Below are positions 1 through 64,000 of a stretch of 64,000 nucleotides of DNA, one piece after another. Numbering within the stretch: position 1 is the first letter of the stretch; each line of letters begins with the position of its first letter. Location: positions 1,860,001 through 1,924,000 of the forward strand of contig NZ_JANHDH010000001.1 in the NCBI RefSeq assembly GCF_026616195.1, in the 5' to 3' direction. The DNA comes from Haloarchaeobius amylolyticus (lineage in GTDB: Archaea > Halobacteriota > Halobacteria > Halobacteriales > Natrialbaceae). The notes below the pieces were generated by a model. The model made no database searches. It had not been told where the DNA came from and saw nothing but the letters and a program-made list of their open reading frames with translations. The translations under genes and the position numbers were made by a program.

Positions 1-2
1 TG

Positions 3-158
3 ATTGTCGAGCCTCCAGCCAAACAAATCAGTGAAGATATCGAATGTCGTCAGATAACATCTGTTCGGCAGGTTCGAAACAACGACTATGATGCGGTCTA
101 TGACCTCACCGTCGAAGGAACCCACAACTTCGTCGCCAATGGCATGGTCGTCCACAAC
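3..158 (+). other. C-terminal segment of an MCM intein
   Basis: The translation ends in YDLTVEGTHNFVANGMVVHN followed by Ser, which is the classical intein C-terminal splicing block (block G, terminal His-Asn, then a Ser nucleophile as +1 extein residue). The base composition before 159 is clearly more AT-rich than the host gene after it, as expected for a mobile insert. The splice junction lies between 158 and 159. Whether a homing endonuclease domain is present cannot be seen, because the rest of the intein is outside the window. Confidence 0.93.
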
Positions 159-1064
159 TCCGAGGACCGCTCCGCCATGCACGAGGCCCTCGAGCAACAG
201 AAGATATCCGTCTCGAAGGCGGGCATCAACGCGACGCTCAAGTCGCGCTGTTCGCTGCTGGGTGCGGCGAACCCGAAATATGGGAGATTCGACCAGTACG
301 AGCCCATCGGCGAGCAGATCGAACTCGAGCCGGCGCTCATCTCGCGCTTCGACCTCATCTTCACGGTGACGGACAGCCCGGACCCGGACAAGGACAGCGA
401 CCTCGCCGAGCACATCCTGAACACGAACTACGCCGGGGAGTTGCACACCCAGCGCAACCACATGACGAACCACGACGTGAGCGACGACGAGGTCGCGAAG
501 ATGACCGAGGAGGTCGACCCGGACATCGACGCGGAGCTCGTGCGGAAGTACATCGCCTACGCGAAGCAGAACTGCTACCCGCGGATGACCGAGGAGGCTC
601 GTGAGGCCATCCGGGACTTCTACGTGGACCTGCGGTCGAAGGGGGCGGACGAGGACGCGCCGGTGCCGGTGACGGCCCGGAAACTGGAGGCGCTGGTGCG
701 GCTGTCGGAGGCGTCGGCCCGGATGCGCCTCTCCGATACGGTCGAGCAATCCGACGCGGAGAAGGTCATCGCCATCGTGCGGGAGTGCCTGCAGAACATC
801 GGCGTCGACCCGGAGACGGGCGAGTTCGACGCGGACGTCATCGAGACGGGGACCTCGAAGAGCCAGCGCGACCGCATCAAGAACCTGAAACAGCTCATCA
901 GCGACATCGAGGAGGATTACGACGAGGGTGCGCCGGTCGACGTGGTGCTGGAGCGCGCCGACGAGATCGGCATGGACCGCTCGAAGGCCGAACACGAGAT
1001 CGAGAAGCTCAAACAGAAGGGCGAGGTGTACGAGCCTCGCACCGACCACCTGCGGACGACGTGA
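3..1064 (+). CDS. mcm: Replicative helicase MCM, C-terminal part with intein tail (5' end outside window)
   Basis: Homohexameric replicative DNA helicase of archaea. The frame is open from the window edge. The first 52 codons are the C-terminal end of an intein; the host protein resumes at 159 with SEDRSAMHEALEQQ, the conserved stretch just after the Walker B motif. The arginine-finger motif SRFD lies in LEPALISRFDLIF, and the last 80 or so residues look like the winged-helix domain found at archaeal MCM C-termini. 301 extein residues are visible, under half of a normal 700-residue haloarchaeal MCM, which fits truncation by the window edge. The stop is at 1064, followed by a 150-base spacer before an unrelated operon. 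Confidence 0.97.
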   Translation: MVEPPAKQISEDIECRQITSVRQVRNNDYDAVYDLTVEGTHNFVANGMVVHNSEDRSAMHEALEQQKISVSKAGINATLKSRCSLLGAANPKYGRFDQYEPIGEQIELEPALISRFDLIFTVTDSPDPDKDSDLAEHILNTNYAGELHTQRNHMTNHDVSDDEVAKMTEEVDPDIDAELVRKYIAYAKQNCYPRMTEEAREAIRDFYVDLRSKGADEDAPVPVTARKLEALVRLSEASARMRLSDTVEQSDAEKVIAIVRECLQNIGVDPETGEFDADVIETGTSKSQRDRIKNLKQLISDIEEDYDEGAPVDVVLERADEIGMDRSKAEHEIEKLKQKGEVYEPRTDHLRTT

Positions 1065-1131
1065 GGCTGCCACGGAGGGGGCTGGGAGCGGTCGAGCCGG
1101 GCAGTCCACCGGCCGGAAGCGGCATGGGTTT

Positions 1132-1145
1132 CCTAATTCTTTAGG
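1132..1145 (+). promoter_or_regulatory. Inverted repeat upstream of the secreted-protein operon
   Basis: CCTAATTCTTTAGG is a 5-base inverted repeat (CCTAA/TTAGG, 4-base spacer). Another CCTAA half-site follows at 1163-1167. They lie 50 to 85 bases before the first gene of the operon and are the only AT-rich stretch in this gap, so an operator or promoter element is plausible. No regulator is known. Confidence 0.4.
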
Positions 1146-1217
1146 ACCGGGTCAGGCGCGTCCCTAACCTGATGGCGGGCAGCCTTAGTCCTCAATCCGG
1201 CCAACGGACGTGCTGTG

Positions 1218-1766
1218 ATGAATCGCGAGATAGGTTTGATAGCGGTCGTCCTCGTGGTGAGCGGGCTCGTGGTCGGCGCGAGCGCGTTCACCACCGGGGC
1301 AGTGGAACGGTCGGCAAACGTACAGGTCGTCCCCGACAGCAGCGGTCTCATCGGACTGGAGGACGGGACGTCCGGGAACATCGTCTCAACCAACACTAGC
1401 GGCGCGCTGAGCATCGACTTCGCCCAGGGCAGTGCGACTGGCGTCAACGCGGAGGCGTACTTCGAGGTCGGTAATCCGAACGACGCCGTGAACGGCTCGG
1501 CATTCAACATCACCAACAACGACGGACAGAGCCACGACATCACCGTCTCGTACACCCCGGTGGCGACTGGTGACACGAGCGAGAACGTCCAGTTCAGAAT
1601 CTACGACAGCACGGGGGCGCTCGTCACTACGGTGAGCGAGGAGAACACCTCTCAGACGATACAGACCGTAGCGTCGGGCGCGACCCACCACGTCGTCATC
1701 GTCGTCGACACCAAAGGAGTGAGCTCGGGAACTGACCTCAGCGGGACGCTGAACGTCTCGGCCTGA
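1218..1766 (+). CDS. Secreted DUF1102-like (TasA/camelysin-like) structural protein
   Basis: 182-residue protein with an N-terminal hydrophobic segment (about residues 5-25) ending in GASAFTTGAVERS, which looks like a signal peptide, followed by a beta-rich, Thr/Ser/Asn-rich acidic domain with no catalytic motif. It resembles the haloarchaeal DUF1102 family. The next gene is an ER-type signal peptidase and the third gene repeats the same mature N-terminal pattern (RS, then VxVVxD, then G-I/L). This arrangement recalls bacterial tasA with its dedicated peptidase sipW, so a surface fibre subunit is inferred, not shown. ATG 1218 is preferred over GTG 1215. The family name is from memory. Confidence 0.75.
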   Translation: MNREIGLIAVVLVVSGLVVGASAFTTGAVERSANVQVVPDSSGLIGLEDGTSGNIVSTNTSGALSIDFAQGSATGVNAEAYFEVGNPNDAVNGSAFNITNNDGQSHDITVSYTPVATGDTSENVQFRIYDSTGALVTTVSEENTSQTIQTVASGATHHVVIVVDTKGVSSGTDLSGTLNVSA

Positions 1767-1796
1767 ACCGAGTACTTCCTCTCCCACATCGTTTCG

Positions 1797-2792
1797 ATGG
1801 GCAAACGTCGCTCGGTACTCCTGTTCTGCGTGCTCCTGGGGGCCACGGTGGTACTCGCGCCGATCGGTGGCCCGGTGAGCGTGTCGTACGTCTACTCGGA
1901 TAGCATGGCGCCCACCATCGAACCGTACGACGGGTACCTGCTGGTTCCCGCCGGCGAAGTCGCGACGGGCGACGTGGTCACGTTCTGGTCCGACCAGCAG
2001 GACGAGTTCGTCACGCACCGGGTCGTCGGAGTCACCGACGAGGGACTGGTGACGAAGGGTGACGCGAACCCGACGACCGACCAGGCGAGCGGGCATCCGC
2101 CGGTCGACCGGGCCGACGTCACCGGGAAGGTGCTCAGGGTCGACGGCTCGGTGGTGACCATTCCGGGCTTCGGCCGGGGCGTCGAGACCCTCCGCGAGCA
2201 GCGGTCGCTGATTCTCGCGGGCGCCGTCGCGGTGACGCTCGCTTCCGTCCTCGTCCGGGGCAGGGACCGCTACGGTCACGACCGCGCGCTCCGGTACGGG
2301 ACGCTCTACGTCGCCGGGTTCCTCCTGCTCGCCGGGGTGTTGACGGCGGTCATGCTCTCGACCGCGGTCCGGTACGACTGGGAGTTCGTCGTCACGGCGA
2401 CCGGGGGGCAGTACGGCCCGGCGGTCGGTGAGCCGGGGGCACTGAACGAGACCATCGCGACCGGGACGAGTGCCGTCTCCGACCACTTCGTCCACACCAC
2501 CGGGCTGCGGGACGTGCAGGTCACGAGCGGCGCGGCCAGGGGTCGGGTGCGCGTCGCGGGGGTCGTCCCCGCCCGCGAGACCACGGGGGTCCAGCGGACC
2601 AGCGTCACCGTCTACCGGTATCCGGCGTTCGCCCCGGAGTGGCTCGTCACGGCGCTTCGGCGGGTCCACCCGGTCGCGGCGGTGTTCGGGGCGGTCACGG
2701 CGACCATCGCGGTCCCGTTCGGCATCGCGGGTGCACTCGGTGACCACCGCCGGCCCTGTCGCCTGTTCCGGCCCCGCGGGGGTGACCGATGA
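1797..2792 (+). CDS. Signal peptidase I, ER/SipW type (S26B)
   Basis: Membrane serine protease that removes signal peptides. An N-terminal membrane segment (residues 7-30) is followed by the catalytic serine in SDSMAPTI (Ser36), a His in FVTHRVVG (His74, replacing the Lys of bacterial type I enzymes) and Asp89 in TKGDANP, the Ser-His-Asp set of the archaeal/ER branch. After residue 115 come two more membrane helices and an extra domain of about 130 residues with a final membrane segment, so at 331 residues it is longer than a minimal archaeal SPase. It sits between two secreted-protein genes and overlaps the next by 4 bases (ATGA), which suggests it serves the operon's own substrates. Confidence 0.9.
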   Translation: MGKRRSVLLFCVLLGATVVLAPIGGPVSVSYVYSDSMAPTIEPYDGYLLVPAGEVATGDVVTFWSDQQDEFVTHRVVGVTDEGLVTKGDANPTTDQASGHPPVDRADVTGKVLRVDGSVVTIPGFGRGVETLREQRSLILAGAVAVTLASVLVRGRDRYGHDRALRYGTLYVAGFLLLAGVLTAVMLSTAVRYDWEFVVTATGGQYGPAVGEPGALNETIATGTSAVSDHFVHTTGLRDVQVTSGAARGRVRVAGVVPARETTGVQRTSVTVYRYPAFAPEWLVTALRRVHPVAAVFGAVTATIAVPFGIAGALGDHRRPCRLFRPRGGDR

Positions 2793-3292
2793 CGCGGCGT
2801 CGCCGTCGCGGACCTGGACGCGAATCCGGGGCCTGGCTGAAGGCCCTGGTCGTGGTCTGCTGGCTGGTCGTGGCGCTCGCACACTGGCAGGGCGCCATCG
2901 CCGCCGGGTACGAGACCGCGGACGTCTCGCGCTCGACCGGCGTCGACGTCGTCGCCGACACGGACGCGGTCACCGGCATCGACCCGAACGGGTCCGTCCA
3001 CGTGAACGCGACCGACCGGCTGGTCACCGTCAGCAACCGCTTCGGGCAGTCGGTGACCGTGACGGTCGCGCTCCGGTCGAATTCGACCGACATCGGCGAC
3101 CTGGTCGTCGGTGGCACGACCGTCGGCGACAGCGCGACCGTCGACCTCGCGTCGGGGAGCGACGTGGTGGTCGAGATATCGATTCCGGACGACGCGTCGC
3201 TGGTCGGCCGGGAGGTCCGCTTCGACGTGCGCGCGCAGACGACCGGCCTCTACACGAACGCCTCGAACCGGAGCGTCCCGGTGGAGGGATGA
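2789..3292 (+). CDS. Small secreted protein, second subunit-like component of the SPase operon
   Basis: 167 residues. A basic N-terminus (RRRRR) precedes one hydrophobic helix (about residues 18-38), then a beta-rich acidic domain. After the helix the pattern RS-x2-VxVVxD followed by G-I/L matches the mature start of the protein at 1218-1766, and both have an N-x-x-GQS stretch before a run of alternating valines, so the two look like distant paralogs. It overlaps the neighbours on both sides by 4 bases (ATGA), a sign of translational coupling. No family is recognised with confidence; a minor fibre subunit is an inference. Confidence 0.75.
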   Translation: MTRRRRRGPGRESGAWLKALVVVCWLVVALAHWQGAIAAGYETADVSRSTGVDVVADTDAVTGIDPNGSVHVNATDRLVTVSNRFGQSVTVTVALRSNSTDIGDLVVGGTTVGDSATVDLASGSDVVVEISIPDDASLVGREVRFDVRAQTTGLYTNASNRSVPVEG

Positions 3293-4296
3293 GCCGGCTG
3301 TGGACCCGCCTGGAGTTCGCACTCCAGCGCTACGGCTGGCCGCTCTGCGTGGCGGTCGTCGTCCTCGGCCTGGCCGTCGTCGGGGGCGGGGTCGTCGGGA
3401 TGGAAGAGCCCCGGACGACCACCGTCACGGACCACACCCACGTCCAGACCGTCTCGACGAACGTCTCCTCGGCGGCGACCGTGACCGCGGAGAACCCCCT
3501 GTACGACACCGGTGTCACGCTGACCGACCAGTCGGCCTACCTCGCCAGCGCGGCCCCGAACCTGACCGTCGTCGTCGAGAGCGGCGTTGAGCCGGGGTCC
3601 ACGCTCCGGTACCGCCACGAGGTCGCGCTCCGGTACACCATCGAGCGCGGTGACGAGGTGGTCTGGTCGGCGACCCGCACCGTGGCGAGCGAGCAGGGGA
3701 CCGCGAGGGAGGGTCGCGCCCGGACCGAGGTGACGGTCGCGACCCCGGCGGTCGCCGACCGCCTCCGGGAACTCCGGTCGGCCGCCGGGGGTGACTCGTC
3801 GGTGGCCGTGGCGGTCGTCGTGACCACGGACTACGAGACCGACCGCTACGACGGGACGCTGTCCCACGAGTCGGCGCTCAGCGTCGGTGACACCTGGTAC
3901 AGCCTGTCCGCGGGCGAGACCGAGCAGACCCACAGCGACCGGAACAGCCGACGGGTCACGGTCCCGGCGGAGAACCGGGACGCGTGGCTGCTCGTCGGCG
4001 GCGGACTGGTCGTGAGTCTGGCCGGGGTCGCGGGCGTCGTCGCGACCCGGCGGTTCGCGTTCGCGGACCCGGCGGTGCTCGCGTACCGACTGCACCAGGA
4101 GAGGTACGAGGAGTGGATCTCCCGCGGTCGCCTCCCGTCGTCGTTCGACCGGCCGGTGGTCACCGTCGAATCGCTGGGGGCGCTCGGCGAGCTGGCCGTC
4201 GACCGCGGTCGTCGCATCGTCTTCGACGAGTCGCTCTCGACCTACGTCGTCGTGGACGACGGGGTCGTCTACCGGTTCAGTCCCGAGGGACGCTGA
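3289..4296 (+). CDS. DUF5305-like membrane protein
   Basis: 335 residues with an N-terminal membrane helix (about 17-37), a large extracytoplasmic beta-rich domain carrying potential N-glycosylation sequons, a second helix (about 239-260) and a cytoplasmic C-terminal tail. The architecture and the opening YGWPLCVAVVVLG resemble DUF5305 proteins that accompany signal peptidases in haloarchaeal operons (family assignment from memory). ATG 3289 follows a GGAGGG ribosome site and overlaps the upstream stop. A role in assembling or anchoring the secreted partners is likely only by context. Confidence 0.8.
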   Translation: MSRLWTRLEFALQRYGWPLCVAVVVLGLAVVGGGVVGMEEPRTTTVTDHTHVQTVSTNVSSAATVTAENPLYDTGVTLTDQSAYLASAAPNLTVVVESGVEPGSTLRYRHEVALRYTIERGDEVVWSATRTVASEQGTAREGRARTEVTVATPAVADRLRELRSAAGGDSSVAVAVVVTTDYETDRYDGTLSHESALSVGDTWYSLSAGETEQTHSDRNSRRVTVPAENRDAWLLVGGGLVVSLAGVAGVVATRRFAFADPAVLAYRLHQERYEEWISRGRLPSSFDRPVVTVESLGALGELAVDRGRRIVFDESLSTYVVVDDGVVYRFSPEGR

Positions 4297-4421
4297 CCGG
4301 GCGACCATCCAGGCTCGGTGGTAACGTCCCACAGACCAATAGCTCTACGTTATTTTTGTCGACACCTGGACAGCAGACATATAAACGGCATAAACAGTTA
4401 GGCAACGCTCGGAGTGGCCGA

Positions 4422-4447
4422 TTTCTCGTCTGCGAGAAACTTAAACA
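4422..4447 (+). promoter_or_regulatory. Hairpin operator-like repeat beside a TATA element
   Basis: TTTCTCG (4422-4428) and CGAGAAA (4433-4439) form a perfect 7-base inverted repeat with a 4-base spacer, directly against CTTAAACA (4440-4447), which is TATA-like and 47 bases before the ATG at 4491. A second TATA-like stretch, ATATAAAC, is at 4379-4386. Position at the BRE side of the promoter suggests a regulator site, possibly autoregulation by the downstream HTH protein. Confidence 0.5.
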
Positions 4448-4490
4448 CATAGGCACCAGTCGGAAACCGTTCGAGACAGTACGCGCGAGC

Positions 4491-6914
4491 ATGCGAGACT
4501 ATCAGCAGGTGGTACTCGTCGTAGCCGAGGACGAGGCCCTGCGGAGCAGGTGCGTCGAGTACCTCTCCGATGCGACGCAGTTCTCGGTCGTGGCTGCCGC
4601 CACCGCTGACGAGGTAGACGAGGTCCTCGACGCGTCCGCGGAGGTCGCCTGTATCGCGTGCGACTTCCACCTCCCCGGCGAGACGGCACTCGACCTCCTC
4701 GATTCCCTCCACGAGCGCGGCTGGAACAGACCGGTCGTCGTGCTCACGCCGCCGGACGACACGGCCGCCGCCAGCGAGGCACTCGAGGCTGGGGCCGACG
4801 ACTTCATCGAACGGCCCACGACGGAGACCGACTGCCGGTTCCTCGCGAACCGGATGGAGAACCTCCTCGAACACGACGCGGCCGAGTCCGAACTCGCGAG
4901 GGAGGAGGACCGGTTCCAGACCCTCATCGAGGCGTCGACCGACCTCGTCGCCGTCCTCGACGAGGAGGGCCGGTACCAGTACCTCAGCCCGGCGGTCGAA
5001 CACGTCTTCGGGTACAGCGTCGACGACCTCCTCGGCGAGGACGGGTTCAGCCGGGTCCACCCCGACGACAGGGAGGAGCTGGTGGCGGTGTTCCAGGAGT
5101 TGATCACCAGCGACGACGACGCGGTCCAGTCGGTCGAGTACCGCTACCGGACCGGGGACGGCGACTACCGCTGGTACGAGTCCACCGGCCGGAACCGCCG
5201 CCAGTCGGCCATCGGCGGCTACGTCGTCAACACGCGGGACATCACGGAGCGGAAACAGCGCATCGACTCGCTCCGGACGCTCAACGAGACGCTCCACGAC
5301 ATGATCCGCGACGGGGGCGCCAGCCCACTCGACGACGACGACGCCACCAGGGCCGCCGAGATAACCGGAGGGACCAACGCGGCCTACTACGAGTGGCGAA
5401 CCGACGACGGCGTGCTCGAACACGAGTGCGACACCTGGTCGGCCGCGCTCCCGGAGACGCTCGACGAGGCGTCGACCCTCTGGGAGACGTTCGTCGCGGG
5501 CGAGGCCGACCGCGTCGAGTCGGCCGACGACGGGGCCGACGAACTGGCCGGCGACGAGGACGCCTACCTCCTGTTCCCCATCGACCGGGAGGGACTGCTG
5601 GTCTGTGCGACGACCGGCACCTTCTCCGAGTTCGCGTTCTCGCTGGGCCAGATGCTCGCCGCCGGGTACGAGGCGGTGTTCGAACGAGGCCGTTTCGAGG
5701 ACGCACTCAGGGAGAGGGAGGCAGAGCTCAGGGAGGCGAACGACGAACTCGCCCGGCTGAACCAGCTCAACGACGTCATCCGGAACGTCGACAAGGCACT
5801 GGTCAGGTCGACCGACGAGCAGGCCATCGCACAGGCGGTCTGTGCCGAACTCACCGCGGCGTCGTTCGTCGGGCACGCCTGGTTCGGCGTCCCCACGGGC
5901 GACGGCGGGGTCGAGGTCCTCGACTACGACGGCGGGGACTCCGAGTTCGTCTCCCGGGTGACGGAGCTGGTCACGAGTGCCGACGACGCCCCGGCCGCCG
6001 TCGCGATGCGGACCCAGGAGCCGGTCGTCGTCTCCAGCATCCTCGACGAGAGCAGTTGCAGCGAGATCCGCCAGAGCGCGCTCCGGCGGGGCTACCGGGG
6101 GCTCGTCAGCATCCCGGTCACCCACCGGAACACGGTCTACGGCGTCCTCGAGGTCTACCTCACCGGGCCGGATATCGTGAACGAGACCAGCGTCGAGGTG
6201 CTCTCCGAACTCGGTGACACCATCGGGTACGCCTCCAGCGCCATCGAACGCCGGCGGGGCGGCGTCGGGCTGGAGGTCGTCGAGGTCGCCATCGAACTCG
6301 ACGACGTCGAGGACGTGGTGACCAGCCTGGCGGTCGCGAGCGACTGCTCGGCCGTCGTCACCGACCTCGTCGGGCAGGCCGACAGGTGGCTCGTCTACGT
6401 CGAGCCGTCGGACCCGGAGGCGTTCGCCGCGGTCGCGAACGAGCGGTTGAGCGTCACGAACGTCGAACGCGTCGACGACGACGAACTGGAGCTCACCGTC
6501 GACCAGTTCCAGCCCGGCGAGATACTGAGCGAGTACGCCGGGACCTTCGTCCGGTACGAGGTGGGCCCGGAGTACGCCACGCTCACCGCCCAGCTCCCCG
6601 CCCAGTTCGACATCCGGTCGCTCGTTGAGGACCTGCAGTCGCTCTCCAGTCGGGTCCAGCTGGTCCGCAAGGAGCACGTCACCGACGACCCGGAGAACGG
6701 GATGCGCCTCCTGAGTGCCTCGCTCACCGACCGACAGACGGAGGTCCTGAAGGTCGCGTTCAACCGTGGCTACTTCAACTGGCCGCGGGACAGCACCGGC
6801 GAGGAGATCGCCGCGGCACTCGGTATCTCGCCACCGACGTTCCACCAGCACCTCCGCAAGGCGCTCTTGCGGCTCCTGCGGAGCTGTCTGTCGGGGAAGC
6901 CGACGGACAGCTAA
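4491..6914 (+). CDS. REC-PAS-GAF-Bat-HTH10 transcription regulator
   Basis: 807-residue multidomain regulator of the bacterio-opsin activator (Bat) type. Domains in order: response-regulator receiver (about 5-120, phosphoacceptor Asp58 in CDFHLPG), PAS (about 135-255, ending in TRDITERKQR), a linker with a degenerate sensor domain (about 275-400), coiled coil (about 400-430), GAF (about 435-585), Bat dimer/effector domain (about 595-735) and a C-terminal HTH-10 with LTDRQTEVLKVAFNRGYFNWPR. It probably integrates a phospho-signal with redox or light input. ATG 4491 is chosen because the longer in-frame extension is Arg-rich and lies over the promoter. The nearest gene downstream is convergent. 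Confidence 0.92.
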   Translation: MRDYQQVVLVVAEDEALRSRCVEYLSDATQFSVVAAATADEVDEVLDASAEVACIACDFHLPGETALDLLDSLHERGWNRPVVVLTPPDDTAAASEALEAGADDFIERPTTETDCRFLANRMENLLEHDAAESELAREEDRFQTLIEASTDLVAVLDEEGRYQYLSPAVEHVFGYSVDDLLGEDGFSRVHPDDREELVAVFQELITSDDDAVQSVEYRYRTGDGDYRWYESTGRNRRQSAIGGYVVNTRDITERKQRIDSLRTLNETLHDMIRDGGASPLDDDDATRAAEITGGTNAAYYEWRTDDGVLEHECDTWSAALPETLDEASTLWETFVAGEADRVESADDGADELAGDEDAYLLFPIDREGLLVCATTGTFSEFAFSLGQMLAAGYEAVFERGRFEDALREREAELREANDELARLNQLNDVIRNVDKALVRSTDEQAIAQAVCAELTAASFVGHAWFGVPTGDGGVEVLDYDGGDSEFVSRVTELVTSADDAPAAVAMRTQEPVVVSSILDESSCSEIRQSALRRGYRGLVSIPVTHRNTVYGVLEVYLTGPDIVNETSVEVLSELGDTIGYASSAIERRRGGVGLEVVEVAIELDDVEDVVTSLAVASDCSAVVTDLVGQADRWLVYVEPSDPEAFAAVANERLSVTNVERVDDDELELTVDQFQPGEILSEYAGTFVRYEVGPEYATLTAQLPAQFDIRSLVEDLQSLSSRVQLVRKEHVTDDPENGMRLLSASLTDRQTEVLKVAFNRGYFNWPRDSTGEEIAAALGISPPTFHQHLRKALLRLLRSCLSGKPTDS

Positions 6915-6925
6915 CCGTCTACCTG

Positions 6926-7516
6926 TCAGGCTCGGGTTTCGACGACCCAGCCGTCGTCCAGTGGTTCGACGGTAGCCTCGAACAGCGGCGCGAGTGCGGT
7001 GACCGTCGCAGGCGACCGGGTCGCCTCGAGGTGGCAGTACAGCGACCCGAGACGGTCCGGTGCCTGTGCGGTCAGATAGTACAGAAATCGATGTGTCTCT
7101 TCGAGCGACGTCGCGTCCAGAAACGGGGCCAGCGCGGCGACGAAGACGAGCACCTCACCGGCGCGGTCGGCTCCAGGGACCGGTAGCCGGTCGTCGAGCC
7201 ACGACGCGACCGCGGACGGGCATGGTTCCTCGTCCAGTCGGTCGACGGTGGCTCGTGTGCCGTCGGTCGCCGGTCGGGGGGGATGACCGGCGGGGCCGTC
7301 GCCGTACGCCAGCACCCTGACAGTCGACGACTCGGGATGGCTCGACTGCGTGGCCGCCTCGACCGTGGCGGCGACCTCGGTCACTGGCGTGACGGCCAGC
7401 ACCTCTCGTGCGGGCGCTGCGCCCGCGAGGAGTGGCCGGAGGAGGTCGCCGCTCGACGTGGCTGTCGTGGAGAGGAGGCCAGTTCGGGCCTGTGTGGTGA
7501 GCTCGTGACACGCCAT
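6926..7516 (-). CDS. RecA-fold-like orphan protein (haloarchaeal, HTR/Bat-associated type)
   Basis: 196 residues, convergent with the Bat-type gene and separated from it by 11 bases. The sequence has the alternating hydrophobic strands of a RecA/KaiC-like core (VLVFVAALAPFL, then HRFLYYLTAQAPDRLGSLYCHL) but no Walker A lysine, so it probably does not hydrolyse nucleotide. Similar short proteins accompany sensory regulators in haloarchaea (recalled as DUF7504; not verified). ATG 7516 is preferred to a GTG at 7651, whose extra 45 residues are Arg- and Pro-rich and look non-coding. Confidence 0.7.
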   Translation of the reverse strand: MACHELTTQARTGLLSTTATSSGDLLRPLLAGAAPAREVLAVTPVTEVAATVEAATQSSHPESSTVRVLAYGDGPAGHPPRPATDGTRATVDRLDEEPCPSAVASWLDDRLPVPGADRAGEVLVFVAALAPFLDATSLEETHRFLYYLTAQAPDRLGSLYCHLEATRSPATVTALAPLFEATVEPLDDGWVVETRA

Positions 7517-7799
7517 CGGAAGTGGAGTCGGTGCTGGATGACGGTGTGGGAGCGTCGTCACGACGCACCACCGAGCGACGGGCTGCCGTCGCTCCGAACG
7601 GTCAGGTCGTGATCGTCCGAGGGGGTGGTTGGATGGCGCACACTGCTTCACCAGGTTGTGTGTTGTGCCGACCGCCAGTTCACCGCTGGGGCTACGTTAT
7701 ATCGTTCCCGTCGAGCCGACGGTAAACGATTAGGTGCCGAGGACGTCGACCAGAAAGGCGAAGTAGTTCACCCGCACACCGGGTCGTACAGACGCCCCG
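7517..7799. other. Intergenic region, 283 bases
   Basis: Divergent spacer. It contains a TATA-like GTTATATCG at 7697-7705, which is more than 90 bases from either start codon, so any transcript from it would have a long leader. No convincing small gene or RNA was seen. Confidence 0.6.
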
Positions 7800-8075
7800 A
7801 TGGACCGAATCTCAGCCATCCGGAACGTCGAGGAGGTCCTCGGCGAGTTCGAGCGCGGCGAGGTCGACCTCGCCGGCATGGAGCAGCGCGTCCAGGCCAT
7901 CCTGCGGACGTACGTGAGCGAGTTCGACGTGCCCGAGCTCGCGGTGTACCGGGTGACGGGCGACGACCGCGGCGTGGTGGTCGTCGCCGCCGGGCCGACC
8001 GAGGCGAGGGACCGGGCGCGGGACCTCTGGGCCGACGCGCCACAGGCCCTCGACGTGGCACGCGTCTCGGACTGA
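7800..8075 (+). CDS. Conserved small haloarchaeal protein
   Basis: 91 residues, no membrane segment or cysteine. The first 40 residues look helical (EEVLGEFERGEVDLAGMEQRVQAILRTY), the rest is a small alpha/beta fold with VVVVAAGPTEARDRARDLW. It is the first of five same-strand genes ending with a MinD-like ATPase, an arrangement I believe is conserved in haloarchaea (recalled DUF785x families, unverified). Function unknown. Confidence 0.75.
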   Translation: MDRISAIRNVEEVLGEFERGEVDLAGMEQRVQAILRTYVSEFDVPELAVYRVTGDDRGVVVVAAGPTEARDRARDLWADAPQALDVARVSD

Positions 8076-8131
8076 GGCCCGCCGCCGCCGTCGACCGAAC
8101 ACTTCTTTACACGAGATTCTGAACGAATACT

Positions 8132-8470
8132 GTGTTCCTGGTCATCACCTACTCGAAGGCGGCCAGACAGACCCTCCGGAACGTCTGTACCGCCCACGAG
8201 GACGTGGTCGTGCGGCGGTTCGGGCGGGCCGCGCTGTTCGAGCAGACCGAGTTCGGCGCGTTCTGTGCGCTGCGGCTCCGGGCACGGTACGGGGCCGACG
8301 TGCAGGTCGAACGGACCGAGCCGCTGAACGAGTTCGAGCCGCGCTTCGAGCGGGCGCACCGGGCGGCGACCGCCTTCGAGGAGCGGGCGTCGCCGTACAC
8401 CCCCTACGCGAAGTTCGCGGTCGGGACCGACCACCCGTCCCCGGAGGCGATGCGCGAGACGGACCTGTGA
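8132..8470 (+). CDS. Conserved haloarchaeal protein of unknown function
   Basis: 112 residues starting at GTG 8132 (MFLVITYSKAARQTLRNVC). It has two cysteines, many arginines for a haloarchaeal protein and no membrane segment. The stop overlaps the GTG start of the next gene (GTGA), so the two are likely translationally coupled. Context: second gene of the MinD-associated block. No domain recognised. Confidence 0.8.
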   Translation: MFLVITYSKAARQTLRNVCTAHEDVVVRRFGRAALFEQTEFGAFCALRLRARYGADVQVERTEPLNEFEPRFERAHRAATAFEERASPYTPYAKFAVGTDHPSPEAMRETDL

Positions 8471-9348
8471 CGCGGCGAGCCGCCCCTGACCGGCGAATCA
8501 GCGTCGCCAGCGACGGCTGGGTACGGACGGGACGGGCCATCGACCTCCGGGACCGGCCGGTCGACGCCGACGCCCTCGCGGCCGCCATCCGGGGCGACCA
8601 CGCCGAGGATGCCGAGGATGCCGACGGGTCGCGACTGCGCGTGACGGCTCCCGCGCTGGGACCGGTCCACGACCACGTCGCGGTCGTCGCACCGGGGGTG
8701 TCGTTCTCTCGCCGCCGGGCGCTGGCGGCCGTGGCGCGGTCGCGGGGGCTCGTCCCGCCACAGGCCGCGGCGCTCCGGGAGGTCGAGGCCGCAATGGCCG
8801 ACCCGGCCACGGCCGCGGTCGACCTCGAAGGCGCCCGCCGGCAGGTGGCCGCGGCGAGCGCCGAGGAGGACCGGCTCAGGGAGCGCGTGGCGACGCTCCA
8901 GGGCGAGCTGCGGGCGCGCCGGGACGTGGACGCGGCGACCGAGGCGGTGGCGGCAGACCTGCAGGAGACCCTCCGAGAGCTCACCGACGTCGAGACGGCG
9001 CGCATCGCTGCCGAACAGGCCCTGTCGCAGGTCCGCGAGGCGGCCCGGGCGGGCCGGGACGCCCGTGAGCGAGAGCTCCGGCTGGTCGACCGGCGCGACA
9101 ACCTGCGGCGGGCCGCGACGGCGTGGCTGGCGGGGGAGCTGGAGGCGGCGTTCGAGTCGGCCCTGACAGCGGTTCCCGGTGGGGCGGCTGCCCGGGACGC
9201 GACCGCGTCGGGCGACGACCCCGTCTCGGCCGCCCTCGCGGTCGTCCGACTGGCGTCGCTGGCCGCGCCGGTGGTCCTCGCGTGCGGCCGGTTCGACTCT
9301 GCCGCCGACGCCGCGGCCGTCCTCGACGCCCCCGTCGTCATCGTTTAA
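8467..9348 (+). CDS. Coiled-coil protein of the MinD-associated block
   Basis: 293 residues. Residues about 105-205 are a long Ala/Arg/Glu-rich helix with heptad character (SAEEDRLRERVATLQGELRARRD), flanked by an N-terminal beta-rich part and a C-terminal hydrophobic helical domain. A coiled-coil partner two genes before a MinD-type ATPase invites comparison with MinD-effector pairs, but no known family is recognised. GTG 8467 overlaps the previous stop. Confidence 0.8.
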   Translation: MTRRAAPDRRISVASDGWVRTGRAIDLRDRPVDADALAAAIRGDHAEDAEDADGSRLRVTAPALGPVHDHVAVVAPGVSFSRRRALAAVARSRGLVPPQAAALREVEAAMADPATAAVDLEGARRQVAAASAEEDRLRERVATLQGELRARRDVDAATEAVAADLQETLRELTDVETARIAAEQALSQVREAARAGRDARERELRLVDRRDNLRRAATAWLAGELEAAFESALTAVPGGAAARDATASGDDPVSAALAVVRLASLAAPVVLACGRFDSAADAAAVLDAPVVIV

Positions 9349-9374
9349 ATCCGAACGGGCGGCCAGAGGGGGCC

Positions 9375-9986
9375 ATGGTCGACCTCCACGTCGAGACGGA
9401 CAGGCGCGACTGCGTGACGTTCGTCGCAGCGACGGTCACGAACGACGGGTCCCGGCCCCGCCGGGTGACGCTCGAACCCGGGCTCGAGACGGTCTGGTAC
9501 CCGCGCCGACAGGGCCAGCCGGAAGCAGGCTGGGACGAGGGTTCGGTGACGCTGGTCGTGCCGGCGGCCGGCAGCCGCGGCGTCGGCTTCGCCAGCCCGG
9601 ACGCCCCCGAGTCGGTCGGGGACGGGGCAGTCCTTCGGGTCGCCGACGCGGCACCGACGCGACACGCGGCACCGGTGCTCCCGCACTCGGCGGCCGGGCT
9701 GGTCCGGACGCTCGGCGACCCGACGCCGCCGGGAGACGCGGTACCGGCCGGGGATGCTGTGCCGGCCGGGAAAGACATGGACTGGAACGACGTGGACGAC
9801 GCGGGCAGGCCGGAGACGCCCACGTCGGAGCCAGCCCCGCGGCCGCCGCGGGCCGTCACCGCCTGGCTCGACGCGCTGGAGCGCCGCGAGTCCCCGACGA
9901 CGCGCGACCGCCGGCGGGTCGCCGCGGTCGCCGAGCGAGCACGACGGCTGGCCGCCGACATGGAGGACCGATGCGGCTCGCGGTGA
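9375..9986 (+). CDS. Conserved protein preceding the MinD-like gene
   Basis: 203 residues. The first 90 residues look like a small beta-sandwich (VTFVAATVTNDGSRPRRVTLEPG), then comes a Pro/Ala/Gly-rich linker and a C-terminal helical segment (TTRDRRRVAAVAERARRLAADME). It overlaps the MinD-like gene by 16 bases, strong evidence for an operon. Unknown function; a haloarchaeal DUF family is likely. Confidence 0.8.
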   Translation: MVDLHVETDRRDCVTFVAATVTNDGSRPRRVTLEPGLETVWYPRRQGQPEAGWDEGSVTLVVPAAGSRGVGFASPDAPESVGDGAVLRVADAAPTRHAAPVLPHSAAGLVRTLGDPTPPGDAVPAGDAVPAGKDMDWNDVDDAGRPETPTSEPAPRPPRAVTAWLDALERRESPTTRDRRRVAAVAERARRLAADMEDRCGSR

Positions 9987-10630
9987 CGGGTGGGAAGGGC
10001 GGCGTCGGGAAGTCCACGGTCGCGTACAACCTCGGCGCGGCGACCGGCGCGGTGGTCGTCGACGGCGACCTCGGGATGGCCGACCTGCCCGCGACGCGGG
10101 GCCCGGACCTCCACGACGTGCTGGCCGGCCGGGCCGACCCGGTCGAGGCGGTCCGCGAGGACGGCCCCGTCAGGCTCCTCCCCTGTGGCCGAAGTCTGGC
10201 CGGGGCACGCGCCGCCGACGCGACCGAACTCGTGCGGGCCGTCGCGGCCGTCGAACACGCCTACGGCGACGTGATCCTGGACTGCCCGGCCGGGATGGCC
10301 GCGGACGCCGGCATCCCCCTGCTGGTCGCGGACCGGTCGGTGCTCGTCGCACTCCCAGATGCCTTCGCGCTCCCCGACGCCCTGCGAACGCGGGCGCTGG
10401 CCCGGGAGCTGGACGCCGGGCTGGCGCGTGTCGTCCTCAACCGGACCGGTGAGAACCCGCCAGTCGCGGCGGTCGAGCGCGCCCTCGGCGCGCCCGTCTC
10501 GACGATTCCCGAGAAGGAGGTGGTCAGGCGTGCCGGCCGCGCCGGCCAGCCGGTGCAGGCACTGGCGCCCGATGGGCCGGTGGTCGACGCGTTCGAGTCG
10601 CTGGCGGCGGCGGTCGCACCGCGCTCGTGA
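9971..10630 (+). CDS. MinD/ParA-family P-loop ATPase
   Basis: 219 residues, a compact member of the deviant Walker A (SIMIBI) ATPases. Walker A GGKGGVGKST has both signature lysines, switch I is VVVDGDLGMADLP and the Walker B-like strand is GDVILDCPAGM. Bacterial MinD positions division machinery; haloarchaeal paralogs (MinD1-4) influence placement of motility and chemotaxis machinery rather than division. The C-terminus lacks an obvious membrane-targeting amphipathic helix. Start ATG 9971 is preceded by GGAGG. Its substrates are presumably the products of the four upstream genes. Confidence 0.9.
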   Translation: MRLAVTGGKGGVGKSTVAYNLGAATGAVVVDGDLGMADLPATRGPDLHDVLAGRADPVEAVREDGPVRLLPCGRSLAGARAADATELVRAVAAVEHAYGDVILDCPAGMAADAGIPLLVADRSVLVALPDAFALPDALRTRALARELDAGLARVVLNRTGENPPVAAVERALGAPVSTIPEKEVVRRAGRAGQPVQALAPDGPVVDAFESLAAAVAPRS

Positions 10631-10648
10631 CACGGTGAGGCGGCGGTC

Positions 10649-11524
10649 TCAGTTCTCGTCGACGAGGTCGTAGTACGCCGAGCGCACCGTCACGGTGGAG
10701 ACGTCCGCGACCTCGGCGGCCGCGGCTTGCGTCAGTGAGGAGCCTTCTCGCTTCGCAGCGGCGTAGAGACAGCCGGCGGCGAAGCCACTCGGGTTCCGGC
10801 CCGAGGCGATGCCGGCGTCGAACGCGTCGGCCGCGAGCTGGCGGGCCCGGCGCTCGACCGCCTGCGGGAGGTCGAGTTCGGTCGCGAAGCGCGCGAGGTA
10901 CTCGCGGGGGTCGATGGGGCCGGTCGGGAGCCCGAGGTCGCGGTTCATCGCGTCGTAGGCGGCCCGTAACTCGGCCTCGTCGGCCCGGGACTCGGCGACG
11001 ACCTCGTCGACCGTCCGCGAGATGGTCCGGACGCGGCAGGTCGCGTACACCGCGGCCGCCGCGAACCCCTCGATGGACCGGCCCCGGAGCAGGTCCTCGT
11101 TCTGGGCGGACTCGAACAGCGTGCAGGCCTGCTCGCGGATGCTGCGCGGGAGCGAGAGCGACCCGACGATGCGCCGGATCTCGGTGAAACCGTACACCTT
11201 GTTGCGGTCGGTCTTGGTCGCGATTCGCGCCCGGTTGTGGTGGCGGCGAAGTCGGGTGAGGGTCCGGCGCTTGCGCCCGGTCAGCCGGGTGTCCCCGCTC
11301 CCGTACCCGATCTCGGTCGAGAGCCCGCGGTCGTGTCGGGACCGCGTGAGGGGCGCCCCGGTCCGCTTGCCCGAGTCGTCGCCCTCGGTGAACGACCGCC
11401 ACTCCGGGCCGCGGTCGAGCCGGTCCGCGCCGACGACCAGCCCGCACTGGCCACAGACGGTCTCGTCGCGGTCACGTTCGAGGGTTCCACTGCACTCCGG
11501 ACAGCACTGCATCGCTTTGCTCAT
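10649..11524 (-). CDS. tfb: Transcription initiation factor B (TFB) paralog
   Basis: 291 residues. An N-terminal zinc ribbon (CPEC at 8-11, CGQC at 24-27), B-reader region with GPEWRSF, then two cyclin-like repeats (about 105-195 and 200-290), the second ending in DVSTVTVRSAYYDL. It recruits RNA polymerase to TBP-bound TATA boxes. Haloarchaea encode many TFBs with different promoter sets; this one has an unusually short and Arg-rich linker (RKRRTLTRLRRHHNRAR). It converges on the MinD-like gene and is read from its own leaderless promoter. Confidence 0.94.
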   Translation of the reverse strand: MSKAMQCCPECSGTLERDRDETVCGQCGLVVGADRLDRGPEWRSFTEGDDSGKRTGAPLTRSRHDRGLSTEIGYGSGDTRLTGRKRRTLTRLRRHHNRARIATKTDRNKVYGFTEIRRIVGSLSLPRSIREQACTLFESAQNEDLLRGRSIEGFAAAAVYATCRVRTISRTVDEVVAESRADEAELRAAYDAMNRDLGLPTGPIDPREYLARFATELDLPQAVERRARQLAADAFDAGIASGRNPSGFAAGCLYAAAKREGSSLTQAAAAEVADVSTVTVRSAYYDLVDEN

Positions 11525-11547
11525 ACTCTGACCTACGCGCCGACGGG

Positions 11548-11556
11548 TTATTTAAA
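11548..11556 (-). promoter_or_regulatory. TATA element of tfb
   Basis: On the minus strand TTTAAATAA is centred 28 bases before the ATG at 11524, the spacing of a leaderless haloarchaeal promoter. Confidence 0.75.
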
Positions 11557-11752
11557 CGAGAGACGGTTCCGGTGAAAACCGGGCGTCGCCCGGGGTGGAG
11601 CCTACCGGTAACCGGTGGGTTCTGTCGCCGGCGGGAGTCCGGAGTGAAAGTGAACAATCACCGGTAACTTGCGGGTCGAATCGACGGACTGCGAGCCGGT
11701 GAGTTCTCTGCTCGACTCGAACCGAAGGGGTTCGCGCGGCGAACCGGCCCAC

Positions 11753-11760
11753 TTTTATTT
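11753..11760 (+). promoter_or_regulatory. TATA element of the 11784 gene
   Basis: TTTTATTT is centred about 27 bases before ATG 11784, implying a leaderless transcript. It shares a 259-base divergent spacer with the tfb promoter. Confidence 0.7.
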
Positions 11761-11783
11761 CAGTACGAACCAGTAGGCTAGCA

Positions 11784-12299
11784 ATGACGTTGTCGGACAT
11801 CGCTGACGGGTTGTGCGTGACGACGGAGCAGCGCGACCGCGGGGTCGCCTCCACCGACGAGACCGACCGGACGCTCGCGGAGCGCCTCGCCGAGTACGAG
11901 ACGGACCTGCCCTGCGACGCCCCGGCCGCGGCGGCGGTCGTGGACGCCTACACCGGCGGGGCAGCCATCGACGCAGCCGGCCACGACGCCGGCGTGACGC
12001 CCATGGCCGCCGCGAAGGTGCTCCACCTGCTCGGGCTGGACGGCGTCTCGCCGCTCGCCCCGGCGGGCCGCCGCATCGTCCGCGACTGGCTGGACGCGAG
12101 AGTCTCACGCGCGGACGCTCGCGCACTCACGGGTGCGGGAGCACAGGAGTTCGCACTCGCCGCCTTCGTCGAGGCCCACGACCCCCTGCCGGGCGCCGAG
12201 GACGTGGTGACCGGCGCGCTCTCGCGCTCGGGCAACGCGGCGGTCCACAAGCGCGACGCCCTCGCGGAGACGATGCACGGCGCCGACGAGTTCTGGTGA
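11784..12299 (+). CDS. Conserved haloarchaeal helical protein
   Basis: 171 residues, mostly helical and acidic, no membrane segment. The middle (CDAPAAAAVVDAYTGGAAIDAAGHDAGVTPMAAAKVLHLLG) reads like a helix-turn-helix that tests for a short spacer between two helices, as in DNA-binding domains of unknown haloarchaeal families. A regulator is possible, but no family is recognised. It is monocistronic, with its own TATA element and a 59-base gap after it. Confidence 0.75.
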   Translation: MTLSDIADGLCVTTEQRDRGVASTDETDRTLAERLAEYETDLPCDAPAAAAVVDAYTGGAAIDAAGHDAGVTPMAAAKVLHLLGLDGVSPLAPAGRRIVRDWLDARVSRADARALTGAGAQEFALAAFVEAHDPLPGAEDVVTGALSRSGNAAVHKRDALAETMHGADEFW

Positions 12300-12358
12300 C
12301 CGCACGCCACAGATAATTAGTCTCGCTCCTTTTCCCTCGCCCGCGGCTAGGTCGGCCC

Positions 12359-12664
12359 ATGAGTGACGACACGACGACGGACGAGGCGGTCTCCATCGAC
12401 GTCGGACAGACGGTGTGTACGCCCAGTGGCGACGAGATCGGCGAGATACGCGGGTTCACCAGCGAGGGCGTCGAGGTCGCGCTCCACGACGAGGTCGCAA
12501 CGACCTCGCCCGAGAGCGAACCGGGCCAGACCTTCGGCGAGGGCTACCTCATGTGGGAGTGCGAGGCGTGTGGCGAGATGGGCGACCTCGAGGACGGGAT
12601 GCCCGATGCCTGTCCGAGCTGTGGCGCGTCGAAGGAGCACCTCTTCCGCGCCCGAGAGGACTGA
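12359..12664 (+). CDS. Rubredoxin-like zinc-ribbon protein
   Basis: 101 residues. The N-terminal half has a small beta-barrel look (VGQTVCTPSGDEIGEIRGF), the C-terminal half carries CEACG and CPSCG knuckles separated by 18 residues, followed by a conserved KEHLF, as in rubredoxin/rubrerythrin-type or DUF7130-like zinc ribbons of haloarchaea (family number recalled). It could bind zinc or iron. A poly-pyrimidine CCTTTT at 12328-12333 sits at TATA distance. The gene ends 6 bases before the next start. Confidence 0.82.
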   Translation: MSDDTTTDEAVSIDVGQTVCTPSGDEIGEIRGFTSEGVEVALHDEVATTSPESEPGQTFGEGYLMWECEACGEMGDLEDGMPDACPSCGASKEHLFRARED

Positions 12665-12670
12665 CGCCCG

Positions 12671-13924
12671 GTGTGCCCCGAGCGCTCACCCGTGACGAGC
12701 ACCACCCGGTCGGTCGTCGCGTTCTGCAGGCGGTACGTCCAGACGTGGGTCCACGCGGTCGCGACGGCCGCGATGACGGCGTTCGGGACCCTGACGGTCG
12801 TGGACCGCCGGTTCGCGGTCCTGGCCATCGCGTGCTACCTGGTACCGCCACTTGGCTACTACGTGGTCGCGGACGGGCCGTGGGGCCACGGCGCCGGTGA
12901 GCAGGCGATGAAGAACGACGAACCCGCCGCCGGGGAGGACCGCCCGGCCGACGGCTCCGCGACCAATGGCGAGGAGCGCGATACGACGACGGCGGGACCG
13001 GCAACCCGGGAGCAGCCGCCGGACTGGCAGGCCGTCGACCTCCCGACCGGGGCCGACCTGACCGACGTGGTCGTCGCCGACGAGGTGGCGTACGCCGTCG
13101 GTGACGACGGGGTGGTGCTCGCGGGAGAGGGTGAACGCGAGGCCGACGACTGGCGCGTCGCCCTCGCCGACGGGCCGGGGGCACAGGCCAGCGACCTGAC
13201 CGCGGTCGACGCGACGGCCGACGGCGCGGTCTGGGTCGCCGGGGCCGGCGGAGCGCTCGGTCGCCTCGACCCGGATTCCGGCCGCCACCGCGACCTCTCT
13301 GCCCCCCGCGACCGGACCGACGAGTGGACCGACCTCGCCGTCACCGGGGCCGACGGGAACGAGACCGTCGTCCTCGCGACCGGGTCCGGTGAACTCCTCT
13401 GGGGGCGCTACCGCGACGGCGACTGCCGGTGGGACGCGGCCACCAAGCCCGGGACCGGGTCGAGCATCACCGCGGTCGCGCTCCGCGGCCAGGGGGAACC
13501 CGGGAACGCCGGAGACGTCGCCGGCTACTGCTGTGACACGAACGACGGGGTGTTCGCGGTCTCCCCGGGCGAGGCGACGGCCAGGGACGGCCTCGATGCG
13601 CGGGGCGTGCTCTGGGACGCGGTCGCCCTGGCGGGCGACGGCTGTCTCGTCGCCGACGGGAGTGGTGTGGTCCACCACTACCGGGACGGGGGCTGGACCC
13701 CGACGAAGGTGAGCGGGAGCGCCCTCGCGGCCCTCGACGCGACCGAAGCCGGCGACGGCCAGGTCGCGGCCGGCGACGACCGGCTCTACCGGCACACCGG
13801 CAGCAGGAACTGGGAGAGCGACAGCGTCGTCGGCGTGGCCGGCCTCCGCGGGGTCGCGCTCGGCGACCGGGCCGTCGTCGCGGTCGGCGAGGCCGGGATG
13901 GCCGCCGTCGGGCGGTTCGGGTGA
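12671..13924 (+). CDS. Membrane-anchored beta-propeller protein
   Basis: 417 residues. Two hydrophobic helices near the N-terminus (about 28-65) anchor the protein, followed by an acidic linker and five to seven short blade-like repeats from residue 115, each with a pattern such as VAYAVGDDGVVLAGEG or DGAVWVAGAGGALG. Such repeats match YCF48/WD40-like propellers used for protein contacts. It is a likely distant relative of the soluble propeller at 35256-36059. GTG 12671 is taken as start; GTG 12692 is an alternative. Confidence 0.75.
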   Translation: MCPERSPVTSTTRSVVAFCRRYVQTWVHAVATAAMTAFGTLTVVDRRFAVLAIACYLVPPLGYYVVADGPWGHGAGEQAMKNDEPAAGEDRPADGSATNGEERDTTTAGPATREQPPDWQAVDLPTGADLTDVVVADEVAYAVGDDGVVLAGEGEREADDWRVALADGPGAQASDLTAVDATADGAVWVAGAGGALGRLDPDSGRHRDLSAPRDRTDEWTDLAVTGADGNETVVLATGSGELLWGRYRDGDCRWDAATKPGTGSSITAVALRGQGEPGNAGDVAGYCCDTNDGVFAVSPGEATARDGLDARGVLWDAVALAGDGCLVADGSGVVHHYRDGGWTPTKVSGSALAALDATEAGDGQVAAGDDRLYRHTGSRNWESDSVVGVAGLRGVALGDRAVVAVGEAGMAAVGRFG

Positions 13925-13960
13925 GTTCCGGTACCGACGGGGTGACGATTGCGTCCGTCG

Positions 13961-14350
13961 TCAGTACGTCCGCAGGCTCGCCGACCCGACCGCGATGCGG
14001 ACCAGCACGTTCTCCGACCAGGCGTCCTCGGCCACCCCGTAGCGACGGTTGATGCGGGCGTTCGCCTCCGCCGTCTCGGCCGCGTCGTCGACGACCGTCG
14101 CGGTCCCGCGCAGGGTGACCGTCCACTCGGGGACGCCCCCGGTCTCCGCGCTGACCGCCAGCGAGACGCGGGGGTTCGCGCGGAGGTTCGCCAGTTTCCG
14201 GCCGGTCGTGACGATCTCTATCTCGCCGTCTTCGTAGTGGTACCAGACCGGGGCGACGTGTGGGCGGTCGTCGGTGCAGGTCGAGAGGTAGGCGACGCGG
14301 GGCGGGTCCCTGGTGAGACGCTCCTCGATGTCGGGCGAGACCGTGGCCAT
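13961..14350 (-). CDS. Pyridoxamine 5'-phosphate oxidase-like flavoprotein
   Basis: 129 residues, the size of a single split-barrel flavin-binding domain. It has the family pattern RVAYLSTCTDDRPHVAPVWYHYEDGEIEIVT followed by KLANLRANPRVSLAV. Members use FMN or F420 to reduce small substrates; which cofactor is used here cannot be read from the sequence. The start at 14350 is chosen because the upstream extension is not haloarchaeal-like. Confidence 0.87.
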   Translation of the reverse strand: MATVSPDIEERLTRDPPRVAYLSTCTDDRPHVAPVWYHYEDGEIEIVTTGRKLANLRANPRVSLAVSAETGGVPEWTVTLRGTATVVDDAAETAEANARINRRYGVAEDAWSENVLVRIAVGSASLRTY

Positions 14351-14537
14351 GGTCCTGCTAGGGAGTGGTGGACAATGAGCACGCTGGACACCGCCCCGAG
14401 GAAGCATACGCGCACCAACCAGAGCTAACGGAAATAAGCAGTAGAGATACTGTCGCGGCCGACAGGACCGTTTCACGGATTACGTGACCTGTACCGTGAC
14501 ATTACGAGCACGGTAAGCAAATGGGTGTAGGCCCGAC

Positions 14538-16217
14538 GTGGAGCCAGTGACGACCGTTCGTGTCCGGTTCGCCGCGCCGGCCACCCGCGAGGTCGAGACC
14601 GACGGGGCGACGTGGCTCGTCGACGCGACGACGCCGGGGGCGCTGGTCCGGGCCATCCGCGAGGGGGAGGACGTGGCAGCGACGATGCGGGCCCTTCCGG
14701 CGGACGACGCGGTGGTCGCCCGCGTCGACCCGGACGGGACCCTCGACGCCTACCGGAGCGTCACGGCGACGCGGGTCCTCTACCTCGTCGACCGCGAGGA
14801 CGACCCGGCCCTGCTCACCGACAACTTCCGGAGCGCCCTCGCCGCGGTCCCCGTCGCGGAGCGGAGCGTCCCCCGGCGGGCCATCGCCGACCACCTGCTG
14901 TTCCGCAGCCCCATCGAACCCACGACGTACGTCTCCCAGGTCCGGGCGCTCCCCCACGGGACGTGGCTCCACCGCGACGGGGCGACGGGCGCGGTGTCGA
15001 CCCGGCAGGTCGGCCGGGTGACCGCCGCGACGGAGCGCTCGCGCGGGCAGGCCGTCGACGCCCTCGAAGGGTCGCTGGCCGCGGTCCTCGCCGAGAGCGT
15101 CCCCGACCGCGCCGCCACCATGCTCTCGGGTGGCACCGACTCGACGCTGTTGCACACCTTCCGGGCGGACGACCCCGCGTTCGTCATGACGTGTGACTCC
15201 CCGGAGGTGGGCTTCGAGTACGAGAACGCGGCCCGGGCCAGCGACGCGCTCGGCGTCACCCCCCGCCGGGTGCGCCTCGACGAGGACTCGTTCCTGACGG
15301 CGCTGGAGGCCAGCATCGACGCCCTCGGCTCCCCGTCGCACTACCACCAGACGGTGCTGACGAACCACGCCCTCCGGCGCGACGGCGGGGACTGGTACGT
15401 CAACGGCGCCGGGGCGGACTCGCTGTTCGGCGTCCCGTCGGTGAAGGCCGCGAAGCTCGCGGGCCTGCTCTCGCCCCTGCTCGCGGTCCCGGGCGCGAAA
15501 CCACTCTGTCGGCACGGGCTGGGCCAGCTCTCGGCGATTCCGCGCCGGCTCTGTGACCTCGTCCAGCGACTCGACCGCCCCCTCGGCGACCCCCGGTCGC
15601 TGGCCGTCGACCTGGCCTTCTTCACCGACCCGTCGCTGGTGGCGCGGATGACCGACCGGGACACCGTCACCGACCGGGTCGACCGACAGGTCGAGTACGT
15701 CCGCGAGCGCGCCGCCCACACCGGCGAGAGCCGGTTCGCCCGCCACGCCGAGTGCGGCCACTGGCTGAGCTTCTTCCAGCACGACGGCGTCTCCCAGTGG
15801 CGCCAGCTCGGCCACGTCCACGACAGCAGCCTCGTCACCCCGTTCACGACGGCCCGGGTCGCCCGGACCGCGCTCTCGGTCGCCCCGGAGGACCGGTTCG
15901 TCGGCCCCCTCGGCGACATGCGCCCGAAGCACGTCCCGAAGGCCCTGCTGGAACGCCGGCTGCCCGCGTACTCGCCGGGGAACCGGAAGGGGTCCGGGTC
16001 GCTGCCGGTCGCGCGGTACTTCGCGGACGGCCCTCTCGGCGCGGTGTTCGACCGGTACGACCCGCCCGGGTTCGTCCCGCCGTCGCTGACCGACCGACAC
16101 GTCGACCGCTTCGGGCCGGTGACGTGGAACCTGCTCACCTTCGCCGTCTGGCGCGACCGGGTCCTGCGCGACCCGGCACTCGACCCCGTCCCGGCCGTGG
16201 CCGTGGTACGGGGCTGA
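14538..16217 (+). CDS. Asparagine-synthetase-like protein lacking an obvious glutaminase nucleophile
   Basis: 559 residues. The C-terminal synthetase domain has the PP-loop SGGTDST at residues 197-203 and a conserved NGAGADSLFG, typical of ATP-dependent AMP-forming amidotransferases such as AsnB. The N-terminal 190 residues have the layout of a class II glutaminase domain but no Cys at position 2, so ammonia from glutamine seems unlikely; ammonia or another amine may be used. The product could be an amide in surface-sugar or cofactor synthesis rather than asparagine. GTG 14538 is the start; no neighbouring gene suggests the substrate. Confidence 0.8.
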   Translation: MEPVTTVRVRFAAPATREVETDGATWLVDATTPGALVRAIREGEDVAATMRALPADDAVVARVDPDGTLDAYRSVTATRVLYLVDREDDPALLTDNFRSALAAVPVAERSVPRRAIADHLLFRSPIEPTTYVSQVRALPHGTWLHRDGATGAVSTRQVGRVTAATERSRGQAVDALEGSLAAVLAESVPDRAATMLSGGTDSTLLHTFRADDPAFVMTCDSPEVGFEYENAARASDALGVTPRRVRLDEDSFLTALEASIDALGSPSHYHQTVLTNHALRRDGGDWYVNGAGADSLFGVPSVKAAKLAGLLSPLLAVPGAKPLCRHGLGQLSAIPRRLCDLVQRLDRPLGDPRSLAVDLAFFTDPSLVARMTDRDTVTDRVDRQVEYVRERAAHTGESRFARHAECGHWLSFFQHDGVSQWRQLGHVHDSSLVTPFTTARVARTALSVAPEDRFVGPLGDMRPKHVPKALLERRLPAYSPGNRKGSGSLPVARYFADGPLGAVFDRYDPPGFVPPSLTDRHVDRFGPVTWNLLTFAVWRDRVLRDPALDPVPAVAVVRG

Positions 16218-16236
16218 GCCTGCTCACCGGCGGCGA

Positions 16237-16252
16237 CGGGGGCACACCCCCG
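16237..16252 (+). terminator. GC-rich hairpin after the asparagine-synthetase-like gene
   Basis: CGGGGG and CCCCCG pair across a CACA loop, 20 bases after the stop codon, followed by an AT-rich run. It may end transcription before the pst promoter. Confidence 0.45.
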
Positions 16253-16255
16253 GAA

Positions 16256-16272
16256 TATATAGCATCTATATA
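16256..16272 (+). promoter_or_regulatory. AT-rich palindrome upstream of pst
   Basis: TATATAG and CTATATA form a perfect 7-base inverted repeat with a 3-base spacer, 127 bases before pstS, inside the only strongly AT-rich stretch of the area. A phosphate-responsive operator or upstream promoter is possible. Confidence 0.5.
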
Positions 16273-16369
16273 CATGCACATACCCGTCATATTCTCCAAT
16301 TAGTGGTGCGTAGCAGGGGTTATGGGACCATTCTATTATGTGTCGTAGTAGATTCCTATTATAAACAGG

Positions 16370-16377
16370 TTTTATTA
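16370..16377 (+). promoter_or_regulatory. TATA element of the pst operon
   Basis: TTTTATTA is centred 26 bases before ATG 16399. A second AT-rich element, TATTATAAAC, lies at 16357-16366. Phosphate starvation control is expected from the operon's content. Confidence 0.7.
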
Positions 16378-16398
16378 GCCTCACGTAGATTTCGGGTG

Positions 16399-17607
16399 AT
16401 GACGCAAGACTCGAAGCGTCTGGCTGACGGGGTATCACGGCGGAAGTTCCTGATGACATCTGGTGCGGTCGGCGCAGCGGGGCTGGCCGGCTGTACGGGA
16501 GACAGCGGCAGTGAGAGCACCGACGCGCCCACCGACTCGGGGAACTCGGGTGGCGACGAGAGCTCCGGCGAGGACACCAGCGGCGACTCCAGCGAGCAGG
16601 AGTCGATGGACACCTCGATGCTGACCGCCGAGGGCTCCTCGACCGTCTACCCCATCTCCAACAAGGGTAGCTCGTACTGGAACTCCAACGCGCCGGCGAG
16701 CGACGGCGAGTACTGGGGCTCGAACTCCGAGACCTCCGTCCCGGGCTGGGACGAGCTCAAGAGCAACGGTGCAGAGGGCATGCGCCTCGCCGACTACTTC
16801 GCGAGCCTCTACGGTTTCGAACCGACGGGCAAGCAGGCGAACCCGCCGTTCGCGACCAGCATCGGTCTGAGCCACTCCGGGACGGGCTGTAAGTCCGTCC
16901 GCGACGGCCTCGTCGACATCGGCAACTCCTCCGGTCCCATCACCGCCGAGCTCGGCTGGAGCGAGGAGAAGGCCAACGAGGAGGTCGTCGACCACGTCGT
17001 CGGCCGTGACGGCCAGCCGGTCTTCGTGAGCCAGGCCATCTACGACGCCGGTGTCGAGCAGCTCACCGGCGAGGAGGTCCGCGGCATCTACCAGGGCGAG
17101 ATCCAGAACTGGAGCGAGGTCGGCGGTCCGGACGAGGAGATCTTCGTGGTCGGCCGCGCCGAGGGCTCCGGGACGGACACCTCGTTCCGCCTCAACATGC
17201 TCGGCGACGCCGACGCACCGATGGAGGTCGACACCCGGAAGGGCCAGAACCAGCAGGTCAAGACGGTCCTCCAGCAGAACGACAACGCCATCGGCTACAT
17301 GGCGCTCGCGTTCCAGGGCGACGGCCTCGCCCCGATCGCCATCGACTTCGAGGGCACGGTCTACAAGCCGAGCAAGGACGCGGAGAACACCATCTTCGAC
17401 TCCTCGTACCCGCTCAACCGTGACCTCCACATGTACACGAAGATCACCGACGACAACCCGAAGGGCACGGACATGCGCGAGGCCGCGTTCCTCAACATGC
17501 ACCTGACCACGTTCGGGCAGAAGGTCTTCGTCGAGCAGGTCGAGTACATCCCGCTCCCGAACAAGGACCTCCAGAAGGAGAAGGAGAAGTTGCCGGCCCA
17601 GGCGTAA
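16399..17607 (+). CDS. pstS: Phosphate ABC transporter substrate-binding lipoprotein PstS
   Basis: 402 residues. The N-terminus is a Tat signal (SRRKFLMTSGAVGAAGLAGC) with a lipobox cysteine, so it is a membrane-anchored periplasm-side lipoprotein. A Ser/Asp/Gly-rich linker is followed by the PBP-like domain starting TAEGSSTVYPISN, with a phosphate-loop motif GLSHSGTGCKSVRDGLVDIG and ARGSGT-like GRAEGSGTDTSF. It captures phosphate for PstCAB. First gene of the operon, with its own AT-rich promoter and a 95-base gap before pstC. Confidence 0.96.
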   Translation: MTQDSKRLADGVSRRKFLMTSGAVGAAGLAGCTGDSGSESTDAPTDSGNSGGDESSGEDTSGDSSEQESMDTSMLTAEGSSTVYPISNKGSSYWNSNAPASDGEYWGSNSETSVPGWDELKSNGAEGMRLADYFASLYGFEPTGKQANPPFATSIGLSHSGTGCKSVRDGLVDIGNSSGPITAELGWSEEKANEEVVDHVVGRDGQPVFVSQAIYDAGVEQLTGEEVRGIYQGEIQNWSEVGGPDEEIFVVGRAEGSGTDTSFRLNMLGDADAPMEVDTRKGQNQQVKTVLQQNDNAIGYMALAFQGDGLAPIAIDFEGTVYKPSKDAENTIFDSSYPLNRDLHMYTKITDDNPKGTDMREAAFLNMHLTTFGQKVFVEQVEYIPLPNKDLQKEKEKLPAQA

Positions 17608-17702
17608 CCGCGCCTGCCACCGGTAGCGCCGTCGCACCGTGATTTCGAACGTGACGCGATCCGTACCCGTCTCATACTCTTTCCATACGTGACACAGATA
17701 CC

Positions 17703-18824
17703 ATGACCGAATCCGATTCACCAGGATGGCGAACAGCCATCCAGCATCGGCTGACCGACGCCCGCGAGGTCGTCGAGGAGACAGAGCCACCCGCACTGGC
17801 AGCAGGCGTCGTCGGGCTATCGAGCCTGCTCGGCGCGTTCGCCGGCTTCATCGTGATGTCGCCGTACACGGTGGTCCTGTTGCTCGTCTTCGGGCTGACC
17901 GTGGGCTACGGCTGGCTCCAGTACCAGCAGAAGACCGCACACGCAGTGACGCTCACGATGACGGCCTCGACGATACTGATACTCGGCCTCATCACCGTGT
18001 TCATCTTCCTCGAGGCGTGGCCGATGTTCGAGTACGCGACGGGCACGCTGTACGGGGTTCCGGTCCCCGGCCTCAAACTGTTCACGTGGACCGAGTGGGA
18101 CCCCGTGAGCCGGGAGGTGTACTCGATGGTCCCGATGATCCACGGGACGGTCATGGTGACCATCATCGCGACGCTGGTCGCCGGGCCCCTCGGCGTCGGC
18201 ACCGCGCTGTTCATCAGCGAGATGGCCCCGCCGACCGTGCGCGAACTGGTCAAGCCGGGCATCGAGATCCTCGCCGGTATCCCCTCCATCGTCTACGGGT
18301 TCATCGGGTTCACCATCCTGAGCCCGTGGGCGTCCACCGCCTTCGACATCAACGGACAGGGGACGTACCTCTTCGTCGGCCTCGTCGTCGGCCTGATGGC
18401 GCTGCCGACGGTCGTCTCCGTCGCCGAGGACGCACTCAACAGCATCCCCGAGTCGATGAAGAGCGGGTCGCTCGCGCTCGGGACGACCGACTGGCAGACC
18501 ATGACGAACATCACCATCCCGGCGGCGTTCTCCGGGGTGTCTGCCGCGGTCCTGCTCGGCGTCGGCCGCGCCATCGGCGAGACGATGGCGGCGACCGTCA
18601 TGCTCCGGAACTCGCCGGACATCGCCGAGCCCCTGTACAACGTGTTCTACGGGTTCGAGACGCTGACATCGCTCATCGCGTCGCGCTACGGTGACTCCCA
18701 CGGCCTGCAGTTCAACGCCCTGTTCGTGGCCGGGGTCATCCTGTTCATCACCGTCCTGTGTCTCAGTCTCGGGTCGCAGTACATCGAGGCGCGCATGGAG
18801 AAGAACCTCGGAGGGAACGAGTGA
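17703..18824 (+). CDS. pstC: Phosphate ABC transporter permease PstC
   Basis: 373 residues with about eight hydrophobic segments. The binding-protein-dependent transport (MetI-like) domain includes ALFISEMAPPTVRELVKPGIEILAGIPSIVYG and the EAA-like loop SLALGTTDWQTMTNITIPAAFSGVSAAVLLGVGRAIGETMA. It forms the channel with PstA. The extra N-terminal membrane segments exceed bacterial PstC but fit haloarchaeal ones. The stop overlaps the pstA ATG by one base. Confidence 0.96.
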   Translation: MTESDSPGWRTAIQHRLTDAREVVEETEPPALAAGVVGLSSLLGAFAGFIVMSPYTVVLLLVFGLTVGYGWLQYQQKTAHAVTLTMTASTILILGLITVFIFLEAWPMFEYATGTLYGVPVPGLKLFTWTEWDPVSREVYSMVPMIHGTVMVTIIATLVAGPLGVGTALFISEMAPPTVRELVKPGIEILAGIPSIVYGFIGFTILSPWASTAFDINGQGTYLFVGLVVGLMALPTVVSVAEDALNSIPESMKSGSLALGTTDWQTMTNITIPAAFSGVSAAVLLGVGRAIGETMAATVMLRNSPDIAEPLYNVFYGFETLTSLIASRYGDSHGLQFNALFVAGVILFITVLCLSLGSQYIEARMEKNLGGNE

Positions 18825-20434
18825 TGAGTACGATAAACCGCTCCGAACTGGTCCGTGAGGGAACGTCGCGGGTCGAGGTGCTCGCCGGGGCGACGGTCGC
18901 CCTGACCGCCGTCGCGTTCACGCTCGGCCTGCTGTCGCTGTTCAACATCGTCGCCATCGACGGGACGACCGCCGGCATCCCGATGCCGATGCTGCTCGGC
19001 GCCGTGCTGGCGCTCAGTGGCCTGCTCGTCGTCGGCTTCGGCGTCGGCTCGTACGTCGGCGCGATCGAGACACAGCCCCTGCCGTCGGCCGGCCTGGTCG
19101 CCGCCGTCGCGTTCACCGGCGTCTGGTTCGTCATCGGCGGCCTGGTCGGCTCCCAGACCCTCGGGCTCGGGCTCGTCGGCTGGGTCGTCTTCGCGGGCAT
19201 CGTCGGGACCGGTGCGTTCGTGACAACCGTCCTCCCGCGCGAGGACATCGGCTCGACCGTCCCCGCGGGTGCCCTCGCGCTCCTCAGCGGGGTCGTGATG
19301 CTCACCGGCATCATCGGGCCCGGCTGGAAGTGGGCACCGAACGGCCTCAACGCGGCGTTCTTCTACGACATCACCGCCCCGGTCATCGTCATGTTCAGCG
19401 CGCTCTACGTCGGCTGGGCCGCGGCCAAGGCCTACGGCGGCTTCGGCGCGCGCGGTCGCCACCTCGGGGCGCACGTCCTCGTCTACCTGACCGTCGCCTC
19501 CATCATCGCCATCCTCATCGGCCTCGTCCTCTTCGTGGTCGTGAAGGGCCTGCCGGGCGTGCTCCAGGGCTTCGAGATCGGCCTCGGCGTCGGGCCCGCC
19601 ACGACCCTCGGCCTCTTCGGCTTCAGCTACACCATCGTCTGGCCCGTCAAGTGGCCCATCCTGATGAACGGTGTCGCACTGCTGAACGACTTCAACGGCG
19701 TCCTGCCGGCCATCGTCGGCACCATCTGGCTGGTCGTCGGGTCGGTCCTCTTCGCCGTCCCGCTCGGTATCGGGACCGCCATCTTCCTCAGCGAGTACGC
19801 CGAGGAGGGGCGGTTCACGCAGGTCGTCGAGATCGCGACCAACGCGCTCTGGAGCACGCCCAGCATCGTCTTCGGGCTGTTCGGGTACGCGTTCCTCATC
19901 CCCCGCTTCGGCGGCCAGAAGTCGCTGCTGGCCGGGATGCTGACGCTCGGGTTCATGCTGCTCCCGCTGGTCGTCATCACGAGCCGTGAGGCGATGCTCG
20001 CCGTCCCGGACGAGTACCGCGACGGCAGCGCCGCACTCGGCGTCACGAAGTGGCAGACCATCCGGAGCGTCGTCCTGCCGGCCGCGCTTCCCGGCGTCGT
20101 CACGGGGGTCATCCTCGGCGTCGGCCGCATCGCCGGCGAGACGGCCCCCATCCTGCTCACCATGGCGGGTGGGACCTTCGTCCCGGGGAGCCAGACCGTC
20201 GACGTCATCGGCGGCTTCGAGTTCATCGCCTCGCCGCCGTTCGTCCAGAACCCCGCGCTCCTGCAGGCGACCAGCGCGCTGCCCTACCAGCTCTACGCCA
20301 TCATCACCGCCGGCCTCAGCGGCGGGAAGCTCGACCCGTGGGCGCTCGCGCTGGTGTTGCTCACCATCGTCCTGTCGTTCTACGCCATCGGCATCGTCAC
20401 GCGATACTACTTCCGCAAGAAACTGAACCAATGA
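18824..20434 (+). CDS. pstA: Phosphate ABC transporter permease PstA
   Basis: 536 residues, nearly twice a bacterial PstA. Residues 1 to about 230 carry roughly six additional membrane helices; the canonical permease domain follows ([37 protein letters not shown], then the EAA loop [40 protein letters not shown]). The start ATG 18824 follows GGAGGG. The extended N-terminus is usual for haloarchaeal PstA as far as I recall. It overlaps pstB by 4 bases. Confidence 0.95.
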
Positions 20435-21345
20435 CCGAGACAGAATCCCAATCCGTGTCACGCGAACGCACCGACGACCAACCACTGACCACCACGACCG
20501 GCGAGACCCAGGAGGAGGTCCAGGCGGAGTGGACCGACTACGAGTCCGAGAGCGACACGAAACTGTCGGTCCGCGACCTCGACGTCTACTACGGGGACGA
20601 CCACGCGCTCAAGAGCGTCTCGATGGACATCCCCGAGAAGAGCGTCACCGCCCTCATCGGGCCCTCGGGCTGTGGGAAGTCGACGTTCCTCCGGTGTCTC
20701 AACCGGATGAACGACCGCATCAAGGTCGCGCAAGTCGACGGCTCGGTCGAGCTCGACGGCGAGGAGGTCTACCAGGACGACGTGAACCTGGTCGAACTCC
20801 GCAAGCGGGTCGGCATGGTGTTCCAGAACCCGAACCCGTTCCCGAAGTCCATCCGCGACAACATCGCGTACGGGCCGCGCAAGCACGGCGACCTCGAGAC
20901 CGGGCTCATCGCCCGCCTCACCGGGCGTGCGACCCCCCAGAAGGAGCTGGACCTCGTCAAGGAGTCGCTCCAGCAGGCCGCGCTGTGGGAGGAGGTCAAC
21001 GAGCGCCTCGACGACAGCGCCCTCGGCCTCTCCGGCGGCCAGCAACAGCGCCTGTGCATCGCGCGCTGTCTCGCCGTCGACCCCGAGGTCATCCTGATGG
21101 ACGAGCCCGCGAGCGCCCTCGACCCCATCGCGACCTCGAAGATCGAGGAGCTCATCGAGCAGCTCTCCGAGGAGTACACCGTCGTCATCGTCACGCACAA
21201 CATGCAGCAGGCGGCGCGTATCTCCGACCAGACCGCGGTGTTCCTCACGGGCGGCGAACTCGTGGAGTACGATAAGACCGAGAAGATCTTCGAGGACCCG
21301 GAGAGTCAGCGGGTCGAGGACTACATCACCGGCAAGTTCGGGTGA
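20431..21345 (+). CDS. pstB: Phosphate ABC transporter ATPase PstB
   Basis: 304 residues. An acidic N-terminal tail of about 45 residues precedes the ABC domain: Walker [11 protein letters not shown]-loop VFQNPNPFP, signature LSGGQQQR, Walker [14 protein letters not shown] and switch His in [10 protein letters not shown]. It powers PstCA and matches PstB over its length, including [12 protein letters not shown] overlap with pstA. A 67-base gap to the phoU-like gene suggests the same operon with some internal control. Confidence 0.97.
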
Positions 21346-21412
21346 TCTCCCGTGTCACGTCACGCGGTGTGTACCGGGACGAGCGAACGCCGATTCCACC
21401 ACCCAACGCGAG

Positions 21413-22441
21413 ATGGAGACACGTAAACTGCAGACGGTCGGCGGCGGCACGTACACGGTGTCGATTCCCAAACAGTGGGCCCGCGACAACTCCCTCGAAT
21501 CGGGGACCGAGGTGTACCTCTTCACCCACACCGACGGGTCGATCATCCTCCGGTCCTCGAAGCGGGACACCGAGGACCTGGCGGACGCCACCGTCACGGT
21601 CGAGAGCGACGACCCCGAGCGCGTGACCCAGGCCCTGGGCGCGGCCCACGCCATCGGCTTCGAGACGGTGACGCTGCGACCGGGCGAGGCGTTCACGCCC
21701 GAGCAGCGCCGGGCGGTCCGGTCGATGGTCGGCGACCTCGTCGGGACGGAGATACTCGTCGAGGAGGCCGAGGAGATAACGGTCCAGAACCTGCTCAACG
21801 CCTCGGACGTCTCGGTCCGGCAGTCGGTCGTCCAGCTCCAGTTCGTCGTCAGCTCCATCCACCGGTCGGCGACCACCTCCCTCACCGAGGCGCGGGAGGG
21901 GGCACACGACCAGTTGCGCGACCGCGAGGAGGACGCCGACCGGCTGGCCGGGATGATCGCCCGGCACTTCAACCGGTCGCTCATCTCCCTCGGCGAGGTC
22001 GACCGTCTCGGCATCTCCCGCCCCGAGTTGTTCGACTACTACGACACGGCCAGACAGCTCGAACAGGTCGCGGGCACGGCCGTCGAACTCGCCCGAGTCA
22101 CCGAGTTCCTCTCGGCGCCGCTGCCCGACGCGGTCGCTGAAGAGGTCCACGACATCGCCGACGCGACGCGGGACGTGGTCGACGACGCGACCACCGCGGT
22201 CCTGAAGGACAGCGACGTCGACGCCGCCTACGCCGCACTCGACGAGCGCGACGCGGTGCTCGCCGACATCGCGGCGGTCGAGGAGGCGCTGTTCGACGCC
22301 CGGGCGGAGATGGGCGAACTGTCCGCCACTGACCGGTGTGCGCTGATCCGCGGGCTCGACAGCCTCGCCCGCACCGCCGAGCGCGGCGGTGCCATCGCCG
22401 ACGTGGCGATACGTGCCAGTATCCGGTCGGAGAACATCTGA
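21413..22441 (+). CDS. phoU: PhoU-family phosphate regulator with AbrB N-terminus
   Basis: 342 residues. The first 45 residues are an AbrB/SpoVT-like DNA-binding domain (METRKLQTVGGGTYTVSIPKQWARD), the rest is helical PhoU-like with two repeats (about 120-225 and 235-330) containing conserved E/D-rich helices. In archaea such fusions are thought to link phosphate status sensed through PstB to transcription. Its place straight after pstB supports repression of the pst operon under phosphate sufficiency, and the palindrome at 16256-16272 could be its site. Confidence 0.9.
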   Translation: METRKLQTVGGGTYTVSIPKQWARDNSLESGTEVYLFTHTDGSIILRSSKRDTEDLADATVTVESDDPERVTQALGAAHAIGFETVTLRPGEAFTPEQRRAVRSMVGDLVGTEILVEEAEEITVQNLLNASDVSVRQSVVQLQFVVSSIHRSATTSLTEAREGAHDQLRDREEDADRLAGMIARHFNRSLISLGEVDRLGISRPELFDYYDTARQLEQVAGTAVELARVTEFLSAPLPDAVAEEVHDIADATRDVVDDATTAVLKDSDVDAAYAALDERDAVLADIAAVEEALFDARAEMGELSATDRCALIRGLDSLARTAERGGAIADVAIRASIRSENI

Positions 22442-22475
22442 AAACGGTCTCTCTTCTGCTCGGTCGGCCGGACGT

Positions 22476-23438
22476 TCAGGCCAGTTCCGCGACGCGCTCT
22501 CTGTGGTCGGCGAGCGTCGCCTCCACCTCGCCCCACGGGATGGGCGCCTCGAAGTCGTCGACCGCGTCCTCGAAGGAGTGCAGCGGGTCCGCGAACCGCT
22601 CGCGCCACTCCGGCCGGGCGAGTTCCTCCAGTCGCACGCCGAGGTCGGCGTGGCGGTCGGCGGCGTCCGCAAGGCCGGTCGCGACCGAGTCCGTCCGGTC
22701 GTCGGGGTCGAGGTCCTCGCGGTCGGCCCATCGCTTCAGGTCCGCGAACGTCTGCCGGAGGTCGGCCAGCATGAGACCCATCACGCGGTGCTGGAAGCGC
22801 ACGTCGACCCAGTCGCGGGCGTCGTCGTCGGTCCACTCCCGGTCGAGCGCGTCGGCCAGTTCGTCCAGGCGCTCGCCGGCGACCTCGACCTCCTCGTCGA
22901 GCTGGCGGAACCGGACCGACTGGCTGCCGACCCACTTCTCGAAGTCCTCGACGTCGAGCTTGAGGTCGTCCGCAGCCTTTTGGGCCTCGTTCGCCCCCGT
23001 GGTGATGCGCCGGATGTCGGCCGCGATGTCGTAGATGTCGCCCGAATCGCCCTGGCGCTCGACGACCGCCTGCAGGTCGGGGCCCAGTGCCTCGGTGTGG
23101 TCCTCGGCCGCCGAGAGGCGCGCCTCGAAGGCGTCCAGTTTCGCCTGCACGCTGTCGAGGTCGGTCACGTGGCTTGCGGTCTCGCGGGCGCTCTCGAGGT
23201 CGCGGGCCGCGAGTTCGACGCGCGTCTCCGGGGTGGCGACGACCTTCGAGACGTGCCCGAGTGCGTCGTCGACCGCCTCGCGGGTCACGACGCCCTCGTC
23301 GTCCGCGACGGTCTCGAGCACGGCCCGGGCCTCGTCCCGGTCGCGCGAACTGTCCTGGGCCACGGCCGCGGCGGCCGCGTCCTCGACCGACAGGCCGGCG
23401 AGGTCGTCGGCCGCGACTGCTCGGTCCTCCTGCGTCAT
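22476..23438 (-). CDS. Coiled-coil protein, sometimes annotated halo transducer protein
   Basis: 320 residues, acidic and almost fully helical, no membrane segment. The middle (about 75-235) has heptad-like repeats (DLESARETASHVTDLDSVQAKLDAFEARLSAAED). It resembles haloarchaeal proteins labelled halo transducer protein, but it has no methyl-accepting hairpin, so that name is doubtful. It is convergent with phoU (34-base gap) and 111 bases before the ParA-like gene on the same strand. Confidence 0.7.
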   Translation of the reverse strand: MTQEDRAVAADDLAGLSVEDAAAAAVAQDSSRDRDEARAVLETVADDEGVVTREAVDDALGHVSKVVATPETRVELAARDLESARETASHVTDLDSVQAKLDAFEARLSAAEDHTEALGPDLQAVVERQGDSGDIYDIAADIRRITTGANEAQKAADDLKLDVEDFEKWVGSQSVRFRQLDEEVEVAGERLDELADALDREWTDDDARDWVDVRFQHRVMGLMLADLRQTFADLKRWADREDLDPDDRTDSVATGLADAADRHADLGVRLEELARPEWRERFADPLHSFEDAVDDFEAPIPWGEVEATLADHRERVAELA

Positions 23439-23549
23439 ACCTCACGATAGCCGAGAACGCGGGTTATAGCTTCTGTAAGTTGCGTACACAGCGGTATTGA
23501 CCCGTGGAGAGGACGCAATAGCGATATATATCTCTGGGAACTCCGGGCC

Positions 23550-24311
23550 TCAAAAGCGCGAGGCGAGCCGGCTGCGCAGGCCGCCGCGGGGGAACTCGAT
23601 ATCTAACTGGGTGTTGAAGACGGCCTCGGCCGCGGTCGCGACGGTCTGGGCGTACGGGCCGGTCTCGCCCGCCACGCAGACGGGCGCGCCGGCCACGTCG
23701 GCCACCTCGCTCTCGGGGATGGCCACGTCGGCCGGCTCGACGGGGTGGTCGTCGAGGTCCGCCACCCGATTGGCGAGGACGCGGTCCGCCCCCGACCCGA
23801 TGTCGGCGAGGCGGTCCTCGGCGCGTCGGAGCGTGTCGACGCCGCGCTTCGAGGGTGGCACGACCAGCGCCACGCGGTCGGCCGCGTTGACCGCCGCGAT
23901 GGAGGGGTTGTCCGCGACCGGCGGCGTGTCGACCAGCACGTGGTCGTAGTGCTCGGTGGCCCGGCGGACGACCTCCCCGAAGCGGTCGGCGGCCTCGCCG
24001 GACTTCGCGCGGGCGAAGCGTTCGAGCGAGGCGTAGGCCGGGCAGACGTCGACCGTCCCCGGCGTGTCGATGCCGAGGTCGACCATGGCGGCGCGCTGGT
24101 GGACCGAGTCGTCGGTCAGCAGGCGCGTCACGTCGACGTCGATGCGGCCGTGGACGTAGTGACTGAGGCCCTGCGTGGCGAACGAGGCGTCGAAGACGGC
24201 GACGCTCCGGCCGTCGCGGGCGAGCGTCGCGGCGAGTTCGACGGTGAGGCGGGTCGCGCCCGCGCCGCCGGTCGCGCCGACGATGGCGGCGGAGCGCTCC
24301 TGTGTGGACAT
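23550..24311 (-). CDS. ParA/MinD-like protein with degenerate Walker A
   Basis: 253 residues. The fold is recognisable from the Walker B-like HYDHVLVDTPPVADNPSI and the P-loop position GATGGAGATRLT at residues 12-23, but both signature lysines are replaced (Thr14 and Ala19 where KGGxGKT would be). It therefore may bind nucleotide weakly or act as a structural partner. The C-terminus FPRGGLRSRLASRF looks like a short basic amphipathic helix that could touch membrane or DNA. A haloarchaeal subfamily with this loop exists as far as I recall. Start ATG 24311 fits the TATA element at 24334-24343. Confidence 0.8.
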   Translation of the reverse strand: MSTQERSAAIVGATGGAGATRLTVELAATLARDGRSVAVFDASFATQGLSHYVHGRIDVDVTRLLTDDSVHQRAAMVDLGIDTPGTVDVCPAYASLERFARAKSGEAADRFGEVVRRATEHYDHVLVDTPPVADNPSIAAVNAADRVALVVPPSKRGVDTLRRAEDRLADIGSGADRVLANRVADLDDHPVEPADVAIPESEVADVAGAPVCVAGETGPYAQTVATAAEAVFNTQLDIEFPRGGLRSRLASRF

Positions 24312-24333
24312 ACTAATTCCTCGTCCGTTTTCT

Positions 24334-24343
24334 GTTAAAAAAT
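24334..24343 (-). promoter_or_regulatory. TATA element of the ParA-like gene
   Basis: On the minus strand ATTTTTTAAC is centred 27 bases before ATG 24311, implying a leaderless transcript. Confidence 0.65.
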
Positions 24344-24371
24344 GTGCGGAATCCACGGCCGTCCGCTCCGG

Positions 24372-24797
24372 TTACGCGTCGTCGGCCGCGATCTCGTCGG
24401 CGATGCGGTCGAGTTCCTCGTCGGCCATCTCGCCCGGGCCGTCGAACAGGGCGTGGATGGGGCCGTTCCCGTCGCCGTCGAAGCGCGGGACGATGTGGCC
24501 GTGGACGTGCGGGACCTCCTGGCCGGCGGCCTCGCCGTTGTTGAACGCGACGGTCGAGCCGTCGGCGTCGACCGCGGCCTCGACGCGCGGGACGAGTTCG
24601 TGCAGTGCCGAGAAGACGGCCGACCCCTCGTCGGCGGGCAGGTCGTTCAGGGTCTCGTGGTGGTTCTTCGGGATAACGAGGGTGTGCCCGGGCGCGAGGG
24701 GGTTCACGTCGAGGAACGCGAAGGCGTGGTCGTCCTCGTAGACGGTGCGGCTCGGGATGTCGCCAGCGACGATCTGGCAGAAGATGCAATCGTCCAT
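24372..24797 (-). CDS. HIT-family nucleotide hydrolase
   Basis: 141 residues, a single histidine-triad domain. The active-site motif HVHGHIVPR is preceded by the family start CIFCQIVAGDIPS, a possible zinc site. HIT proteins hydrolyse AMP-linked small molecules or dinucleoside polyphosphates. The length matches the family. It is convergent with nothing nearby and lies 60 bases from the ParA-like gene start on the same strand. Confidence 0.93.
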   Translation of the reverse strand: MDDCIFCQIVAGDIPSRTVYEDDHAFAFLDVNPLAPGHTLVIPKNHHETLNDLPADEGSAVFSALHELVPRVEAAVDADGSTVAFNNGEAAGQEVPHVHGHIVPRFDGDGNGPIHALFDGPGEMADEELDRIADEIAADDA

Positions 24798-24892
24798 GTG
24801 CGAGGGCACTCGCGGGCGGCGTATCAAGGTTTCCCGCGGGGGTGTGCGAGGGCGGGACAAACCTCATGGTCGCGGGCCGAGCAGCCATCCAC

Positions 24893-25729
24893 ATGTCCTT
24901 CGCCCCCGCGACCGACGCCCACGTCCACCTCATGCCCGACCGGCTGATGGCGGCCATCCGCGACGCCCTCTCCCGGGACCTCGGCTGGGCCATCGACCAC
25001 CCGACCGAGCGCACCGCCATGGAGTCGGTGCTGCGCCGGCAGGGCGTCGACCGCTACCTCGCGCTGCCCTACGCCCACGACCCGGGGCTGGCCCGGAAAC
25101 TGAACGAGTGGGTGCTGGAGCAGGCCGGGAAGTCCGAGATGGCCGTGCCATTCGCGACGGTCCACCCCGAGGACGACGTGCGCCCCGTCGTCAGGGACGC
25201 CTTCAACGCCGGCGCACGCGGGCTGAAGCTCCAGTGCCCGGTGCAGGACGCCGCGCCGAACGACCCGCGACTGGACCCGGCGTTCGAGCTGTGTGCCGAG
25301 TACGGCCGGCCGGTGCTGTTGCATTCTGGACGCGCCCCGAACTTCGGGGACTCCGACGCCGTCGGCCTCGGACCCTTCCGGGAGTTCGTCGCCTCCTACC
25401 CGGAGGTGCGGGTCTGCTGTGCCCACATGGGCGCGCCCGACACCGAGGGGTTCGTCGCCGAGGCCCGCGCCCACGACCAGGTCTTCCTCGACACGTCGGT
25501 CGCGATGTCGGCGGCGGTCCCCGAGAACATGGACTTCGACCCGGCGAGCGTCGAGAACGCGGTGTTCGAGGAGCTTGCCGGCTCCATCATGTACGGGTCG
25601 GACTACCCGAACGTCCCCTACGAGTACGCCAGTGAACGCGAGCACCTGCTCTCGCGGGAGCTCTCCGAGGACGCACTCGACGGGCTGTTCCGGGGCGCGG
25701 CCGACCGGTTCCTCGCTACTTCAGGATGA
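24893..25729 (+). CDS. Amidohydrolase-2 family metal hydrolase
   Basis: 278 residues, TIM-barrel metal-dependent hydrolase. Metal ligands appear in order: His10-x-His12 in DAHVHLM, a His in VLLHSGR, a His in CCAHMG and an Asp in YGSDYPNVPYEY, the pattern of amidohydrolase-2 (ACMSD-like) enzymes, which act on carboxylated ring or lactone substrates. The substrate is unknown. ATG 24893 is chosen; ATG 24866 would add nine residues. The 3' end overlaps the convergent MaoC-like gene by 14 bases. Confidence 0.9.
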   Translation: MSFAPATDAHVHLMPDRLMAAIRDALSRDLGWAIDHPTERTAMESVLRRQGVDRYLALPYAHDPGLARKLNEWVLEQAGKSEMAVPFATVHPEDDVRPVVRDAFNAGARGLKLQCPVQDAAPNDPRLDPAFELCAEYGRPVLLHSGRAPNFGDSDAVGLGPFREFVASYPEVRVCCAHMGAPDTEGFVAEARAHDQVFLDTSVAMSAAVPENMDFDPASVENAVFEELAGSIMYGSDYPNVPYEYASEREHLLSRELSEDALDGLFRGAADRFLATSG

Positions 25730-26096
25730 CGCCGGCGATCTCGGCCCGCAGGACGACCTCGCCCGCTTCGTTCCGGCAGACCGCCCGCGCCGACAGCGAG
25801 TAGCGGTCCTCGCACTCGGTGACGTGCTCGAACCGCCAGCGACAGGTCACCTCCTCGCCGGTGTACACCGGCCGGGGGAACTCGAAGTCCATCTCGCGGG
25901 CGAGCACGTCGTAGTCGCCGCCGATCTTGGTCGGCAGCGTCGCCGTCAGGAGGCCGTGGACGAGCAGCCGACCGTCATCGTCGCTCTCGACGTGGTGGCT
26001 CCCCTCGTCGTGCGAGAGGGTCGCGAAGTCGCGGACCTCCTGGGGGGTGAAGGTGCGCGAGAAGGTGTCCGTGTCGCCGGTCTCGGGGACCTGCAT
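25716..26096 (-). CDS. MaoC-like hot-dog dehydratase domain protein
   Basis: 126 residues, one hot-dog fold. The hydratase signature is visible as RDFATLSHDEGSHHVESDDDGRLLVHGLLTATLPTKIGG with the catalytic His in the conserved position. Such proteins hydrate enoyl-CoA or act on acyl thioesters. The long upstream in-frame extension overlaps the UDG gene and is not used. It reads toward the amidohydrolase, and its stop lies inside that gene. Confidence 0.86.
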   Translation of the reverse strand: MQVPETGDTDTFSRTFTPQEVRDFATLSHDEGSHHVESDDDGRLLVHGLLTATLPTKIGGDYDVLAREMDFEFPRPVYTGEEVTCRWRFEHVTECEDRYSLSARAVCRNEAGEVVLRAEIAGVILK

Positions 26097-26151
26097 GTGC
26101 GAGAAACAGGGGGAGACCGACAAAAATCCCCTGCCCAAGTCGCCCCGGAGA

Positions 26152-26784
26152 CTAGCGACCGACCAGCCGGTCGAGTGCGTCGCCGAGGGCAGCCTCGTAC
26201 TCTCCGGGGTCGTAGCCGAGGCGCGAGACCCAGACGTCCTGATACGAGGGGTGGAGGATGGGAAGGACGGCACAGCCCAGTTCGGGCGAGTCGACCGGTT
26301 CCAGGACCGCATCGAGGAAGCCGTCGAGGGTGCGGTCGTCGAACGCGAACACCGTCTCGGTGGCGTGTTTCCCGGTGGGAACCACGACCGCGGGGGCCAC
26401 GGTGGCGAGTTCCGTCTCCAGGTGGGCGCGGCAGTTCGCCAGTTCTTCGGCGGTTGGTTCCCGGTTCGTCCCGCCCTCTGGGGCCTCGGGGAAGCACTTC
26501 ACCGCGTTCGTGTAGTAGGCGTCGGGGTCACCCGCCGACGCGAGCAGGTCGCGGACACGGCGGCCGGAGTGGCGGGACGTGTACGCCAGCCCGGTCAGGT
26601 TGCCGCCCCGCCAGCGGTCGGCGTCGGGGTCGCCGGCCGCGGGTGCCTCGCCGACCACGACCACGTCGGCGTCGCGGGGGCCGTTGCCCCACGCGATTCG
26701 CTGTCTGCACTCGGCGAGTTGCGGGCAGCGGGCACAGCCCGGCTCGACGACGAACCGGTCGGCGGCGTCGGGGAACGCGGCCAT
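26152..26784 (-). CDS. Uracil-DNA glycosylase, family 4 (Fe-S)
   Basis: 210 residues. It removes uracil from DNA after cytosine deamination. Motif 1 is GEAPAAGD, the base-recognition strand is PTGKHATE and motif 3 is HPSYQD. Cysteines in CARCPQLAEC plus one in AVKCFPE or LANCRAH are placed to bind a 4Fe-4S cluster, as in archaeal UDGa. Start ATG 26784 replaces a longer frame that runs into the neighbouring gene. It is divergent from the small membrane protein gene at 26875 with a 90-base gap. Confidence 0.92.
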   Translation of the reverse strand: MAAFPDAADRFVVEPGCARCPQLAECRQRIAWGNGPRDADVVVVGEAPAAGDPDADRWRGGNLTGLAYTSRHSGRRVRDLLASAGDPDAYYTNAVKCFPEAPEGGTNREPTAEELANCRAHLETELATVAPAVVVPTGKHATETVFAFDDRTLDGFLDAVLEPVDSPELGCAVLPILHPSYQDVWVSRLGYDPGEYEAALGDALDRLVGR

Positions 26785-26874
26785 CTCACTCGGCGAGGAG
26801 GGCGAGGCGAGACAAGACGGTTTCGCCGCGGCGCTCCCGAAAGGTAGATACCTGCCGGGACGTTCCCAGCATCC

Positions 26875-27123
26875 ATGTTGACGATACTCTCCGAACTGGT
26901 CCCGGAACTGCTGGCGATCCTCGCCTACGCCGCGGTGGCTGTCGCGCTCTCGGCGCTCGGTGCGAGCACCGAACTGGCCGGCTGGCACAACCTCGTCACC
27001 GAGGGCTTCAGCATCCTCACCGTCTGGTACGCCCTCATCGGCGGCCTGCTGCTCTACAGCGCGGTCGTCCTCGTCGGCTACCAGCGCCTCCTCCCCCGGG
27101 TCCGGGTTCTCCTCGCGGAGTGA
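26875..27123 (+). CDS. Small two-helix membrane protein
   Basis: 82 residues with two hydrophobic segments (about 8-28 and 45-68) and a short basic end (QRLLPRVRVLL). No family is recognised. ATG 26875 is preceded by CGTTCCCAGCATCC with no strong ribosome site. It precedes the microprotein pair by 63 bases. Confidence 0.7.
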   Translation: MLTILSELVPELLAILAYAAVAVALSALGASTELAGWHNLVTEGFSILTVWYALIGGLLLYSAVVLVGYQRLLPRVRVLLAE

Positions 27124-27186
27124 CCCGTCGAAAGCGGTCACCCGGCCAACACCTTCATATCCCCCTGCTCGAATCCTTCGGTCGAC

Positions 27187-27285
27187 ATGAGTGATGGGGA
27201 CGCCGGGAGCATCTTCGCCCGCGACGACCACGAGCCGACACACGAGTTCCCGCAGAGCATCTTCGACGGGGGCGGCGACGACTGA
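27187..27285 (+). CDS. Microprotein 1 of a tandem pair (GSIF/PQSIF motif)
   Basis: 32 residues (MSDGDAGSIF...). It carries GSIF at residues 7-10, then EPTHE at 16-20 and PQSIF at 22-26, and ends in an acidic tail. The same arrangement (GSIF, five residues, EPTHE, one residue, PQSIF) recurs at the start of the next small gene, so it is likely to be translated. A TATA-like TTCATAT (27154-27160) is about 30 bases upstream. No family recognised. Confidence 0.65.
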   Translation: MSDGDAGSIFARDDHEPTHEFPQSIFDGGGDD

Positions 27286-27351
27286 TATCAACGGGTGCCT
27301 GAATACTCAGGTACCCAACTGATGTAACTCACGTATAATTTCTAGATAGAC

Positions 27352-27504
27352 ATGTCGGGGGACAAGGGGTCGATCTTCACCGAGGAAGCGGTGGAACCGA
27401 CACACGAGCATCCACAGAGCATCTTCCAGCGACCGTTCGACGACCACGTGATGACGGTCTTCGAGGACGACGGCTCCTTCTACCGGCTGCGGGTCAGGGA
27501 CTGA
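27352..27504 (+). CDS. Microprotein 2 of a tandem pair (GSIF/PQSIF motif)
   Basis: 50 residues. Residues 6-25 repeat the motif of microprotein 1 (GSIF, then EPTHE at 15-19 and PQSIF at 21-25) and the C-terminal half (FDDHVMTVFEDDGSFYRLRVRD) has alternating hydrophobics consistent with one beta hairpin. An AT-rich GTATAATT lies at 27333-27340, close to the start. The matching motif and spacing in two neighbouring frames is the main evidence that it is real. A conserved peptide-binding or adaptor role is only a guess. Confidence 0.65.
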   Translation: MSGDKGSIFTEEAVEPTHEHPQSIFQRPFDDHVMTVFEDDGSFYRLRVRD

Positions 27505-27538
27505 CCGGCGCCGACTCGCCGGTCCGGCCTCTCGACGG

Positions 27539-27552
27539 GCGGGCTCGCCCGC
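27539..27552 (+). terminator. GC-rich hairpin before ileS
   Basis: GCGGGC and GCCCGC pair with a 2-base loop, 34 bases after the microprotein stop. It may separate it from ileS, though no T-run follows. Confidence 0.35.
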
Positions 27553-27603
27553 ATGTCCGTTCCGGGAGCGTCTGTCACATCCGCACCTGCAGGACCGATT
27601 CCC

Positions 27604-27610
27604 ATTTAAT
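27604..27610 (+). promoter_or_regulatory. TATA element of ileS
   Basis: ATTTAAT centred 26 bases before ATG 27633, as for a leaderless transcript. Confidence 0.65.
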
Positions 27611-27612
27611 GT

Positions 27613-27629
27613 CGGAGTGAGTCACTCCG
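27613..27629 (+). promoter_or_regulatory. Perfect palindrome between TATA and start of ileS
   Basis: CGGAGTGA and TCACTCCG pair perfectly around a single central base. The site fills the space between the TATA element and the start codon, so a bound repressor would block initiation. It could also fold at the very 5' end of a short-leader mRNA and hide the start codon. Confidence 0.55.
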
Positions 27630-27632
27630 CAC

Positions 27633-30600
27633 ATGGAACGATTCGGGGAGGTATCCGACCAGTACGAGCCCCACGAGGTCGAAGACCGCGTCTTCGACTA
27701 CTGGGACGAGGTGGATGCCTACGAGCAGACGAAGACACACCGAGAGGACTGCGAACCGTTCTTCTTCGTGGACGGCCCGCCGTACACCTCCGGCGCCGCC
27801 CACATGGGGACGACCTGGAACAAGGCCCTCAAGGACGCCTTCATCCGCTTCTACCGGATGCAGGGCTACGACGTGACCGACCGGCCGGGCTACGACATGC
27901 ACGGCCTCCCCATCGAGACGAAGGTCGAGGAGGAACTCGGTTTCGAGAACAAGAAGGACATCGAGGAGTACGGCGAGGAGAAGTTCATCGAGGCCTGCAA
28001 GGAGTTCGCCAACCGCAACCTCGACGCCATGGACGAGGACTTCCAGTCCTTCGGCGTCTGGATGGACTGGGACGACCCCTACAAGACGGTCTCCCCGGAG
28101 TACATGGAGGCCGCCTGGTGGGGCTTCCAGCAGGCCCACGAGCGCGGGCTGGTCGAGCAGGGCAAGCGCTCCATCAACCAGTGCCCGCGGTGTGAGACCG
28201 CCATCGCCAACAACGAGGTCGAGCGCCACGACGTGCACAAGCCCGCTATCTACGTCAAGTTCCCCTTGACGGGCCGCGAGGGGAACCTCGTCATCTGGAC
28301 GACCACCCCGTGGACCATCCCCGCGAACACGTTCGTCGCGGTGGAGGAGGACGCGACCTACGTCGGCGTGCGCGCCGAGAAGGACGGCGAGACGGACCTG
28401 CTCTACGTCTCCGAGCCGCAGGTCGAGGAGGTCCTGAAGGCGGCCCGGTACGAGGACTACGAGGTCGTCGAGGAGGTCACCGGCGAGGAGATGGTCGGCT
28501 GGGAGTACGAGCACCCGCTGGCCGAGGAGGTGCCCGACCACCCGCAGGGCGAGGGCGCCGGCCAGGTGTACACCGCCGAGTACCCCGACGCCAACGACCG
28601 GTCCGGGATGGTCCACTCCGCACCCGGGCACGGTGAGGAGGACTTCGAGCGCGGCTCGGAACTCGGGCTCGAGATCTTCTGTCCCGTCCAGGGCGACGGC
28701 ACCTACACCGAGCAGGGCGGCAAGTACGCCGGCCAGTTCGTTCGCGACGCCAACGAGAACGTCATCGCCGACCTCGACGAGAAGGGCCTGCTGCTGGCCC
28801 ACGACGAGAACTACCTCGTCGAGGGCGAGGGGCAGTGCTGGCGGTGTGACACGGACATCGTCCGCCTCGTCACCGACCAGTGGTTCATCACCGTCTCCGA
28901 CATCAAGGAGGACCTGCTCGAGAACGTCGAGGACAGCACGTGGTGGCCCCAGTCCGCCCGCGACGAGCGCTTCCGCAACTTCGTCGAGGACTCGCCGGAC
29001 TGGAACGTCTCCCGGCAGCGCTACTGGGGCATCCCCATCCCCATCTGGACGCCCGAGGACTGGAGTGGCGATATGAGCGAGGTCGTGGTCGTCGGCACCC
29101 GCGAGGAACTCGCCGAGCGCGTCGACCAGGACGTCGACCCCGACGAGGTCGACCTCCACAAGCCGACGGTCGACGACCTGACCATCACCGAGGACGGGAC
29201 CACCTACACCCGCGTCCCCGACGTGTTCGACGTGTGGCTCGACTCCTCGGTCGCCTCGTGGGGTACCCTCGACTACCCGAGCGACGAGAGCCAGTTCGAC
29301 GAGCTCTGGCCCGCCGACCTCATCATCGAGGCCCACGACCAGACGCGTGGCTGGTTCTGGTCCCAGCTCGGGATGGGTACCGCCGCGCTCGACGAGGTCC
29401 CTTACGACGAGGTCCTCATGCACGGCTGGGCCCTCGCCGAGGACGGCCGGAAGATGTCGAAGTCCATCGGGAACATCGTCGAGCCCAGCGAGGCCATCGA
29501 GCGCCACGGCGCCGACGCGATGCGCCTGTTCCTGCTCTCGCGCAACCCGCAGGAGGAGGACATGCGCTTCTCGTGGGACGAGATGGAGAACATGCAGCGC
29601 GACCTCAACATCCTCTGGAACGTGTTCCGGTTCCCGCTCCCGTACATGCGGATGGACGGGTTCGTCCCGGAGAACGTCACGCCCGAGGAGGCCGACACCG
29701 AACTCGTCGACGAGTGGGTGCTCGCCCGTCTCCAGAGCGTCAAGGCCGAGATGGCCGAGCAGTGGGAGGAGCACCGCCGCCCCGACCGCGCGCTCGACAC
29801 GCTGCTCGATTTCGTCGTCGAGGACGTCTCGCGGTTCTACATCCAGGTCGTCCGCGAGCGCATGTGGGAGGAGGAGGACAACCCCTCGAAGGAGGCCGCC
29901 TACGCCACCTTCTACCAAGTGCTCACGGACGTCGTCAAGCTACTGGCGCCGTACGCCCCCTTCGTCACCGACGAGATCTACAACACCCTCACCGGCGACG
30001 AGGGTTACGACACGGTCCACATGTGCGACTTCCCCGAGACCGACGACTTCTGGGCCGACGCACAGCTCGAGACCGACGTCCAGCTCCTGCGTGCCGTCGA
30101 GGAGGCCGGGTCGAACGCCCGCCAGCAGGCCGACCGCAAGCTCCGCTGGCCCGTCTCGCGTGTCGTGGTCGCCCCGAACGACGACCGCGCCGCCGAGGCC
30201 GTCGAGCGCCACCGCGACCTGCTCGCCGACCGGCTGAACGCCAGGGAGGTCGAACTCGTCTCGCCCGACCAGCAGTGGGGCGAACTCCAGTACGCGGCCC
30301 GCGCCGACATGGGCAAGCTCGGCCCCGCCTTCGGCCAGCGCGCCCCCGAGGTCATGAACGCGCTCAACGAGGCCAGCCTCGACAGCGCCGACCTCGACGA
30401 CCTGCGCGAGGCCGTCGGCGAGGACGACCTCACCGAGGAGATGGTCGAGTTCGTCACCCGGACGCCCGAGGGCGTCACCGGCAGTAGCTTCGCCGTGAAG
30501 GGCGACGAGAAGGGCGTCGTCTACGTCGACGCCACGCTGACCGAGGACATCGAGAGCGAGGGCTACGCCCGCGAGGTCATCCGCCGCGTCCAGGAGATGC

Positions 30601-30830
30601 GCAAGGACCTGGACCTCGACATCGAGGCGCGCATCCGCCTCGAACTCGACGTGGCCGACGAGCGCGTCGCCGACCTGGTGAACCGCCACGAGGACCTCAT
30701 CGCCGAGGAGGTCCGCGCCGCCGAGTTCGGCAGCGTCGACGACGGCCACCGCAAGGAGTGGGAGGTCGAGGGCGTCACGATGACGCTCGCGGTCGAGCCG
30801 CTCGCGGAAGCCGAGGCGTCGGACGACTGA
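27633..30830 (+). CDS. ileS: Isoleucyl-tRNA synthetase
   Basis: 1065 residues, class I synthetase that charges tRNA-Ile with editing of valine. The HIGH motif is HMGT at 57-60 in PYTSGAAHMGTTWNKALKD; KMSKS is present at 607-611 in EDGRKMSKSIGN. The editing domain (about 190-400) with WTTTPWTIP is present, and the C-terminal anticodon-binding region is long, as in archaeal and eukaryotic-type IleRS. The length is typical. An exact palindrome directly before the start suggests control of expression. Confidence 0.98.
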   Translation: MERFGEVSDQYEPHEVEDRVFDYWDEVDAYEQTKTHREDCEPFFFVDGPPYTSGAAHMGTTWNKALKDAFIRFYRMQGYDVTDRPGYDMHGLPIETKVEEELGFENKKDIEEYGEEKFIEACKEFANRNLDAMDEDFQSFGVWMDWDDPYKTVSPEYMEAAWWGFQQAHERGLVEQGKRSINQCPRCETAIANNEVERHDVHKPAIYVKFPLTGREGNLVIWTTTPWTIPANTFVAVEEDATYVGVRAEKDGETDLLYVSEPQVEEVLKAARYEDYEVVEEVTGEEMVGWEYEHPLAEEVPDHPQGEGAGQVYTAEYPDANDRSGMVHSAPGHGEEDFERGSELGLEIFCPVQGDGTYTEQGGKYAGQFVRDANENVIADLDEKGLLLAHDENYLVEGEGQCWRCDTDIVRLVTDQWFITVSDIKEDLLENVEDSTWWPQSARDERFRNFVEDSPDWNVSRQRYWGIPIPIWTPEDWSGDMSEVVVVGTREELAERVDQDVDPDEVDLHKPTVDDLTITEDGTTYTRVPDVFDVWLDSSVASWGTLDYPSDESQFDELWPADLIIEAHDQTRGWFWSQLGMGTAALDEVPYDEVLMHGWALAEDGRKMSKSIGNIVEPSEAIERHGADAMRLFLLSRNPQEEDMRFSWDEMENMQRDLNILWNVFRFPLPYMRMDGFVPENVTPEEADTELVDEWVLARLQSVKAEMAEQWEEHRRPDRALDTLLDFVVEDVSRFYIQVVRERMWEEEDNPSKEAAYATFYQVLTDVVKLLAPYAPFVTDEIYNTLTGDEGYDTVHMCDFPETDDFWADAQLETDVQLLRAVEEAGSNARQQADRKLRWPVSRVVVAPNDDRAAEAVERHRDLLADRLNAREVELVSPDQQWGELQYAARADMGKLGPAFGQRAPEVMNALNEASLDSADLDDLREAVGEDDLTEEMVEFVTRTPEGVTGSSFAVKGDEKGVVYVDATLTEDIESEGYAREVIRRVQEMRKDLDLDIEARIRLELDVADERVADLVNRHEDLIAEEVRAAEFGSVDDGHRKEWEVEGVTMTLAVEPLAEAEASDD

Positions 30831-30881
30831 CCCCGTCGGCATAGGCCCCGGACCTTTCCGGCTCCGGTGCGTCTCTCCTGT

Positions 30882-31028
30882 ATGGCAGAGACACTGGGCT
30901 GGTCGCTCATCACGTCAGGCCTCGTCACGCTCGCACTGGTCCTCCTCCCCGGCGACTCGCTGTGGTGGGGGCTCGGACTGACGCTCGCGGGGATCGCCGT
31001 GCTGTACAGCCGCCGCGGCGGGTACTGA
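30882..31028 (+). CDS. Small two-helix membrane protein
   Basis: 48 residues with two membrane segments (about 8-22 and 27-42) and a basic end (YSRRGGY). GC3 and amino acid use match real haloarchaeal genes. It lies 51 bases after ileS and 48 bases before the metalloprotease gene on the same strand. No family recognised. Confidence 0.6.
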   Translation: MAETLGWSLITSGLVTLALVLLPGDSLWWGLGLTLAGIAVLYSRRGGY

Positions 31029-31076
31029 CCGGAACGGGCGCAAGAGTCTTTTCTGCCCTGTCCGTTGTTCGTTGAC

Positions 31077-33245
31077 GTGTACCGTCGGCTCCTCCTCGTG
31101 GTCCTGGTCCTCGTGTCGCTCCCGGCCGGAACGGCCACCGCACTGCCCCCTGCTGCCGACGCGGCGGCGACGGGCGGGGCGGTCGACACCGCCGGCACGA
31201 CCAGCCACGCCGATACGACCGCGCAGTCGACCGACCGGACCCGGGCCGCGACCGACATCCAGCGGACGGTCCGGCTCCACCTCACGCCGCGGGTCCCGGG
31301 GACGGTCCGGGCCGACCTCGTCTACCAGGTCCCCGACTCGGTCACCGAACTCTCGGTGACGCTGCAGTCGAACGCGGACGTGGTGACCACCGAGCGGTTC
31401 CGCCAGACCGGGACGAACGAGTACGAGTGGACCGGCAACGGCGACACCGCGACCATCACGTTCGACGTCGACGCCAACGAGACCGACACGGCCGGGCGCC
31501 GGAGCCTGAAGCCTTCTGACGTGGCGACGCTGTCGGGGCCCAACACGGCGACCGACGTTCCGGACGGGCCGCAGAATGCGAAGCCGGCCGACCCGACCCC
31601 GGCGGCCGGTACCGCCGAGGAGTCCTACGCCTTCGTCGACACCGGCTCCTGGGCCATCGCCCGCGTCCCGCAGATGGCGACCTCGTGGAAGTGGGTCGGC
31701 GCAGGAGAGGTCGGTCTCTCGAAGCGGGCCGTGGTCGCCGGGGAGGGTGCGACCGGCGGCCAGATCGCCTACCTCGGCCCGATGACGGAGTACGACACGA
31801 CCGTCCGCGACCAGCACATCCGGCTCGTCGTCCCGCGGGCCGCGGAGATGCGCGAGAAGCCGACCGACGTCCTCGACTCGATGGCCGAGGCCAGCGGCCA
31901 GTTGCGCGTCGGCGCCCGCGACCCCTCGGTGCTGGTCGTCGCCGCGCCGACCAGCGTCCGCTGGAGCGTCGCCGGCCTGCAGCTCGGGCCCGACGACGCC
32001 TGGGTCAGGGCGAGCGCGCGCCTCGACTCCGCCGACAACGTCTGGCTCCACGAGTACGTCCACACCCGGCAGGCGTTCAAACCGACCGACAGCGGCGAGT
32101 GGCTCGTCGAGGGAAGCGCAGACTACTACGCGGCACTGCTCGCGTTCGACCAGGGGCACATCTCGTTCTCGCAGTTCCAGTCGAAACTGGAGCGCGGCGG
32201 GACCGAACCCTACACCTCGACCGTCCTCGCCGAGAAGTCGACGTGGGTGCAGGGCGCGGTCTACCTGAAGGGGTCGCTGGTCACCGGCGCCATCGACCGC
32301 GAACTGCGCGAGGTGAGCGACCAGACGCGGAGCTTCCAGAGCGTCTTCCGGGAGCTGAACCGCCAGGACGGGACGGTCTCGAACGAGGACATCCTCGCGG
32401 CCGTCGCGGCCGAGTCCGACACGGCGACACGCGAGTACGCCGGGCGCTACACGGCCTCGTCGGCGACGCCGGAGATGTGGACCCGGCAGGTCCACGAGGA
32501 ACTGTTCGGCGTCATCCCGGCCCTGATGCAACAGCGCGTCCCGGCCGGGGGGCTGACCGTCGCCGGCCCCTACCGGAACACCAGCGTCTCGGCCGAACCG
32601 GTCCTCGCCGTCGGTGAGCAGTTGCGGACGAACGTCACCGTCGAGAACGTCGGCGGTCGGGCCGGCGACTACGAGGTGACCATGCGGGTCGACGGCGAGG
32701 TCGTCGAGTCGAAGACCGGCTCGCTGGTCCCGGAGGAGACGACGACGGTCACCCTCACGAGGGAAGCGACCACGCCCGGCAGCTACCGCATCCTCGTCGG
32801 CGACCGCGTGGTGAACCTCACCGTCCGGGAGCCGGCGACGCCGACCGTGACGGGCATCGAGGTCCCCGAGACCGTCACCGCCGGCGAGCAGATAACCGTC
32901 CGGGCGACGGTCCAGAACGAGAAGGACTGGCCCGGCGAGGCGACCGTCCCCTTCCTGCTCGACGGCGAGAAGCGGTTCGACCGGACGGTCCGACTCCCCG
33001 GCCGGTCCGAACTCACCTACACCGCGACCGCCCGGTTCGCGGAGCCGGGTGAGCACACCATCCGCGTCGGCGACCGGACGGTGACGGTGACGGTCCGGGA
33101 GGCGACCGAGACCACCGGGACGGTGACCGACGACCCCGACTCGCTGGCCATCCCCGGGTTCGGGCCGGTAGCCGCGCTCGCGGCGCTGGTCGCGGTCGGC
33201 GGTGCAGGCCTGTTGCGGAGCCGGTTCGGGCGTCGAGAAGAGTGA
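31077..33245 (+). CDS. Surface metallopeptidase-like protein with PGF-CTERM anchor
   Basis: 722 residues, secreted. An N-terminal signal peptide (residues 1-25) is followed by a beta-rich domain, then a zinc protease core: HEYVH at 325-329 and a Glu 16 residues after the second His (Glu345 in WLVEGSADYY), the gluzincin (M1-like) layout. After residue 490 come two CARDB-like beta domains (about 500-590 and 595-680) and the tail IPGFGPVAALAALVAVGGAGLLRSRFGRRE, a PGF-CTERM signal processed by archaeosortase A and lipid-anchored. Its substrate is unknown. GTG 31077 is preferred to TTG 31065, which lies within the promoter spacing. Confidence 0.88.
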   Translation: MYRRLLLVVLVLVSLPAGTATALPPAADAAATGGAVDTAGTTSHADTTAQSTDRTRAATDIQRTVRLHLTPRVPGTVRADLVYQVPDSVTELSVTLQSNADVVTTERFRQTGTNEYEWTGNGDTATITFDVDANETDTAGRRSLKPSDVATLSGPNTATDVPDGPQNAKPADPTPAAGTAEESYAFVDTGSWAIARVPQMATSWKWVGAGEVGLSKRAVVAGEGATGGQIAYLGPMTEYDTTVRDQHIRLVVPRAAEMREKPTDVLDSMAEASGQLRVGARDPSVLVVAAPTSVRWSVAGLQLGPDDAWVRASARLDSADNVWLHEYVHTRQAFKPTDSGEWLVEGSADYYAALLAFDQGHISFSQFQSKLERGGTEPYTSTVLAEKSTWVQGAVYLKGSLVTGAIDRELREVSDQTRSFQSVFRELNRQDGTVSNEDILAAVAAESDTATREYAGRYTASSATPEMWTRQVHEELFGVIPALMQQRVPAGGLTVAGPYRNTSVSAEPVLAVGEQLRTNVTVENVGGRAGDYEVTMRVDGEVVESKTGSLVPEETTTVTLTREATTPGSYRILVGDRVVNLTVREPATPTVTGIEVPETVTAGEQITVRATVQNEKDWPGEATVPFLLDGEKRFDRTVRLPGRSELTYTATARFAEPGEHTIRVGDRTVTVTVREATETTGTVTDDPDSLAIPGFGPVAALAALVAVGGAGLLRSRFGRREE

Positions 33246-33782
33246 TTACGCGAACTCGACCGTCAGCTCGCAGTGGTCGGCGCCGTCGTGGAGGCAGGCA
33301 CCCTCGGCGATGGCCACCTCGTCGTCGTACTCGGCGGCGATGCCCTCGATGAGTCCCTTGCCGAGGTCACAGAGCCGCTTCTCGGAGCGGTACTCGACGA
33401 CGTAGGTGTCCGGGTCGAGTCGGGTGGTCGAGACGGTGGGCAGGGCGGACTCGTCGTCCTGGGCGCGGATCTGCTTGTAGATGCCCTCCAGTGCCGTGAG
33501 GATCTCGCGGGTCTCCCAGCCCCGCTTGACGTGGGCCTTGAACGTGTTCAGGATGTCCGGGGCGAGGAACCGGCCGAGGTCGCGCTGGACCTCGCGTTCG
33601 GTGTGCTCGGTGACCGCGGCGACGGCCGCGATGGCGTCGGTGAACTCCTCGTCCGGGTACCGCGTCACCGGCAGGTAGAGTTTCGGGTCGATGCCGGCCG
33701 CGTCCATCACCTCGTCCCACGTTGCCTCCGCGACGTTCTCCTCGACGTACCCCTTGAGCGACTTGTGAAGTATCCCATGCAT
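33246..33782 (-). CDS. H-NOX-like (HNOB) sensor protein with altered heme motif
   Basis: 178 residues, a full HNOB domain starting MHGILHKSLKGYVEENV. Compared with the H-NOX numbering I recall, the proximal heme His (about 102) is Tyr102, and the YxSxR motif is Tyr131, Ser133, Lys135. Three cysteines (138, 163, 171) keep the 25 and 8 residue spacing of the zinc-binding cysteines of Shewanella/Vibrio H-NOX, with His165 nearby. It may therefore sense redox through zinc thiolates rather than NO through heme. No kinase or cyclase gene adjoins it. The start at 33782 fits the TATA palindrome at 33806-33815. Confidence 0.82.
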   Translation of the reverse strand: MHGILHKSLKGYVEENVAEATWDEVMDAAGIDPKLYLPVTRYPDEEFTDAIAAVAAVTEHTEREVQRDLGRFLAPDILNTFKAHVKRGWETREILTALEGIYKQIRAQDDESALPTVSTTRLDPDTYVVEYRSEKRLCDLGKGLIEGIAAEYDDEVAIAEGACLHDGADHCELTVEFA

Positions 33783-33805
33783 GGTCCCACCCGCATCTCC
33801 GCTGC

Positions 33806-33815
33806 GGTATATACC
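33806..33815 (-). promoter_or_regulatory. TATA element of the H-NOX-like gene
   Basis: GGTATATACC, a palindromic TATA-like site centred 28 bases before the minus-strand start at 33782. Confidence 0.7.
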
Positions 33816-33858
33816 CACTAGCAGCGAAGTGAAGTATAAATAATCCGTGTTTTAATTC

Positions 33859-34707
33859 CTACAGTTTCTCGGCGACAACTTGTGCGACTGACACCTCGGA
33901 GACGGGGCGTTCGAGCGTGTCCGTCCCGATGACCGCCTCGACCCCGGCCCGGGCGAGCTTCGTGACGGCGTTCTGGGCGAGCAGCGGGTGGACGCAGGTG
34001 ACGAACACGCGGGCGGCATCCCGGTCGTTCAGCACCGCGATGGACTCGCTCATGGTCGAGCCGGTGGCGATGATGTCGTCGACGACGACCACGTCCCGGC
34101 CGGCGACGTTCGCGTCGCTGGGGGAGATCTCGACCTCGGAGCCCGAGAGGCGCTTCTTCTCGAAGTAGTCCGTCTCGCCCGCGCCGTAGGCGTCCCGGAC
34201 CGTCTCGGCGAGGTCGCAGGCGCCGTCGTCGGGGGCGAGAAAGAGCGGCTCCGTGAGCGTCTCGGGCAGGGGTTCGGCGAGGACCGACGCCGCGTCGACC
34301 GCCTCCGCGGTCGGCTCGAAGAACTCGCAGACGGCCTCCTCGTGGGGGTTCACCGTGACGACCCGGTCGGTGTTGGCCGAGATTGCGCGGGCGACGGCCC
34401 GCGAGGAGACGGGTTCGCCCGGGTTGAACACCCTGTCCTGCCGGGCGTAGCCCATGTACGGCAGGACGGTGACTATCTCGTCGGCGCCCGCCTCGCGGGC
34501 GGCGTCCTGGAGCTGGAGCAGTTCGAGGTGGGCGTCGCTGGTCGCTGTCGATGCCACGATGACGGCCCGCCCGGGCGAGACGTCCCCGATGCGAGCCATC
34601 ACCTCGCCGTCGGGGAAGCGCTCGAACTCGACCAGCGCGAGGTCCTCGCCGAGTGCGGCGGCGAGTTCGGCCGCGAGCGCCTGCGACCCGGAGCCTGGGA
34701 GTATCAT
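33859..34707 (-). CDS. prs: Ribose-phosphate pyrophosphokinase
   Basis: 282 residues. It makes PRPP from ribose-5-phosphate and ATP for purine, pyrimidine, histidine and tryptophan routes. The ATP-binding loop region is FERFPDGEVMARIG, the PRPP-binding motif is VVVDDIIATGSTMSESI, and the flexible-loop region is YFEKKR. The length is typical for class III archaeal enzymes. Neighbouring genes are not biosynthetic, but hisI, hisA and hisB (PRPP users) occur later in the window, as does upp. Confidence 0.96.
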   Translation of the reverse strand: MILPGSGSQALAAELAAALGEDLALVEFERFPDGEVMARIGDVSPGRAVIVASTATSDAHLELLQLQDAAREAGADEIVTVLPYMGYARQDRVFNPGEPVSSRAVARAISANTDRVVTVNPHEEAVCEFFEPTAEAVDAASVLAEPLPETLTEPLFLAPDDGACDLAETVRDAYGAGETDYFEKKRLSGSEVEISPSDANVAGRDVVVVDDIIATGSTMSESIAVLNDRDAARVFVTCVHPLLAQNAVTKLARAGVEAVIGTDTLERPVSEVSVAQVVAEKL

Positions 34708-34744
34708 GTGCGTTGGGTCACTCGCCGGGGTTATTCCAGTTTCG

Positions 34745-35203
34745 TTACGGGGCGGTCGGGCAGGTGTCGGGTGGGTTCGCGGGGGCGACGAGCCGGAAGC
34801 TCCCGTCGTCCTCGACGATGGCGTACGGGCGGAGGTGCCCCGACCGCGCGGGTCGACTGTCGAACGTCCTCGTCTGACCGTCGTCGAGGGTCACCGTCAG
34901 GACGAACTGGCCAGGGTCGGTGGGGAGGCCCTCAGAGACGACGAAGCCGGGTGGATAGTTGTCGTTCTCTATCGCGTCGAGGTCGCGGGTCAGGTCGGTG
35001 AGAACTGCCCCGTCCTGCTCGACCGTGACCGAGACGGTGTGCGCCTCGTCGTCCCTGTTCATGACTTCGAGCGAGCAGAGGACGGAGTCCGCGGGTGGCT
35101 CTTCGTCGGTCGGGAGTTCCGGCCAGAGTTCGAATCGGGTGGCGGCGAGGCCGACCGCGCCGGTGGCGGCGACTGCCCCGAGGAGGTTACGGCGGGAGAC
35201 CAT
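34745..35203 (-). CDS. Tat-exported small protein
   Basis: 152 residues. The N-terminus MVSRRNLLGAVAATGAVGLAA is a Tat signal; the remainder is an acidic beta-rich domain ending in a run of Pro and Cys. It has two cysteines in the mature part (CSLEVMNRDDEAHTVSVTV and DTCPTAP), which might form a disulfide. No family recognised. ATG 35203 gives the best Tat signal; GTG 35218 is an alternative. It ends 37 bases upstream of prs on the same strand. Confidence 0.75.
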   Translation of the reverse strand: MVSRRNLLGAVAATGAVGLAATRFELWPELPTDEEPPADSVLCSLEVMNRDDEAHTVSVTVEQDGAVLTDLTRDLDAIENDNYPPGFVVSEGLPTDPGQFVLTVTLDDGQTRTFDSRPARSGHLRPYAIVEDDGSFRLVAPANPPDTCPTAP

Positions 35204-35255
35204 TCGACCCGTCTTCACCGCCTAGAGACATGAACGTTGTCGGAGAACTCGTCCG

Positions 35256-36059
35256 CTACCGTGGCACCGCCACCGCCGCCACGTCGGGCATCCCGAGCAA
35301 CTGGTGGCGCCAGCCGTCCTCGCCCTCGGCGAAGAACCTGCCATCTGCACTGACCGCGTAGACCGTGTCACCGTAGTCGAGGTCGACGAATTCGGCGTCG
35401 GGCTGGTGGGGGTGGACCTGCCAGCGCCCGTCGTCGGCCAGCCGGAGGAGTTCGCCGCCGCCGAGGGCGTGGCCCCGGTCGCCGTCGCTGGCGACGAGGG
35501 TGAACTCGCCGTCGAGGTGGTCCATCCAGCCGTTGCCGAGGTAGTAGAGGCCCGCACCTGTGGCGGCTCGCGGGATACCCGACGCAGCCACGTCGCGCAC
35601 GTCGTCGAGACCGGCGTGGGCCATGTCGTCGGTGAGGCGGTACACCCCGTCGCTGGCGGCGACGAGGTCGCCGTCGATGGCGCGAACGTCGCCCTCGCAG
35701 GTGCCGAGGGCGTTCCAGTCGCCCGATACCTCGTCGTATCTTGCGATTTCGCCGTCCTGGCCGGCCGCGAGCAGGCCGTCGCCGGAGAGCCCGACCGCGA
35801 CCGCCGGGCCGAAGCCGGACGCCTCGAACTCGCCGGGCCCCACGAGGACGGCCTCGTCGGTGGCGACCGCGACGAGGCCGTCCCCGGCGGCCACGTCCCG
35901 CGCCGAGCAGCGATGTGCGAGTTCGAAGCCGCCGACGCGCTCGTCGACCACGTCCACCGTCACGACGCCCATCCCGCTGGCGACGTAGGCGGTCGTCTCG
36001 CGCCTGTCGCCGGAGTAGACCCGCTTCTCGTCGAGGCTGATGTCGTTGTCGGCGCTCAT
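35256..36059 (-). CDS. Soluble beta-propeller protein (HVO_0234-like)
   Basis: 267 residues of repeated short blades (patterns such as GVVTVDVVDERVGGFE, DGLVAVATDEAVLVGPGE and GDTVYAVSADGRFFAEGEDGW). It resembles the HVO_0234 family of haloarchaeal beta-propellers, a name I recall but could not check. No signal peptide or membrane segment, so it is cytoplasmic. It shares its blade style with the membrane-anchored propeller at 12671-13924. The start at 36059 gives a divergent spacer of 168 bases to the next gene. Confidence 0.82.
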   Translation of the reverse strand: MSADNDISLDEKRVYSGDRRETTAYVASGMGVVTVDVVDERVGGFELAHRCSARDVAAGDGLVAVATDEAVLVGPGEFEASGFGPAVAVGLSGDGLLAAGQDGEIARYDEVSGDWNALGTCEGDVRAIDGDLVAASDGVYRLTDDMAHAGLDDVRDVAASGIPRAATGAGLYYLGNGWMDHLDGEFTLVASDGDRGHALGGGELLRLADDGRWQVHPHQPDAEFVDLDYGDTVYAVSADGRFFAEGEDGWRHQLLGMPDVAAVAVPR

Positions 36060-36194
36060 GCGTGGAGGTGCGTGGAGTGGGGAGGAAAAGCGTGTGGTTC
36101 GTTCTCCGGCGGTGGAAACGGCCGCAGTCTCGGGAATCACGGCGGTCGTGGTGCGGACCGGAGAAACACTAATTCCGTTTTCGAACTTCGGGAA

Positions 36195-36202
36195 AATTTT
36201 AA
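36195..36202 (+). promoter_or_regulatory. TATA element of the Tat-exported hydrolase
   Basis: AATTTTAA centred about 29 bases before ATG 36228. Confidence 0.55.
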
Positions 36203-36227
36203 CTCCCGTTACCATGTGCCATGGTAC

Positions 36228-37130
36228 ATGGTTACACCAGACGAGGGCTCCAGCACCGGCTCGACGCGTCGACGATTCCTGAAAGCGACAACCGCGACCG
36301 CGGTCGGCCTCGTCGGCCTCACCGGGACTGCCGCGGCGTTCGACGGCGACGACGGCGACATTCAGGGCGACCCGGACTTCCCGCGGGCGACCACGCGGGG
36401 GCACTTCGACATCCACTGGTGGTACGGCGACCAGCTGACCGACGGCCACACCGCGTGGGACTACAGCACCGTCGGGAACATCCCCGGCTACGGCACCAGC
36501 CCGGACCCCGACGAGGTGATGATCTCCATCCACGGCTGGCTGGTCGAGCAGTCCGAGGCACCCGACCACTTCGCCACGGTGAAACGCTCCCTGCGGAACA
36601 ACGGCTACGACCACCCCGTCATCGGGTTCAGCTACGACTCCGACACCAGCACGACCGACTGGTGGCCGGCGACCGACATCGCCGAGCGCAACGGGAAGAA
36701 GCTCGCCAACTTCATCCGGTACTACCGCTCCCAGACCGGCGCCGACGTGCGCCTCATCGGGCACTCGCTGGGCGGGCGCGTGCTGGTCTCGACGCTGCAG
36801 GAACTCAACGGGCTGGGCGAGCAGGACTCCATCGTGTCCGCGACGCTGCTCGGGGCGGCCGCCGACAACGACGCGGTGTCCGTGAGTGGCGAGTACGGCG
36901 ACGACATCGCCGCGGTCGCCGGGCACGTGGACAACTACTGGAAGGACGAGGACGACGTGCTCAACTGGGCCTACTCGACCGGCGAGTTCGACTCCGCGGT
37001 CGGCGAGGAGGGCTGTGAGGGCACCCCGCCGGCGAACTACACCGACCACAACGTGGACTACGTCCCGGACCACTTCTCCTACCACGAACCCGGCGACGGC
37101 TGCATGGCCGAGGTCGTGGCGAACTTCTGA
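36228..37130 (+). CDS. Tat-exported alpha/beta-hydrolase (lipase-like)
   Basis: 300 residues. A Tat signal (TRRRFLKATTATAVGLVGLTGTAAA) is followed by the mature enzyme. The nucleophile elbow is GHSLGG, an oxyanion-hole start ISIHGWLVEQSEAPDHF is upstream, and likely catalytic Asp and His follow in the last third (HNVDYVPDHFSYHEPGDG). Two cysteines may form a disulfide. Similar proteins are extracellular lipases or esterases of haloarchaea. ATG 36228 is chosen over ATG 36221, which is out of frame. Confidence 0.87.
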   Translation: MVTPDEGSSTGSTRRRFLKATTATAVGLVGLTGTAAAFDGDDGDIQGDPDFPRATTRGHFDIHWWYGDQLTDGHTAWDYSTVGNIPGYGTSPDPDEVMISIHGWLVEQSEAPDHFATVKRSLRNNGYDHPVIGFSYDSDTSTTDWWPATDIAERNGKKLANFIRYYRSQTGADVRLIGHSLGGRVLVSTLQELNGLGEQDSIVSATLLGAAADNDAVSVSGEYGDDIAAVAGHVDNYWKDEDDVLNWAYSTGEFDSAVGEEGCEGTPPANYTDHNVDYVPDHFSYHEPGDGCMAEVVANF

Positions 37131-37161
37131 CCGGGAGGACGAGGTGGAGAACCCGCCGGCC

Positions 37162-37407
37162 TCAGAGCTTCGTCGCGACGCGCAGTTCGGAGTCCGTCAC
37201 GGTCTCGACGGAATCGGCGGGCACCTCGATGTCGTCCTCGCCGCGGTCGCCGAACCCGAAGCTCTGGATGATTGCGTCGGGGACGCCGGACTCGGGGTCG
37301 ACGTAGGCGACCTGTGCGTCCGTGTCGACCGCGGTGACGATGCCGATCTGTTCGCCCTCGACGTCCATCAGGTACTTGCCTTCGTCTTCGGTTGACAGGA
37401 CAGCCAT
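37162..37407 (-). CDS. PRC-barrel-like small protein
   Basis: 81 residues, acidic and beta-rich. GKYLMDVEGEQIGIVTAVDTDAQVAYVDPES has the shape of a PRC-barrel repeat. PRC-barrel proteins in archaea are small RNA-processing or regulatory adaptors such as CdpB division proteins. No direct evidence links this one to division. It converges with the lipase-like gene with a 31-base gap. Confidence 0.68.
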   Translation of the reverse strand: MAVLSTEDEGKYLMDVEGEQIGIVTAVDTDAQVAYVDPESGVPDAIIQSFGFGDRGEDDIEVPADSVETVTDSELRVATKL

Positions 37408-37573
37408 CGTATACGAGACGTGGGCCGGTTCGCCCATATAGGTCGGGCCTAAGGGCAGGGCGTCGGCGACCCCGGCGAGAGCTATCGGCGAGCACGCAGG
37501 TTCCATGCCCCCTATCGACGCACCCGCAACAGTTCGGAACCACTTTTGTCTCCCACACCGCAGTACCGCTCGA

Positions 37574-38941
37574 ATGAAGGTATTCGGTTCCAGCGGGACG
37601 CGCGGCGTCGCCAACGAGGAGTTGACGCCCGACTTCGTCCTGCGCGTGGCGAAGGCTGCCGGGACGGCGTGGGACGTCGACCGGGTGGCCATCGCCCGCG
37701 ACACACGCGCGACAGGAGAGATGCTCGCCGACGCGGCCGTCGCCGGCCTGACCAGCGTGGGCGTCGACGTGGACCGCCTCGGCGTCGTCCCGACGCCCGG
37801 CGCACAGGTGTACGCCGAGGCCGAGGGCGTGCCCGCGATGATGGTGACCGCGAGCCACAACCCGCCGGAGTACAACGGCGTGAAGCTCGTCGGCACCGAC
37901 GGCGTCGAACTCGCGGTCTCGGACCTCGAACGCGTCGAGGACATCCTGCTGGCCGAGAAGTTCGAGGCTGCCGCGTGGGACGAGGTCGGTCACGTGACCC
38001 ACGTCGACGACGCCCCCGAGCGCTACGTCGACCAGCTGCTCGACGCGGTCGACACCGACGCCATCGCCGATGCCGACCTGACGGTCGCACTCGACCCCGG
38101 CCACGGCGCCGGGTGCCTCACCTCGCCCGAGTTCTTCCGCCGGCTCGGCTGCCGGGTCGTCACGGTCAACGCCCAGCCCGACGGACACTTCCCCGGGCGC
38201 AACCCCGAACCCGTCCCGGAGAACCTCGAAGACCTCGGCCGCCTCGTCCGCGCGACCGGTGCCGACGTGGGTATCGCCCACGACGGCGACGCCGACCGCG
38301 CCATCTTCTACGACGAACACGGCGAGTACGTCGAGGGCGACGCCACGCTCGCGGCCCTCGCCGCCGCCGAACTCGGCCCCGGGGACACCACCGTCTCCGC
38401 GGTCAACGTCTCCCAGCGCCTCGTCGACGTGGCCCAGAAGACCGGCGCGACGCTGGAGCTCACGCCCATCGGCTCGACCAACATCATCACCCGTATCGGC
38501 GAACTCGAGGCACAGGGCGAACACGTCCCGGTCGCCGGCGAGGGCAACGGCGGCATCTTCTTCCCGGACTACCGCCTCGCCCGCGACGGCGCCTACATCG
38601 CCGCGCGCTTCCTCGAACTCGTCGCCGAGCGCCCCGTCAGCGAGATCGTCGAACCCTACGCCGGCTACCACAACGTCCGCCGGAACGTCGAGTACGACAC
38701 CGAGGCCGAGCGCGCGACGATGCTCGCCGCCGCCGAGGACCGCGCGAACGCCGACGCGGACGCCGAACTCGACACGAAGGACGGCTACCGCCTCGACTAC
38801 GGCGACGCCTGGGTGCTCGCCCGTCCCTCCGGGACCGAACCGCTCGTACGCATCTACGCCGAGGCCAAGGACGAGGACCGCGCCGTCTCCCTCGTCGAGG
38901 AGATGCACGAGACGCTCGTCGCCGCGAAGGCCGACGCCTGA
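37574..38941 (+). CDS. glmM: Phosphoglucosamine mutase (or phosphomannomutase)
   Basis: 455 residues, alpha-D-phosphohexomutase fold. Active-site phosphoserine loop TASHNP (Ser94), metal loop DGDADR, sugar-binding GEGNGG and phosphate-binding RPSGTEPLVR are all visible. It interconverts hexose 6- and 1-phosphates for surface glycan synthesis. Sequence alone cannot separate GlmM from ManB; glmM is the usual archaeal annotation. The length is normal. A TATA-like CACTTTTGT is 28 bases upstream of the start. Confidence 0.92.
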   Translation: MKVFGSSGTRGVANEELTPDFVLRVAKAAGTAWDVDRVAIARDTRATGEMLADAAVAGLTSVGVDVDRLGVVPTPGAQVYAEAEGVPAMMVTASHNPPEYNGVKLVGTDGVELAVSDLERVEDILLAEKFEAAAWDEVGHVTHVDDAPERYVDQLLDAVDTDAIADADLTVALDPGHGAGCLTSPEFFRRLGCRVVTVNAQPDGHFPGRNPEPVPENLEDLGRLVRATGADVGIAHDGDADRAIFYDEHGEYVEGDATLAALAAAELGPGDTTVSAVNVSQRLVDVAQKTGATLELTPIGSTNIITRIGELEAQGEHVPVAGEGNGGIFFPDYRLARDGAYIAARFLELVAERPVSEIVEPYAGYHNVRRNVEYDTEAERATMLAAAEDRANADADAELDTKDGYRLDYGDAWVLARPSGTEPLVRIYAEAKDEDRAVSLVEEMHETLVAAKADA

Positions 38942-38991
38942 GGAACCCCGGTCGAGATCCGGAGCAGAAGAACCTTTTCGCCGCGACGCTG

Positions 38992-40098
38992 CTACTCCGC
39001 GATACCGAGCACGTCCTGTAGCTCCGCCTTCTCCTCGCGCAGGTCGGCCAGTTCGTCGGCGACCGCGCCCGACGCGAGTCGCTCTCGTTCCTCCTCGCCG
39101 AGGTCGGTCAGTGCCACGGCCGCGGTCCGCAGTCGGTCGTAGTCCTCGCGCCAGGTCAGCTCGCGGACCGTTCGCAGGGTCGCGACCACGTCCTCGCTGG
39201 CGAAGCGCGAGACCAGCGAGATGCGCTCCTCGCAGCGTCGCCTGAGCTGTTCGGCCGGCCCCGGCGGCCAGCCGAGTCGCAGGCCGGAGCCGTCGAGCCG
39301 GTCCAGGTAGGTCTGGCGGGTCGAGACCGCACGGGTCAGCTCGACCGGGTCGTCGACGTAGTGCTCCAGTTTCGAGCGCGAGTAGTCCGCGAGTTCGAGC
39401 AGTCGCGGGATGGTCTCGGTGCCGGCCTCGTGGCTCTCGACGAACTCGACCAGTTCGGTCGGCGGCTCGCGCACCGCGACCAGCGGGTACTCGGCCGCGT
39501 CGGCCGCGAACGCGAGCACCTCGCGGGCGCTGGCGTCGAGGCGGTAGTCCTGGAACGCCTCGACCACCGCCTCGTCGTACGTCTCGATGGGCCCGCGGAG
39601 GTCCTCGACCGGGGCGTCGAGGTCCGCCTCGCCGAGTTCCTGCAGTCGCTCGCACTCCGCGATGCGGTCCTTGACCGTCCCGAGCCGCCGCTTCGCGGCC
39701 TTCTCGGCCTCACGGTACGCCTCCCTGGCCTCGCGCTCGGCCTCGAGCAACTCGGCCGCCTCCTCGGCGGGTTCGAGGGCCTCGCGGGTCGCCTGGAAGT
39801 CGGACTCGCTCAGCCGTCGCTTGTCGGTCCGGTCCAGCGCCGTCTCGAAGGCGTCCCGGTGTGCCACGTCCTCCGGCAGGTCCTCGACCAGTGTCGCGAA
39901 GCGCTCCTGGAACTCGACGTAGGCCTGGAAGTCGCCCGACCCCGTCGCGGTGTCGACGTAGTTGTCGAGCAGTTTCGTCGCCTCGCCGTAGGCGTCGGCC
40001 ACCTGTTCGAGGCCGTCGCGCCCGCGCTCCTCGACCGCCTGCCGGGCCTGCTGGTGCTCGCGTTCCGCCTCGCGGAGCCGGGCCGCGGCCTCACTCAT
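38992..40098 (-). CDS. Long coiled-coil protein (DUF7118-like)
   Basis: 368 residues, acidic, mostly helical with heptad repeats throughout ([24 protein letters not shown] at the start, [20 protein letters not shown] in the middle). No enzymatic motif. It overlaps hisI by 8 bases on the same strand, so the two are likely co-transcribed. The DUF number is recalled, not checked. Function unknown; the repeated helices suggest a scaffold. Confidence 0.75.
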
Positions 40099-40456
40099 AG
40101 ACGTCGTCCGGGTCGAAGACACGCTCTCCCACCTCCTCGCCGTCGAGGGTCCGGTAGAAGCAGGAGTGGAAGCCGGTGTGACACGCCCCGCCCGTCTGGT
40201 CCACCCGGTAGAGCAGGGCGTCGCCGTCGCAGTCCACCCGCACCTCGGCGACTGCCTGGGTGTGCCCACTGGTCGCGCCCTTCTCCCACAGCTCGTCGCG
40301 CGACCGGGAGTAGTAGTGTGCCCGCCCGGTCTCGCGGGTCTTCGCGACCGCCTCCTCGTTCGCGTACGCGAGCATCACCACCTCGCCGCTCTCAACGTCC
40401 TGGGCGACCACGGGGACCAGCCCGTCCGCACCGAAATCGAGCGAGACTGCTGTCAT
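40091..40456 (-). CDS. hisI: Phosphoribosyl-AMP cyclohydrolase (HisI)
   Basis: 121 residues, the length of a stand-alone HisI without the HisE domain. It opens the purine ring of phosphoribosyl-AMP in histidine synthesis. Zinc and magnesium ligand motifs [25 protein letters not shown] are present. The start at 40456 is the only sensible Met. HisE is not seen in this window, so the two enzymes are separate genes here. Confidence 0.95.
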
Positions 40457-41019
40457 TACCTCACACGTCGGCGGTTCGGGCTATGTGTCTTTTGCTGCCG
40501 ACCGTCACCTGCTGTGGTCGGTCGGTCTCACTCGCCGCGTCAGACCGTGTCTGTGGCGACGCGCAGCGAACTCGCGCCGATGGCGATGAAAGACCGCGAC
40601 CGCCCCGCACAGCACCGCACCACGCCCTCCCCGGCCGATTCCGTTCCTCGCCTCCGGCTGCGGTACTCGTCCCTCGCGCGGTCCGGCGGGCGGACAGGCC
40701 CGCCCGCCTGCACGCGCCAGACGGAAGGTTTCGGTCTATCGGTCGTCGACGCTCGGTGGGAACTTCACCTGGCGCGCGCGGACTCGCGTGCCGGAGGCCG
40801 CGAGTCGGCATCGCGCGAGGGACGACCGGAGCGATAGCGGAGGGAGTCGGCTGGGGAGGCTGTGGTGCGGTCGTGGACGCCAGCGCGAGTGGGCCGGTCG
40901 GCCTCACCGACACCACCGACACCGGGAACGCCACCCAACCCAACGCGAGACGACCCACGACTCACCAGCCGACACCAGCGACACGCCTAAGCCACCGGGC
41001 CGAACACCAAGAGACACGA
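40457..41019. repeat. 563-base gene-free region with inverted repeats
   Basis: No coding frame here has halophile-type composition; the open frames are Arg-, Pro- and Ser-rich. TCGTCCCTCGCGCG (40667-40680) is the inverse of CGCGCGAGGGACGA (40812-40825), a perfect 14-base pair 131 bases apart. Within it, GACTCGCG (40781-40788) and CGCGAGTC (40799-40806) make an 8-base hairpin with a 10-base loop. The area may encode a structured RNA or be a remnant of a small mobile repeat. Nothing else was seen. Confidence 0.6.
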
Positions 41020-41244
41020 ATGGCAAGCATCGCAGAGCAGTTCTCGCAGGCCCCGGTCCTCGTCTCCCTCTCACTGGCGAGTCTCGTCGCCAGCGTCCTC
41101 ATGTTCGGCGGGACCATCGCCCTGCTGCCCGGCGGCCTCTCGGAGTCGACCGAACCGTTCTGGCTGGCCATCGTCGTCGTCGGCGTGGCTATCACGGTCA
41201 TCTGGAACGTGCTGTATCCGCTGTACGAGAATTTTATAGCTTAA
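41020..41244 (+). CDS. Small two-helix membrane protein
   Basis: 74 residues with two membrane helices (about 12-33 and 45-66). It resembles small haloarchaeal proteins of the type DUF6199/unknown, but I cannot name the family. It converges with the prepilin peptidase gene and overlaps it by 4 bases. Confidence 0.72.
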   Translation: MASIAEQFSQAPVLVSLSLASLVASVLMFGGTIALLPGGLSESTEPFWLAIVVVGVAITVIWNVLYPLYENFIA

Positions 41245-42368
41245 ATTAGCCCGAGTGCCCGCAGCGCCCCGATGAGGATATCGCCGTAGGCGAACGCGAC
41301 GAGCAGGCCGAAGAACACGGGCACGAGGAACGGGATGCCGGGCGTGACCCACAGCTCCTCCTCGGTGACCAGCCGGTCCAACCCGTCGCGCAGGCGCTCC
41401 GGCGAGGTGCCGTAGGCGTCGCCCTCGATGTCGGCCATGAAGGCGGCGGCGCCCCACGGGTCCTCGACGGTGTCGTCGACTGCTGCGTGGTCTGCGGCAG
41501 CAGCTTCGTCGGGCCCTGCGTCTTCTGGCGACTCCGGCTCGTCCACGCCGCCGTCGGTCGCCACGTCCGCGTTCTCCGAGGCCCCCTCGTTCGCGAGGTG
41601 GACCGCGCCGTCGGTCGGGTCGTGGGTCTCCTCGGGCAGGCTCGCGGGGTCCCGGTAGTGCTCGGGGTCGGCCCGCAACTCGTCGAGGGTCGCGCCGCGC
41701 CAGCGCAGGTACATCCGGACCGCGTCGAGGTCCAGCCCGGACTGGCGGGGGTACAGCAGGCCCTTGAGGCGCTCGCCGATGCCGGCGTCGGAATCGGAGA
41801 GCAGTTTCCCGTGCGTGGTCGGGATGGCGTCCCACCGGACCGGGATGCCGACGAACATGCGCCTGCTCTGGTGGCCCATCGCGGTGTTTCGCAGGGCGAG
41901 CAGGCCCGGGTAGGCGATGCCCCAGACCACCGCGTTCGTGAGGATGGTGAACGAGAAGACCCGCATCGGGGCGGGGTCGGCGACCGGGAAGGTCGTCCCC
42001 GCGAGCGTGATGGCCGGCCACGTGGGATAGAGCACGGCCATCGTCATCAGCGCCCGGGCGTCCGCGCCGCCGAAGGCCCCGAGGAAGTGGAACAGGTACG
42101 CCATCGAGACGACGAAGCCGACGCTGATGGTCGTCGTGATGACGAACAGCCGCCACTCGCGGCCCCCGGCCGCCACCGCGTCCTGGTACTCCAGCGCGAG
42201 CAGGGCCACGCCGAGGGTCGTCAGCGGGACCCACGTCAGGTTGTCGACGCGGCGCGTCTGGATGTCGGTGTACGCCAGGTAGGCGAAGACGGGAACCGTC
42301 AGCAGGCGCAGCAGGTCCGGAATCGTCGCGGAGAGAGGGCCGACGTCTACCACTGGGAAGAGAGGCAC
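41241..42368 (-). CDS. Archaeal prepilin/preflagellin peptidase (A24)
   Basis: 375 residues, membrane aspartyl protease that processes type IV pilin-like and archaellin signal peptides. The catalytic Asp residues are Asp35 in YTDIQTRRVDN and Asp103 in GGADARAL. A long acidic insertion (about residues 210-310) separates the membrane parts, typical of haloarchaeal PibD-like enzymes, which are longer than bacterial ones. The start is GTG 42368; the protein has no ATG near the front. The C-terminal helices (EELWVTPGIPFLVPVFFGLLVAFAYGDILIG) match the family end. Confidence 0.9.
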   Translation of the reverse strand: MPLFPVVDVGPLSATIPDLLRLLTVPVFAYLAYTDIQTRRVDNLTWVPLTTLGVALLALEYQDAVAAGGREWRLFVITTTISVGFVVSMAYLFHFLGAFGGADARALMTMAVLYPTWPAITLAGTTFPVADPAPMRVFSFTILTNAVVWGIAYPGLLALRNTAMGHQSRRMFVGIPVRWDAIPTTHGKLLSDSDAGIGERLKGLLYPRQSGLDLDAVRMYLRWRGATLDELRADPEHYRDPASLPEETHDPTDGAVHLANEGASENADVATDGGVDEPESPEDAGPDEAAAADHAAVDDTVEDPWGAAAFMADIEGDAYGTSPERLRDGLDRLVTEEELWVTPGIPFLVPVFFGLLVAFAYGDILIGALRALGLI

Positions 42369-42456
42369 CGGGAGACGAGGTAACAGTTACGGTCGGGTCA
42401 GGTCGCGATACGCGGTGCTGGGTCGGGTGGAAAACGGATGAAGGTGAGAGTCCGTT

Positions 42457-42846
42457 TCAGATGACGCGGTTCTGCAGGTAGTCGAGGTGCTTCGCGTTGT
42501 ACACGATCTTGACCTCGTCGGCAGCCGGGCTGCCGATGCAGGTCAGACGGACGTTCTTCTCCTCGACCTCCTCGTCCGAGAGGATCTGCTGCATGTCCAT
42601 GTCGATGTCACCCTCCGTGACGATCGCTGCGCAGTTCGCGCAGGCACCGGCACGGCAGGAGAAGGGCCAGTCGTAGCCCTGGGCCTCTGCGGCCTCGAGG
42701 ATGTACTCGCCCTGGTTGACTTCGAGGGAGCCGTAGTCCTCGTCACCGAGGCCGGCGTCAGCAGCCTTCTCGAAGAGGTCGTCGTCGTCCATGTCCCAGC
42801 CCTGGTCGTCCAGCACTTCGTAATTGAGGTATTCTACCGTGGGCAT
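42457..42846 (-). CDS. fer: Halo-type 2Fe-2S ferredoxin
   Basis: 129 residues. The cluster ligands are the cysteines of [10 protein letters not shown] and the later [10 protein letters not shown], the plant-type pattern. The acidic insert ([20 protein letters not shown]) near the N-terminus is the hallmark of haloarchaeal ferredoxins and gives solubility in high salt. It carries electrons for 2-oxoacid oxidoreductases and nitrogen metabolism. A TATA-like AT-rich site, CAAAAGAC on the plus strand at 42871-42878, lies 28 bases upstream of the start. Confidence 0.97.
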
Positions 42847-43020
42847 CACCCGACGGTTCGACCCGCTTGCCAAAAGACCTTGCTGTTTTGTAAGGGGTGA
42901 AATCCCGAAACTCGCAGGAACAATCGGTATAGATTGGTCTGGGACGGTTGATACGTCCGGGCTGGTGAGACAGCGAGGCCCGGTAGCGGCCACCGAGACG
43001 GCGCCCCCCGAACAGACCTA

Positions 43021-44262
43021 TCAGCCGTAGATAGGGAACACCGAGAACAGCAGGTACGAGGCCGTCGCGGAGAGGCTGGGTGTGATGATCCACAGGCCGA
43101 TGACGCGGCCGGTCGTCCCGGGGTCGAACAGGTCGCTCGCGGCGAGTTCCTCGGGCTGCTCCTCGCCGATGGGAGCGACCGACTCGCCGGGTTTGTCCGC
43201 CTGGAGTGCGCCACCGACGGTCTTCTTCTGGGTCTGGTCGGCTTCGACCTGTTCGGTGGCCGTCCCGCCGTCGGCCTTGGTCGCGCCCTCGCCCTTGACG
43301 GCTTTTCCAGCCGCCTGCGTGATGGTGGTGGTACGGGTCGCCCGTCCCCAACCGAGGCCGACGATGGACATCGTCGCCGAGACGGCGAGCGAGGCCGGGA
43401 TACCGATGAGCGACAGGAACGTGATGAGGCTCGCACTCACGACCTCGACGATGAGCGCCGCCAGCAGCGGCAGGTCGGTGAGGTCGTTGCCGACCGTATC
43501 CAGCGTCCGGCGGGCGATGGTGAACGCGCCGAGACCGATGGCGCCGCCACCCAGCGCGACGTAGACGATGAAGCCGTCACCGAAGGCGCTGATACTGTAG
43601 AGGGGCGCGACCGCGTTCGCGACGTTCGACGCGCCCGCCGAGAACGCCATGTAACAGCCGATGACGACCACGAGGACGGCGCTGATGGCCTCGCGGCGGG
43701 ACGTGCCCTCCGCGATCCAGACCACCGGGATGGGGCCAAGGTGCCGGCGTTCGAACATCGACCCCGTCGATGTATCGACGCCGAACCGGGTCGCGAGCAT
43801 CGGGTAGAAGTACCGGCCGATGACCGCACAGACCCAGAACGCCATCACGGGCGCGACGATCCACCACGAGACGATGCCGCCCATGACCTCCCAGCGGATG
43901 CTGTCGCTGGCGACGCCCATGCCGGCGATGGCGCCGACCGCGGTCATCGAGGTAGAGGCGGGGACGCCGAAGAGGTTGGAGACGAGCAGCGCCAGCCCGA
44001 CGAACAGGAGGATGACGACGCTGGCGGCCAGCGTGAACTTCGTGGCCGGCACGATCTTGCCGCCCATCGTCTTGATGACCTCTCGACCGGCGGTCCAGCC
44101 ACCGAGGAGTGCGAAGCCGGACATCAGGGTCGCCGCCCAGAACTTCGACACCGAGTTCGAGCCGACCGCGGGCCCGAACGCGACACCAGTGGAGGAACCG
44201 CCGATGTTGAAGCCGACGAACACGGCCACCGCGAGTCCGACGACGAGGAGCGCTTCGACCAT
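43021..44262 (-). CDS. PiT-family inorganic phosphate transporter
   Basis: 413 residues. About ten membrane helices with two PiT halves: GFNIGGSSTGVAFGPAVG in the first and GASNVANAVAPL in the second, the duplicated GANDVAN-like signatures. A 90-residue hydrophilic, Ala/Gly/Lys-rich loop (about 290-380) sits between the last helices. It transports phosphate with Na+ or H+. It is one of two PiT genes in the window and is divergent from hisA with a shared 79-base promoter region. Confidence 0.93.
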   Translation of the reverse strand: MVEALLVVGLAVAVFVGFNIGGSSTGVAFGPAVGSNSVSKFWAATLMSGFALLGGWTAGREVIKTMGGKIVPATKFTLAASVVILLFVGLALLVSNLFGVPASTSMTAVGAIAGMGVASDSIRWEVMGGIVSWWIVAPVMAFWVCAVIGRYFYPMLATRFGVDTSTGSMFERRHLGPIPVVWIAEGTSRREAISAVLVVVIGCYMAFSAGASNVANAVAPLYSISAFGDGFIVYVALGGGAIGLGAFTIARRTLDTVGNDLTDLPLLAALIVEVVSASLITFLSLIGIPASLAVSATMSIVGLGWGRATRTTTITQAAGKAVKGEGATKADGGTATEQVEADQTQKKTVGGALQADKPGESVAPIGEEQPEELAASDLFDPGTTGRVIGLWIITPSLSATASYLLFSVFPIYG

Positions 44263-44289
44263 ACTGTTCGGCCCTATGACGACGACCGG

Positions 44290-44296
44290 TAAAAAG
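44290..44296 (-). promoter_or_regulatory. TATA element of the PiT gene
   Basis: TAAAAAG on the plus strand (CTTTTTA on the minus strand) centred about 31 bases before the start at 44262. Confidence 0.55.
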
Positions 44297-44310
44297 GCCG
44301 TCATCGGTGT

Positions 44311-44317
44311 CTTTACA
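44311..44317 (+). promoter_or_regulatory. TATA element of hisA
   Basis: CTTTACA centred 28 bases before GTG 44342, so a leaderless transcript is likely. It shares the divergent spacer with the PiT promoter. Confidence 0.55.
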
Positions 44318-44341
44318 GCCGCACGACACGCCCTTGCTGGT

Positions 44342-45073
44342 GTGACACCCTTCCCCGACTTCGCAGTGATTCCGGCCGTCGACATGCAGGACGGCGAGGT
44401 GGTACAGCTCGTCCAGGGCGAACGCGGCACCGAGAAGACCTACGGCGACCCCGTCGAGGCCGCCGAGGACTGGGTCGCACAGGGCGCGAGCACGCTCCAC
44501 CTGGTCGACCTGGACGGCGCGTTCGAGGGCGAGCGCAAGAACGCCACCGCGGTCGCGGCCATCCGTGACGCCGTCGACGTCGACATCCAGCTCGGGGGCG
44601 GCATCCGGACGGTCGAGGACGCCGTCGGCCTGCTCGAGAGCGGCGTGGACCGGGTCATCCTCGGGACCGCCGCGGTCGAGAACCCCGACATCGTCGCCGA
44701 CATCTCGGCGGAGTACCCCGGCAGCGTGATGGTCAGCCTCGACGCGAAAGACGGTGAGGTCGTCGTCTCGGGCTGGACCGAGGGCACGGGACTGGACCCC
44801 GCCGAGGCCGCCACGCGCTACGAGGACCTCGGTGCGGGCGCCATCCTCTTCACCGACGTCGACGTCGAGGGGAAACTCGAGGGCGTCCAGACCGGGCCGG
44901 TCCGCCGGGTCGCCGACGCCGTCGACATCCCCGTCGTCGCCAGCGGCGGCGTGGCGACCCTCGACGACGTGCGCGCGCTCCGGGACGCGGGCGCGGCCGC
45001 CGTGGTCGTCGGCACCGCCCTCTACGAGGACCGGTTCACGCTCGAAGAGGCACTGGCCGCGGTCGCGGAGTAG
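44342..45073 (+). CDS. hisA: Phosphoribosylformimino-AICAR-P isomerase (HisA)
   Basis: 243 residues, TIM-barrel isomerase of histidine synthesis. Catalytic Asp residues are in PAVDMQDGEVVQL and TDVDVEGKLEG, and the two phosphate-binding loops are QLGGGIRTVED and VVASGGVATLDD. GTG 44342 is chosen because it starts the family motif (VTPFPDFAVIPAVD) and matches the TATA distance. It is separate from hisI and hisB, as is common in haloarchaea. Confidence 0.96.
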   Translation: MTPFPDFAVIPAVDMQDGEVVQLVQGERGTEKTYGDPVEAAEDWVAQGASTLHLVDLDGAFEGERKNATAVAAIRDAVDVDIQLGGGIRTVEDAVGLLESGVDRVILGTAAVENPDIVADISAEYPGSVMVSLDAKDGEVVVSGWTEGTGLDPAEAATRYEDLGAGAILFTDVDVEGKLEGVQTGPVRRVADAVDIPVVASGGVATLDDVRALRDAGAAAVVVGTALYEDRFTLEEALAAVAE

Positions 45074-45203
45074 CCGCGGAACCGCCGGTTCTCGGGACGG
45101 TCTATCGTATCCGGCCTCTACACGTGCGTAGTCGTCACTGACGAATCGAGCACGCTGGGGAGATGAGTACGTGAGGAGAGCACGGCGCGGGAGCGCTGGT
45201 GTT

Positions 45204-45276
45204 GGTGTGGGAGTGGAGGGCTGGTCTGTGTGAGAGCTGGTGTGGGAGTGGAGGGCGTTCGTGGTGGTGTGGGAGT
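45204..45276 (+). repeat. Direct repeats in the hisA-membrane protein gap
   Basis: GGTGTGGGAGTGGAGGGC occurs at 45204-45221 and 45239-45256, with a shorter copy GGTGTGGGAGT at 45266-45276. The rest of the 202-base gap after hisA is GT-rich with no promoter or gene seen. The function is unknown. Confidence 0.6.
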
Positions 45277-45521
45277 CACTCCGCCCCGTACCCGTGCCCG
45301 GCCACGAGCGCGAAGAGGTTCAGCGAGAGCAGGACGAGGAAGGCCTGCGTCTCCGCGGGCGATTCGATACCGGACGCGAGCAGTGACAGGTGCGCGAACG
45401 GGAGCGCGATGGCCAGCCAGAAGCTAGCCGTGCGCAGGGGGGTCAGGAGCCGGTCCGTGTCGAATCGCTCTGCGAGCGAGCCGGGGATCAAGGGGAGTTG
45501 TTGTGGCGTTGCGGGGGACAT
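45276..45521 (-). CDS. Small membrane protein
   Basis: 81 residues with two hydrophobic segments (about 33-50 and 58-75). No family recognised. The start at 45521 is preferred; the longer frame (45566) adds 15 residues. It ends within the direct-repeat region downstream, so that repeat overlaps its last codon. A TATA-like GTTTATGG on the minus strand at 45565-45571 precedes it. Confidence 0.65.
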   Translation of the reverse strand: MSPATPQQLPLIPGSLAERFDTDRLLTPLRTASFWLAIALPFAHLSLLASGIESPAETQAFLVLLSLNLFALVAGHGYGAE

Positions 45522-45810
45522 CGGGAACACCTCGTGGGCACTTCCAGCTACGACGGGGTACCCCATAAACCGGGGCGAGCCTTTGGTCGATTTCGAGACG
45601 TTTTACGAGTGGCGCCAGAACGTTTCACAACTGCTCAGATTCTTTTAGACCTTTTAGAACCACTTCTCAGCAAATAACCCAAATCATGCTAACGCGTGCC
45701 ATCATCAATTCTGTGATGATTCGGTTCGGCGGTTCGACGCCCCACACCCCCCAGTGTCAACACGCACCGAGAGCGCAATCGCTTTGCACGCGGGGCCGCT
45801 GGATGGGAAC
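45522..45810. other. Divergent spacer of 289 bases
   Basis: AT-rich parts (TTCTTTTAGACC, direct copies of CTTTTAGA at about 45640-45658) suggest promoters in both directions. The inverted repeat at 45701-45720 lies here. The end near 45784 is the likely hisB promoter. I see no gene. Confidence 0.5.
45701..45720 (+). promoter_or_regulatory. Inverted repeat upstream of hisB
   Basis: ATCATCA (45701-45707) and TGATGAT (45714-45720) form a perfect 7-base repeat with a 6-base spacer, 90 bases before hisB. It may be an operator for a histidine or amino-acid regulator such as the ACT-domain protein two genes on. Confidence 0.45.
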
Positions 45811-46398
45811 ATGACCGACCGAGCCGCCGCGGTCACGCGAGAGACCGGGGAGACGGACATCGAGGTGACCCTCGACGTCGACGGCGACGGCGAGAGCGAG
45901 GTCGACACCGGCGTCGGCTTCTTCGACCACATGCTCACCGCGTTCGCCAAGCACGGGCTGTTCGACCTCACCGTCAGGTGCGACGGCGACCTCGAGATCG
46001 ACGACCACCACACCGTCGAGGACGTGGCCATCACGCTGGGCCAGGCGTTCGAGGAGGCACTGGACGACAAGCGCGGCATCGTCCGCTACGCCGACCGCAA
46101 GGTCCCGCTCGACGAGGCGGTCGCCGGCGTCGTCGTCGACGTCTCCGGCCGGCCGTACTTCGAGTTCGACGGCGAGTTCTCCCAGCCCTTCGTCGGCGAG
46201 TTCACCAGCCACATGGCCGAACACTTCGCGATGTCGCTGGCGATGAACGCCGGCCTCACCCTGCACTGCGAGGTCTCGGGCGACAACGCCCACCACGAGG
46301 TCGAGGCGCTGTTCAAGGCGCTGGCGCGCTCGCTGGACGACGCGACCCGCATCGACGACCGCCGGAGCGACACCCCGAGCACGAAGGGCCAGCTGTAG
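45811..46398 (+). CDS. hisB: Imidazoleglycerol-phosphate dehydratase (HisB)
   Basis: 195 residues, a monofunctional dehydratase of histidine synthesis. Manganese-binding motifs [13 protein letters not shown] and [17 protein letters not shown] are present, with the expected [13 protein letters not shown]. The start ATG 45811 is chosen over the longer in-frame extension. It is followed 57 bases later by an ACT-domain regulator. Confidence 0.96.
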
Positions 46399-46455
46399 GG
46401 CTCCCCTAACCGGCAATCCACACCGATAAAACCACGGAGCGTCTCTGTCCGCGCA

Positions 46456-46959
46456 ATGTTCGACGAGATCATGGAGAAGTTCGAGGGCTCCCCCAGCCAG
46501 CAGGCCGTCATCCGGCTGTTACTCGAACGCGGGTTCTCCGTGAACGACGACGGGCGGGTCGTCTCGGGGGGCATCGAGATTCCGAACACCGGCATCGCCC
46601 GCGAGATCGGGGTCGACCGCCGGGTGGTGGACTCGACCACCGACGCCATCCTCGCCGACGAGCAGCTCCGGCGCATCTTCCAGAACATCTCGCAGGTCCC
46701 GAGCCTGATGGACCTCGCACCGGTGCTCGACCTCACCGTCCTCACGGTCGAGGTGACCGACGCCGAACAGCAGGGCATCGTCGCGACCATCACCGGACTG
46801 CTGGCCGAACACGACATCTCCATCCGCCAGACCATCAGCGAGGACCCCGAGTTCACCGACGAGCCGAAGCTCCACCTCGTCACCGACCAGGAGCTGCCGG
46901 GCGACCTCATCAACGAGATACGGAACCTCGACTTCGTCCGGAAGATCGAGCTACAGTAG
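46456..46959 (+). CDS. HTH-ACT transcription regulator
   Basis: 167 residues. The first 80 residues look like a winged helix (QQAVIRLLLERGF, GIAREIGVDRRVVDSTTDAIL), the rest is one ACT domain (about 92-165) of the type that binds amino acids. Position after hisB fits a ligand-responsive regulator of amino-acid genes. No targets are known here. Confidence 0.85.
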   Translation: MFDEIMEKFEGSPSQQAVIRLLLERGFSVNDDGRVVSGGIEIPNTGIAREIGVDRRVVDSTTDAILADEQLRRIFQNISQVPSLMDLAPVLDLTVLTVEVTDAEQQGIVATITGLLAEHDISIRQTISEDPEFTDEPKLHLVTDQELPGDLINEIRNLDFVRKIELQ

Positions 46960-47010
46960 TCCCGAGGCCCGAACCGACGCGCTATTGGGGCCGGCTTCCC
47001 GAGTACGACC

Positions 47011-47523
47011 ATGGACGAGAAGGTCGAGACCGCCCTTCGCTTCGTCGCCGCCCAGCTCGCGGTGGCGACCGCCGCCATCCACCTCTGGCTGGGGTGGCGC
47101 GCGCTCTTCGCCTACATCAACGCCGGGCGCCCCTTCACCGACCCCCGGATGGTCCTGTTCGTCCTCTCCGCCATCGCGGTCCCCGTCGGCCTCGCGCTGG
47201 CGGCCGCCGGGATGCGCCGCGACTACGTCTACAGCCTCGGTATCGGCCTCATGCTGTGTTACCTTGTCGGCTGGCTGCTGTTCGGCGGCCACCCGCAGCC
47301 GGGACAGCTACAGATCGCGCCGGCGTGGACGGCCACCGGCGAACACACCCACGGGTCGGTGCTCGCGACGCTCGTCGAGCACCTCTTCTCGCAGTGGGAA
47401 CTGCTCGCGAGCAAGGTCATCGAGACGGTCCTGCTCGGCATCCTCGTCGTGTTGCTCCGCGAGGAGCGACGCGCTTCGGCCGGCAGTGAGGGCGACGCTG
47501 CCGACGCGGAGGCCACGGCGTGA
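47011..47523 (+). CDS. Four-helix membrane protein
   Basis: 170 residues with four membrane helices (about 10-30, 48-68, 75-95, 125-148) and a short acidic tail. No motif or family recognised with confidence. Its stop overlaps the GTG start of the YigZ gene, so they may form one unit. Confidence 0.75.
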   Translation: MDEKVETALRFVAAQLAVATAAIHLWLGWRALFAYINAGRPFTDPRMVLFVLSAIAVPVGLALAAAGMRRDYVYSLGIGLMLCYLVGWLLFGGHPQPGQLQIAPAWTATGEHTHGSVLATLVEHLFSQWELLASKVIETVLLGILVVLLREERRASAGSEGDAADAEATA

Positions 47524-48119
47524 CCGAGACCTTCCAGACCGTCGCCGGCCCCGGCGAGGCACGCTTCGAGATTCGTGGCTCCGAGTTCATCGGCCACGTC
47601 AGACCGGTCGACAGCGTCGAAGCCGCCGAGGCGTTCATCGCGTCCGTCGCGGACGAGTACGCCGACGCGACCCACAACGTGCCTGCATATCGGGTCCGGG
47701 CCGACCCGCTCCGCGAGTGGTCGAGCGACGACGGCGAGCCGACGAGTTCTGCTGGAAAACCCGCCCTGAACGTGCTCACACAGCGCGAGGTCGAGAACGT
47801 CGTCGCGGTCGTCACGCGCTACTACGGCGGGACGAACCTCGGCGTCGGCGGCCTCGTCCGGGCGTACTCCCGCGCCGTCAAGGAGGCCGTCGACGACGCC
47901 GGCGTGGTCGAGGAGCGCCCCCACGAACGCTTCGCGATAACGGTCGATTACGACGACTCGGGGTCGGTCCGGGGCATCCTCGAATCCGAGGGCGTCGACT
48001 TCGAGGCCGACTACGAGGCCCGGGTCAGTTTCGACGTGCGCGTCGCGGTCGCCGACGGTGCGGCACTGCGGGACCGCATCCGGAGCGCGACGAGCGGGCG
48101 CGCCGAGATCTCGGACTGA
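47520..48119 (+). CDS. YigZ/IMPACT family protein (UPF0029)
   Basis: 199 residues. The N-terminal domain has the YigZ pattern AYRVRADPLREWSSDDGEPTSSAGKP and YYGGTNLGVGGLVRAYSRA, the C-terminal domain is UPF0029-like. These proteins are linked to translation control in eukaryotes; the archaeal function is unknown. GTG 47520 overlaps the previous stop (GTGA). Confidence 0.92.
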   Translation: MTETFQTVAGPGEARFEIRGSEFIGHVRPVDSVEAAEAFIASVADEYADATHNVPAYRVRADPLREWSSDDGEPTSSAGKPALNVLTQREVENVVAVVTRYYGGTNLGVGGLVRAYSRAVKEAVDDAGVVEERPHERFAITVDYDDSGSVRGILESEGVDFEADYEARVSFDVRVAVADGAALRDRIRSATSGRAEISD

Positions 48120-48167
48120 GGCGCCACACCCACACGTTCTTTGTCCCCGCCAGCCGTGGTCGGGGCC

Positions 48168-50204
48168 ATGCAGACCGTCGAACCAGCCGACTACCGCGAC
48201 CTCGCGCTCCCGTCTTCTCCCGCCGTCTCCCCCGGGGGCGAGCGCGTCGCGTTCGTGCGGACCGTCCCGAGCGACGACGAGTCCTACGAGAGCACCGTGT
48301 ACGTCGCCCCGGTCGGTGGCGACGAACCGGAGCAGTTCACCCTGACCGAGGGGCAGGACTCGGCCCCGACGTGGAGCCCCTCCGGCGACCGCCTCGCGTT
48401 CGCCAGCACCCGCGGCGAGGACGACGACCGCCAGCAGCTGTGGGTGATGGACACCGACGGTGGCGAGGCCCGGCAGGTCACGTCGGTCGTCGGCGGGGTC
48501 GACTCGCTAACGTGGAGCCCCGACGGCGACCGCGTCGCCTTCCTGCAGCAGGTCACCCAGCAGGACCGCGAGGCCGACCGCGACCGCGAGGTCGACCCGG
48601 AGTACGACGAGGAGGAACCGGACCCTCGCGTCATCGACCGCACCGTCTACCGCGCCGGCACGCAGTACATGGACGGCCGCCGGAGCCACGTCTACGTCGC
48701 CGACCTCGCGGACGACTCGGTCCGCCGGCTCACGACCGGTGACGTGGACCACGTCGGCGTCGACTGGGTCGACGGCGAGACGCTCTACTACAGCCGGAAG
48801 GTCGGCGACGACCCCGACGACTCGCTGACGTTCGAGATACTCGAACAGGACCTCGAGACCGGGACGGAGACGACCCTGACCACCGACACCGGCTGGGGCG
48901 CCCAGGTCCGCACGACAGGCGACGGCCGGGTCGCGTACTTCCACACGCCGAAGGAGCGGACGACGCTGCGCCAGACCGAGGTCCGGGTGTACGACCCCGC
49001 GAGCGACGAGACGTACACGCCCACCGCGGGTCTGGACCGGACGATGGCCTACGAGGCCGACGTGCGCTGGGGCGCCGACGAGGAACGCCTCTACTTCCCG
49101 ACGCCGGAGGGCGGGTCGGTCGTGCTGCGCCGGGTGCGCTGGGACGAGGGCGAATCCAGCGACGACACCACCATCGTCGCCGGCAGCGGCATGCACCTGA
49201 CCGACTTCGACGTGGGCCGTGACGTGGCCGCGTTCGTCGCCAGCGAGTGGGACCACCCCGGCGACCTGTTCCTCTCGACGCCCGGCGGCGGCGAGGGGAC
49301 GCGGTGCACCCGGCTCAACGCCGACTACCTCGAGGACCGCGCGGTCTGCCAGCCCGAGGAACTCGCCTTCGAGAACCCCGACGGCGACGAGATACAGGGC
49401 TGGCTGTTGACCCCGCCGGACGTCGACCCCGACCGGAGCTACCCCCTCGTCGTCGAGGTCCACGGTGGCCCACACGTCATGTGGTCGCCCTCGGACACGA
49501 TGTGGCACGAGTTCCAGTCGCTCGCGGCCGCCGGCTACTGCGTCTTCTTCTGCAATCCCCGGGGCTCCGCCGGCTACGGCGAGGCGTTCATGGCCGCCAT
49601 CGAGCGCGACTGGGGCGCGGTCACGAGCGCCGACGTGCTCGCGGGCGTCGAGACGGTCTGTGCCCGCGACGGCGTGGACGCCGACGAGGTCTTCCTCACC
49701 GGCGGCTCCTTCGGCGGCTACATGACCGCCTGGCTGGCCGCCCACAGCGACCGCTTCCGGGCGACCGTCGCCCAGCGCGGCGTCTACGACCTGCTCGGGT
49801 TCTACGGGTCGACCGACGTGGCCTACAAACTGGTCGAGGGCGACTTCGGCGCGCTCCCGTGGGAGGACCCCGAGTTCCTCTGGGAGCACTCGCCGGCCGC
49901 CCACGCCGCCGACATCGACGCGCCGACGCTGGTGTTGCACGCCGAGAACGACTTCCGGGTGCCCGTCGACGGCGCAGAGATGCTGTTCCGGTTCCTCCGC
50001 CGGACGGGCACCCCGACGAGGTTCGTGCGCTACCCGCGCGAGGGCCACGAACTCTCGCGGTCGGGGGAACCGGCCCACGTGGTCGACCGCATCGAGCGCA
50101 TCCAGCGCTGGTTCGACGGCTACTCCGACCACCGGGAGGTCCCACCCGCACTGGAGCGCGACCGCGACGCCGGCCTCTCGGCGGGCGAGGACGACGAGGA
50201 GTGA
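48168..50204 (+). CDS. S9-family prolyl oligopeptidase-like serine peptidase
   Basis: 678 residues. An N-terminal beta-propeller with TolB-like repeats (WSPSGDRLAFAST, WSPDGDRVAFLQQ) gates a C-terminal alpha/beta-hydrolase. The catalytic triad is Ser514 in GGSFGGYMTAW, Asp595 in HAENDFRVPVD and His627 in REGHELSRSG. No signal peptide, so it is cytoplasmic and probably degrades peptides. ATG 48168 is used because the longer TTG start at 48141 adds only nine residues. Confidence 0.95.
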   Translation: MQTVEPADYRDLALPSSPAVSPGGERVAFVRTVPSDDESYESTVYVAPVGGDEPEQFTLTEGQDSAPTWSPSGDRLAFASTRGEDDDRQQLWVMDTDGGEARQVTSVVGGVDSLTWSPDGDRVAFLQQVTQQDREADRDREVDPEYDEEEPDPRVIDRTVYRAGTQYMDGRRSHVYVADLADDSVRRLTTGDVDHVGVDWVDGETLYYSRKVGDDPDDSLTFEILEQDLETGTETTLTTDTGWGAQVRTTGDGRVAYFHTPKERTTLRQTEVRVYDPASDETYTPTAGLDRTMAYEADVRWGADEERLYFPTPEGGSVVLRRVRWDEGESSDDTTIVAGSGMHLTDFDVGRDVAAFVASEWDHPGDLFLSTPGGGEGTRCTRLNADYLEDRAVCQPEELAFENPDGDEIQGWLLTPPDVDPDRSYPLVVEVHGGPHVMWSPSDTMWHEFQSLAAAGYCVFFCNPRGSAGYGEAFMAAIERDWGAVTSADVLAGVETVCARDGVDADEVFLTGGSFGGYMTAWLAAHSDRFRATVAQRGVYDLLGFYGSTDVAYKLVEGDFGALPWEDPEFLWEHSPAAHAADIDAPTLVLHAENDFRVPVDGAEMLFRFLRRTGTPTRFVRYPREGHELSRSGEPAHVVDRIERIQRWFDGYSDHREVPPALERDRDAGLSAGEDDEE

Positions 50205-50681
50205 GGTGCCACAGTGTGAGAAACGTTGGCACATTGACGGTCGTTTCGTCCGGAACGACTCGACCCCGACCCCACCGCCCGCATGCGGTCTAGAGGTGAA
50301 ACGAGGGGGTTCGCTCGGTGCCACACGTCCCCCAGCCGTCGGCGGTTCCCCAGCACTCGATAGAGCTACTGGGGTCGGGTTCGTGCGCAGCAGTTTAGCC
50401 CGCGAGCGTCGCGCCCGCGGGTGGTCTCGACCCGAAACGGGAGGGTCCGGTGTCTCGCCGGGGCCGGTGGCGGGCGTCGTCACGAACGATAGCGACAACT
50501 CGATACCACTCGATAGCAGTTCAGGGGTGTGTTTCGTCTGGTCGGCCGACGGCTCGACCACGCCCCAGTCGTGCGGTTCGCACCCGAAACCAGGGGGTTC
50601 ACGCCGTCGGTGACACCAGCAAGAATCGACGGGACTGGCCGGTTATTCCCCGTCGCCGCTGGTCGGTCCGGTGCGCACACG
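50205..50681 (+). repeat. Three-unit ORB-like repeat array in a gene-free region
   Basis: Each unit holds a TTTCG-type element and, 54 to 55 bases further on, GAAAC followed by a G-rich run: unit 1 TTTCGTC 50244-50250 and GAAACGAGGGGGTTC from 50298; unit 2 GTTCGTG at 50379 and GAAACGGGAGGGTCC from 50434; unit 3 TTTCGTC 50532-50538 and GAAACCAGGGGGTTC from 50586. Units 2 and 3 also share CACTCGATAG (50354, 50507). The G-rich arm recalls Orc1/Cdc6-binding ORB elements. No gene or TATA site was seen apart from the approach to the GNAT gene at 50682. Confidence 0.6.
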
Positions 50682-51191
50682 ATGCCACCCACGCTCGAGC
50701 TCCGCCGGTACCAGCCGGCCGACCAGGACCGCGTCCGCGAACTCCACGAGGCCGCCATGCGGGAGGTGGGCGCCTACGTCGCGGACGCCCCGGACACCGA
50801 CCTGGAGACGATTCCCGAGACCTACCTCGCCGAGGGGACCTTCCTCGTCGGCGAGGTCGACGGGCGCATCGTCGCGATGGGGGCGCTCCGGCCCGCGACG
50901 GGCTACATCACCGAGTTCGTCGACGACCTGCCCGAGACGACCGCCGTACTGAAGCGCATGCGGGTCGACCCCGCCCACCAGCGCCAGGGGTACGGGAGTC
51001 GCCTGCTCGCGGCGCTCGAGGACAGGGCGCGCGAGCTGGGCTTCACCGAGCTGGTGCTCGATACGACGCCCACCCAGGTCGCGGCAAAGCGGCTCTACGA
51101 GTCACACGGGTACGAGCAGGTACAGCGAGAACAGGTACGACTGGCGGGCGAGGAACTCGTGTTGCTGTGCTACCGGAAGTCGCTCGAGTGA
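50682..51191 (+). CDS. GNAT-family N-acetyltransferase
   Basis: 169 residues, one GNAT fold. The acetyl-CoA loop reads RVDPAHQRQGYGSRLLAAL, followed by LVLDTTPTQVAAKRLYESHGY, standard for the family. The substrate is unknown. ATG 50682 is preferred over the upstream frame, which crosses the repeat array. It is convergent with the zinc-finger protein at 51193. Confidence 0.93.
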   Translation: MPPTLELRRYQPADQDRVRELHEAAMREVGAYVADAPDTDLETIPETYLAEGTFLVGEVDGRIVAMGALRPATGYITEFVDDLPETTAVLKRMRVDPAHQRQGYGSRLLAALEDRARELGFTELVLDTTPTQVAAKRLYESHGYEQVQREQVRLAGEELVLLCYRKSLE

Positions 51192-51192
51192 G

Positions 51193-51399
51193 TCAGTCGA
51201 CGATGATGTCGTCGTCCTCGATGACCGGGCCCTCCTTCTGGGGCTGCATCTCCTGCTGGTAGCGGTCGATCCACGTCGCGAAGCACTCGGGGCAGAGCCG
51301 CTGGGCGTCTATCTGGGTCCGGTCGACCGCGAGTTGGACCGTCCGGGACAGCGCGTCCGAGACCGGTTCCCCACAGTCGTCGCACGGGTCGTCGCTCAT
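51193..51399 (-). CDS. Small zinc-finger protein
   Basis: 68 residues. CDDCGEPV and CPECF give a CxxC/CxxC zinc knuckle pair, and the tail is acidic (DDDIIVD). Such small CxxC proteins are common in haloarchaea and mostly unassigned. It ends two bases from the GNAT stop on the other strand. Confidence 0.82.
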   Translation of the reverse strand: MSDDPCDDCGEPVSDALSRTVQLAVDRTQIDAQRLCPECFATWIDRYQQEMQPQKEGPVIEDDDIIVD

Positions 51400-51461
51400 G
51401 GGGCAACCGTTGCGGTCCTGCGTTAAAGGCGTTCAGGTCGGTCCGAAGGGTGACGGCCGGC

Positions 51462-52139
51462 TCAGGTAGTCCGGAACGCCCGGTCCCCGGCGTCGCCGAG
51501 GCCGGGCACGATGAAGCCGTCGTCGTCGAGGTGGTCGTCGATGGCGACCGTCAGCAGGTCGGCCGCGGGGACCTCCTCGCCGACGCGGAGCAGGCCGTCG
51601 GGGGCGCTCACGGCCGAGAGCACGATGAGGTGCTCCGGGTCGGGCGCCTGCTCCTGGACGTGCTCGAGGACGGCGCACATCGTCGAGCCGGTCGCGAGCA
51701 TCGGGTCGGCGACGATGACGGTGTCCTCCTCGTGGATCTCGGGGAGCTTCACGTAGTCGATGGTGATGGGGAACTGGCCGTCCTCGTCGCGCCCGGCCTC
51801 CTCGTCGCGCGAGGCCGAGATGACGCCCTGGCGCGCCCGCGGGAACGCCTTGAGCAGCCCCTCGACGAACGGGGTCGCGGCCCGGAGGACGTTGATGATG
51901 ACGACGTCGTCGAGCCCCTTGACGCGCTCGCCCATCGTCGTCTCCAGGGGCGTCTCGATCTCGACGTACTCGGTCTCCATCCGGCCGTCGATGATCTCGT
52001 ACCCGCAGATGCGGCCCAGTTTGACCAGGCCCTTGCGGAACGCGACCTGTTCGGTCTCGATGCTTCGGAGCTTCGACAGCGTGTCCTTCGCGAGGGCGTG
52101 CGTGACGAGGTACGCGTCGCCCCGGTCCTCGATGGTCAT
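51462..52139 (-). CDS. upp: Uracil phosphoribosyltransferase
   Basis: 225 residues. It converts uracil plus PRPP to UMP in pyrimidine salvage. The PRPP loop is [20 protein letters not shown], and LLRAATPF-like [13 protein letters not shown] with SRDEEAGRD supports uracil specificity. The length fits the family. It is divergent from the DUF5828-like gene, with a 112-base spacer. Confidence 0.95.
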
Positions 52140-52251
52140 ACGTAGACGACCAGCGGGAGCGAGTATAAAGTCCCTGAAAGTCGTGTGCGCGCCCCGGTAA
52201 CACGACCGCTGGAAGGTTTATGGCGCATGGTGGCTTAGGGGCCAACGACCG

Positions 52252-52944
52252 ATGGAAGAGAGCATCTCCGGGTTCAAGGTGCGTGGTGAGTGGCACGACG
52301 TCGTCGAACACGGCGAACGTGTGACACGCGCGCTCAGGGACCTCGACGCGAACACCGGGGAGTACACGGACGCGTTCGACGAGTGGGACGAGTGGCGCCC
52401 GAAGGCGACCGAGACGATCGAGAAGGACGTCCCGGCGAAGACGGCAGAGCAGGCCAGCGTGGGCGAAGGACAGGGCGAGAAGGCGGGCAAGGACCCCAAC
52501 GAGGACGTCCAGACCGCCGGTGAACGACTCAGCGAGTCCTACGAGAGACTCGAGGAGGGCGACACCGACGACGCGGTGGACAAGTGGAACGAGTCCATCG
52601 AGTACGTCGCGCGGGCGGCCGACTCCGCGGGTCGGAAGGCCCTGCGGAAGGTCGAGAGCACCGTCTACCAGCGCGTGATGACCCAGCTCGCCCCGTACTA
52701 CTTCGACAACGAACTCGTCTCCGCGAACCTCCAGCAGACCGGCAGCCGCGAGGAGGCGTTCATCTTCGAGGTGAACGTCAACGACGACGACCTCAAGCCG
52801 GAGGTCGCCGACCGTCTGTACGAGTACGAGGACACCGTCGACCGCTGGCACGTCGACGTCGAGAAGGAGACGTCCCAGATAGAGGCCGCAGAGGGTGTCG
52901 AGCCGCCGAAGTCCGAGGACCGCTCGAAGCCCTCGACCAACTGA
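52252..52944 (+). CDS. DUF5828-like acidic protein
   Basis: 230 residues, acidic, no membrane segment, mostly helical with one beta-rich part near the C-terminus (EEAFIFEVNVNDDDLKPEVADRLYEYE). It matches my memory of DUF5828, a haloarchaeal family without known function. A TATA-like GTTTATGG (52217-52224) lies about 31 bases before the start. Confidence 0.8.
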   Translation: MEESISGFKVRGEWHDVVEHGERVTRALRDLDANTGEYTDAFDEWDEWRPKATETIEKDVPAKTAEQASVGEGQGEKAGKDPNEDVQTAGERLSESYERLEEGDTDDAVDKWNESIEYVARAADSAGRKALRKVESTVYQRVMTQLAPYYFDNELVSANLQQTGSREEAFIFEVNVNDDDLKPEVADRLYEYEDTVDRWHVDVEKETSQIEAAEGVEPPKSEDRSKPSTN

Positions 52945-52953
52945 TTCTCCGGC

Positions 52954-53760
52954 CTAGCGCTGCTCCGGGTCGAGCCAGTGGGCCGACGGCGACTCGCGGT
53001 CGCCACCCTCCGCGCCGACGAGCTCTTCGACGAACAGCATGGTCGCCGCGTTCGCCGCGACCGCGAGCGGCGCCGTCAGGAGGATGCCGAGCGCGACGCC
53101 GACGATGCCGATGTTGTAGACGACCAGCGAGAGCGGGAACGAGACCGCCGCGGTGAACAGCAGGTACTGGACCGCGAACGAGAGGTACTCGCCACCGTCG
53201 GTGCCGAGGTCGTAGCTGCGACCCAGCGCCGCGATGGCGCCGCGGCCCTCGACCACGACGAGGTAGGGCGCGGCGTAGAACAGGTAGCCGAACAGCAGGA
53301 CCAGCGGGACGGCGAGCAGGCCGAGGCCGCCGAGTGCGAGCCCGGCGACCAGCAGCCCGACGCCGGTGACGTACGTGAACACGACGACGCCGAGCATGGG
53401 GACGAGGTGCTCGCGGGCCGCGGCGACCGGGTCGACCTCGCGCCCGTGGAGCTGTCCCCGCATCCGGCCGAGGTAGGCCGCGGTCAGGGCCGCGTCGGCC
53501 GCCAGCGCGACCGGCGTCAGGAAGAACAGCGGCGAGACGGTGATGCCCTCCGTGACGGGGACGTTCACGAACGCCGAGATGCTGCCGAGTCCGGTCGGCA
53601 GGCCGAACCGGAGCGAGAGCACGTCGTTCGTGGTGAGGAGGCGGCGGAGGCGGTCCACGTACAGCAGTGACGCGAGCAGGGGGAAGGCGTAGAGGAGCCG
53701 GTCACCGGAGACGTGCGGCCAGCTCCGGCGGAAGTAGGTGGTGAGCAGCCGGGAAGCCAT
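52954..53760 (-). CDS. Polytopic membrane protein
   Basis: 268 residues with about six hydrophobic segments and an acidic tail (EGGDRESPSAHWLDPEQR). The layout resembles DUF4013-like haloarchaeal membrane proteins but no motif supports a function. It is divergent from the PiT transporter at 53845 with an 84-base spacer, which could carry shared control. Confidence 0.72.
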   Translation of the reverse strand: MASRLLTTYFRRSWPHVSGDRLLYAFPLLASLLYVDRLRRLLTTNDVLSLRFGLPTGLGSISAFVNVPVTEGITVSPLFFLTPVALAADAALTAAYLGRMRGQLHGREVDPVAAAREHLVPMLGVVVFTYVTGVGLLVAGLALGGLGLLAVPLVLLFGYLFYAAPYLVVVEGRGAIAALGRSYDLGTDGGEYLSFAVQYLLFTAAVSFPLSLVVYNIGIVGVALGILLTAPLAVAANAATMLFVEELVGAEGGDRESPSAHWLDPEQR

Positions 53761-53815
53761 GCGCGGGAGTACCCCGTACCCGGGCAAAGGGTTTGGGGAG
53801 TCGAGACGACACCGA

Positions 53816-53822
53816 CTTATAG
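53816..53822 (+). promoter_or_regulatory. TATA element of the second PiT gene
   Basis: CTTATAG centred 26 bases before ATG 53845. Confidence 0.6.
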
Positions 53823-53844
53823 CCGCCAGCCGACGTGGCCGACA

Positions 53845-55035
53845 ATGGTGGGCACCGCGACGATCGCGACGTTCCTGGTGGCGGGAGCAGCCAGTCTCTT
53901 CATGGCGTGGTCCATCGGCGCCGGGTCGTCCGGGTCGACCCCCTTCGCCCCCGCCGTCGGCGCGAACGCCATCTCGGTGATGCGGGCAGGGTTCTTCGTC
54001 GGCATCCTCGGGTTCGCCGGCGCGGTGTTACAGGGCCAGGGCGTCACCGACGCGGTCGGGAAGGAACTCGTCCTGTTCTCGGCGGGCAACGGTCTGACCG
54101 CACTGGCCGCGACCGTCGGCCTGCTCATCGCGGGCGTCCTCGTCGCCATCGGCATCTTCGCGGGCTACCCCATCGCGACCGCCTTCACCGTCACCGGCGC
54201 GGTCGTCGGCGTCGGACTGGCACTCGGTGGCCAGCCCGCCTACGAGAAGTACCAGGTCATCGTCTCGATGTGGGTCCTCGTCCCCTTCGTCGGCGGGGGC
54301 GTCGCCTACACCGTCGCCCGGTTGCTCCGGGCCGAGGGCGTCAGCGAACGCCTCGTCGTCCCGCTGCTGGCGGGCATCGTCGGGGTCATCATCGCGAACG
54401 TGAATTTCGTCCTGCTCGGGCCGGCCGGCGAGAGCCAGTCCATCGCCCGGACCGTCGCCGCCTCGATGCCCGGCTCGACGCTGGTCGACATGGCCATCGT
54501 CTCGGTCGTCATCGGGGCCGTCGCGGCCATCGTGCTCGAACGGGACATGGCGGCCGACGAGACCGCCGGCCAGCGCCACTTCCTGCTGGTGCTCGGCGCG
54601 CTCGTCGCCTTCTCCGCCGGCGGCAGCCAGGTCGGGCTGGCGGTCGGCCCGCTGGCGCCACTCCTCTCCGACTTCCAGATCCCGACCGTCGCCCTCCTGC
54701 TCGGCGGCGGGCTGGGGCTGCTGGCAGGCTCGTGGACCGGTGCGCCCCGGATGATAAAGGCGCTCTCGCAGGACTACTCCTCGCTCGGGCCGCGCCGGTC
54801 CATCGCCGCGCTCATCCCGAGTTTCGCCATCGCCCAGACCGCCATCTTCCTCGGCGTCCCCATCTCGTTCAACGAGATCATCGTCAGCGCCATCGTCGGC
54901 TCGGGCTACGCCGCCGGCGGCGCGGGCGTCAGCCGCAAGAAGATGGTCTACACCGTGCTCGCGTGGGTGGGGTCGCTGGTGCTCGCGTTCGCGGTGAGCT
55001 ACGTCGCGTTCCTCGGCGTCGACGCGGTGTTCTAG
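53845..55035 (+). CDS. PiT-family inorganic phosphate transporter, second copy
   Basis: 396 residues with about ten membrane helices and two PiT halves: FMAWSIGAGSSGSTPFAPAVGANAIS in the first and VAFSAGGSQVGLAVGPLAPLL in the second. It lacks the long loop of the first PiT. The convergent TrmB-like gene overlaps its end by 4 bases, so regulation by that neighbour is plausible. It transports phosphate or another tetrahedral oxyanion. Confidence 0.9.
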   Translation: MVGTATIATFLVAGAASLFMAWSIGAGSSGSTPFAPAVGANAISVMRAGFFVGILGFAGAVLQGQGVTDAVGKELVLFSAGNGLTALAATVGLLIAGVLVAIGIFAGYPIATAFTVTGAVVGVGLALGGQPAYEKYQVIVSMWVLVPFVGGGVAYTVARLLRAEGVSERLVVPLLAGIVGVIIANVNFVLLGPAGESQSIARTVAASMPGSTLVDMAIVSVVIGAVAAIVLERDMAADETAGQRHFLLVLGALVAFSAGGSQVGLAVGPLAPLLSDFQIPTVALLLGGGLGLLAGSWTGAPRMIKALSQDYSSLGPRRSIAALIPSFAIAQTAIFLGVPISFNEIIVSAIVGSGYAAGGAGVSRKKMVYTVLAWVGSLVLAFAVSYVAFLGVDAVF

Positions 55036-55829
55036 CGCTCGAACTGGCGGTCGAGCCCGACGGAGGCGACGTGGTGTGCGAGGACGACGAGCCCGTTCTC
55101 CAGCCCCTCGCCCCAGATGGCGCGTTCGGCCGGCGGGTCACCACTGACCGACGAGAGCAACAGCGTCTCGCCGTCGACGAGCACCGCACGACCGATGGAT
55201 ACCCCGTACTCCTCCGGTGACGGGATGAACCACTCCGGCCCCGACTCGAAGACGACCGCGTCGGGAACGCGTCGTTCGAATTCCGCCTCGACCGTCTCGG
55301 AGAGGGTTCCGACGTACGTGTCGACGCCCCGGTCCGTCGCGTCGACGAGCGCCTCGACGAACGCATCCATCACCTCGTCCTGCGACCCGAGGATGATGAT
55401 TATCTCGTCGGTCGACTCGGCGACGAAACTCCGTACTCGTGCCGCGATCGCGTCGCGTCCGGAGAGCGACCAGACGTTCGCGATCTCGGACTGGTTGTCG
55501 GTGTTCCAGGGTTCGAGGTCTCGAAGCGTCTCGTCCAGTTCGTCGAGGCGAGCCACGTACTCGCTCCGGAGTATCTGGACCGCGTCGGAGACGGGGACCG
55601 CCCGGAACTGCTGTGGGTTCGAGTTCTGCGTCGCGACCAGACCCCTCGATTCGAGCTGTCGAACCGCCTCGTACACGCGTGTCCGGGGGACCTCCGAGAT
55701 GTCGCTCACCTCCTTTGCGGTCCCGGTCGGCAGTCGTGTGAGTGCGACGTAACACCGTGCTTCGTACTCCTTGAGGCCGAGGTCTTCGAGCAGGGTCACC
55801 GCCTTCGCAGTTGGGTCTGGGTCGCTCAT
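55032..55829 (-). CDS. TrmB-like transcription regulator A
   Basis: 265 residues. The first 80 residues form a winged helix (GLKEYEARCYVALTRLPTGTAKEVSDISEVPRTRVYEAVRQLESRGLV), then a coiled coil and a TrmB-like C-terminal domain (about 120-260) of the type that binds small ligands. It lies tail to tail with the phosphate transporter and is divergent from a paralogous regulator, which suggests a local regulatory circuit. Confidence 0.9.
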   Translation of the reverse strand: MSDPDPTAKAVTLLEDLGLKEYEARCYVALTRLPTGTAKEVSDISEVPRTRVYEAVRQLESRGLVATQNSNPQQFRAVPVSDAVQILRSEYVARLDELDETLRDLEPWNTDNQSEIANVWSLSGRDAIAARVRSFVAESTDEIIIILGSQDEVMDAFVEALVDATDRGVDTYVGTLSETVEAEFERRVPDAVVFESGPEWFIPSPEEYGVSIGRAVLVDGETLLLSSVSGDPPAERAIWGEGLENGLVVLAHHVASVGLDRQFER

Positions 55830-55983
55830 GGGTGGGCGACAGCAGGAGGCGGTCGACGCATCTCCCCCGGCTGATATCTCAACTTACATCAGGTGGCGGG
55901 CATACAAAAACGGGGCGCTTCGTAACGACGAGAGTGACAACAGGTCGCGGACCCCGTCGCTGTTACTCGGTTCCTCACAAAAG

Positions 55984-56017
55984 GTTCATCACCGTGAACA
56001 GGTAAGTGTCTGTTACC
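55984..56017 (+). promoter_or_regulatory. Two inverted repeats between the divergent TrmB-like genes
   Basis: GTTCA and TGAAC (55984-55999) pair across a 6-base spacer, and GGTAA with TTACC (56001-56017) pair across 7 bases. They lie just before regulator B at 56031 in a 201-base divergent spacer, so both or either regulator may bind here. Confidence 0.5.
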
Positions 56018-56030
56018 CTGGAGCTGATCA

Positions 56031-56780
56031 ATGAGGAACGCAGACGAGGTAGATTCCGCGGTGACACGCTCGGTCAGTATCCTCTCCAGACTCGGACTGA
56101 CCGAGTACAGCGCGCGGACCTACGTCGCACTCCTCCGCCTCGGGAGCGCCACGGCCCGCGAGGTCAGCGAGATCTCCGAGGTCCCCCGGACCAAGGTCTA
56201 CGAGGAGATGGAACGTCTCCGTGACCGCGGGCTCGTCGACGTCCAGAACGGGAAGCCGAAGCAGTTCGTCCCGCTCACGAAGCAGGCGACGACGGCACGG
56301 TTCAGGCGGCTGCTCGAACGTGACATCAACTCACTGAGTGCCGCACTCGACGAACTCGAGACGACCCGGACCGAAGAAGAACCGACGGGGGTCTGGGCCA
56401 CGACCGGCACCACGACCGTCGACGAGCGCCTGGCGCTGGTCATCGAGGACGCCGCGAGTAACGTCCGGTTCTGTTGCAGGTCTGAATACGCCTCCGAGTC
56501 GGTGCTCACCCAGTTGACCGCGGCGCGTGAACGCGGTGTCGACCTGGCCGTCGGAACCATCGGGAACACGACGACCGACCGCCTCGAAGACCGATTCGCT
56601 GACGCTCATCACATCGGTATCCACGACGACCTCGTCGACGACCTTCCGACGCGGCTACTCCTCGTCGACGACGAGGCCGCCCTGGTCGCGACGAACGACC
56701 ACGACGACGAACAGGCGGTCTGGTCGACCGACCCCCAGAACCCACTCGTGGTCCTCACCAGAGCGATATTCGACGACTGA
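56031..56780 (+). CDS. TrmB-like transcription regulator B
   Basis: 249 residues, same plan as regulator A with a matching winged helix (GLTEYSARTYVALLRLGSATAREVSEISEVPRTKVYEEMERLRDRGLV) and a C-terminal ligand-type domain. The N-terminal halves of A and B are clearly paralogous; the C-terminal halves differ more. Its start is inside the operator-like repeats, which suggests autoregulation. Confidence 0.9.
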   Translation: MRNADEVDSAVTRSVSILSRLGLTEYSARTYVALLRLGSATAREVSEISEVPRTKVYEEMERLRDRGLVDVQNGKPKQFVPLTKQATTARFRRLLERDINSLSAALDELETTRTEEEPTGVWATTGTTTVDERLALVIEDAASNVRFCCRSEYASESVLTQLTAARERGVDLAVGTIGNTTTDRLEDRFADAHHIGIHDDLVDDLPTRLLLVDDEAALVATNDHDDEQAVWSTDPQNPLVVLTRAIFDD

Positions 56781-56935
56781 GACCGCCATCCGCCCGGTCG
56801 GCGAACCGTCACCACTCTCGGCACCTGCTGACAGCACGAAGACAGAGTCTGTCACTCACCGCGTAACATGCAATGTTTTGTACCAAACGATGGAAAATCG
56901 GGACATACCGGGGCACCATCTCGACCGAACGTAGC

Positions 56936-57118
56936 ATGATCGAATCACAGGACGACGGACCAGAGACGGCCGACGAGTTCAGACAGGAAATCCGGCGTTT
57001 AGTCCGCCTCGCTTCGGAAAACGGTCTCGAAATCGAGGGCGGAATCACCTGCCGAAACGGGGACACGTTCCCGGACTACGAGGTCCACGTCACCGAGATC
57101 GCCAAACGACGAAAGTAG
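56936..57118 (+). CDS. Small acidic protein (unassigned)
   Basis: 60 residues. It reads as a short helix (ADEFRQEIRRLVRLASENG) plus a beta hairpin with one Cys (GITCRNGDTFPDYEVHVTEI), the size of small haloarchaeal HalOD1-like or HTH-free adaptors. Start ATG 56936 is used; a longer frame (56873) has less likely amino acids. It lies between regulators. No family recognised. Confidence 0.6.
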   Translation: MIESQDDGPETADEFRQEIRRLVRLASENGLEIEGGITCRNGDTFPDYEVHVTEIAKRRK

Positions 57119-57226
57119 TCGATATCGAGTGTAAATCATCTGTTACTATCACCGGGATTTGACAGTCCATGGTGGTCGTTTATCCCACGATGTGCCGTAC
57201 CTTCTCACGGAGATGGTCACTGCCCC

Positions 57227-57910
57227 ATGTCATCGACGGTGGCAACAGACGAAACGAACAGGAAGATGACGGTCTCGCTCGCACTCGGCGTGGACGTCTC
57301 GACCGTACTACCGGGGAAAGAGACGCTTCTCGAACCGGGCCAGACCGGGACCTTCGAGCGCATGCATCCGTTCCTGCCGGCGGAACGGACCACGCTCTGG
57401 GTCTCCGGTCCGGACCACGAGTCCGTCACGGACGAACTGCTCGCACATCCAGCGATCCGGCACGCCGACCGCCTCGACGAGGGCGACGAACGGTCGCTGT
57501 ACGAACTCGAACTCGCGCCGGACCTCGGCCCCGTCGCCACCGCCATCGAGCGGACCGGCGCGATGGCGACCCGCGCGGAGGTCATCGACGCCACGATCCG
57601 GCTCACGCTCCGGTTCCGTGATCAGGACGAACTCCAGACGTTCGTCGACGACCTCGAGACGGCCGGCGTCCAGTTCGAGGTCACGTGGAAAGGCAACGGC
57701 GGCGTCACGGGAGACGGGGGGACCGAGTCCCTGACGCAGTGCCAGCGCCAGACCCTCTGGCTGGCGTACGAGCGTGGCTACTTCAACATCCCGCGAGACA
57801 CGTCGCTCTCGGAGCTCGCGGACGAACTGGGCGTCTCCAGTCAGGCGGTCTCCGAGCGACTCCGGCGGGCGATGGGGTCGTACCTCGCGACGACGATGCT
57901 GACCGAATGA
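57227..57910 (+). CDS. Bat-type HTH-10 transcription regulator
   Basis: 227 residues. An N-terminal Bat-like ligand domain (about 10-150) is followed by the HTH-10 domain: LTQCQRQTLWLAYERGYFNIPRDTSLSELADELGVSSQAVSERLRRAMGS. It lacks the receiver and PAS parts of the 4491 gene, so it is a stand-alone regulator. A TATA-like GTTTATCC (57178-57185) is 45 bases before the start, implying a short leader. Confidence 0.9.
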   Translation: MSSTVATDETNRKMTVSLALGVDVSTVLPGKETLLEPGQTGTFERMHPFLPAERTTLWVSGPDHESVTDELLAHPAIRHADRLDEGDERSLYELELAPDLGPVATAIERTGAMATRAEVIDATIRLTLRFRDQDELQTFVDDLETAGVQFEVTWKGNGGVTGDGGTESLTQCQRQTLWLAYERGYFNIPRDTSLSELADELGVSSQAVSERLRRAMGSYLATTMLTE

Positions 57911-58000
57911 CCGGGGGGACACCCGGCGCGACAGCGGTCGTTTCTTACCGACGATATACGCGAAAAGCAGCGACAGCAGGATATCCGACTGGGCCCGCAG

Positions 58001-59404
58001 TTACTCGTTCGACGTGACCTCGCTGGCCTCGGCCTCGGGCGTCTCGTCGTCCTCGGGGTCGTTGCGTTCGACGCGCGTGAGGCGCGCTTTCATGATGCGG
58101 GTGTTCTCGACCGCCTCGACGGTGATGCGGATGTCGCCGTAGTCGATCTCCTCACCTTCCTCGACCAGCCGGCCGGCCCGGTTGAAGATGAAGCCCGCGA
58201 TGGTCTCGAACTCCTCGCCCTCCGGGAGTTCGATCTCCATCGCCTCGTTGACGACCTCGATGTTCACCTCGCCCTTGACGATGTAGGTGTCCTCGTCGAT
58301 GGCCTCGATGGGCTCTTCCTCCTCGCCCTCGAGGATCTCGCCGACGATCTCCTCGATCATGTCCTCCATCGTCACCAGCCCCTCGGTGGTGCCGAACTCG
58401 TCGATGACGATGACCATGTGCATCCGGTTCTCGCGCATCTCGGCCATCAGCTCGTCGGCGTTCTTCGACTCGGGGACGTGCAGCGTCGGGTGGATGAGGT
58501 CGCTCAGTTTGATGTCCTCGGGGGCGCTCTCGCCGTAGTTCAGGTCGCGGACGAGGTCGCGGATGTGGACCACGCCGATGACGTTGTCGAGGCTGCCCTC
58601 GTACACGGGGATGCGGGCGTGGCTCGACTGGATACACTTCTCGATGGCCTCCTCGATGGGGGCGTCCTTGGGCACCGCCTGCATGTCGAGTCGCGGCGTC
58701 ATCACCTCCTTGGCGATGGTGTTGTTGAACCGGAAGATGCGCTGGAGCATCTCGTGTTCCTCCTCCTCGATGACGCCCTCGCGCTCCCCGGTCTCGATCA
58801 TGTCCTGGATCTCGTCGCGGGTGACGTAGGAGGTCTCGATGGCCGAGCGGCCGCCCGTGACGCTGTTGACCACCCGGGTGAGGTAGTCGAACAGGACGAT
58901 GAGCGGCATCAGGACGTACTCGGAGACCTTCAGGGGTTTCGCGATGCGGAGCGACCAGGATTCGGTGTTCTCGACCGCGTAGCTCTTCGGGGCGGACTCG
59001 CCGAACAGCAGGACGAGCGCGGTGATACCGAAGGTCGCGGCGAGCACCGCCTGCCCGTCGCTCATGTAGAGCCCGAACAGGCCGGTCGCGATGGAGGACA
59101 TCGCGATGTTCACCAGGTTGTTCCCGACCAGGATGGTGACCAGCAGCCGGTGCGGGTCGTTCTTCAGCTCGGCGACCGTCTCGGCGCCCGGCGTGCCGTC
59201 CTCGACGAGTGCCTCGACGCGGTGCTTCGCGAGCGAGAACATCGCGATCTCCGAGGAGGAGAAGAACGCGGACAGCACGATGAGGAGCATGATGGCGACA
59301 GCACCGAGGGCTGCCACGAAACCCTTCGACACCTCGAGCCCCAGAATGGGGACGACGATGTCGCTCTGGAGGACCACGGCCGCAATACTAGACGATGAGC
59401 CCAT
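58001..59404 (-). CDS. DUF21-CBS-CorC membrane protein (hemolysin family)
   Basis: 467 residues. Four helices of a DUF21/CNNM-type domain (about 15-205) are followed by two CBS domains (about 215-345) and a C-terminal CorC/HlyC domain (about 360-440). Such proteins are divalent-cation exporters or their regulators. The acidic, Glu-rich CBS linker is typical of halophiles. The start at 59404 fits a TATA-like AGTTAAT about 32 bases upstream on the minus strand. Confidence 0.92.
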   Translation of the reverse strand: MGSSSSIAAVVLQSDIVVPILGLEVSKGFVAALGAVAIMLLIVLSAFFSSSEIAMFSLAKHRVEALVEDGTPGAETVAELKNDPHRLLVTILVGNNLVNIAMSSIATGLFGLYMSDGQAVLAATFGITALVLLFGESAPKSYAVENTESWSLRIAKPLKVSEYVLMPLIVLFDYLTRVVNSVTGGRSAIETSYVTRDEIQDMIETGEREGVIEEEEHEMLQRIFRFNNTIAKEVMTPRLDMQAVPKDAPIEEAIEKCIQSSHARIPVYEGSLDNVIGVVHIRDLVRDLNYGESAPEDIKLSDLIHPTLHVPESKNADELMAEMRENRMHMVIVIDEFGTTEGLVTMEDMIEEIVGEILEGEEEEPIEAIDEDTYIVKGEVNIEVVNEAMEIELPEGEEFETIAGFIFNRAGRLVEEGEEIDYGDIRITVEAVENTRIMKARLTRVERNDPEDDETPEAEASEVTSNE

Positions 59405-59535
59405 TCAACAGTGACCCTTGGTGGCCGCCGGGATTAACTCTTTTCTCTTTCGCTGACCAGTCTGGAGGGATATTGACACGCCCACGCCCTGCCGGGAGCA
59501 ACACCTTTTCCGACTTCGCCGGCGAAACCGGACGT

Positions 59536-59799
59536 ATGTCAGCAAGCGACCCGGCCATCACGCTCTACCGGCTGCAGGCGTGCCCGTTCTGCGAGCGGGT
59601 CGTCCGCGTCCTCGACGAGTACGACCTCGCGTACGAGTCGCGGTTCGTCGAACCGATGCACTCCGACCGGAACGTCGTCAAGCGCATCTCCGGCAAGCGG
59701 ACCGTGCCGGCGCTCGTCGACGAGAACACGGGCGTCACGATGTCCGAGAGCGCGAACATCGTGGAGTACCTCGAGAACACCTACGGGGGTGCGAACTGA
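59536..59799 (+). CDS. Glutaredoxin/GST-N-like thioredoxin-fold protein
   Basis: 87 residues. CPFC at residues 16-19 is the redox-active motif, with the cis-Pro in KRTVPALVDEN. It matches the N-terminal domain of glutathione S-transferases or glutaredoxins; haloarchaea use gamma-glutamylcysteine and similar thiols. The last base of its TGA stop is shared with the ATG of the redoxin gene, so the two are almost certainly co-translated. Confidence 0.9.
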   Translation: MSASDPAITLYRLQACPFCERVVRVLDEYDLAYESRFVEPMHSDRNVVKRISGKRTVPALVDENTGVTMSESANIVEYLENTYGGAN

Positions 59800-60314
59800 T
59801 GGACCTCGACTTCGACGTGGTCGACCTGCCCGAGACCGACCACGTGGCGTCTGGCGACGAGGCCCCCGATTTCACCCGCCCGCTGGTGAACGAGGAGTAC
59901 TGGGCCGACGCGTCGCTGTCGGACCTCACGGCCGAAGGACCCGTCCTGCTCGTCTTCTACACGATGGACGGCGCGTTCCCCGCGACGTACATCTGGAACG
60001 AGATCCGCGACCGCGAATGGGGCGAGCGCTTCGACGCGCAGGTCGTCGGGGTCTCCATCTCGGACCCCTACGCCCACAAGCAGCTCATCGAGGAGCGCGG
60101 CATCGACCACGACCTGTTCTCGGACCCCGGCAACGGCGTCGCCGAGGCCTACGGTATCGAGAACCCGCTGGACGGGATGACCGGCGTCTCGGAGCCCCGG
60201 CCCGCGGTGTTCCTCGTCGACGAGGACCGGACCGTCGAGTACGCCTGGGTCGCCGAGCAGTGGCCGGACTTCCCGGACTACGACGCCGTCGAGGACGCAC
60301 TGGCGTCGCACTGA
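59799..60314 (+). CDS. Redoxin/peroxiredoxin-like protein without cysteine
   Basis: 171 residues with a thioredoxin/AhpC-TSA-like fold (DEAPDF, VLLVFYTMDGAFPATYIW, VVGVSISDPYAHKQLIEERGIDHDLFSDP). The peroxidatic Cys is not present; the whole protein has no cysteine. It is coupled to a glutaredoxin-like gene by an overlapping stop and start. It could be a chaperone-like or regulatory partner rather than a peroxidase. Confidence 0.85.
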   Translation: MDLDFDVVDLPETDHVASGDEAPDFTRPLVNEEYWADASLSDLTAEGPVLLVFYTMDGAFPATYIWNEIRDREWGERFDAQVVGVSISDPYAHKQLIEERGIDHDLFSDPGNGVAEAYGIENPLDGMTGVSEPRPAVFLVDEDRTVEYAWVAEQWPDFPDYDAVEDALASH

Positions 60315-60366
60315 GGCGCCGCCCCGCAACGTCACCGTTTTTTCCGGCTGTCGCGAACCTGTCCCC

Positions 60367-60960
60367 ATGAGCGACAGCGACGTCGAACGGGCCGGGCAGG
60401 CCATCCGGGACGGCGACCTGGTGGTCTACCCGACCGAGACGGTGTACGGCCTCGGCGCGGCGGCCCTCGACGCCGACGCGGTCGAGCGCGTGTTCGAGGC
60501 GAAAGGACGCAGCCGCGACAAGCCCGTCTCGCTGGGCGTGCCGACGGTCGAGGACGCCCTCGACCACGTCCACGCCAGCGACCACGAGGAGCGGTTCATG
60601 CGCGAGTTCCTGCCGGGGCCGGTCACGGTGCTGTGCGAGCGCCGCGACCACGTCCCGGACGTGCTCACCGCCGGCCGCGACCGCGTCGGTATCCGGGTGC
60701 CGGACCACGACCTCGCGCTCGACCTCTACCGGGCCGCCGGGACCCCGGTGACGGCGACCAGCGCGAACGTGAGCGGGAGCCCGAGCGTCACCGACCCGGC
60801 CGACCTCGACCCCACCTTCCTCGAACAGGTCGCGGTCACCCTCGACGGGGGCGTCACGGCGGGCACCGAGAGCACGGTCGTGAACGTCGAGGCTGGCGAG
60901 ATACACCGCCCGGGCGCGCTCGGTGACCGCATCGAGGCGTGGCTGGCCGAGCACGACTGA
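60367..60960 (+). CDS. L-threonylcarbamoyladenylate synthase (Sua5/YrdC)
   Basis: 197 residues. It makes threonylcarbamoyl-AMP for the t6A modification of tRNA. The N-terminal YrdC motif is VVYPTETVYGLGAAALDADAVERVFEAKGR, with DKPVSLGVP and SANVSGSPS later; a Sua5 C-terminal domain is absent, so it is YrdC-type. It ends one base before the convergent Cas4-like gene. Confidence 0.94.
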   Translation: MSDSDVERAGQAIRDGDLVVYPTETVYGLGAAALDADAVERVFEAKGRSRDKPVSLGVPTVEDALDHVHASDHEERFMREFLPGPVTVLCERRDHVPDVLTAGRDRVGIRVPDHDLALDLYRAAGTPVTATSANVSGSPSVTDPADLDPTFLEQVAVTLDGGVTAGTESTVVNVEAGEIHRPGALGDRIEAWLAEHD

Positions 60961-61617
60961 CTACCCGAACCCGAGCAGCGACCGCAGACTGCGCGTCTTC
61001 ACCCCGCACTCGCTCGCGTACTCGCAGGAGTCGCACTTCGGACTGTTGCGCAGCCGCGGCGGGGGCCCTTCGATACTTTCGACGGTCCGCATCGCTCGCC
61101 GGAAGGCGGCCTTCCGACCGCCGGTCATCCGGACCTCGCGTATCTCCCCGACCGCGGGGTACTCGACGAACGCGCGTGCCACCGGTTCCTGCTGCTCCCA
61201 CGCGAGGGCCTTCGCGGCCGCGACCGCCCAGACGCTGTGGGGTTCCCAGACCCCGTTCTTCGGGGGCGTCCCGGGCGAGACGAGTACGGGTTCGGGTGGC
61301 CCGGTGAGGACCTTCTGTGCGATGCCGCGACAGTCCTGCCCGGTCAGCAACGCGTCGCGCTCGGCCGGGTCGCAGAGGTCCTCGAACCGGTCGAGTCGCT
61401 CCCGGGTCCGGCGGAGGGTCTGGCGATACTCGGCGGGCGACAGGTCGAGAGGGAGCGCCCGAAGCTCGGCGTCACCTGCGTCGAGCAGTTCCGGGTACCG
61501 GAACGCGAGGTCGCGGACCGCGGCGACCGCGGCGGGTGGCTCGCGGTCGCCCTGTCTGGCGTAGTAGAGCTTGCGCGGACAGTAGGTGGCCAGCCGGAGG
61601 TCGCTGAAGGCGAACAC
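60961..61617 (-). CDS. Cas4-like exonuclease-family protein
   Basis: 218 residues. One N-terminal cysteine in TYCPRKLYY and three C-terminal ones in KCDSCEYASECG give the 4Fe-4S arrangement of Cas4/Dna2-type nucleases. The expected D/ExK nuclease motif is not obvious in VEYPAVGEIREVRMT, so activity is uncertain. No CRISPR array or cas genes are seen near it, so it is an orphan. GTG 61617 is used as start. Confidence 0.85.
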   Translation of the reverse strand: MFAFSDLRLATYCPRKLYYARQGDREPPAAVAAVRDLAFRYPELLDAGDAELRALPLDLSPAEYRQTLRRTRERLDRFEDLCDPAERDALLTGQDCRGIAQKVLTGPPEPVLVSPGTPPKNGVWEPHSVWAVAAAKALAWEQQEPVARAFVEYPAVGEIREVRMTGGRKAAFRRAMRTVESIEGPPPRLRNSPKCDSCEYASECGVKTRSLRSLLGFG

Positions 61618-61642
61618 GGCCCCTCTGGCCGCGGGTTCGTAC

Positions 61643-62245
61643 TTAAAACTGGACGTTCGACTCGGGTTCGGCGTCCTCGGTGGCGTCCTGCAGGCCGGTC
61701 TGTTTCACCTGCTCGGTCAGCGTCCCGGTGATGTCGGCGTCGCCGAGGATGCTCGCGAACTCGTCGCGGTAGCGGTCGTTGGCGGCGCGGGACTCGTCCC
61801 TGGCCGCGACGGCGTCGCGGTAGCGCCGGACGGTCGAGGCGCTCACGTCGAGGTCGTCGGCCACCTCGGCGACGGCCTCGCCGCGTTCGAGCCGGTCGCG
61901 GAGTTGCGGCAGGTCGAACGGGGCGTCGAGGTCCGCGTCGCGCAGGAGGTGCAGGTCCATGCGCGCCCGGAAGACGGTGTGTCTGGACACGTCGAGCGCC
62001 TCGGCGATGTCGGTGTCGGTCTCCCCCGCGTGGAACCGCCGGACGAGCGTGCACAGCGCCTCGTCGTCGAGGTCGGTGCGGAAGTCGTAGCGCTCGCGCA
62101 ACTGCTGGACGACCCCGGCCAGCCGGTCGGCCACGTCGCCCCGGTCGGCGAGGGACCCCCGCGAGGCCTCCTGTTCCTCCGTGACCGTCTCCCCGTCGGC
62201 CACGTCCATGAAGATGTCCCGGAGCTCCTCGGTCTTCTCGTCCAT
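61643..62245 (-). CDS. HTH-domain protein (conditioned-medium-induced protein 4-like)
   Basis: 200 residues. Two helix-turn-helix-like stretches are seen: ETDTDIAEALDVSRHTVFRARMDLHLLRD and EAVAEVADDLDVSASTVRRYRDAVAARD. I recall that similar proteins are annotated conditioned medium-induced protein 4 in haloarchaea, which points to quorum or stationary-phase links, but I cannot verify this. It reads toward the Cas4-like gene with a 25-base gap, so the two may be co-transcribed. Confidence 0.75.
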   Translation of the reverse strand: MDEKTEELRDIFMDVADGETVTEEQEASRGSLADRGDVADRLAGVVQQLRERYDFRTDLDDEALCTLVRRFHAGETDTDIAEALDVSRHTVFRARMDLHLLRDADLDAPFDLPQLRDRLERGEAVAEVADDLDVSASTVRRYRDAVAARDESRAANDRYRDEFASILGDADITGTLTEQVKQTGLQDATEDAEPESNVQF

Positions 62246-62442
62246 CGTAAGCCGAACTGTAGGCGATTTTCGGTGAAAAGGACTGCGGTGGTCCCGCCAC
62301 ACCACTCAGTGGACGGACACGAATCGGCCGACCACCGCGGCGGCACGCGATTCCAACTGGTGGGTCGCCCGACGGATAAATTAGAAACCCGTTCGTGATT
62401 CCCGCAAGACGGGAGCGGGGTACCCCGAACCGGGTGTGGCAA

Positions 62443-62450
62443 GATTTAAG
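62443..62450 (+). promoter_or_regulatory. TATA element of the Fe-S oxidoreductase gene
   Basis: GATTTAAG centred about 28 bases before ATG 62475, a leaderless layout. Confidence 0.65.
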
Positions 62451-62474
62451 CCCTGTTCGTCCGGGTGATAGACT

Positions 62475-64000
62475 ATGACAGTTCCGCTCGCGACGGGCCA
62501 GACGCGAGAGACGTTCTGGCAGATCAGCCACGTGGAGGAGGTCGTCTTCTACTTCTTCGCGTTCGCGGCCGTGCTGGCCTTCGGCTGGGGCGTCTACCAG
62601 CGTTTCGCCCGGTACACGCAGGGGACCGATGACTGGTTCGAGCGCACGGACCAGCTCGGCACCCGGATCGTCGAGGCGGCGAAGATCGTCGCCTCCAACG
62701 AGAAACAGTTCAACCGCGACCTCTACGGCGGGTTGATGCACACGTTCATCATGTGGGGGTTCCTGACGCTGCTCATCGGGACCACCATCATCGGCATCGA
62801 CATCGACCTCTGGCAGAAGGCGCTGGGGAACGAACCGTTCCTCTCCGGCCCCTTCTACCTCTCGTACTCGCTGGTGATGGACGCCATGGGCCTGCTGTTC
62901 GTCGTGGGCATCGGCATGGCCATCTATCGCCGCTACTGGGTCCGGAACGAGCGCCTGTGGGGCAAGCACACCTCGGCGGAGGACGACCTGTTCATCTGGA
63001 CGCTGTTCCTGCTGGGCGTGGGCGGCTACATGGTCGAGGGGCTGCGCATCCTCGGCCGCGGCGGCGGGAGCGAGTCCTTCCCGAGCTTCGAGATCGTGAG
63101 CTTCGTCGGCTGGTTCACCGCCCGCGTGTTCCAGGCCATCGGCATCTCGCCCGACCTCGCGGCCGACATCTACCCCGCGATGTGGTGGAGCCACGCCCTG
63201 CTCGCGTTCGGCTTCATCGCGCTCATCCCCTACGCGAAGCCGTTCCACATGATCTCGAGCTTCGCGAACGTGGTCACCCGCGACGAGAAGGCCGGCGTGC
63301 GCCTGCCCTCCGTCCCGGCCGACCTCGACGCCGACTCCGGCGCCGAGAGCATCGACCACTTCTCGTGGAAGGAGATCCTCGACCAGGACGCCTGTACCAA
63401 GTGCGGGCGGTGTTCCTCGGTCTGCCCGGCGAAGGCGTCCGGACGCCCGCTCGACCCGCGTGACGTCATCCTCGACCTGAAGCAGTACCGCGAGAACCTC
63501 GATTCGGGCGGCGACGAGAAGACCATCGTCGCCGACGGCGGCTCCTCGGTCATCCAGGCCGAGACGATGGAGTCCTGCATGTCCTGTATGGCCTGCATGG
63601 ACGCCTGTCCGGTCGAGATCGAGCACCTCAAGAGCTTCACGCGGATGAACCGCCAGCTCACCGACATGGGCGAGATCCAGCCCCCGCTGCAGGACGTCTT
63701 CCAGAACGTCATGCAGAAGGGCAACACCTTCGGCGACCCGAACCGCAAGCGCGGCGACTGGACCGAGGACGTGGACGTCGAGGTCGCGGACGCCCGCGAA
63801 GAGGAGGTCGAGTACCTCTGGTACGTCGGCGACTACCCGAGCTTCGACGAGCGCAACAAGAAGGTCGCCCGGTCGCTCGCGACCATCCTGGACGCCGCCG
63901 ACGTGAGCTTCGGCATCCTGTTCGACGACGAGAAGTACGACGGCAACGACATCCGCCGCGTCGGCGAGGAGTTCCTGTTCATCGAACTCGCCGGCCACCA
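62475..64000 (+). CDS. Membrane Fe-S oxidoreductase (heterodisulfide-reductase-like), 3' end outside window
   Basis: 508 residues visible, open to the window edge. An N-terminal membrane part (about 20-280, five or six helices, NarI-like, likely heme-binding) is followed by two ferredoxin-type 4Fe-4S motifs (CTKCGRCSSVCP and CMSCMACMDACP). The CCG-type domains that complete HdrD/GlpC-like proteins would lie beyond the window. It probably transfers electrons between a membrane quinone pool and a soluble partner. ATG 62475 matches the TATA element. Confidence 0.9.
   Translation, partial: MTVPLATGQTRETFWQISHVEEVVFYFFAFAAVLAFGWGVYQRFARYTQGTDDWFERTDQLGTRIVEAAKIVASNEKQFNRDLYGGLMHTFIMWGFLTLLIGTTIIGIDIDLWQKALGNEPFLSGPFYLSYSLVMDAMGLLFVVGIGMAIYRRYWVRNERLWGKHTSAEDDLFIWTLFLLGVGGYMVEGLRILGRGGGSESFPSFEIVSFVGWFTARVFQAIGISPDLAADIYPAMWWSHALLAFGFIALIPYAKPFHMISSFANVVTRDEKAGVRLPSVPADLDADSGAESIDHFSWKEILDQDACTKCGRCSSVCPAKASGRPLDPRDVILDLKQYRENLDSGGDEKTIVADGGSSVIQAETMESCMSCMACMDACPVEIEHLKSFTRMNRQLTDMGEIQPPLQDVFQNVMQKGNTFGDPNRKRGDWTEDVDVEVADAREEEVEYLWYVGDYPSFDERNKKVARSLATILDAADVSFGILFDDEKYDGNDIRRVGEEFLFIELAGH

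Follow-up and report, generated by a model that had tools for sequence, protein, structure and literature searches.

Two adjacent short genes upstream of the isoleucyl-tRNA synthetase gene of Haloarchaeobius amylolyticus, here called P1 and P2, are paralogous members of a narrow, previously undescribed family of haloarchaeal microproteins. The encoded peptide is under purifying selection, the family is syntenic with ileS throughout the genus, and a longer form is present in the sister genus. Positions below refer to the 64,000-nt stretch of DNA that was analysed as a whole (the window).

Two microprotein genes share a paired SIF motif

P1 (27187..27285, + strand) encodes a 32-aa acidic microprotein, MSDGDAGSIFARDDHEPTHEFPQSIFDGGGDD, that consists of essentially nothing but the motif GSIF-x5-EPTHE-x-PQSIF. 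P2 (27352..27504, + strand) encodes a 50-aa microprotein, MSGDKGSIFTEEAVEPTHEHPQSIFQRPFDDHVMTVFEDDGSFYRLRVRD, in which the same motif is followed by a C-terminal part, HVMTVFEDDGSFYRLRVRD, that has no counterpart in P1 and is predicted to form a beta-hairpin (residues 33–37 and 43–47). The original observation, that genes of 32 and 50 residues carry this motif with the same spacing, proved exact to the residue. Local alignment of P1 with P2 scored 88, against 51 for the best of 20,000 shuffles, and a search for S[IV]F-x6-22-S[IV]F in all six frames of the 64-kb window matched P1 and P2 only. Neither peptide contains cysteine, each has two isolated Ile codons, both within the motif, and all family members tested are acidic, with net charges of -6 to -17. 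A P2-like continuation beyond the P1 stop, found by tblastn with one TGA, was judged to be chance because it is absent in G328, the one congener that also has both genes.

Several observations bear on selection at the peptide level. Over the 20 codons of the motif, P1 and P2 are identical at 42/60 nucleotides, and the first conserved Ser is encoded by AGC in P1 and by TCG in P2; this combination of partial DNA identity and a codon switch points to selection on the peptide and not to a recent DNA copy. In comparison with G328, dN/dS (NG86) was 0.41 for P1 and 0.22 for P2, and among the single-copy genes of other congeners it ranged from 0.07 to 0.44, below 1 in every pair; the genes are short and each value is therefore rough, but all lie in the same direction. 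Third codon positions account for 13 of the 22 substitutions in P2. Across eight Haloarchaeobius sequences the M, G, SIF, HE, P and second SIF are invariant and the spacers are variable. When relatives were checked for absence of the motif or for frameshifts, the motif was kept and the reading frames were intact in all six Haloarchaeobius species. The earlier proposal of selection on the peptide is thus supported. P1 and P2 are almost certainly genuine genes.

Gene order and predicted control regions

On the + strand, P1 and P2 lie between a gene for an 82-aa hydrophobic protein (26875..27123) and ileS (27633..30830). The 82-aa product is probably a two-helix membrane protein; it has no Pfam or NCBIfam match, its gene has a dN/dS of 0.25, and it precedes ileS in many genera of the taxonomic family, with or without SIF genes. 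The 1065-aa reading frame downstream, which we take to be isoleucyl-tRNA synthetase from recognising its sequence and not from a family scan, has a homologue in 121 of 125 genomes of the family.

A candidate TATA box for P1, TTCATAT (27154..27160, + strand), proposed from its resemblance to the consensus, lies about 30 nt before the ATG and is kept in G328. Leaderless transcripts make up 72% of the protein-coding ones in Haloferax volcanii (PMC4983044), and a TATA box at this distance from the start codon is thus not unusual. The gap between P1 and P2 contains an inverted repeat, CCTGAATACTCAGG (also written CCTGAATAYTCAGG; 27298..27311), and the same place in G328 holds a perfect 16-bp palindrome; when the G328 gap was shuffled 20,000 times, 16 shuffles held one as long. 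Judged from its sequence, this repeat may be an operator of P2. It is followed by a conserved TGATGTAAYTCAC, which is kept in G328 in a gap that has otherwise diverged. An AT-rich element before P2, TATAATTT (27334..27341, + strand), lies too close to the P2 ATG to be the TATA box of a leaderless P2 transcript.

Alignment of ileS upstream regions revealed a predicted promoter, CTGCAGGACCGATT...TTTAAT followed by CGGAGTGAGTCACTCCG (27587..27629, + strand). Its TATA box lies some 26 nt upstream of the ileS start codon, and the promoter is conserved whether or not a species has SIF genes. Written as CTGCAGGACCGATT-N4-TTTAAT-N2-CGGAG, it shows striking conservation ahead of ileS over many genera of the family, and much of a second family also has the ACCGATT...CCTTTA core. 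Just before the ATG, both this genome and G328 have an inverted repeat, CGGAGTGA-G-TCACTCCG, after the promoter.

The family is confined to two genera in the genomes searched

A SIF gene lies between the small membrane protein gene and ileS in all six Haloarchaeobius species examined; this genome and G328 have a pair of such genes, and G204, G214, G215 and G326 have a single 48-aa gene each. The tandem arrangement noted originally therefore holds for two of the six species, the other four having one gene. G328 has an orthologue of P1 and an orthologue of P2, the latter 82% identical, and the single-copy homologues are 40–43% identical to P2. Because the 48-aa gene (MREGGQESIFATD...THEYPESIFREPEREMVVIDGGRSYRL...) aligns over the whole length of P2, P1 is best read as a duplicate without the C-terminal part; loss of a gene in the other lineage is a possible alternative.

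The distance from P2 or its single-copy homologue to ileS is 64–128 nt within the genus. In the sister genus, a search by position before ileS, and not by sequence match, located in G265 an 83-aa ORF, MGSSIF...HSVFRRP...TMTVFSDGTRYEF, 136 nt before ileS and without the small membrane protein as neighbour. A second species, G238, has a 52%-identical relative 1.7 kb before ileS. Both are longer than the Haloarchaeobius proteins and share with P2 the C-terminal hairpin, in addition to carrying SIF and SVF.

Profile searches of 125 genomes of the family and 391 of the class Halobacteria yielded no convincing member beyond these two genera, a positional screen of the region preceding ileS revealed no SIF gene in 58 genomes from two other families, and searches of viral contigs, plasmids and PDB sequences found no relatives. 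In a scan of genome contigs, P2 alone gave no match and an alignment query recovered two Haloarchaeobius genomes. P1 and P2 had no match in Pfam, NCBIfam or PHROGs at the library cut-offs, in agreement with the initial impression that they belong to no known family; the 48-aa and 83-aa homologues had none in Pfam or PHROGs, and Rfam gave no match. Class-wide P2 matches at E 0.03–1 were treated as chance, since most lie inside larger frames and were not recovered by the profile. Weak matches of the motif profile (L200–L203 and L211) and of the second protein described below (L187–L191) were rejected after reading as out-of-frame or unrelated, several of them being UspA-like.

Predicted structure, and a similar tail on another protein

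An AlphaFold2 monomer model of P2, built on eight closely related sequences, places the hairpin in a block with a pLDDT of 82 (pTM 0.28) and assigns no secondary structure to residues 1–32 (block pLDDT 56–70 over residues 1–30). The model suggests that the N-terminal tail of P2 is flexible, a pLDDT of about 70 over the motif being no proof of disorder.

Profile search through the genus also brought up a protein of 116–118 aa (about 117 aa) at another locus of the four single-copy species (L170–L173, from G214, G204, G326 and G215, around 1490–1850). Its gene is flanked by those for a 160-aa hypothetical protein and a 5-formyltetrahydrofolate cyclo-ligase-like protein, near a TrmB-like regulator; at E 0.01, neither this genome nor G328 gave a match to the protein. 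After an N-terminal tail, QESIFTTEPVEPxRRDSVF, come a variable linker and then a domain predicted to be helical, for which there was no family match and no Foldseek match at E <1, and beyond the tail the protein is otherwise unrelated to P1 and P2. In pairwise comparison of the tail with P2, 132 of 20,000 shuffles scored equally well, and the likeness emerged from a search of many genomes; it may thus be convergence, and a common origin of the two tails is suggestive but not established. The tail may serve as a docking module that more than one protein uses.

A possible two-site peptide ligand and its alternatives

We tentatively propose, at slightly less than an even chance, that members of the P1/P2 family are acidic microproteins acting as two-site peptide ligands of some partner. 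The N-terminal region would be a flexible acidic tail whose two hydrophobic anchor triplets, SIF and SIF or SVF, either occupy two similar sites on a single partner, for example on the two halves of a dimer, or link two separate partners. The beta-hairpin of P2 would probably provide stability or a second contact, and P1, as a shortened duplicate with the docking part only, could compete with or modulate P2. Bivalent ligands have two anchors in a disordered region; here the anchors are invariant, and the model has no secondary structure over residues 1–32 (block pLDDT 56–70 over residues 1–30). The anchors are 13, 11 or about 19 residues apart in different carriers; this counts against a strict two-site dock, as such a dock need not tolerate the variation. 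That the two SIF copies form a repeated interaction unit, as first suggested, remains plausible in view of the invariant SIF triplets, HE and P, the variable spacers and the similar tail on a second protein in four species. In an extended form of the proposal, which we regard as doubtful, several unrelated proteins (the microproteins encoded beside ileS and the helical protein of ~117 aa) would all bind one common cellular hub through the paired SIF...S[IV]F tail, a two-site recognition signal specific to the lineage, and P1 would be a natural competitor.

The chief rival to a peptide ligand is a self-assembling mini-protein, in which P1 and P2 are the subunits of a small homo-oligomer whose core is built from the SIF triplets and the hairpin. 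The triplets are hydrophobic, have invariant H, E and P beside them and could be core residues, and the two genes stand side by side; however, the monomer model has no secondary structure over residues 1–32, the hairpin is wholly absent from P1, and anchor spacing ranges from 11 to about 19 residues, so we consider self-assembly unlikely, if still a serious contender. Adjacency on the same strand in 6/6 Haloarchaeobius species could instead make the peptides accessory subunits of the small membrane protein (26875–27123), encoded in one operon for a small membrane complex. This is improbable, since many other genera of the family have the membrane protein before ileS but no SIF genes, the G265 SIF gene sits beside ileS without such a neighbour, and P1 has a candidate promoter of its own.

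Two further readings concern the nature of the reading frames themselves. An ileS leader peptide, with ribosomes stalling where the SIF motifs encode Ile, would fit the position directly before an isoleucyl-tRNA synthetase gene and the presence in each peptide of two Ile codons, both in the motif. Yet a separate promoter is predicted for ileS, some 26 nt from the ATG and conserved even where SIF genes are lacking, and the main ileS transcript would then not carry P2; the distance to ileS varies from 64–128 nt in the genus to 1.7 kb in G238, and it is the whole peptide that is conserved and not the Ile codons, with no run of cognate codons. A leader peptide is accordingly very improbable. Small size, the lack of a family match and the lack of homologues beyond two genera would suit chance ORFs, or a DNA or RNA element that resembles a repeated peptide, but we give this hardly any credence: substitutions are mostly third-position (13/22 in P2), dN/dS is <1 in every pair, the conserved Ser switches between AGC and TCG, frames are intact in congeners, and Rfam gave no match.

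Discussion

The family is a well-supported addition to the haloarchaeal microproteins, a large group that is still poorly understood. Because the anchors are short and invariant, the proposed docking can be tested cleanly by mutation, and the existence of one-gene and two-gene species provides a helpful natural contrast.

Haloarchaeal mu-proteins are proteins of <70 aa, about 400 of them in H. volcanii, with function mostly unassigned (PMC11241148). P1 (32 aa) and P2 (50 aa) fall within this size range and have selected frames; those mu-proteins studied so far are CPXCG zinc fingers, whereas P1 and P2, having no cysteine, lack the two CPXCG motifs and carry instead a paired SIF motif unmatched in the curated families searched. 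Like the leader peptides of aminoacyl-tRNA synthetases, they are short ORFs directly upstream of a synthetase gene and contain the cognate amino acid; they differ in the independent promoter predicted for ileS, the variable distance, the conservation of the whole peptide and the lack of an Ile-codon run. With bivalent short-linear-motif ligands, such as adaptor or decoy peptides, they share two short hydrophobic anchors, variable acidic spacers, a probably flexible terminus and possible reuse on a second protein, the anchors of P1 and P2 being putative and read from sequence only. P1 and P2 represent a new family of a known kind of protein, the lineage-restricted haloarchaeal microprotein. Only if the tail turns out to be a shared docking signal would they amount to more, and they would then offer a rare traceable short-linear-motif system in archaea.

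Follow-up and report, generated by a model that had tools for sequence, protein, structure and literature searches.

A haloarchaeal clade of H-NOX-like proteins without the heme-ligating histidine

The proximal histidine is regarded as the hallmark of H-NOX proteins, and PMC7108781 describes it as absolutely conserved in 598 H-NOX sequences. The window, a stretch of 64,000 nucleotides from Haloarchaeobius amylolyticus, encodes an H-NOX-like protein in which a tyrosine occupies this position. The locus raises the question of whether the loss is confined to one strain, and what an H-NOX protein without its iron ligand might still do. The finding that dozens of related species carry a His-less protein points to a gas sensor reused for another signal.

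The gene, its aligned residues and its fold

The gene and the sites discussed below are as follows.

33246..33782, minus strand: His-less H-NOX-like gene, 178 aa, ATG at 33782, stop at 33248-33246
33477..33479, minus strand: codon of Tyr102, at the proximal heme His position
33378..33392, minus strand: YxSxR-type motif, Y131-R-S133-E-K135
33438..33440, minus strand: Pro115, at the place of the heme-distorting proline of H-NOX (67/71 His-less tree rows)
33369..33371, minus strand: Cys138, first zinc-type cysteine
33303..33305, minus strand: Glu160, where the fourth zinc ligand would lie (His161 in Shewanella)
33294..33296, minus strand: Cys163, second zinc-type cysteine
33270..33272, minus strand: Cys171, third zinc-type cysteine
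33765..33767, minus strand: His6, fixed in the His-less clade (67/71); mostly Leu in the His-bearing paralogs
33834..33853, minus strand: AAAACACGGATTATTTATAC, promoter-like (BRE/TATA) element upstream of the H-NOX-like gene, with a putative function
33859..34707, minus strand: prs, ribose-phosphate pyrophosphokinase, directly upstream of the H-NOX-like gene (66/70 His-less loci)
31065..33245, plus strand: convergent secreted protein with a CARDB domain, its stop adjoining that of the H-NOX-like gene (52/70 His-less loci)

The minus-strand translation of 33246-33782 is an uninterrupted reading frame that starts with MHGI. In Pfam, the protein matches HNOB (PF07700) at 95.2 bits against a cut-off of 25.5, V4R (PF02830) at 28.7 bits, below the cut-off of 31, and DUF2378 weakly. 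NCBIfam gives only weak matches far below their cut-offs, headed by one to MsvR that covers the cysteine region. The closest named relatives, in the named genome collection, are Haloarchaeobius proteins. The secreted CARDB protein contains an HEYVH motif, which looks metallopeptidase-like by eye.

The best phmmer match in the PDB is Shewanella oneidensis H-NOX (E 6e-14). The alignment pairs Tyr102 with His103, YRSEK with YSSPR, and Cys138, Cys163 and Cys171 with Cys139, Cys164 and Cys172. Tyr102 had been placed at the canonical proximal position in the preliminary description, and Tyr131-Ser133-Lys135 read as the YxSxR motif; the alignment bears out both assignments. The broader claim, of an H-NOX-like protein that lacks the heme histidine and has the zinc-type cysteines, also stands, and the histidine loss extends to a whole clade. 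Alignment with H-NOX structures, which had been proposed as a check, finds that the window protein's proximal helix (residues 91-108) contains no histidine, and an alignment slip at residue 102 is thereby ruled out as the explanation of the missing ligand. Among the 80 distinct His-less relatives in the clade, a histidine occurs somewhere in the proximal-helix columns in 8, and at residue 102 in none. Tyr131 and Ser133 of the motif are present, and Arg135 is replaced by lysine, a conservative change confined to the window protein and its nearest relative; 74 of the 80 distinct sequences have arginine. Residue 160 is glutamate rather than a histidine or glutamine that would serve as the fourth zinc ligand.

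An AlphaFold2 model built with 38 sequences has a mean pLDDT of 92.2 and a pTM of 0.87. VIA-align superposes it on 4u99 chain B with Z 24.5 and rmsd 2.1 over 177 aligned residues, residues 1-178 of the model lying on 1-179 of Shewanella H-NOX. The first 42 rows of the ranking are H-NOX and sGC beta chains, followed by TRAPP/Bet3 chains at Z ~10, and the Foldseek result agrees. The predicted structure is that of a full-length H-NOX fold. The protein begins at H-NOX Met1 and therefore has no N-terminal extension able to fill the pocket, of the kind found in sGC alpha. Fusion to an output domain was considered and rejected for the long frames at L010, L168, L131 and L173, which match only HNOB and V4R.

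Extent of the histidine loss and conservation within the clade

Of 61 genomes searched with the protein, 28 gave a match, and of 392 genomes drawn from the order, 91 matched in an HNOB profile search. The named genome collection yielded 55 loci, one from a deltaproteobacterial MAG and the others archaeal; genomes G001-G005 belong to the same genus as the window. All loci together gave 213 HNOB frames, 141 of them distinct. The per-site counts leave out L001, which is the window protein, and the rows of L027 (two), L028 and L184, which are broken or partial.

The proximal histidine is absent from 80 distinct sequences and present in 57. At residue 102, the His-less sequences have Tyr (44), Ala (11), Val (9), Thr (9), Ser (2), Ile (2), Arg (2) or Phe (1). 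The 93 HNOB-bearing genomes divide into 48 with the His-less form only, 26 with both forms and 19 with the His form only; this tally includes L027, L028 and L184, adds G016 and G024 to the 91 genomes of the profile search, and counts two His-less genomes (G015 and G017) from broken copies alone. Since 48 of the 93 genomes carry the His-less form alone, the heme paralog is not required. The HNOB copies at L027 (G017), L028 (G015) and L184 (G383) are broken or truncated and apparently decaying.

A maximum-likelihood tree of 122 rows was built with column 102 left out; it omits the same broken or partial rows, as well as rows more than 95% identical. The 71 His-less rows form one side of a single branch, with support 99/93 and recovery in 100% of 200 bootstrap trees, and one change of histidine state separates them from the His-bearing rows. 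The haloarchaeal His-less proteins are thus one clade with a single histidine loss. The 80 against 57 distinct sequences, together with this single change on a tree blind to column 102, argue that Tyr102 is not a matter of chance, and the 71-row clade rules out a single mutated strain.

Beyond the haloarchaea, the histidine is kept in 8 full-length HNOB proteins from archaea elsewhere in the phylum and in 5 bacterial plasmid-borne ones. The His-less form was not found in the small samples covered, namely 8 full-length and one partial sequence from the other archaea of the phylum and the 5 plasmid-borne sequences, drawn from 16 records. A literature search, whose reach left out most subscription papers, found no description of His-less H-NOX in haloarchaea. 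What is new here is that the His-less protein is clade-wide in haloarchaea and not a one-off.

Residue 102 ranks 124th of 178 in conservation within the His-less clade, as against 8th in the His-bearing clade, and changes 7 times on the tree of the former. In the His-less rows, Pro115 is kept in 67/71, Tyr131 in 69/71 and Ser or Thr133 in 70/71; Arg135 is found in 65/71 and Lys in 2, and a YxSxR-type motif is present in 66/71. In H-NOX, YxSxR holds the heme propionates, as described in PMC8196705, and the proline distorts the heme, according to PMC7108781. The propionate-holding and heme-distorting parts have therefore outlasted the ligand, and their conservation may be structural. The clade has also acquired fixed residues of its own. 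Phe81 occurs in 71/71 rows as against Tyr in 50/50 His-bearing paralogs, and His6 (67/71), Leu73 (70/71) and Ala74 (67/71) are clade-fixed, as are Leu35, Leu37, Ala83 and Arg67; all of the newly fixed residues lie in the N-terminal half. Residues 73, 74 and 77 presumably line the distal pocket, going by thermophilic H-NOX structures.

These patterns bear on two alternatives. The first is an unusual heme sensor that still binds heme, with Tyr102 or another residue, e.g., His6 or His84, as axial ligand. Tyrosine could in principle serve as a ferric heme ligand, and it is present at 102 in 44 of the 80 sequences, among them those of lineages close to the window gene; most rows retain Pro115 and YxSxR, and the clade has gained a fixed His6. 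However, the other 36 sequences have Ala, Val, Thr, Ile, Ser, Arg or Phe at 102, and this spread, with the 7 changes on the tree, argues that the residue is not under the constraint expected of a ligand. In the window protein the propionate clamp is further altered by Lys135. We regard such a sensor as quite improbable. By sequence, the clade would be devoid of His-ligated heme and of gas sensing of the usual kind, and heme is likely to be absent.

The second is a decaying gene with no function, to which we assign next to no probability. The copies in G015 and G017 are indeed broken or partial. Against decay, the H-NOX-like gene has a dN/dS of 0.21-0.42 in six comparisons (prs, 0.13-0.32; secreted gene, 0.28-0.65) and is under purifying selection, its promoter-like element is conserved, and the clade comprises 80 distinct sequences with fixed residues of its own.

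The cysteine cluster and the genomic neighbourhood

The zinc ligands are Cys139, Cys164, Cys172 and His161 in Shewanella H-NOX, as given in PMC7108781, and Cys138, Cys163, Cys171 and His160 in Caulobacter H-NOX (PMC12329717). The preliminary description had likened the spacing of Cys138, Cys163 and Cys171 to that of Shewanella and Vibrio H-NOX. The match with Shewanella holds, but the cluster is not specific to Shewanella or Vibrio, because it also occurs in the V4R domains of MsvR and DmpR; an archaeal census (PMC5847659) reports it as common to V4R, ATC hydrolase and MetOD1 domains. Nor does the cluster by itself tell of function, since it holds zinc beside a phenol pocket in DmpR and belongs to a redox switch in MsvR.

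All three cysteines are present in 67 of the 80 distinct His-less sequences as against 57/57 His-bearing ones. Part of the cluster is lost in 13 of the 71 His-less tree rows, with 5 changes on the tree; all 13 retain a YxSxR-type motif, and 5 other His-less rows have a broken motif and intact cysteines. Clade members without the zinc-type cysteines thus have neither the heme ligand nor a full zinc site. The zinc-type cysteines are lost, mostly with Pro138, at the His-less loci L019, L021, L064, L069, L070, L144, L156, L158, L172 and L174. Locus L233 comes from an archaeon in a different family of the phylum; there, an HNOB gene that has the histidine and no cysteines is accompanied nearby by a V4R-like frame bearing the cysteine motif.

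The main rival to a mechanism based on the retained pocket follows the preliminary description, which suggested heme-free sensing of oxidation through zinc thiolates. In such a sensor, oxidation of Cys138, Cys163 and Cys171 to a disulfide would rearrange the zinc site and switch the domain on. The spacing shared with Shewanella, Vibrio and Caulobacter H-NOX is in keeping with it, as is the cluster being intact in most of the clade (67/80). Cysteine oxidation is described as an activating signal in Vibrio and Caulobacter H-NOX, effective in the Vibrio protein even when heme is absent (PMC7108781, PMC12329717), and in archaeal MsvR the V4R cluster C206/C232/C240, with nearly the same spacing, is described as taking part in redox switching (PMC3729527). 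On the other hand, the cluster is equally intact in all 57 His-bearing relatives and in the phenol sensor DmpR (PMC7264223), and for that reason looks like an old structural site; moreover, it is partly lost in 13 of the 71 rows by 5 changes, and residue 160, Glu here, is Lys or Arg in 37 of the 80 distinct sequences. By analogy, zinc-thiolate redox sensing is possible, although we consider it doubtful as the function of the protein. Being common to V4R domains and partly lost in 13/71 rows, the cluster is taken here, from sequence comparison, to be a superfamily feature and presumably a structural zinc site with redox use in some members.

Neighbours were counted for 70 His-less and 50 His-bearing representatives, the window locus lying outside the 70 and some flanks being short at contig or fetch ends. 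A same-strand prs gene lies upstream in 66/70 His-less and 0/50 His-bearing loci, and the convergent secreted gene is found in 52/70 His-less loci. Conversely, an MCP match is found in 39/50 His-bearing loci as against 1/70 His-less; the MCP domain was verified in 5/5 proteins tried, including one from the single His-less locus. Both arrangements occur in the window genome, where the His-less gene neighbours prs and a His-bearing H-NOX gene adjoins an MCP gene. The His-bearing gene (L033 4337-6422; G000:C1, about 140336-142421) overlaps the MCP gene start with its end, and the two are likely a gas-taxis pair. In other haloarchaea, two tandem His-bearing HNOB genes lie upstream of one MCP gene (L093 726-2031, L106 750-2043, L096 802-2031, L117 1363-2737 and L078 5199-6534).

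The gap between prs and the H-NOX-like gene is 23 to 540 bp, mostly 70-230, and a promoter-like AAAACACGGATT-TTTATA element upstream of the gene is kept in 6/6 genus loci compared. On the strength of this gap and element, a separate promoter is likely for the H-NOX-like gene. In 25 HNOB-free genomes prs is always present, and in 7 of them it adjoins the secreted gene; the gene order is therefore partly just old, and the prs link may be merely that. Closeness to prs is weakened as proof of function by these 7 genomes.

A protein serving purely as an adaptor or regulatory subunit, binding neither cofactor nor ligand and possibly acting on its neighbour Prs, would suit the adjoining same-strand prs in 66/70 loci and its retention in 14 of the 18 loci where the secreted gene was not found. 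Yet the H-NOX-like gene has a promoter-like element of its own and mostly stands 70-230 bp away, prs does without it in 25/25 genomes tested, the gene order at prs is partly old, and the retained pocket motifs are left without explanation. This explanation we consider quite improbable, though less so than decay.

A candidate mechanism and comparison with known systems

What can safely be claimed is a clade of pseudo-H-NOX proteins that lack the heme ligand. As the best explanation we propose, tentatively, a paralog of the haloarchaeal heme H-NOX that acts as a heme-independent, stand-alone cytosolic switch, with its pocket kept for a new ligand and with a zinc site. The most likely mechanism combines a retained pocket for a different ligand with a zinc site whose role is structural and, in some members, also redox. 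The iron-ligating histidine was lost once, in a paralog that has no chemotaxis partner at its side and has stayed next to prs at a constant position in the chromosome. The pocket would be retained through Pro115 and a carboxylate clamp made up of Tyr131, Ser133 and Arg or Lys135, and its distal half re-tuned by the newly fixed Leu73, Ala74, Phe81 and His6. Because the pocket is retained with newly fixed residues in its distal half, its ligand is probably another one, possibly a hydrophobic acid, or a porphyrin to which the protein supplies no axial histidine. A Cys3(Glu) zinc site would steady the C-terminal half and, in members keeping the cysteines, could add a thiol redox input. Binding or oxidation may then turn the distal half relative to the proximal one, in the manner of H-NOX, and so alter the grip on a putative partner. 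The sGC beta H105C variant, in which the ligand histidine is lost and the domain is described as still folded and active-like (PMC8196705), sets a precedent for such a loss of the ligand. A bolder version is unlikely, though worth stating: a new receptor class derived from a heme gas sensor, with a non-gas ligand (hydrophobic carboxylate or iron-free porphyrin), no longer coupled to chemotaxis and tied to the gene for PRPP synthase.

A prokaryotic clade that lost the histidine once and kept the fold, the pocket motif and purifying selection offers a natural test of what an H-NOX domain does without gas-binding heme, a question also posed by the sGC alpha subunit. Many haloarchaeal genes are probably misnamed by the automatic label "heme NO-binding domain-containing protein".

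Like Shewanella oneidensis H-NOX (2kii, 4u99, 4u9b), the window protein has the full-length fold, the three zinc-type cysteines, the Tyr and Ser of YxSxR, and Pro115. It differs in having Tyr102, Lys135 and Glu160 in place of His103, Arg and His161, and its gene has no adjacent histidine kinase. The cysteine numbers 138/163/171 are identical to those given for Caulobacter H-NOX (PMC12329717). The redox-active Vibrio and Caulobacter proteins are described as activated by cysteine oxidation, heme-free in Vibrio, and are a precedent in this respect; in contrast to the window protein, they keep the proximal histidine, and heme binding is possible there (PMC7108781, PMC12329717). Compared with the zinc-site H-NOX groups 2 and 3 as set out in PMC7108781, the window protein has the three cysteines and lacks both the proximal histidine and a His/Gln fourth ligand.

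The V4R domains of MsvR and DmpR share the three-cysteine cluster, with spacings of 26 and 8 as against 25 and 8 here (PMC3729527, PMC7264223). The MsvR cluster, C206, C232 and C240, is tied to redox (PMC3729527), and that of DmpR, C151, C177 and C185, binds zinc beside the phenol pocket (PMC7264223). DmpR Glu172 lies 5 residues before Cys177 (PMC7264223), whereas Glu160 of the window protein lies 3 before Cys163. The window protein falls below the V4R cut-off, and the MsvR and DmpR domains are, as described, fused to DNA-binding or AAA+ parts.

The pseudo-H-NOX of sGC alpha is likewise an H-NOX domain without heme, and human alpha is described as lacking the histidine (PMC8196705). In contrast to the window protein, it belongs to a eukaryotic cyclase and its pocket is filled by an N-terminal extension (PMC8196705); moth sGC alpha is reported to lack YxSxR as well (PMC8196705), whereas the window protein has the Tyr and Ser of the motif, with Lys at its Arg position. 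The comparison closest at hand is with the His-bearing H-NOX of the window genome (G000:C1, about 140400), which is 31% identical and shares the fold family and the cysteines, but has the heme histidine and an adjoining MCP gene.
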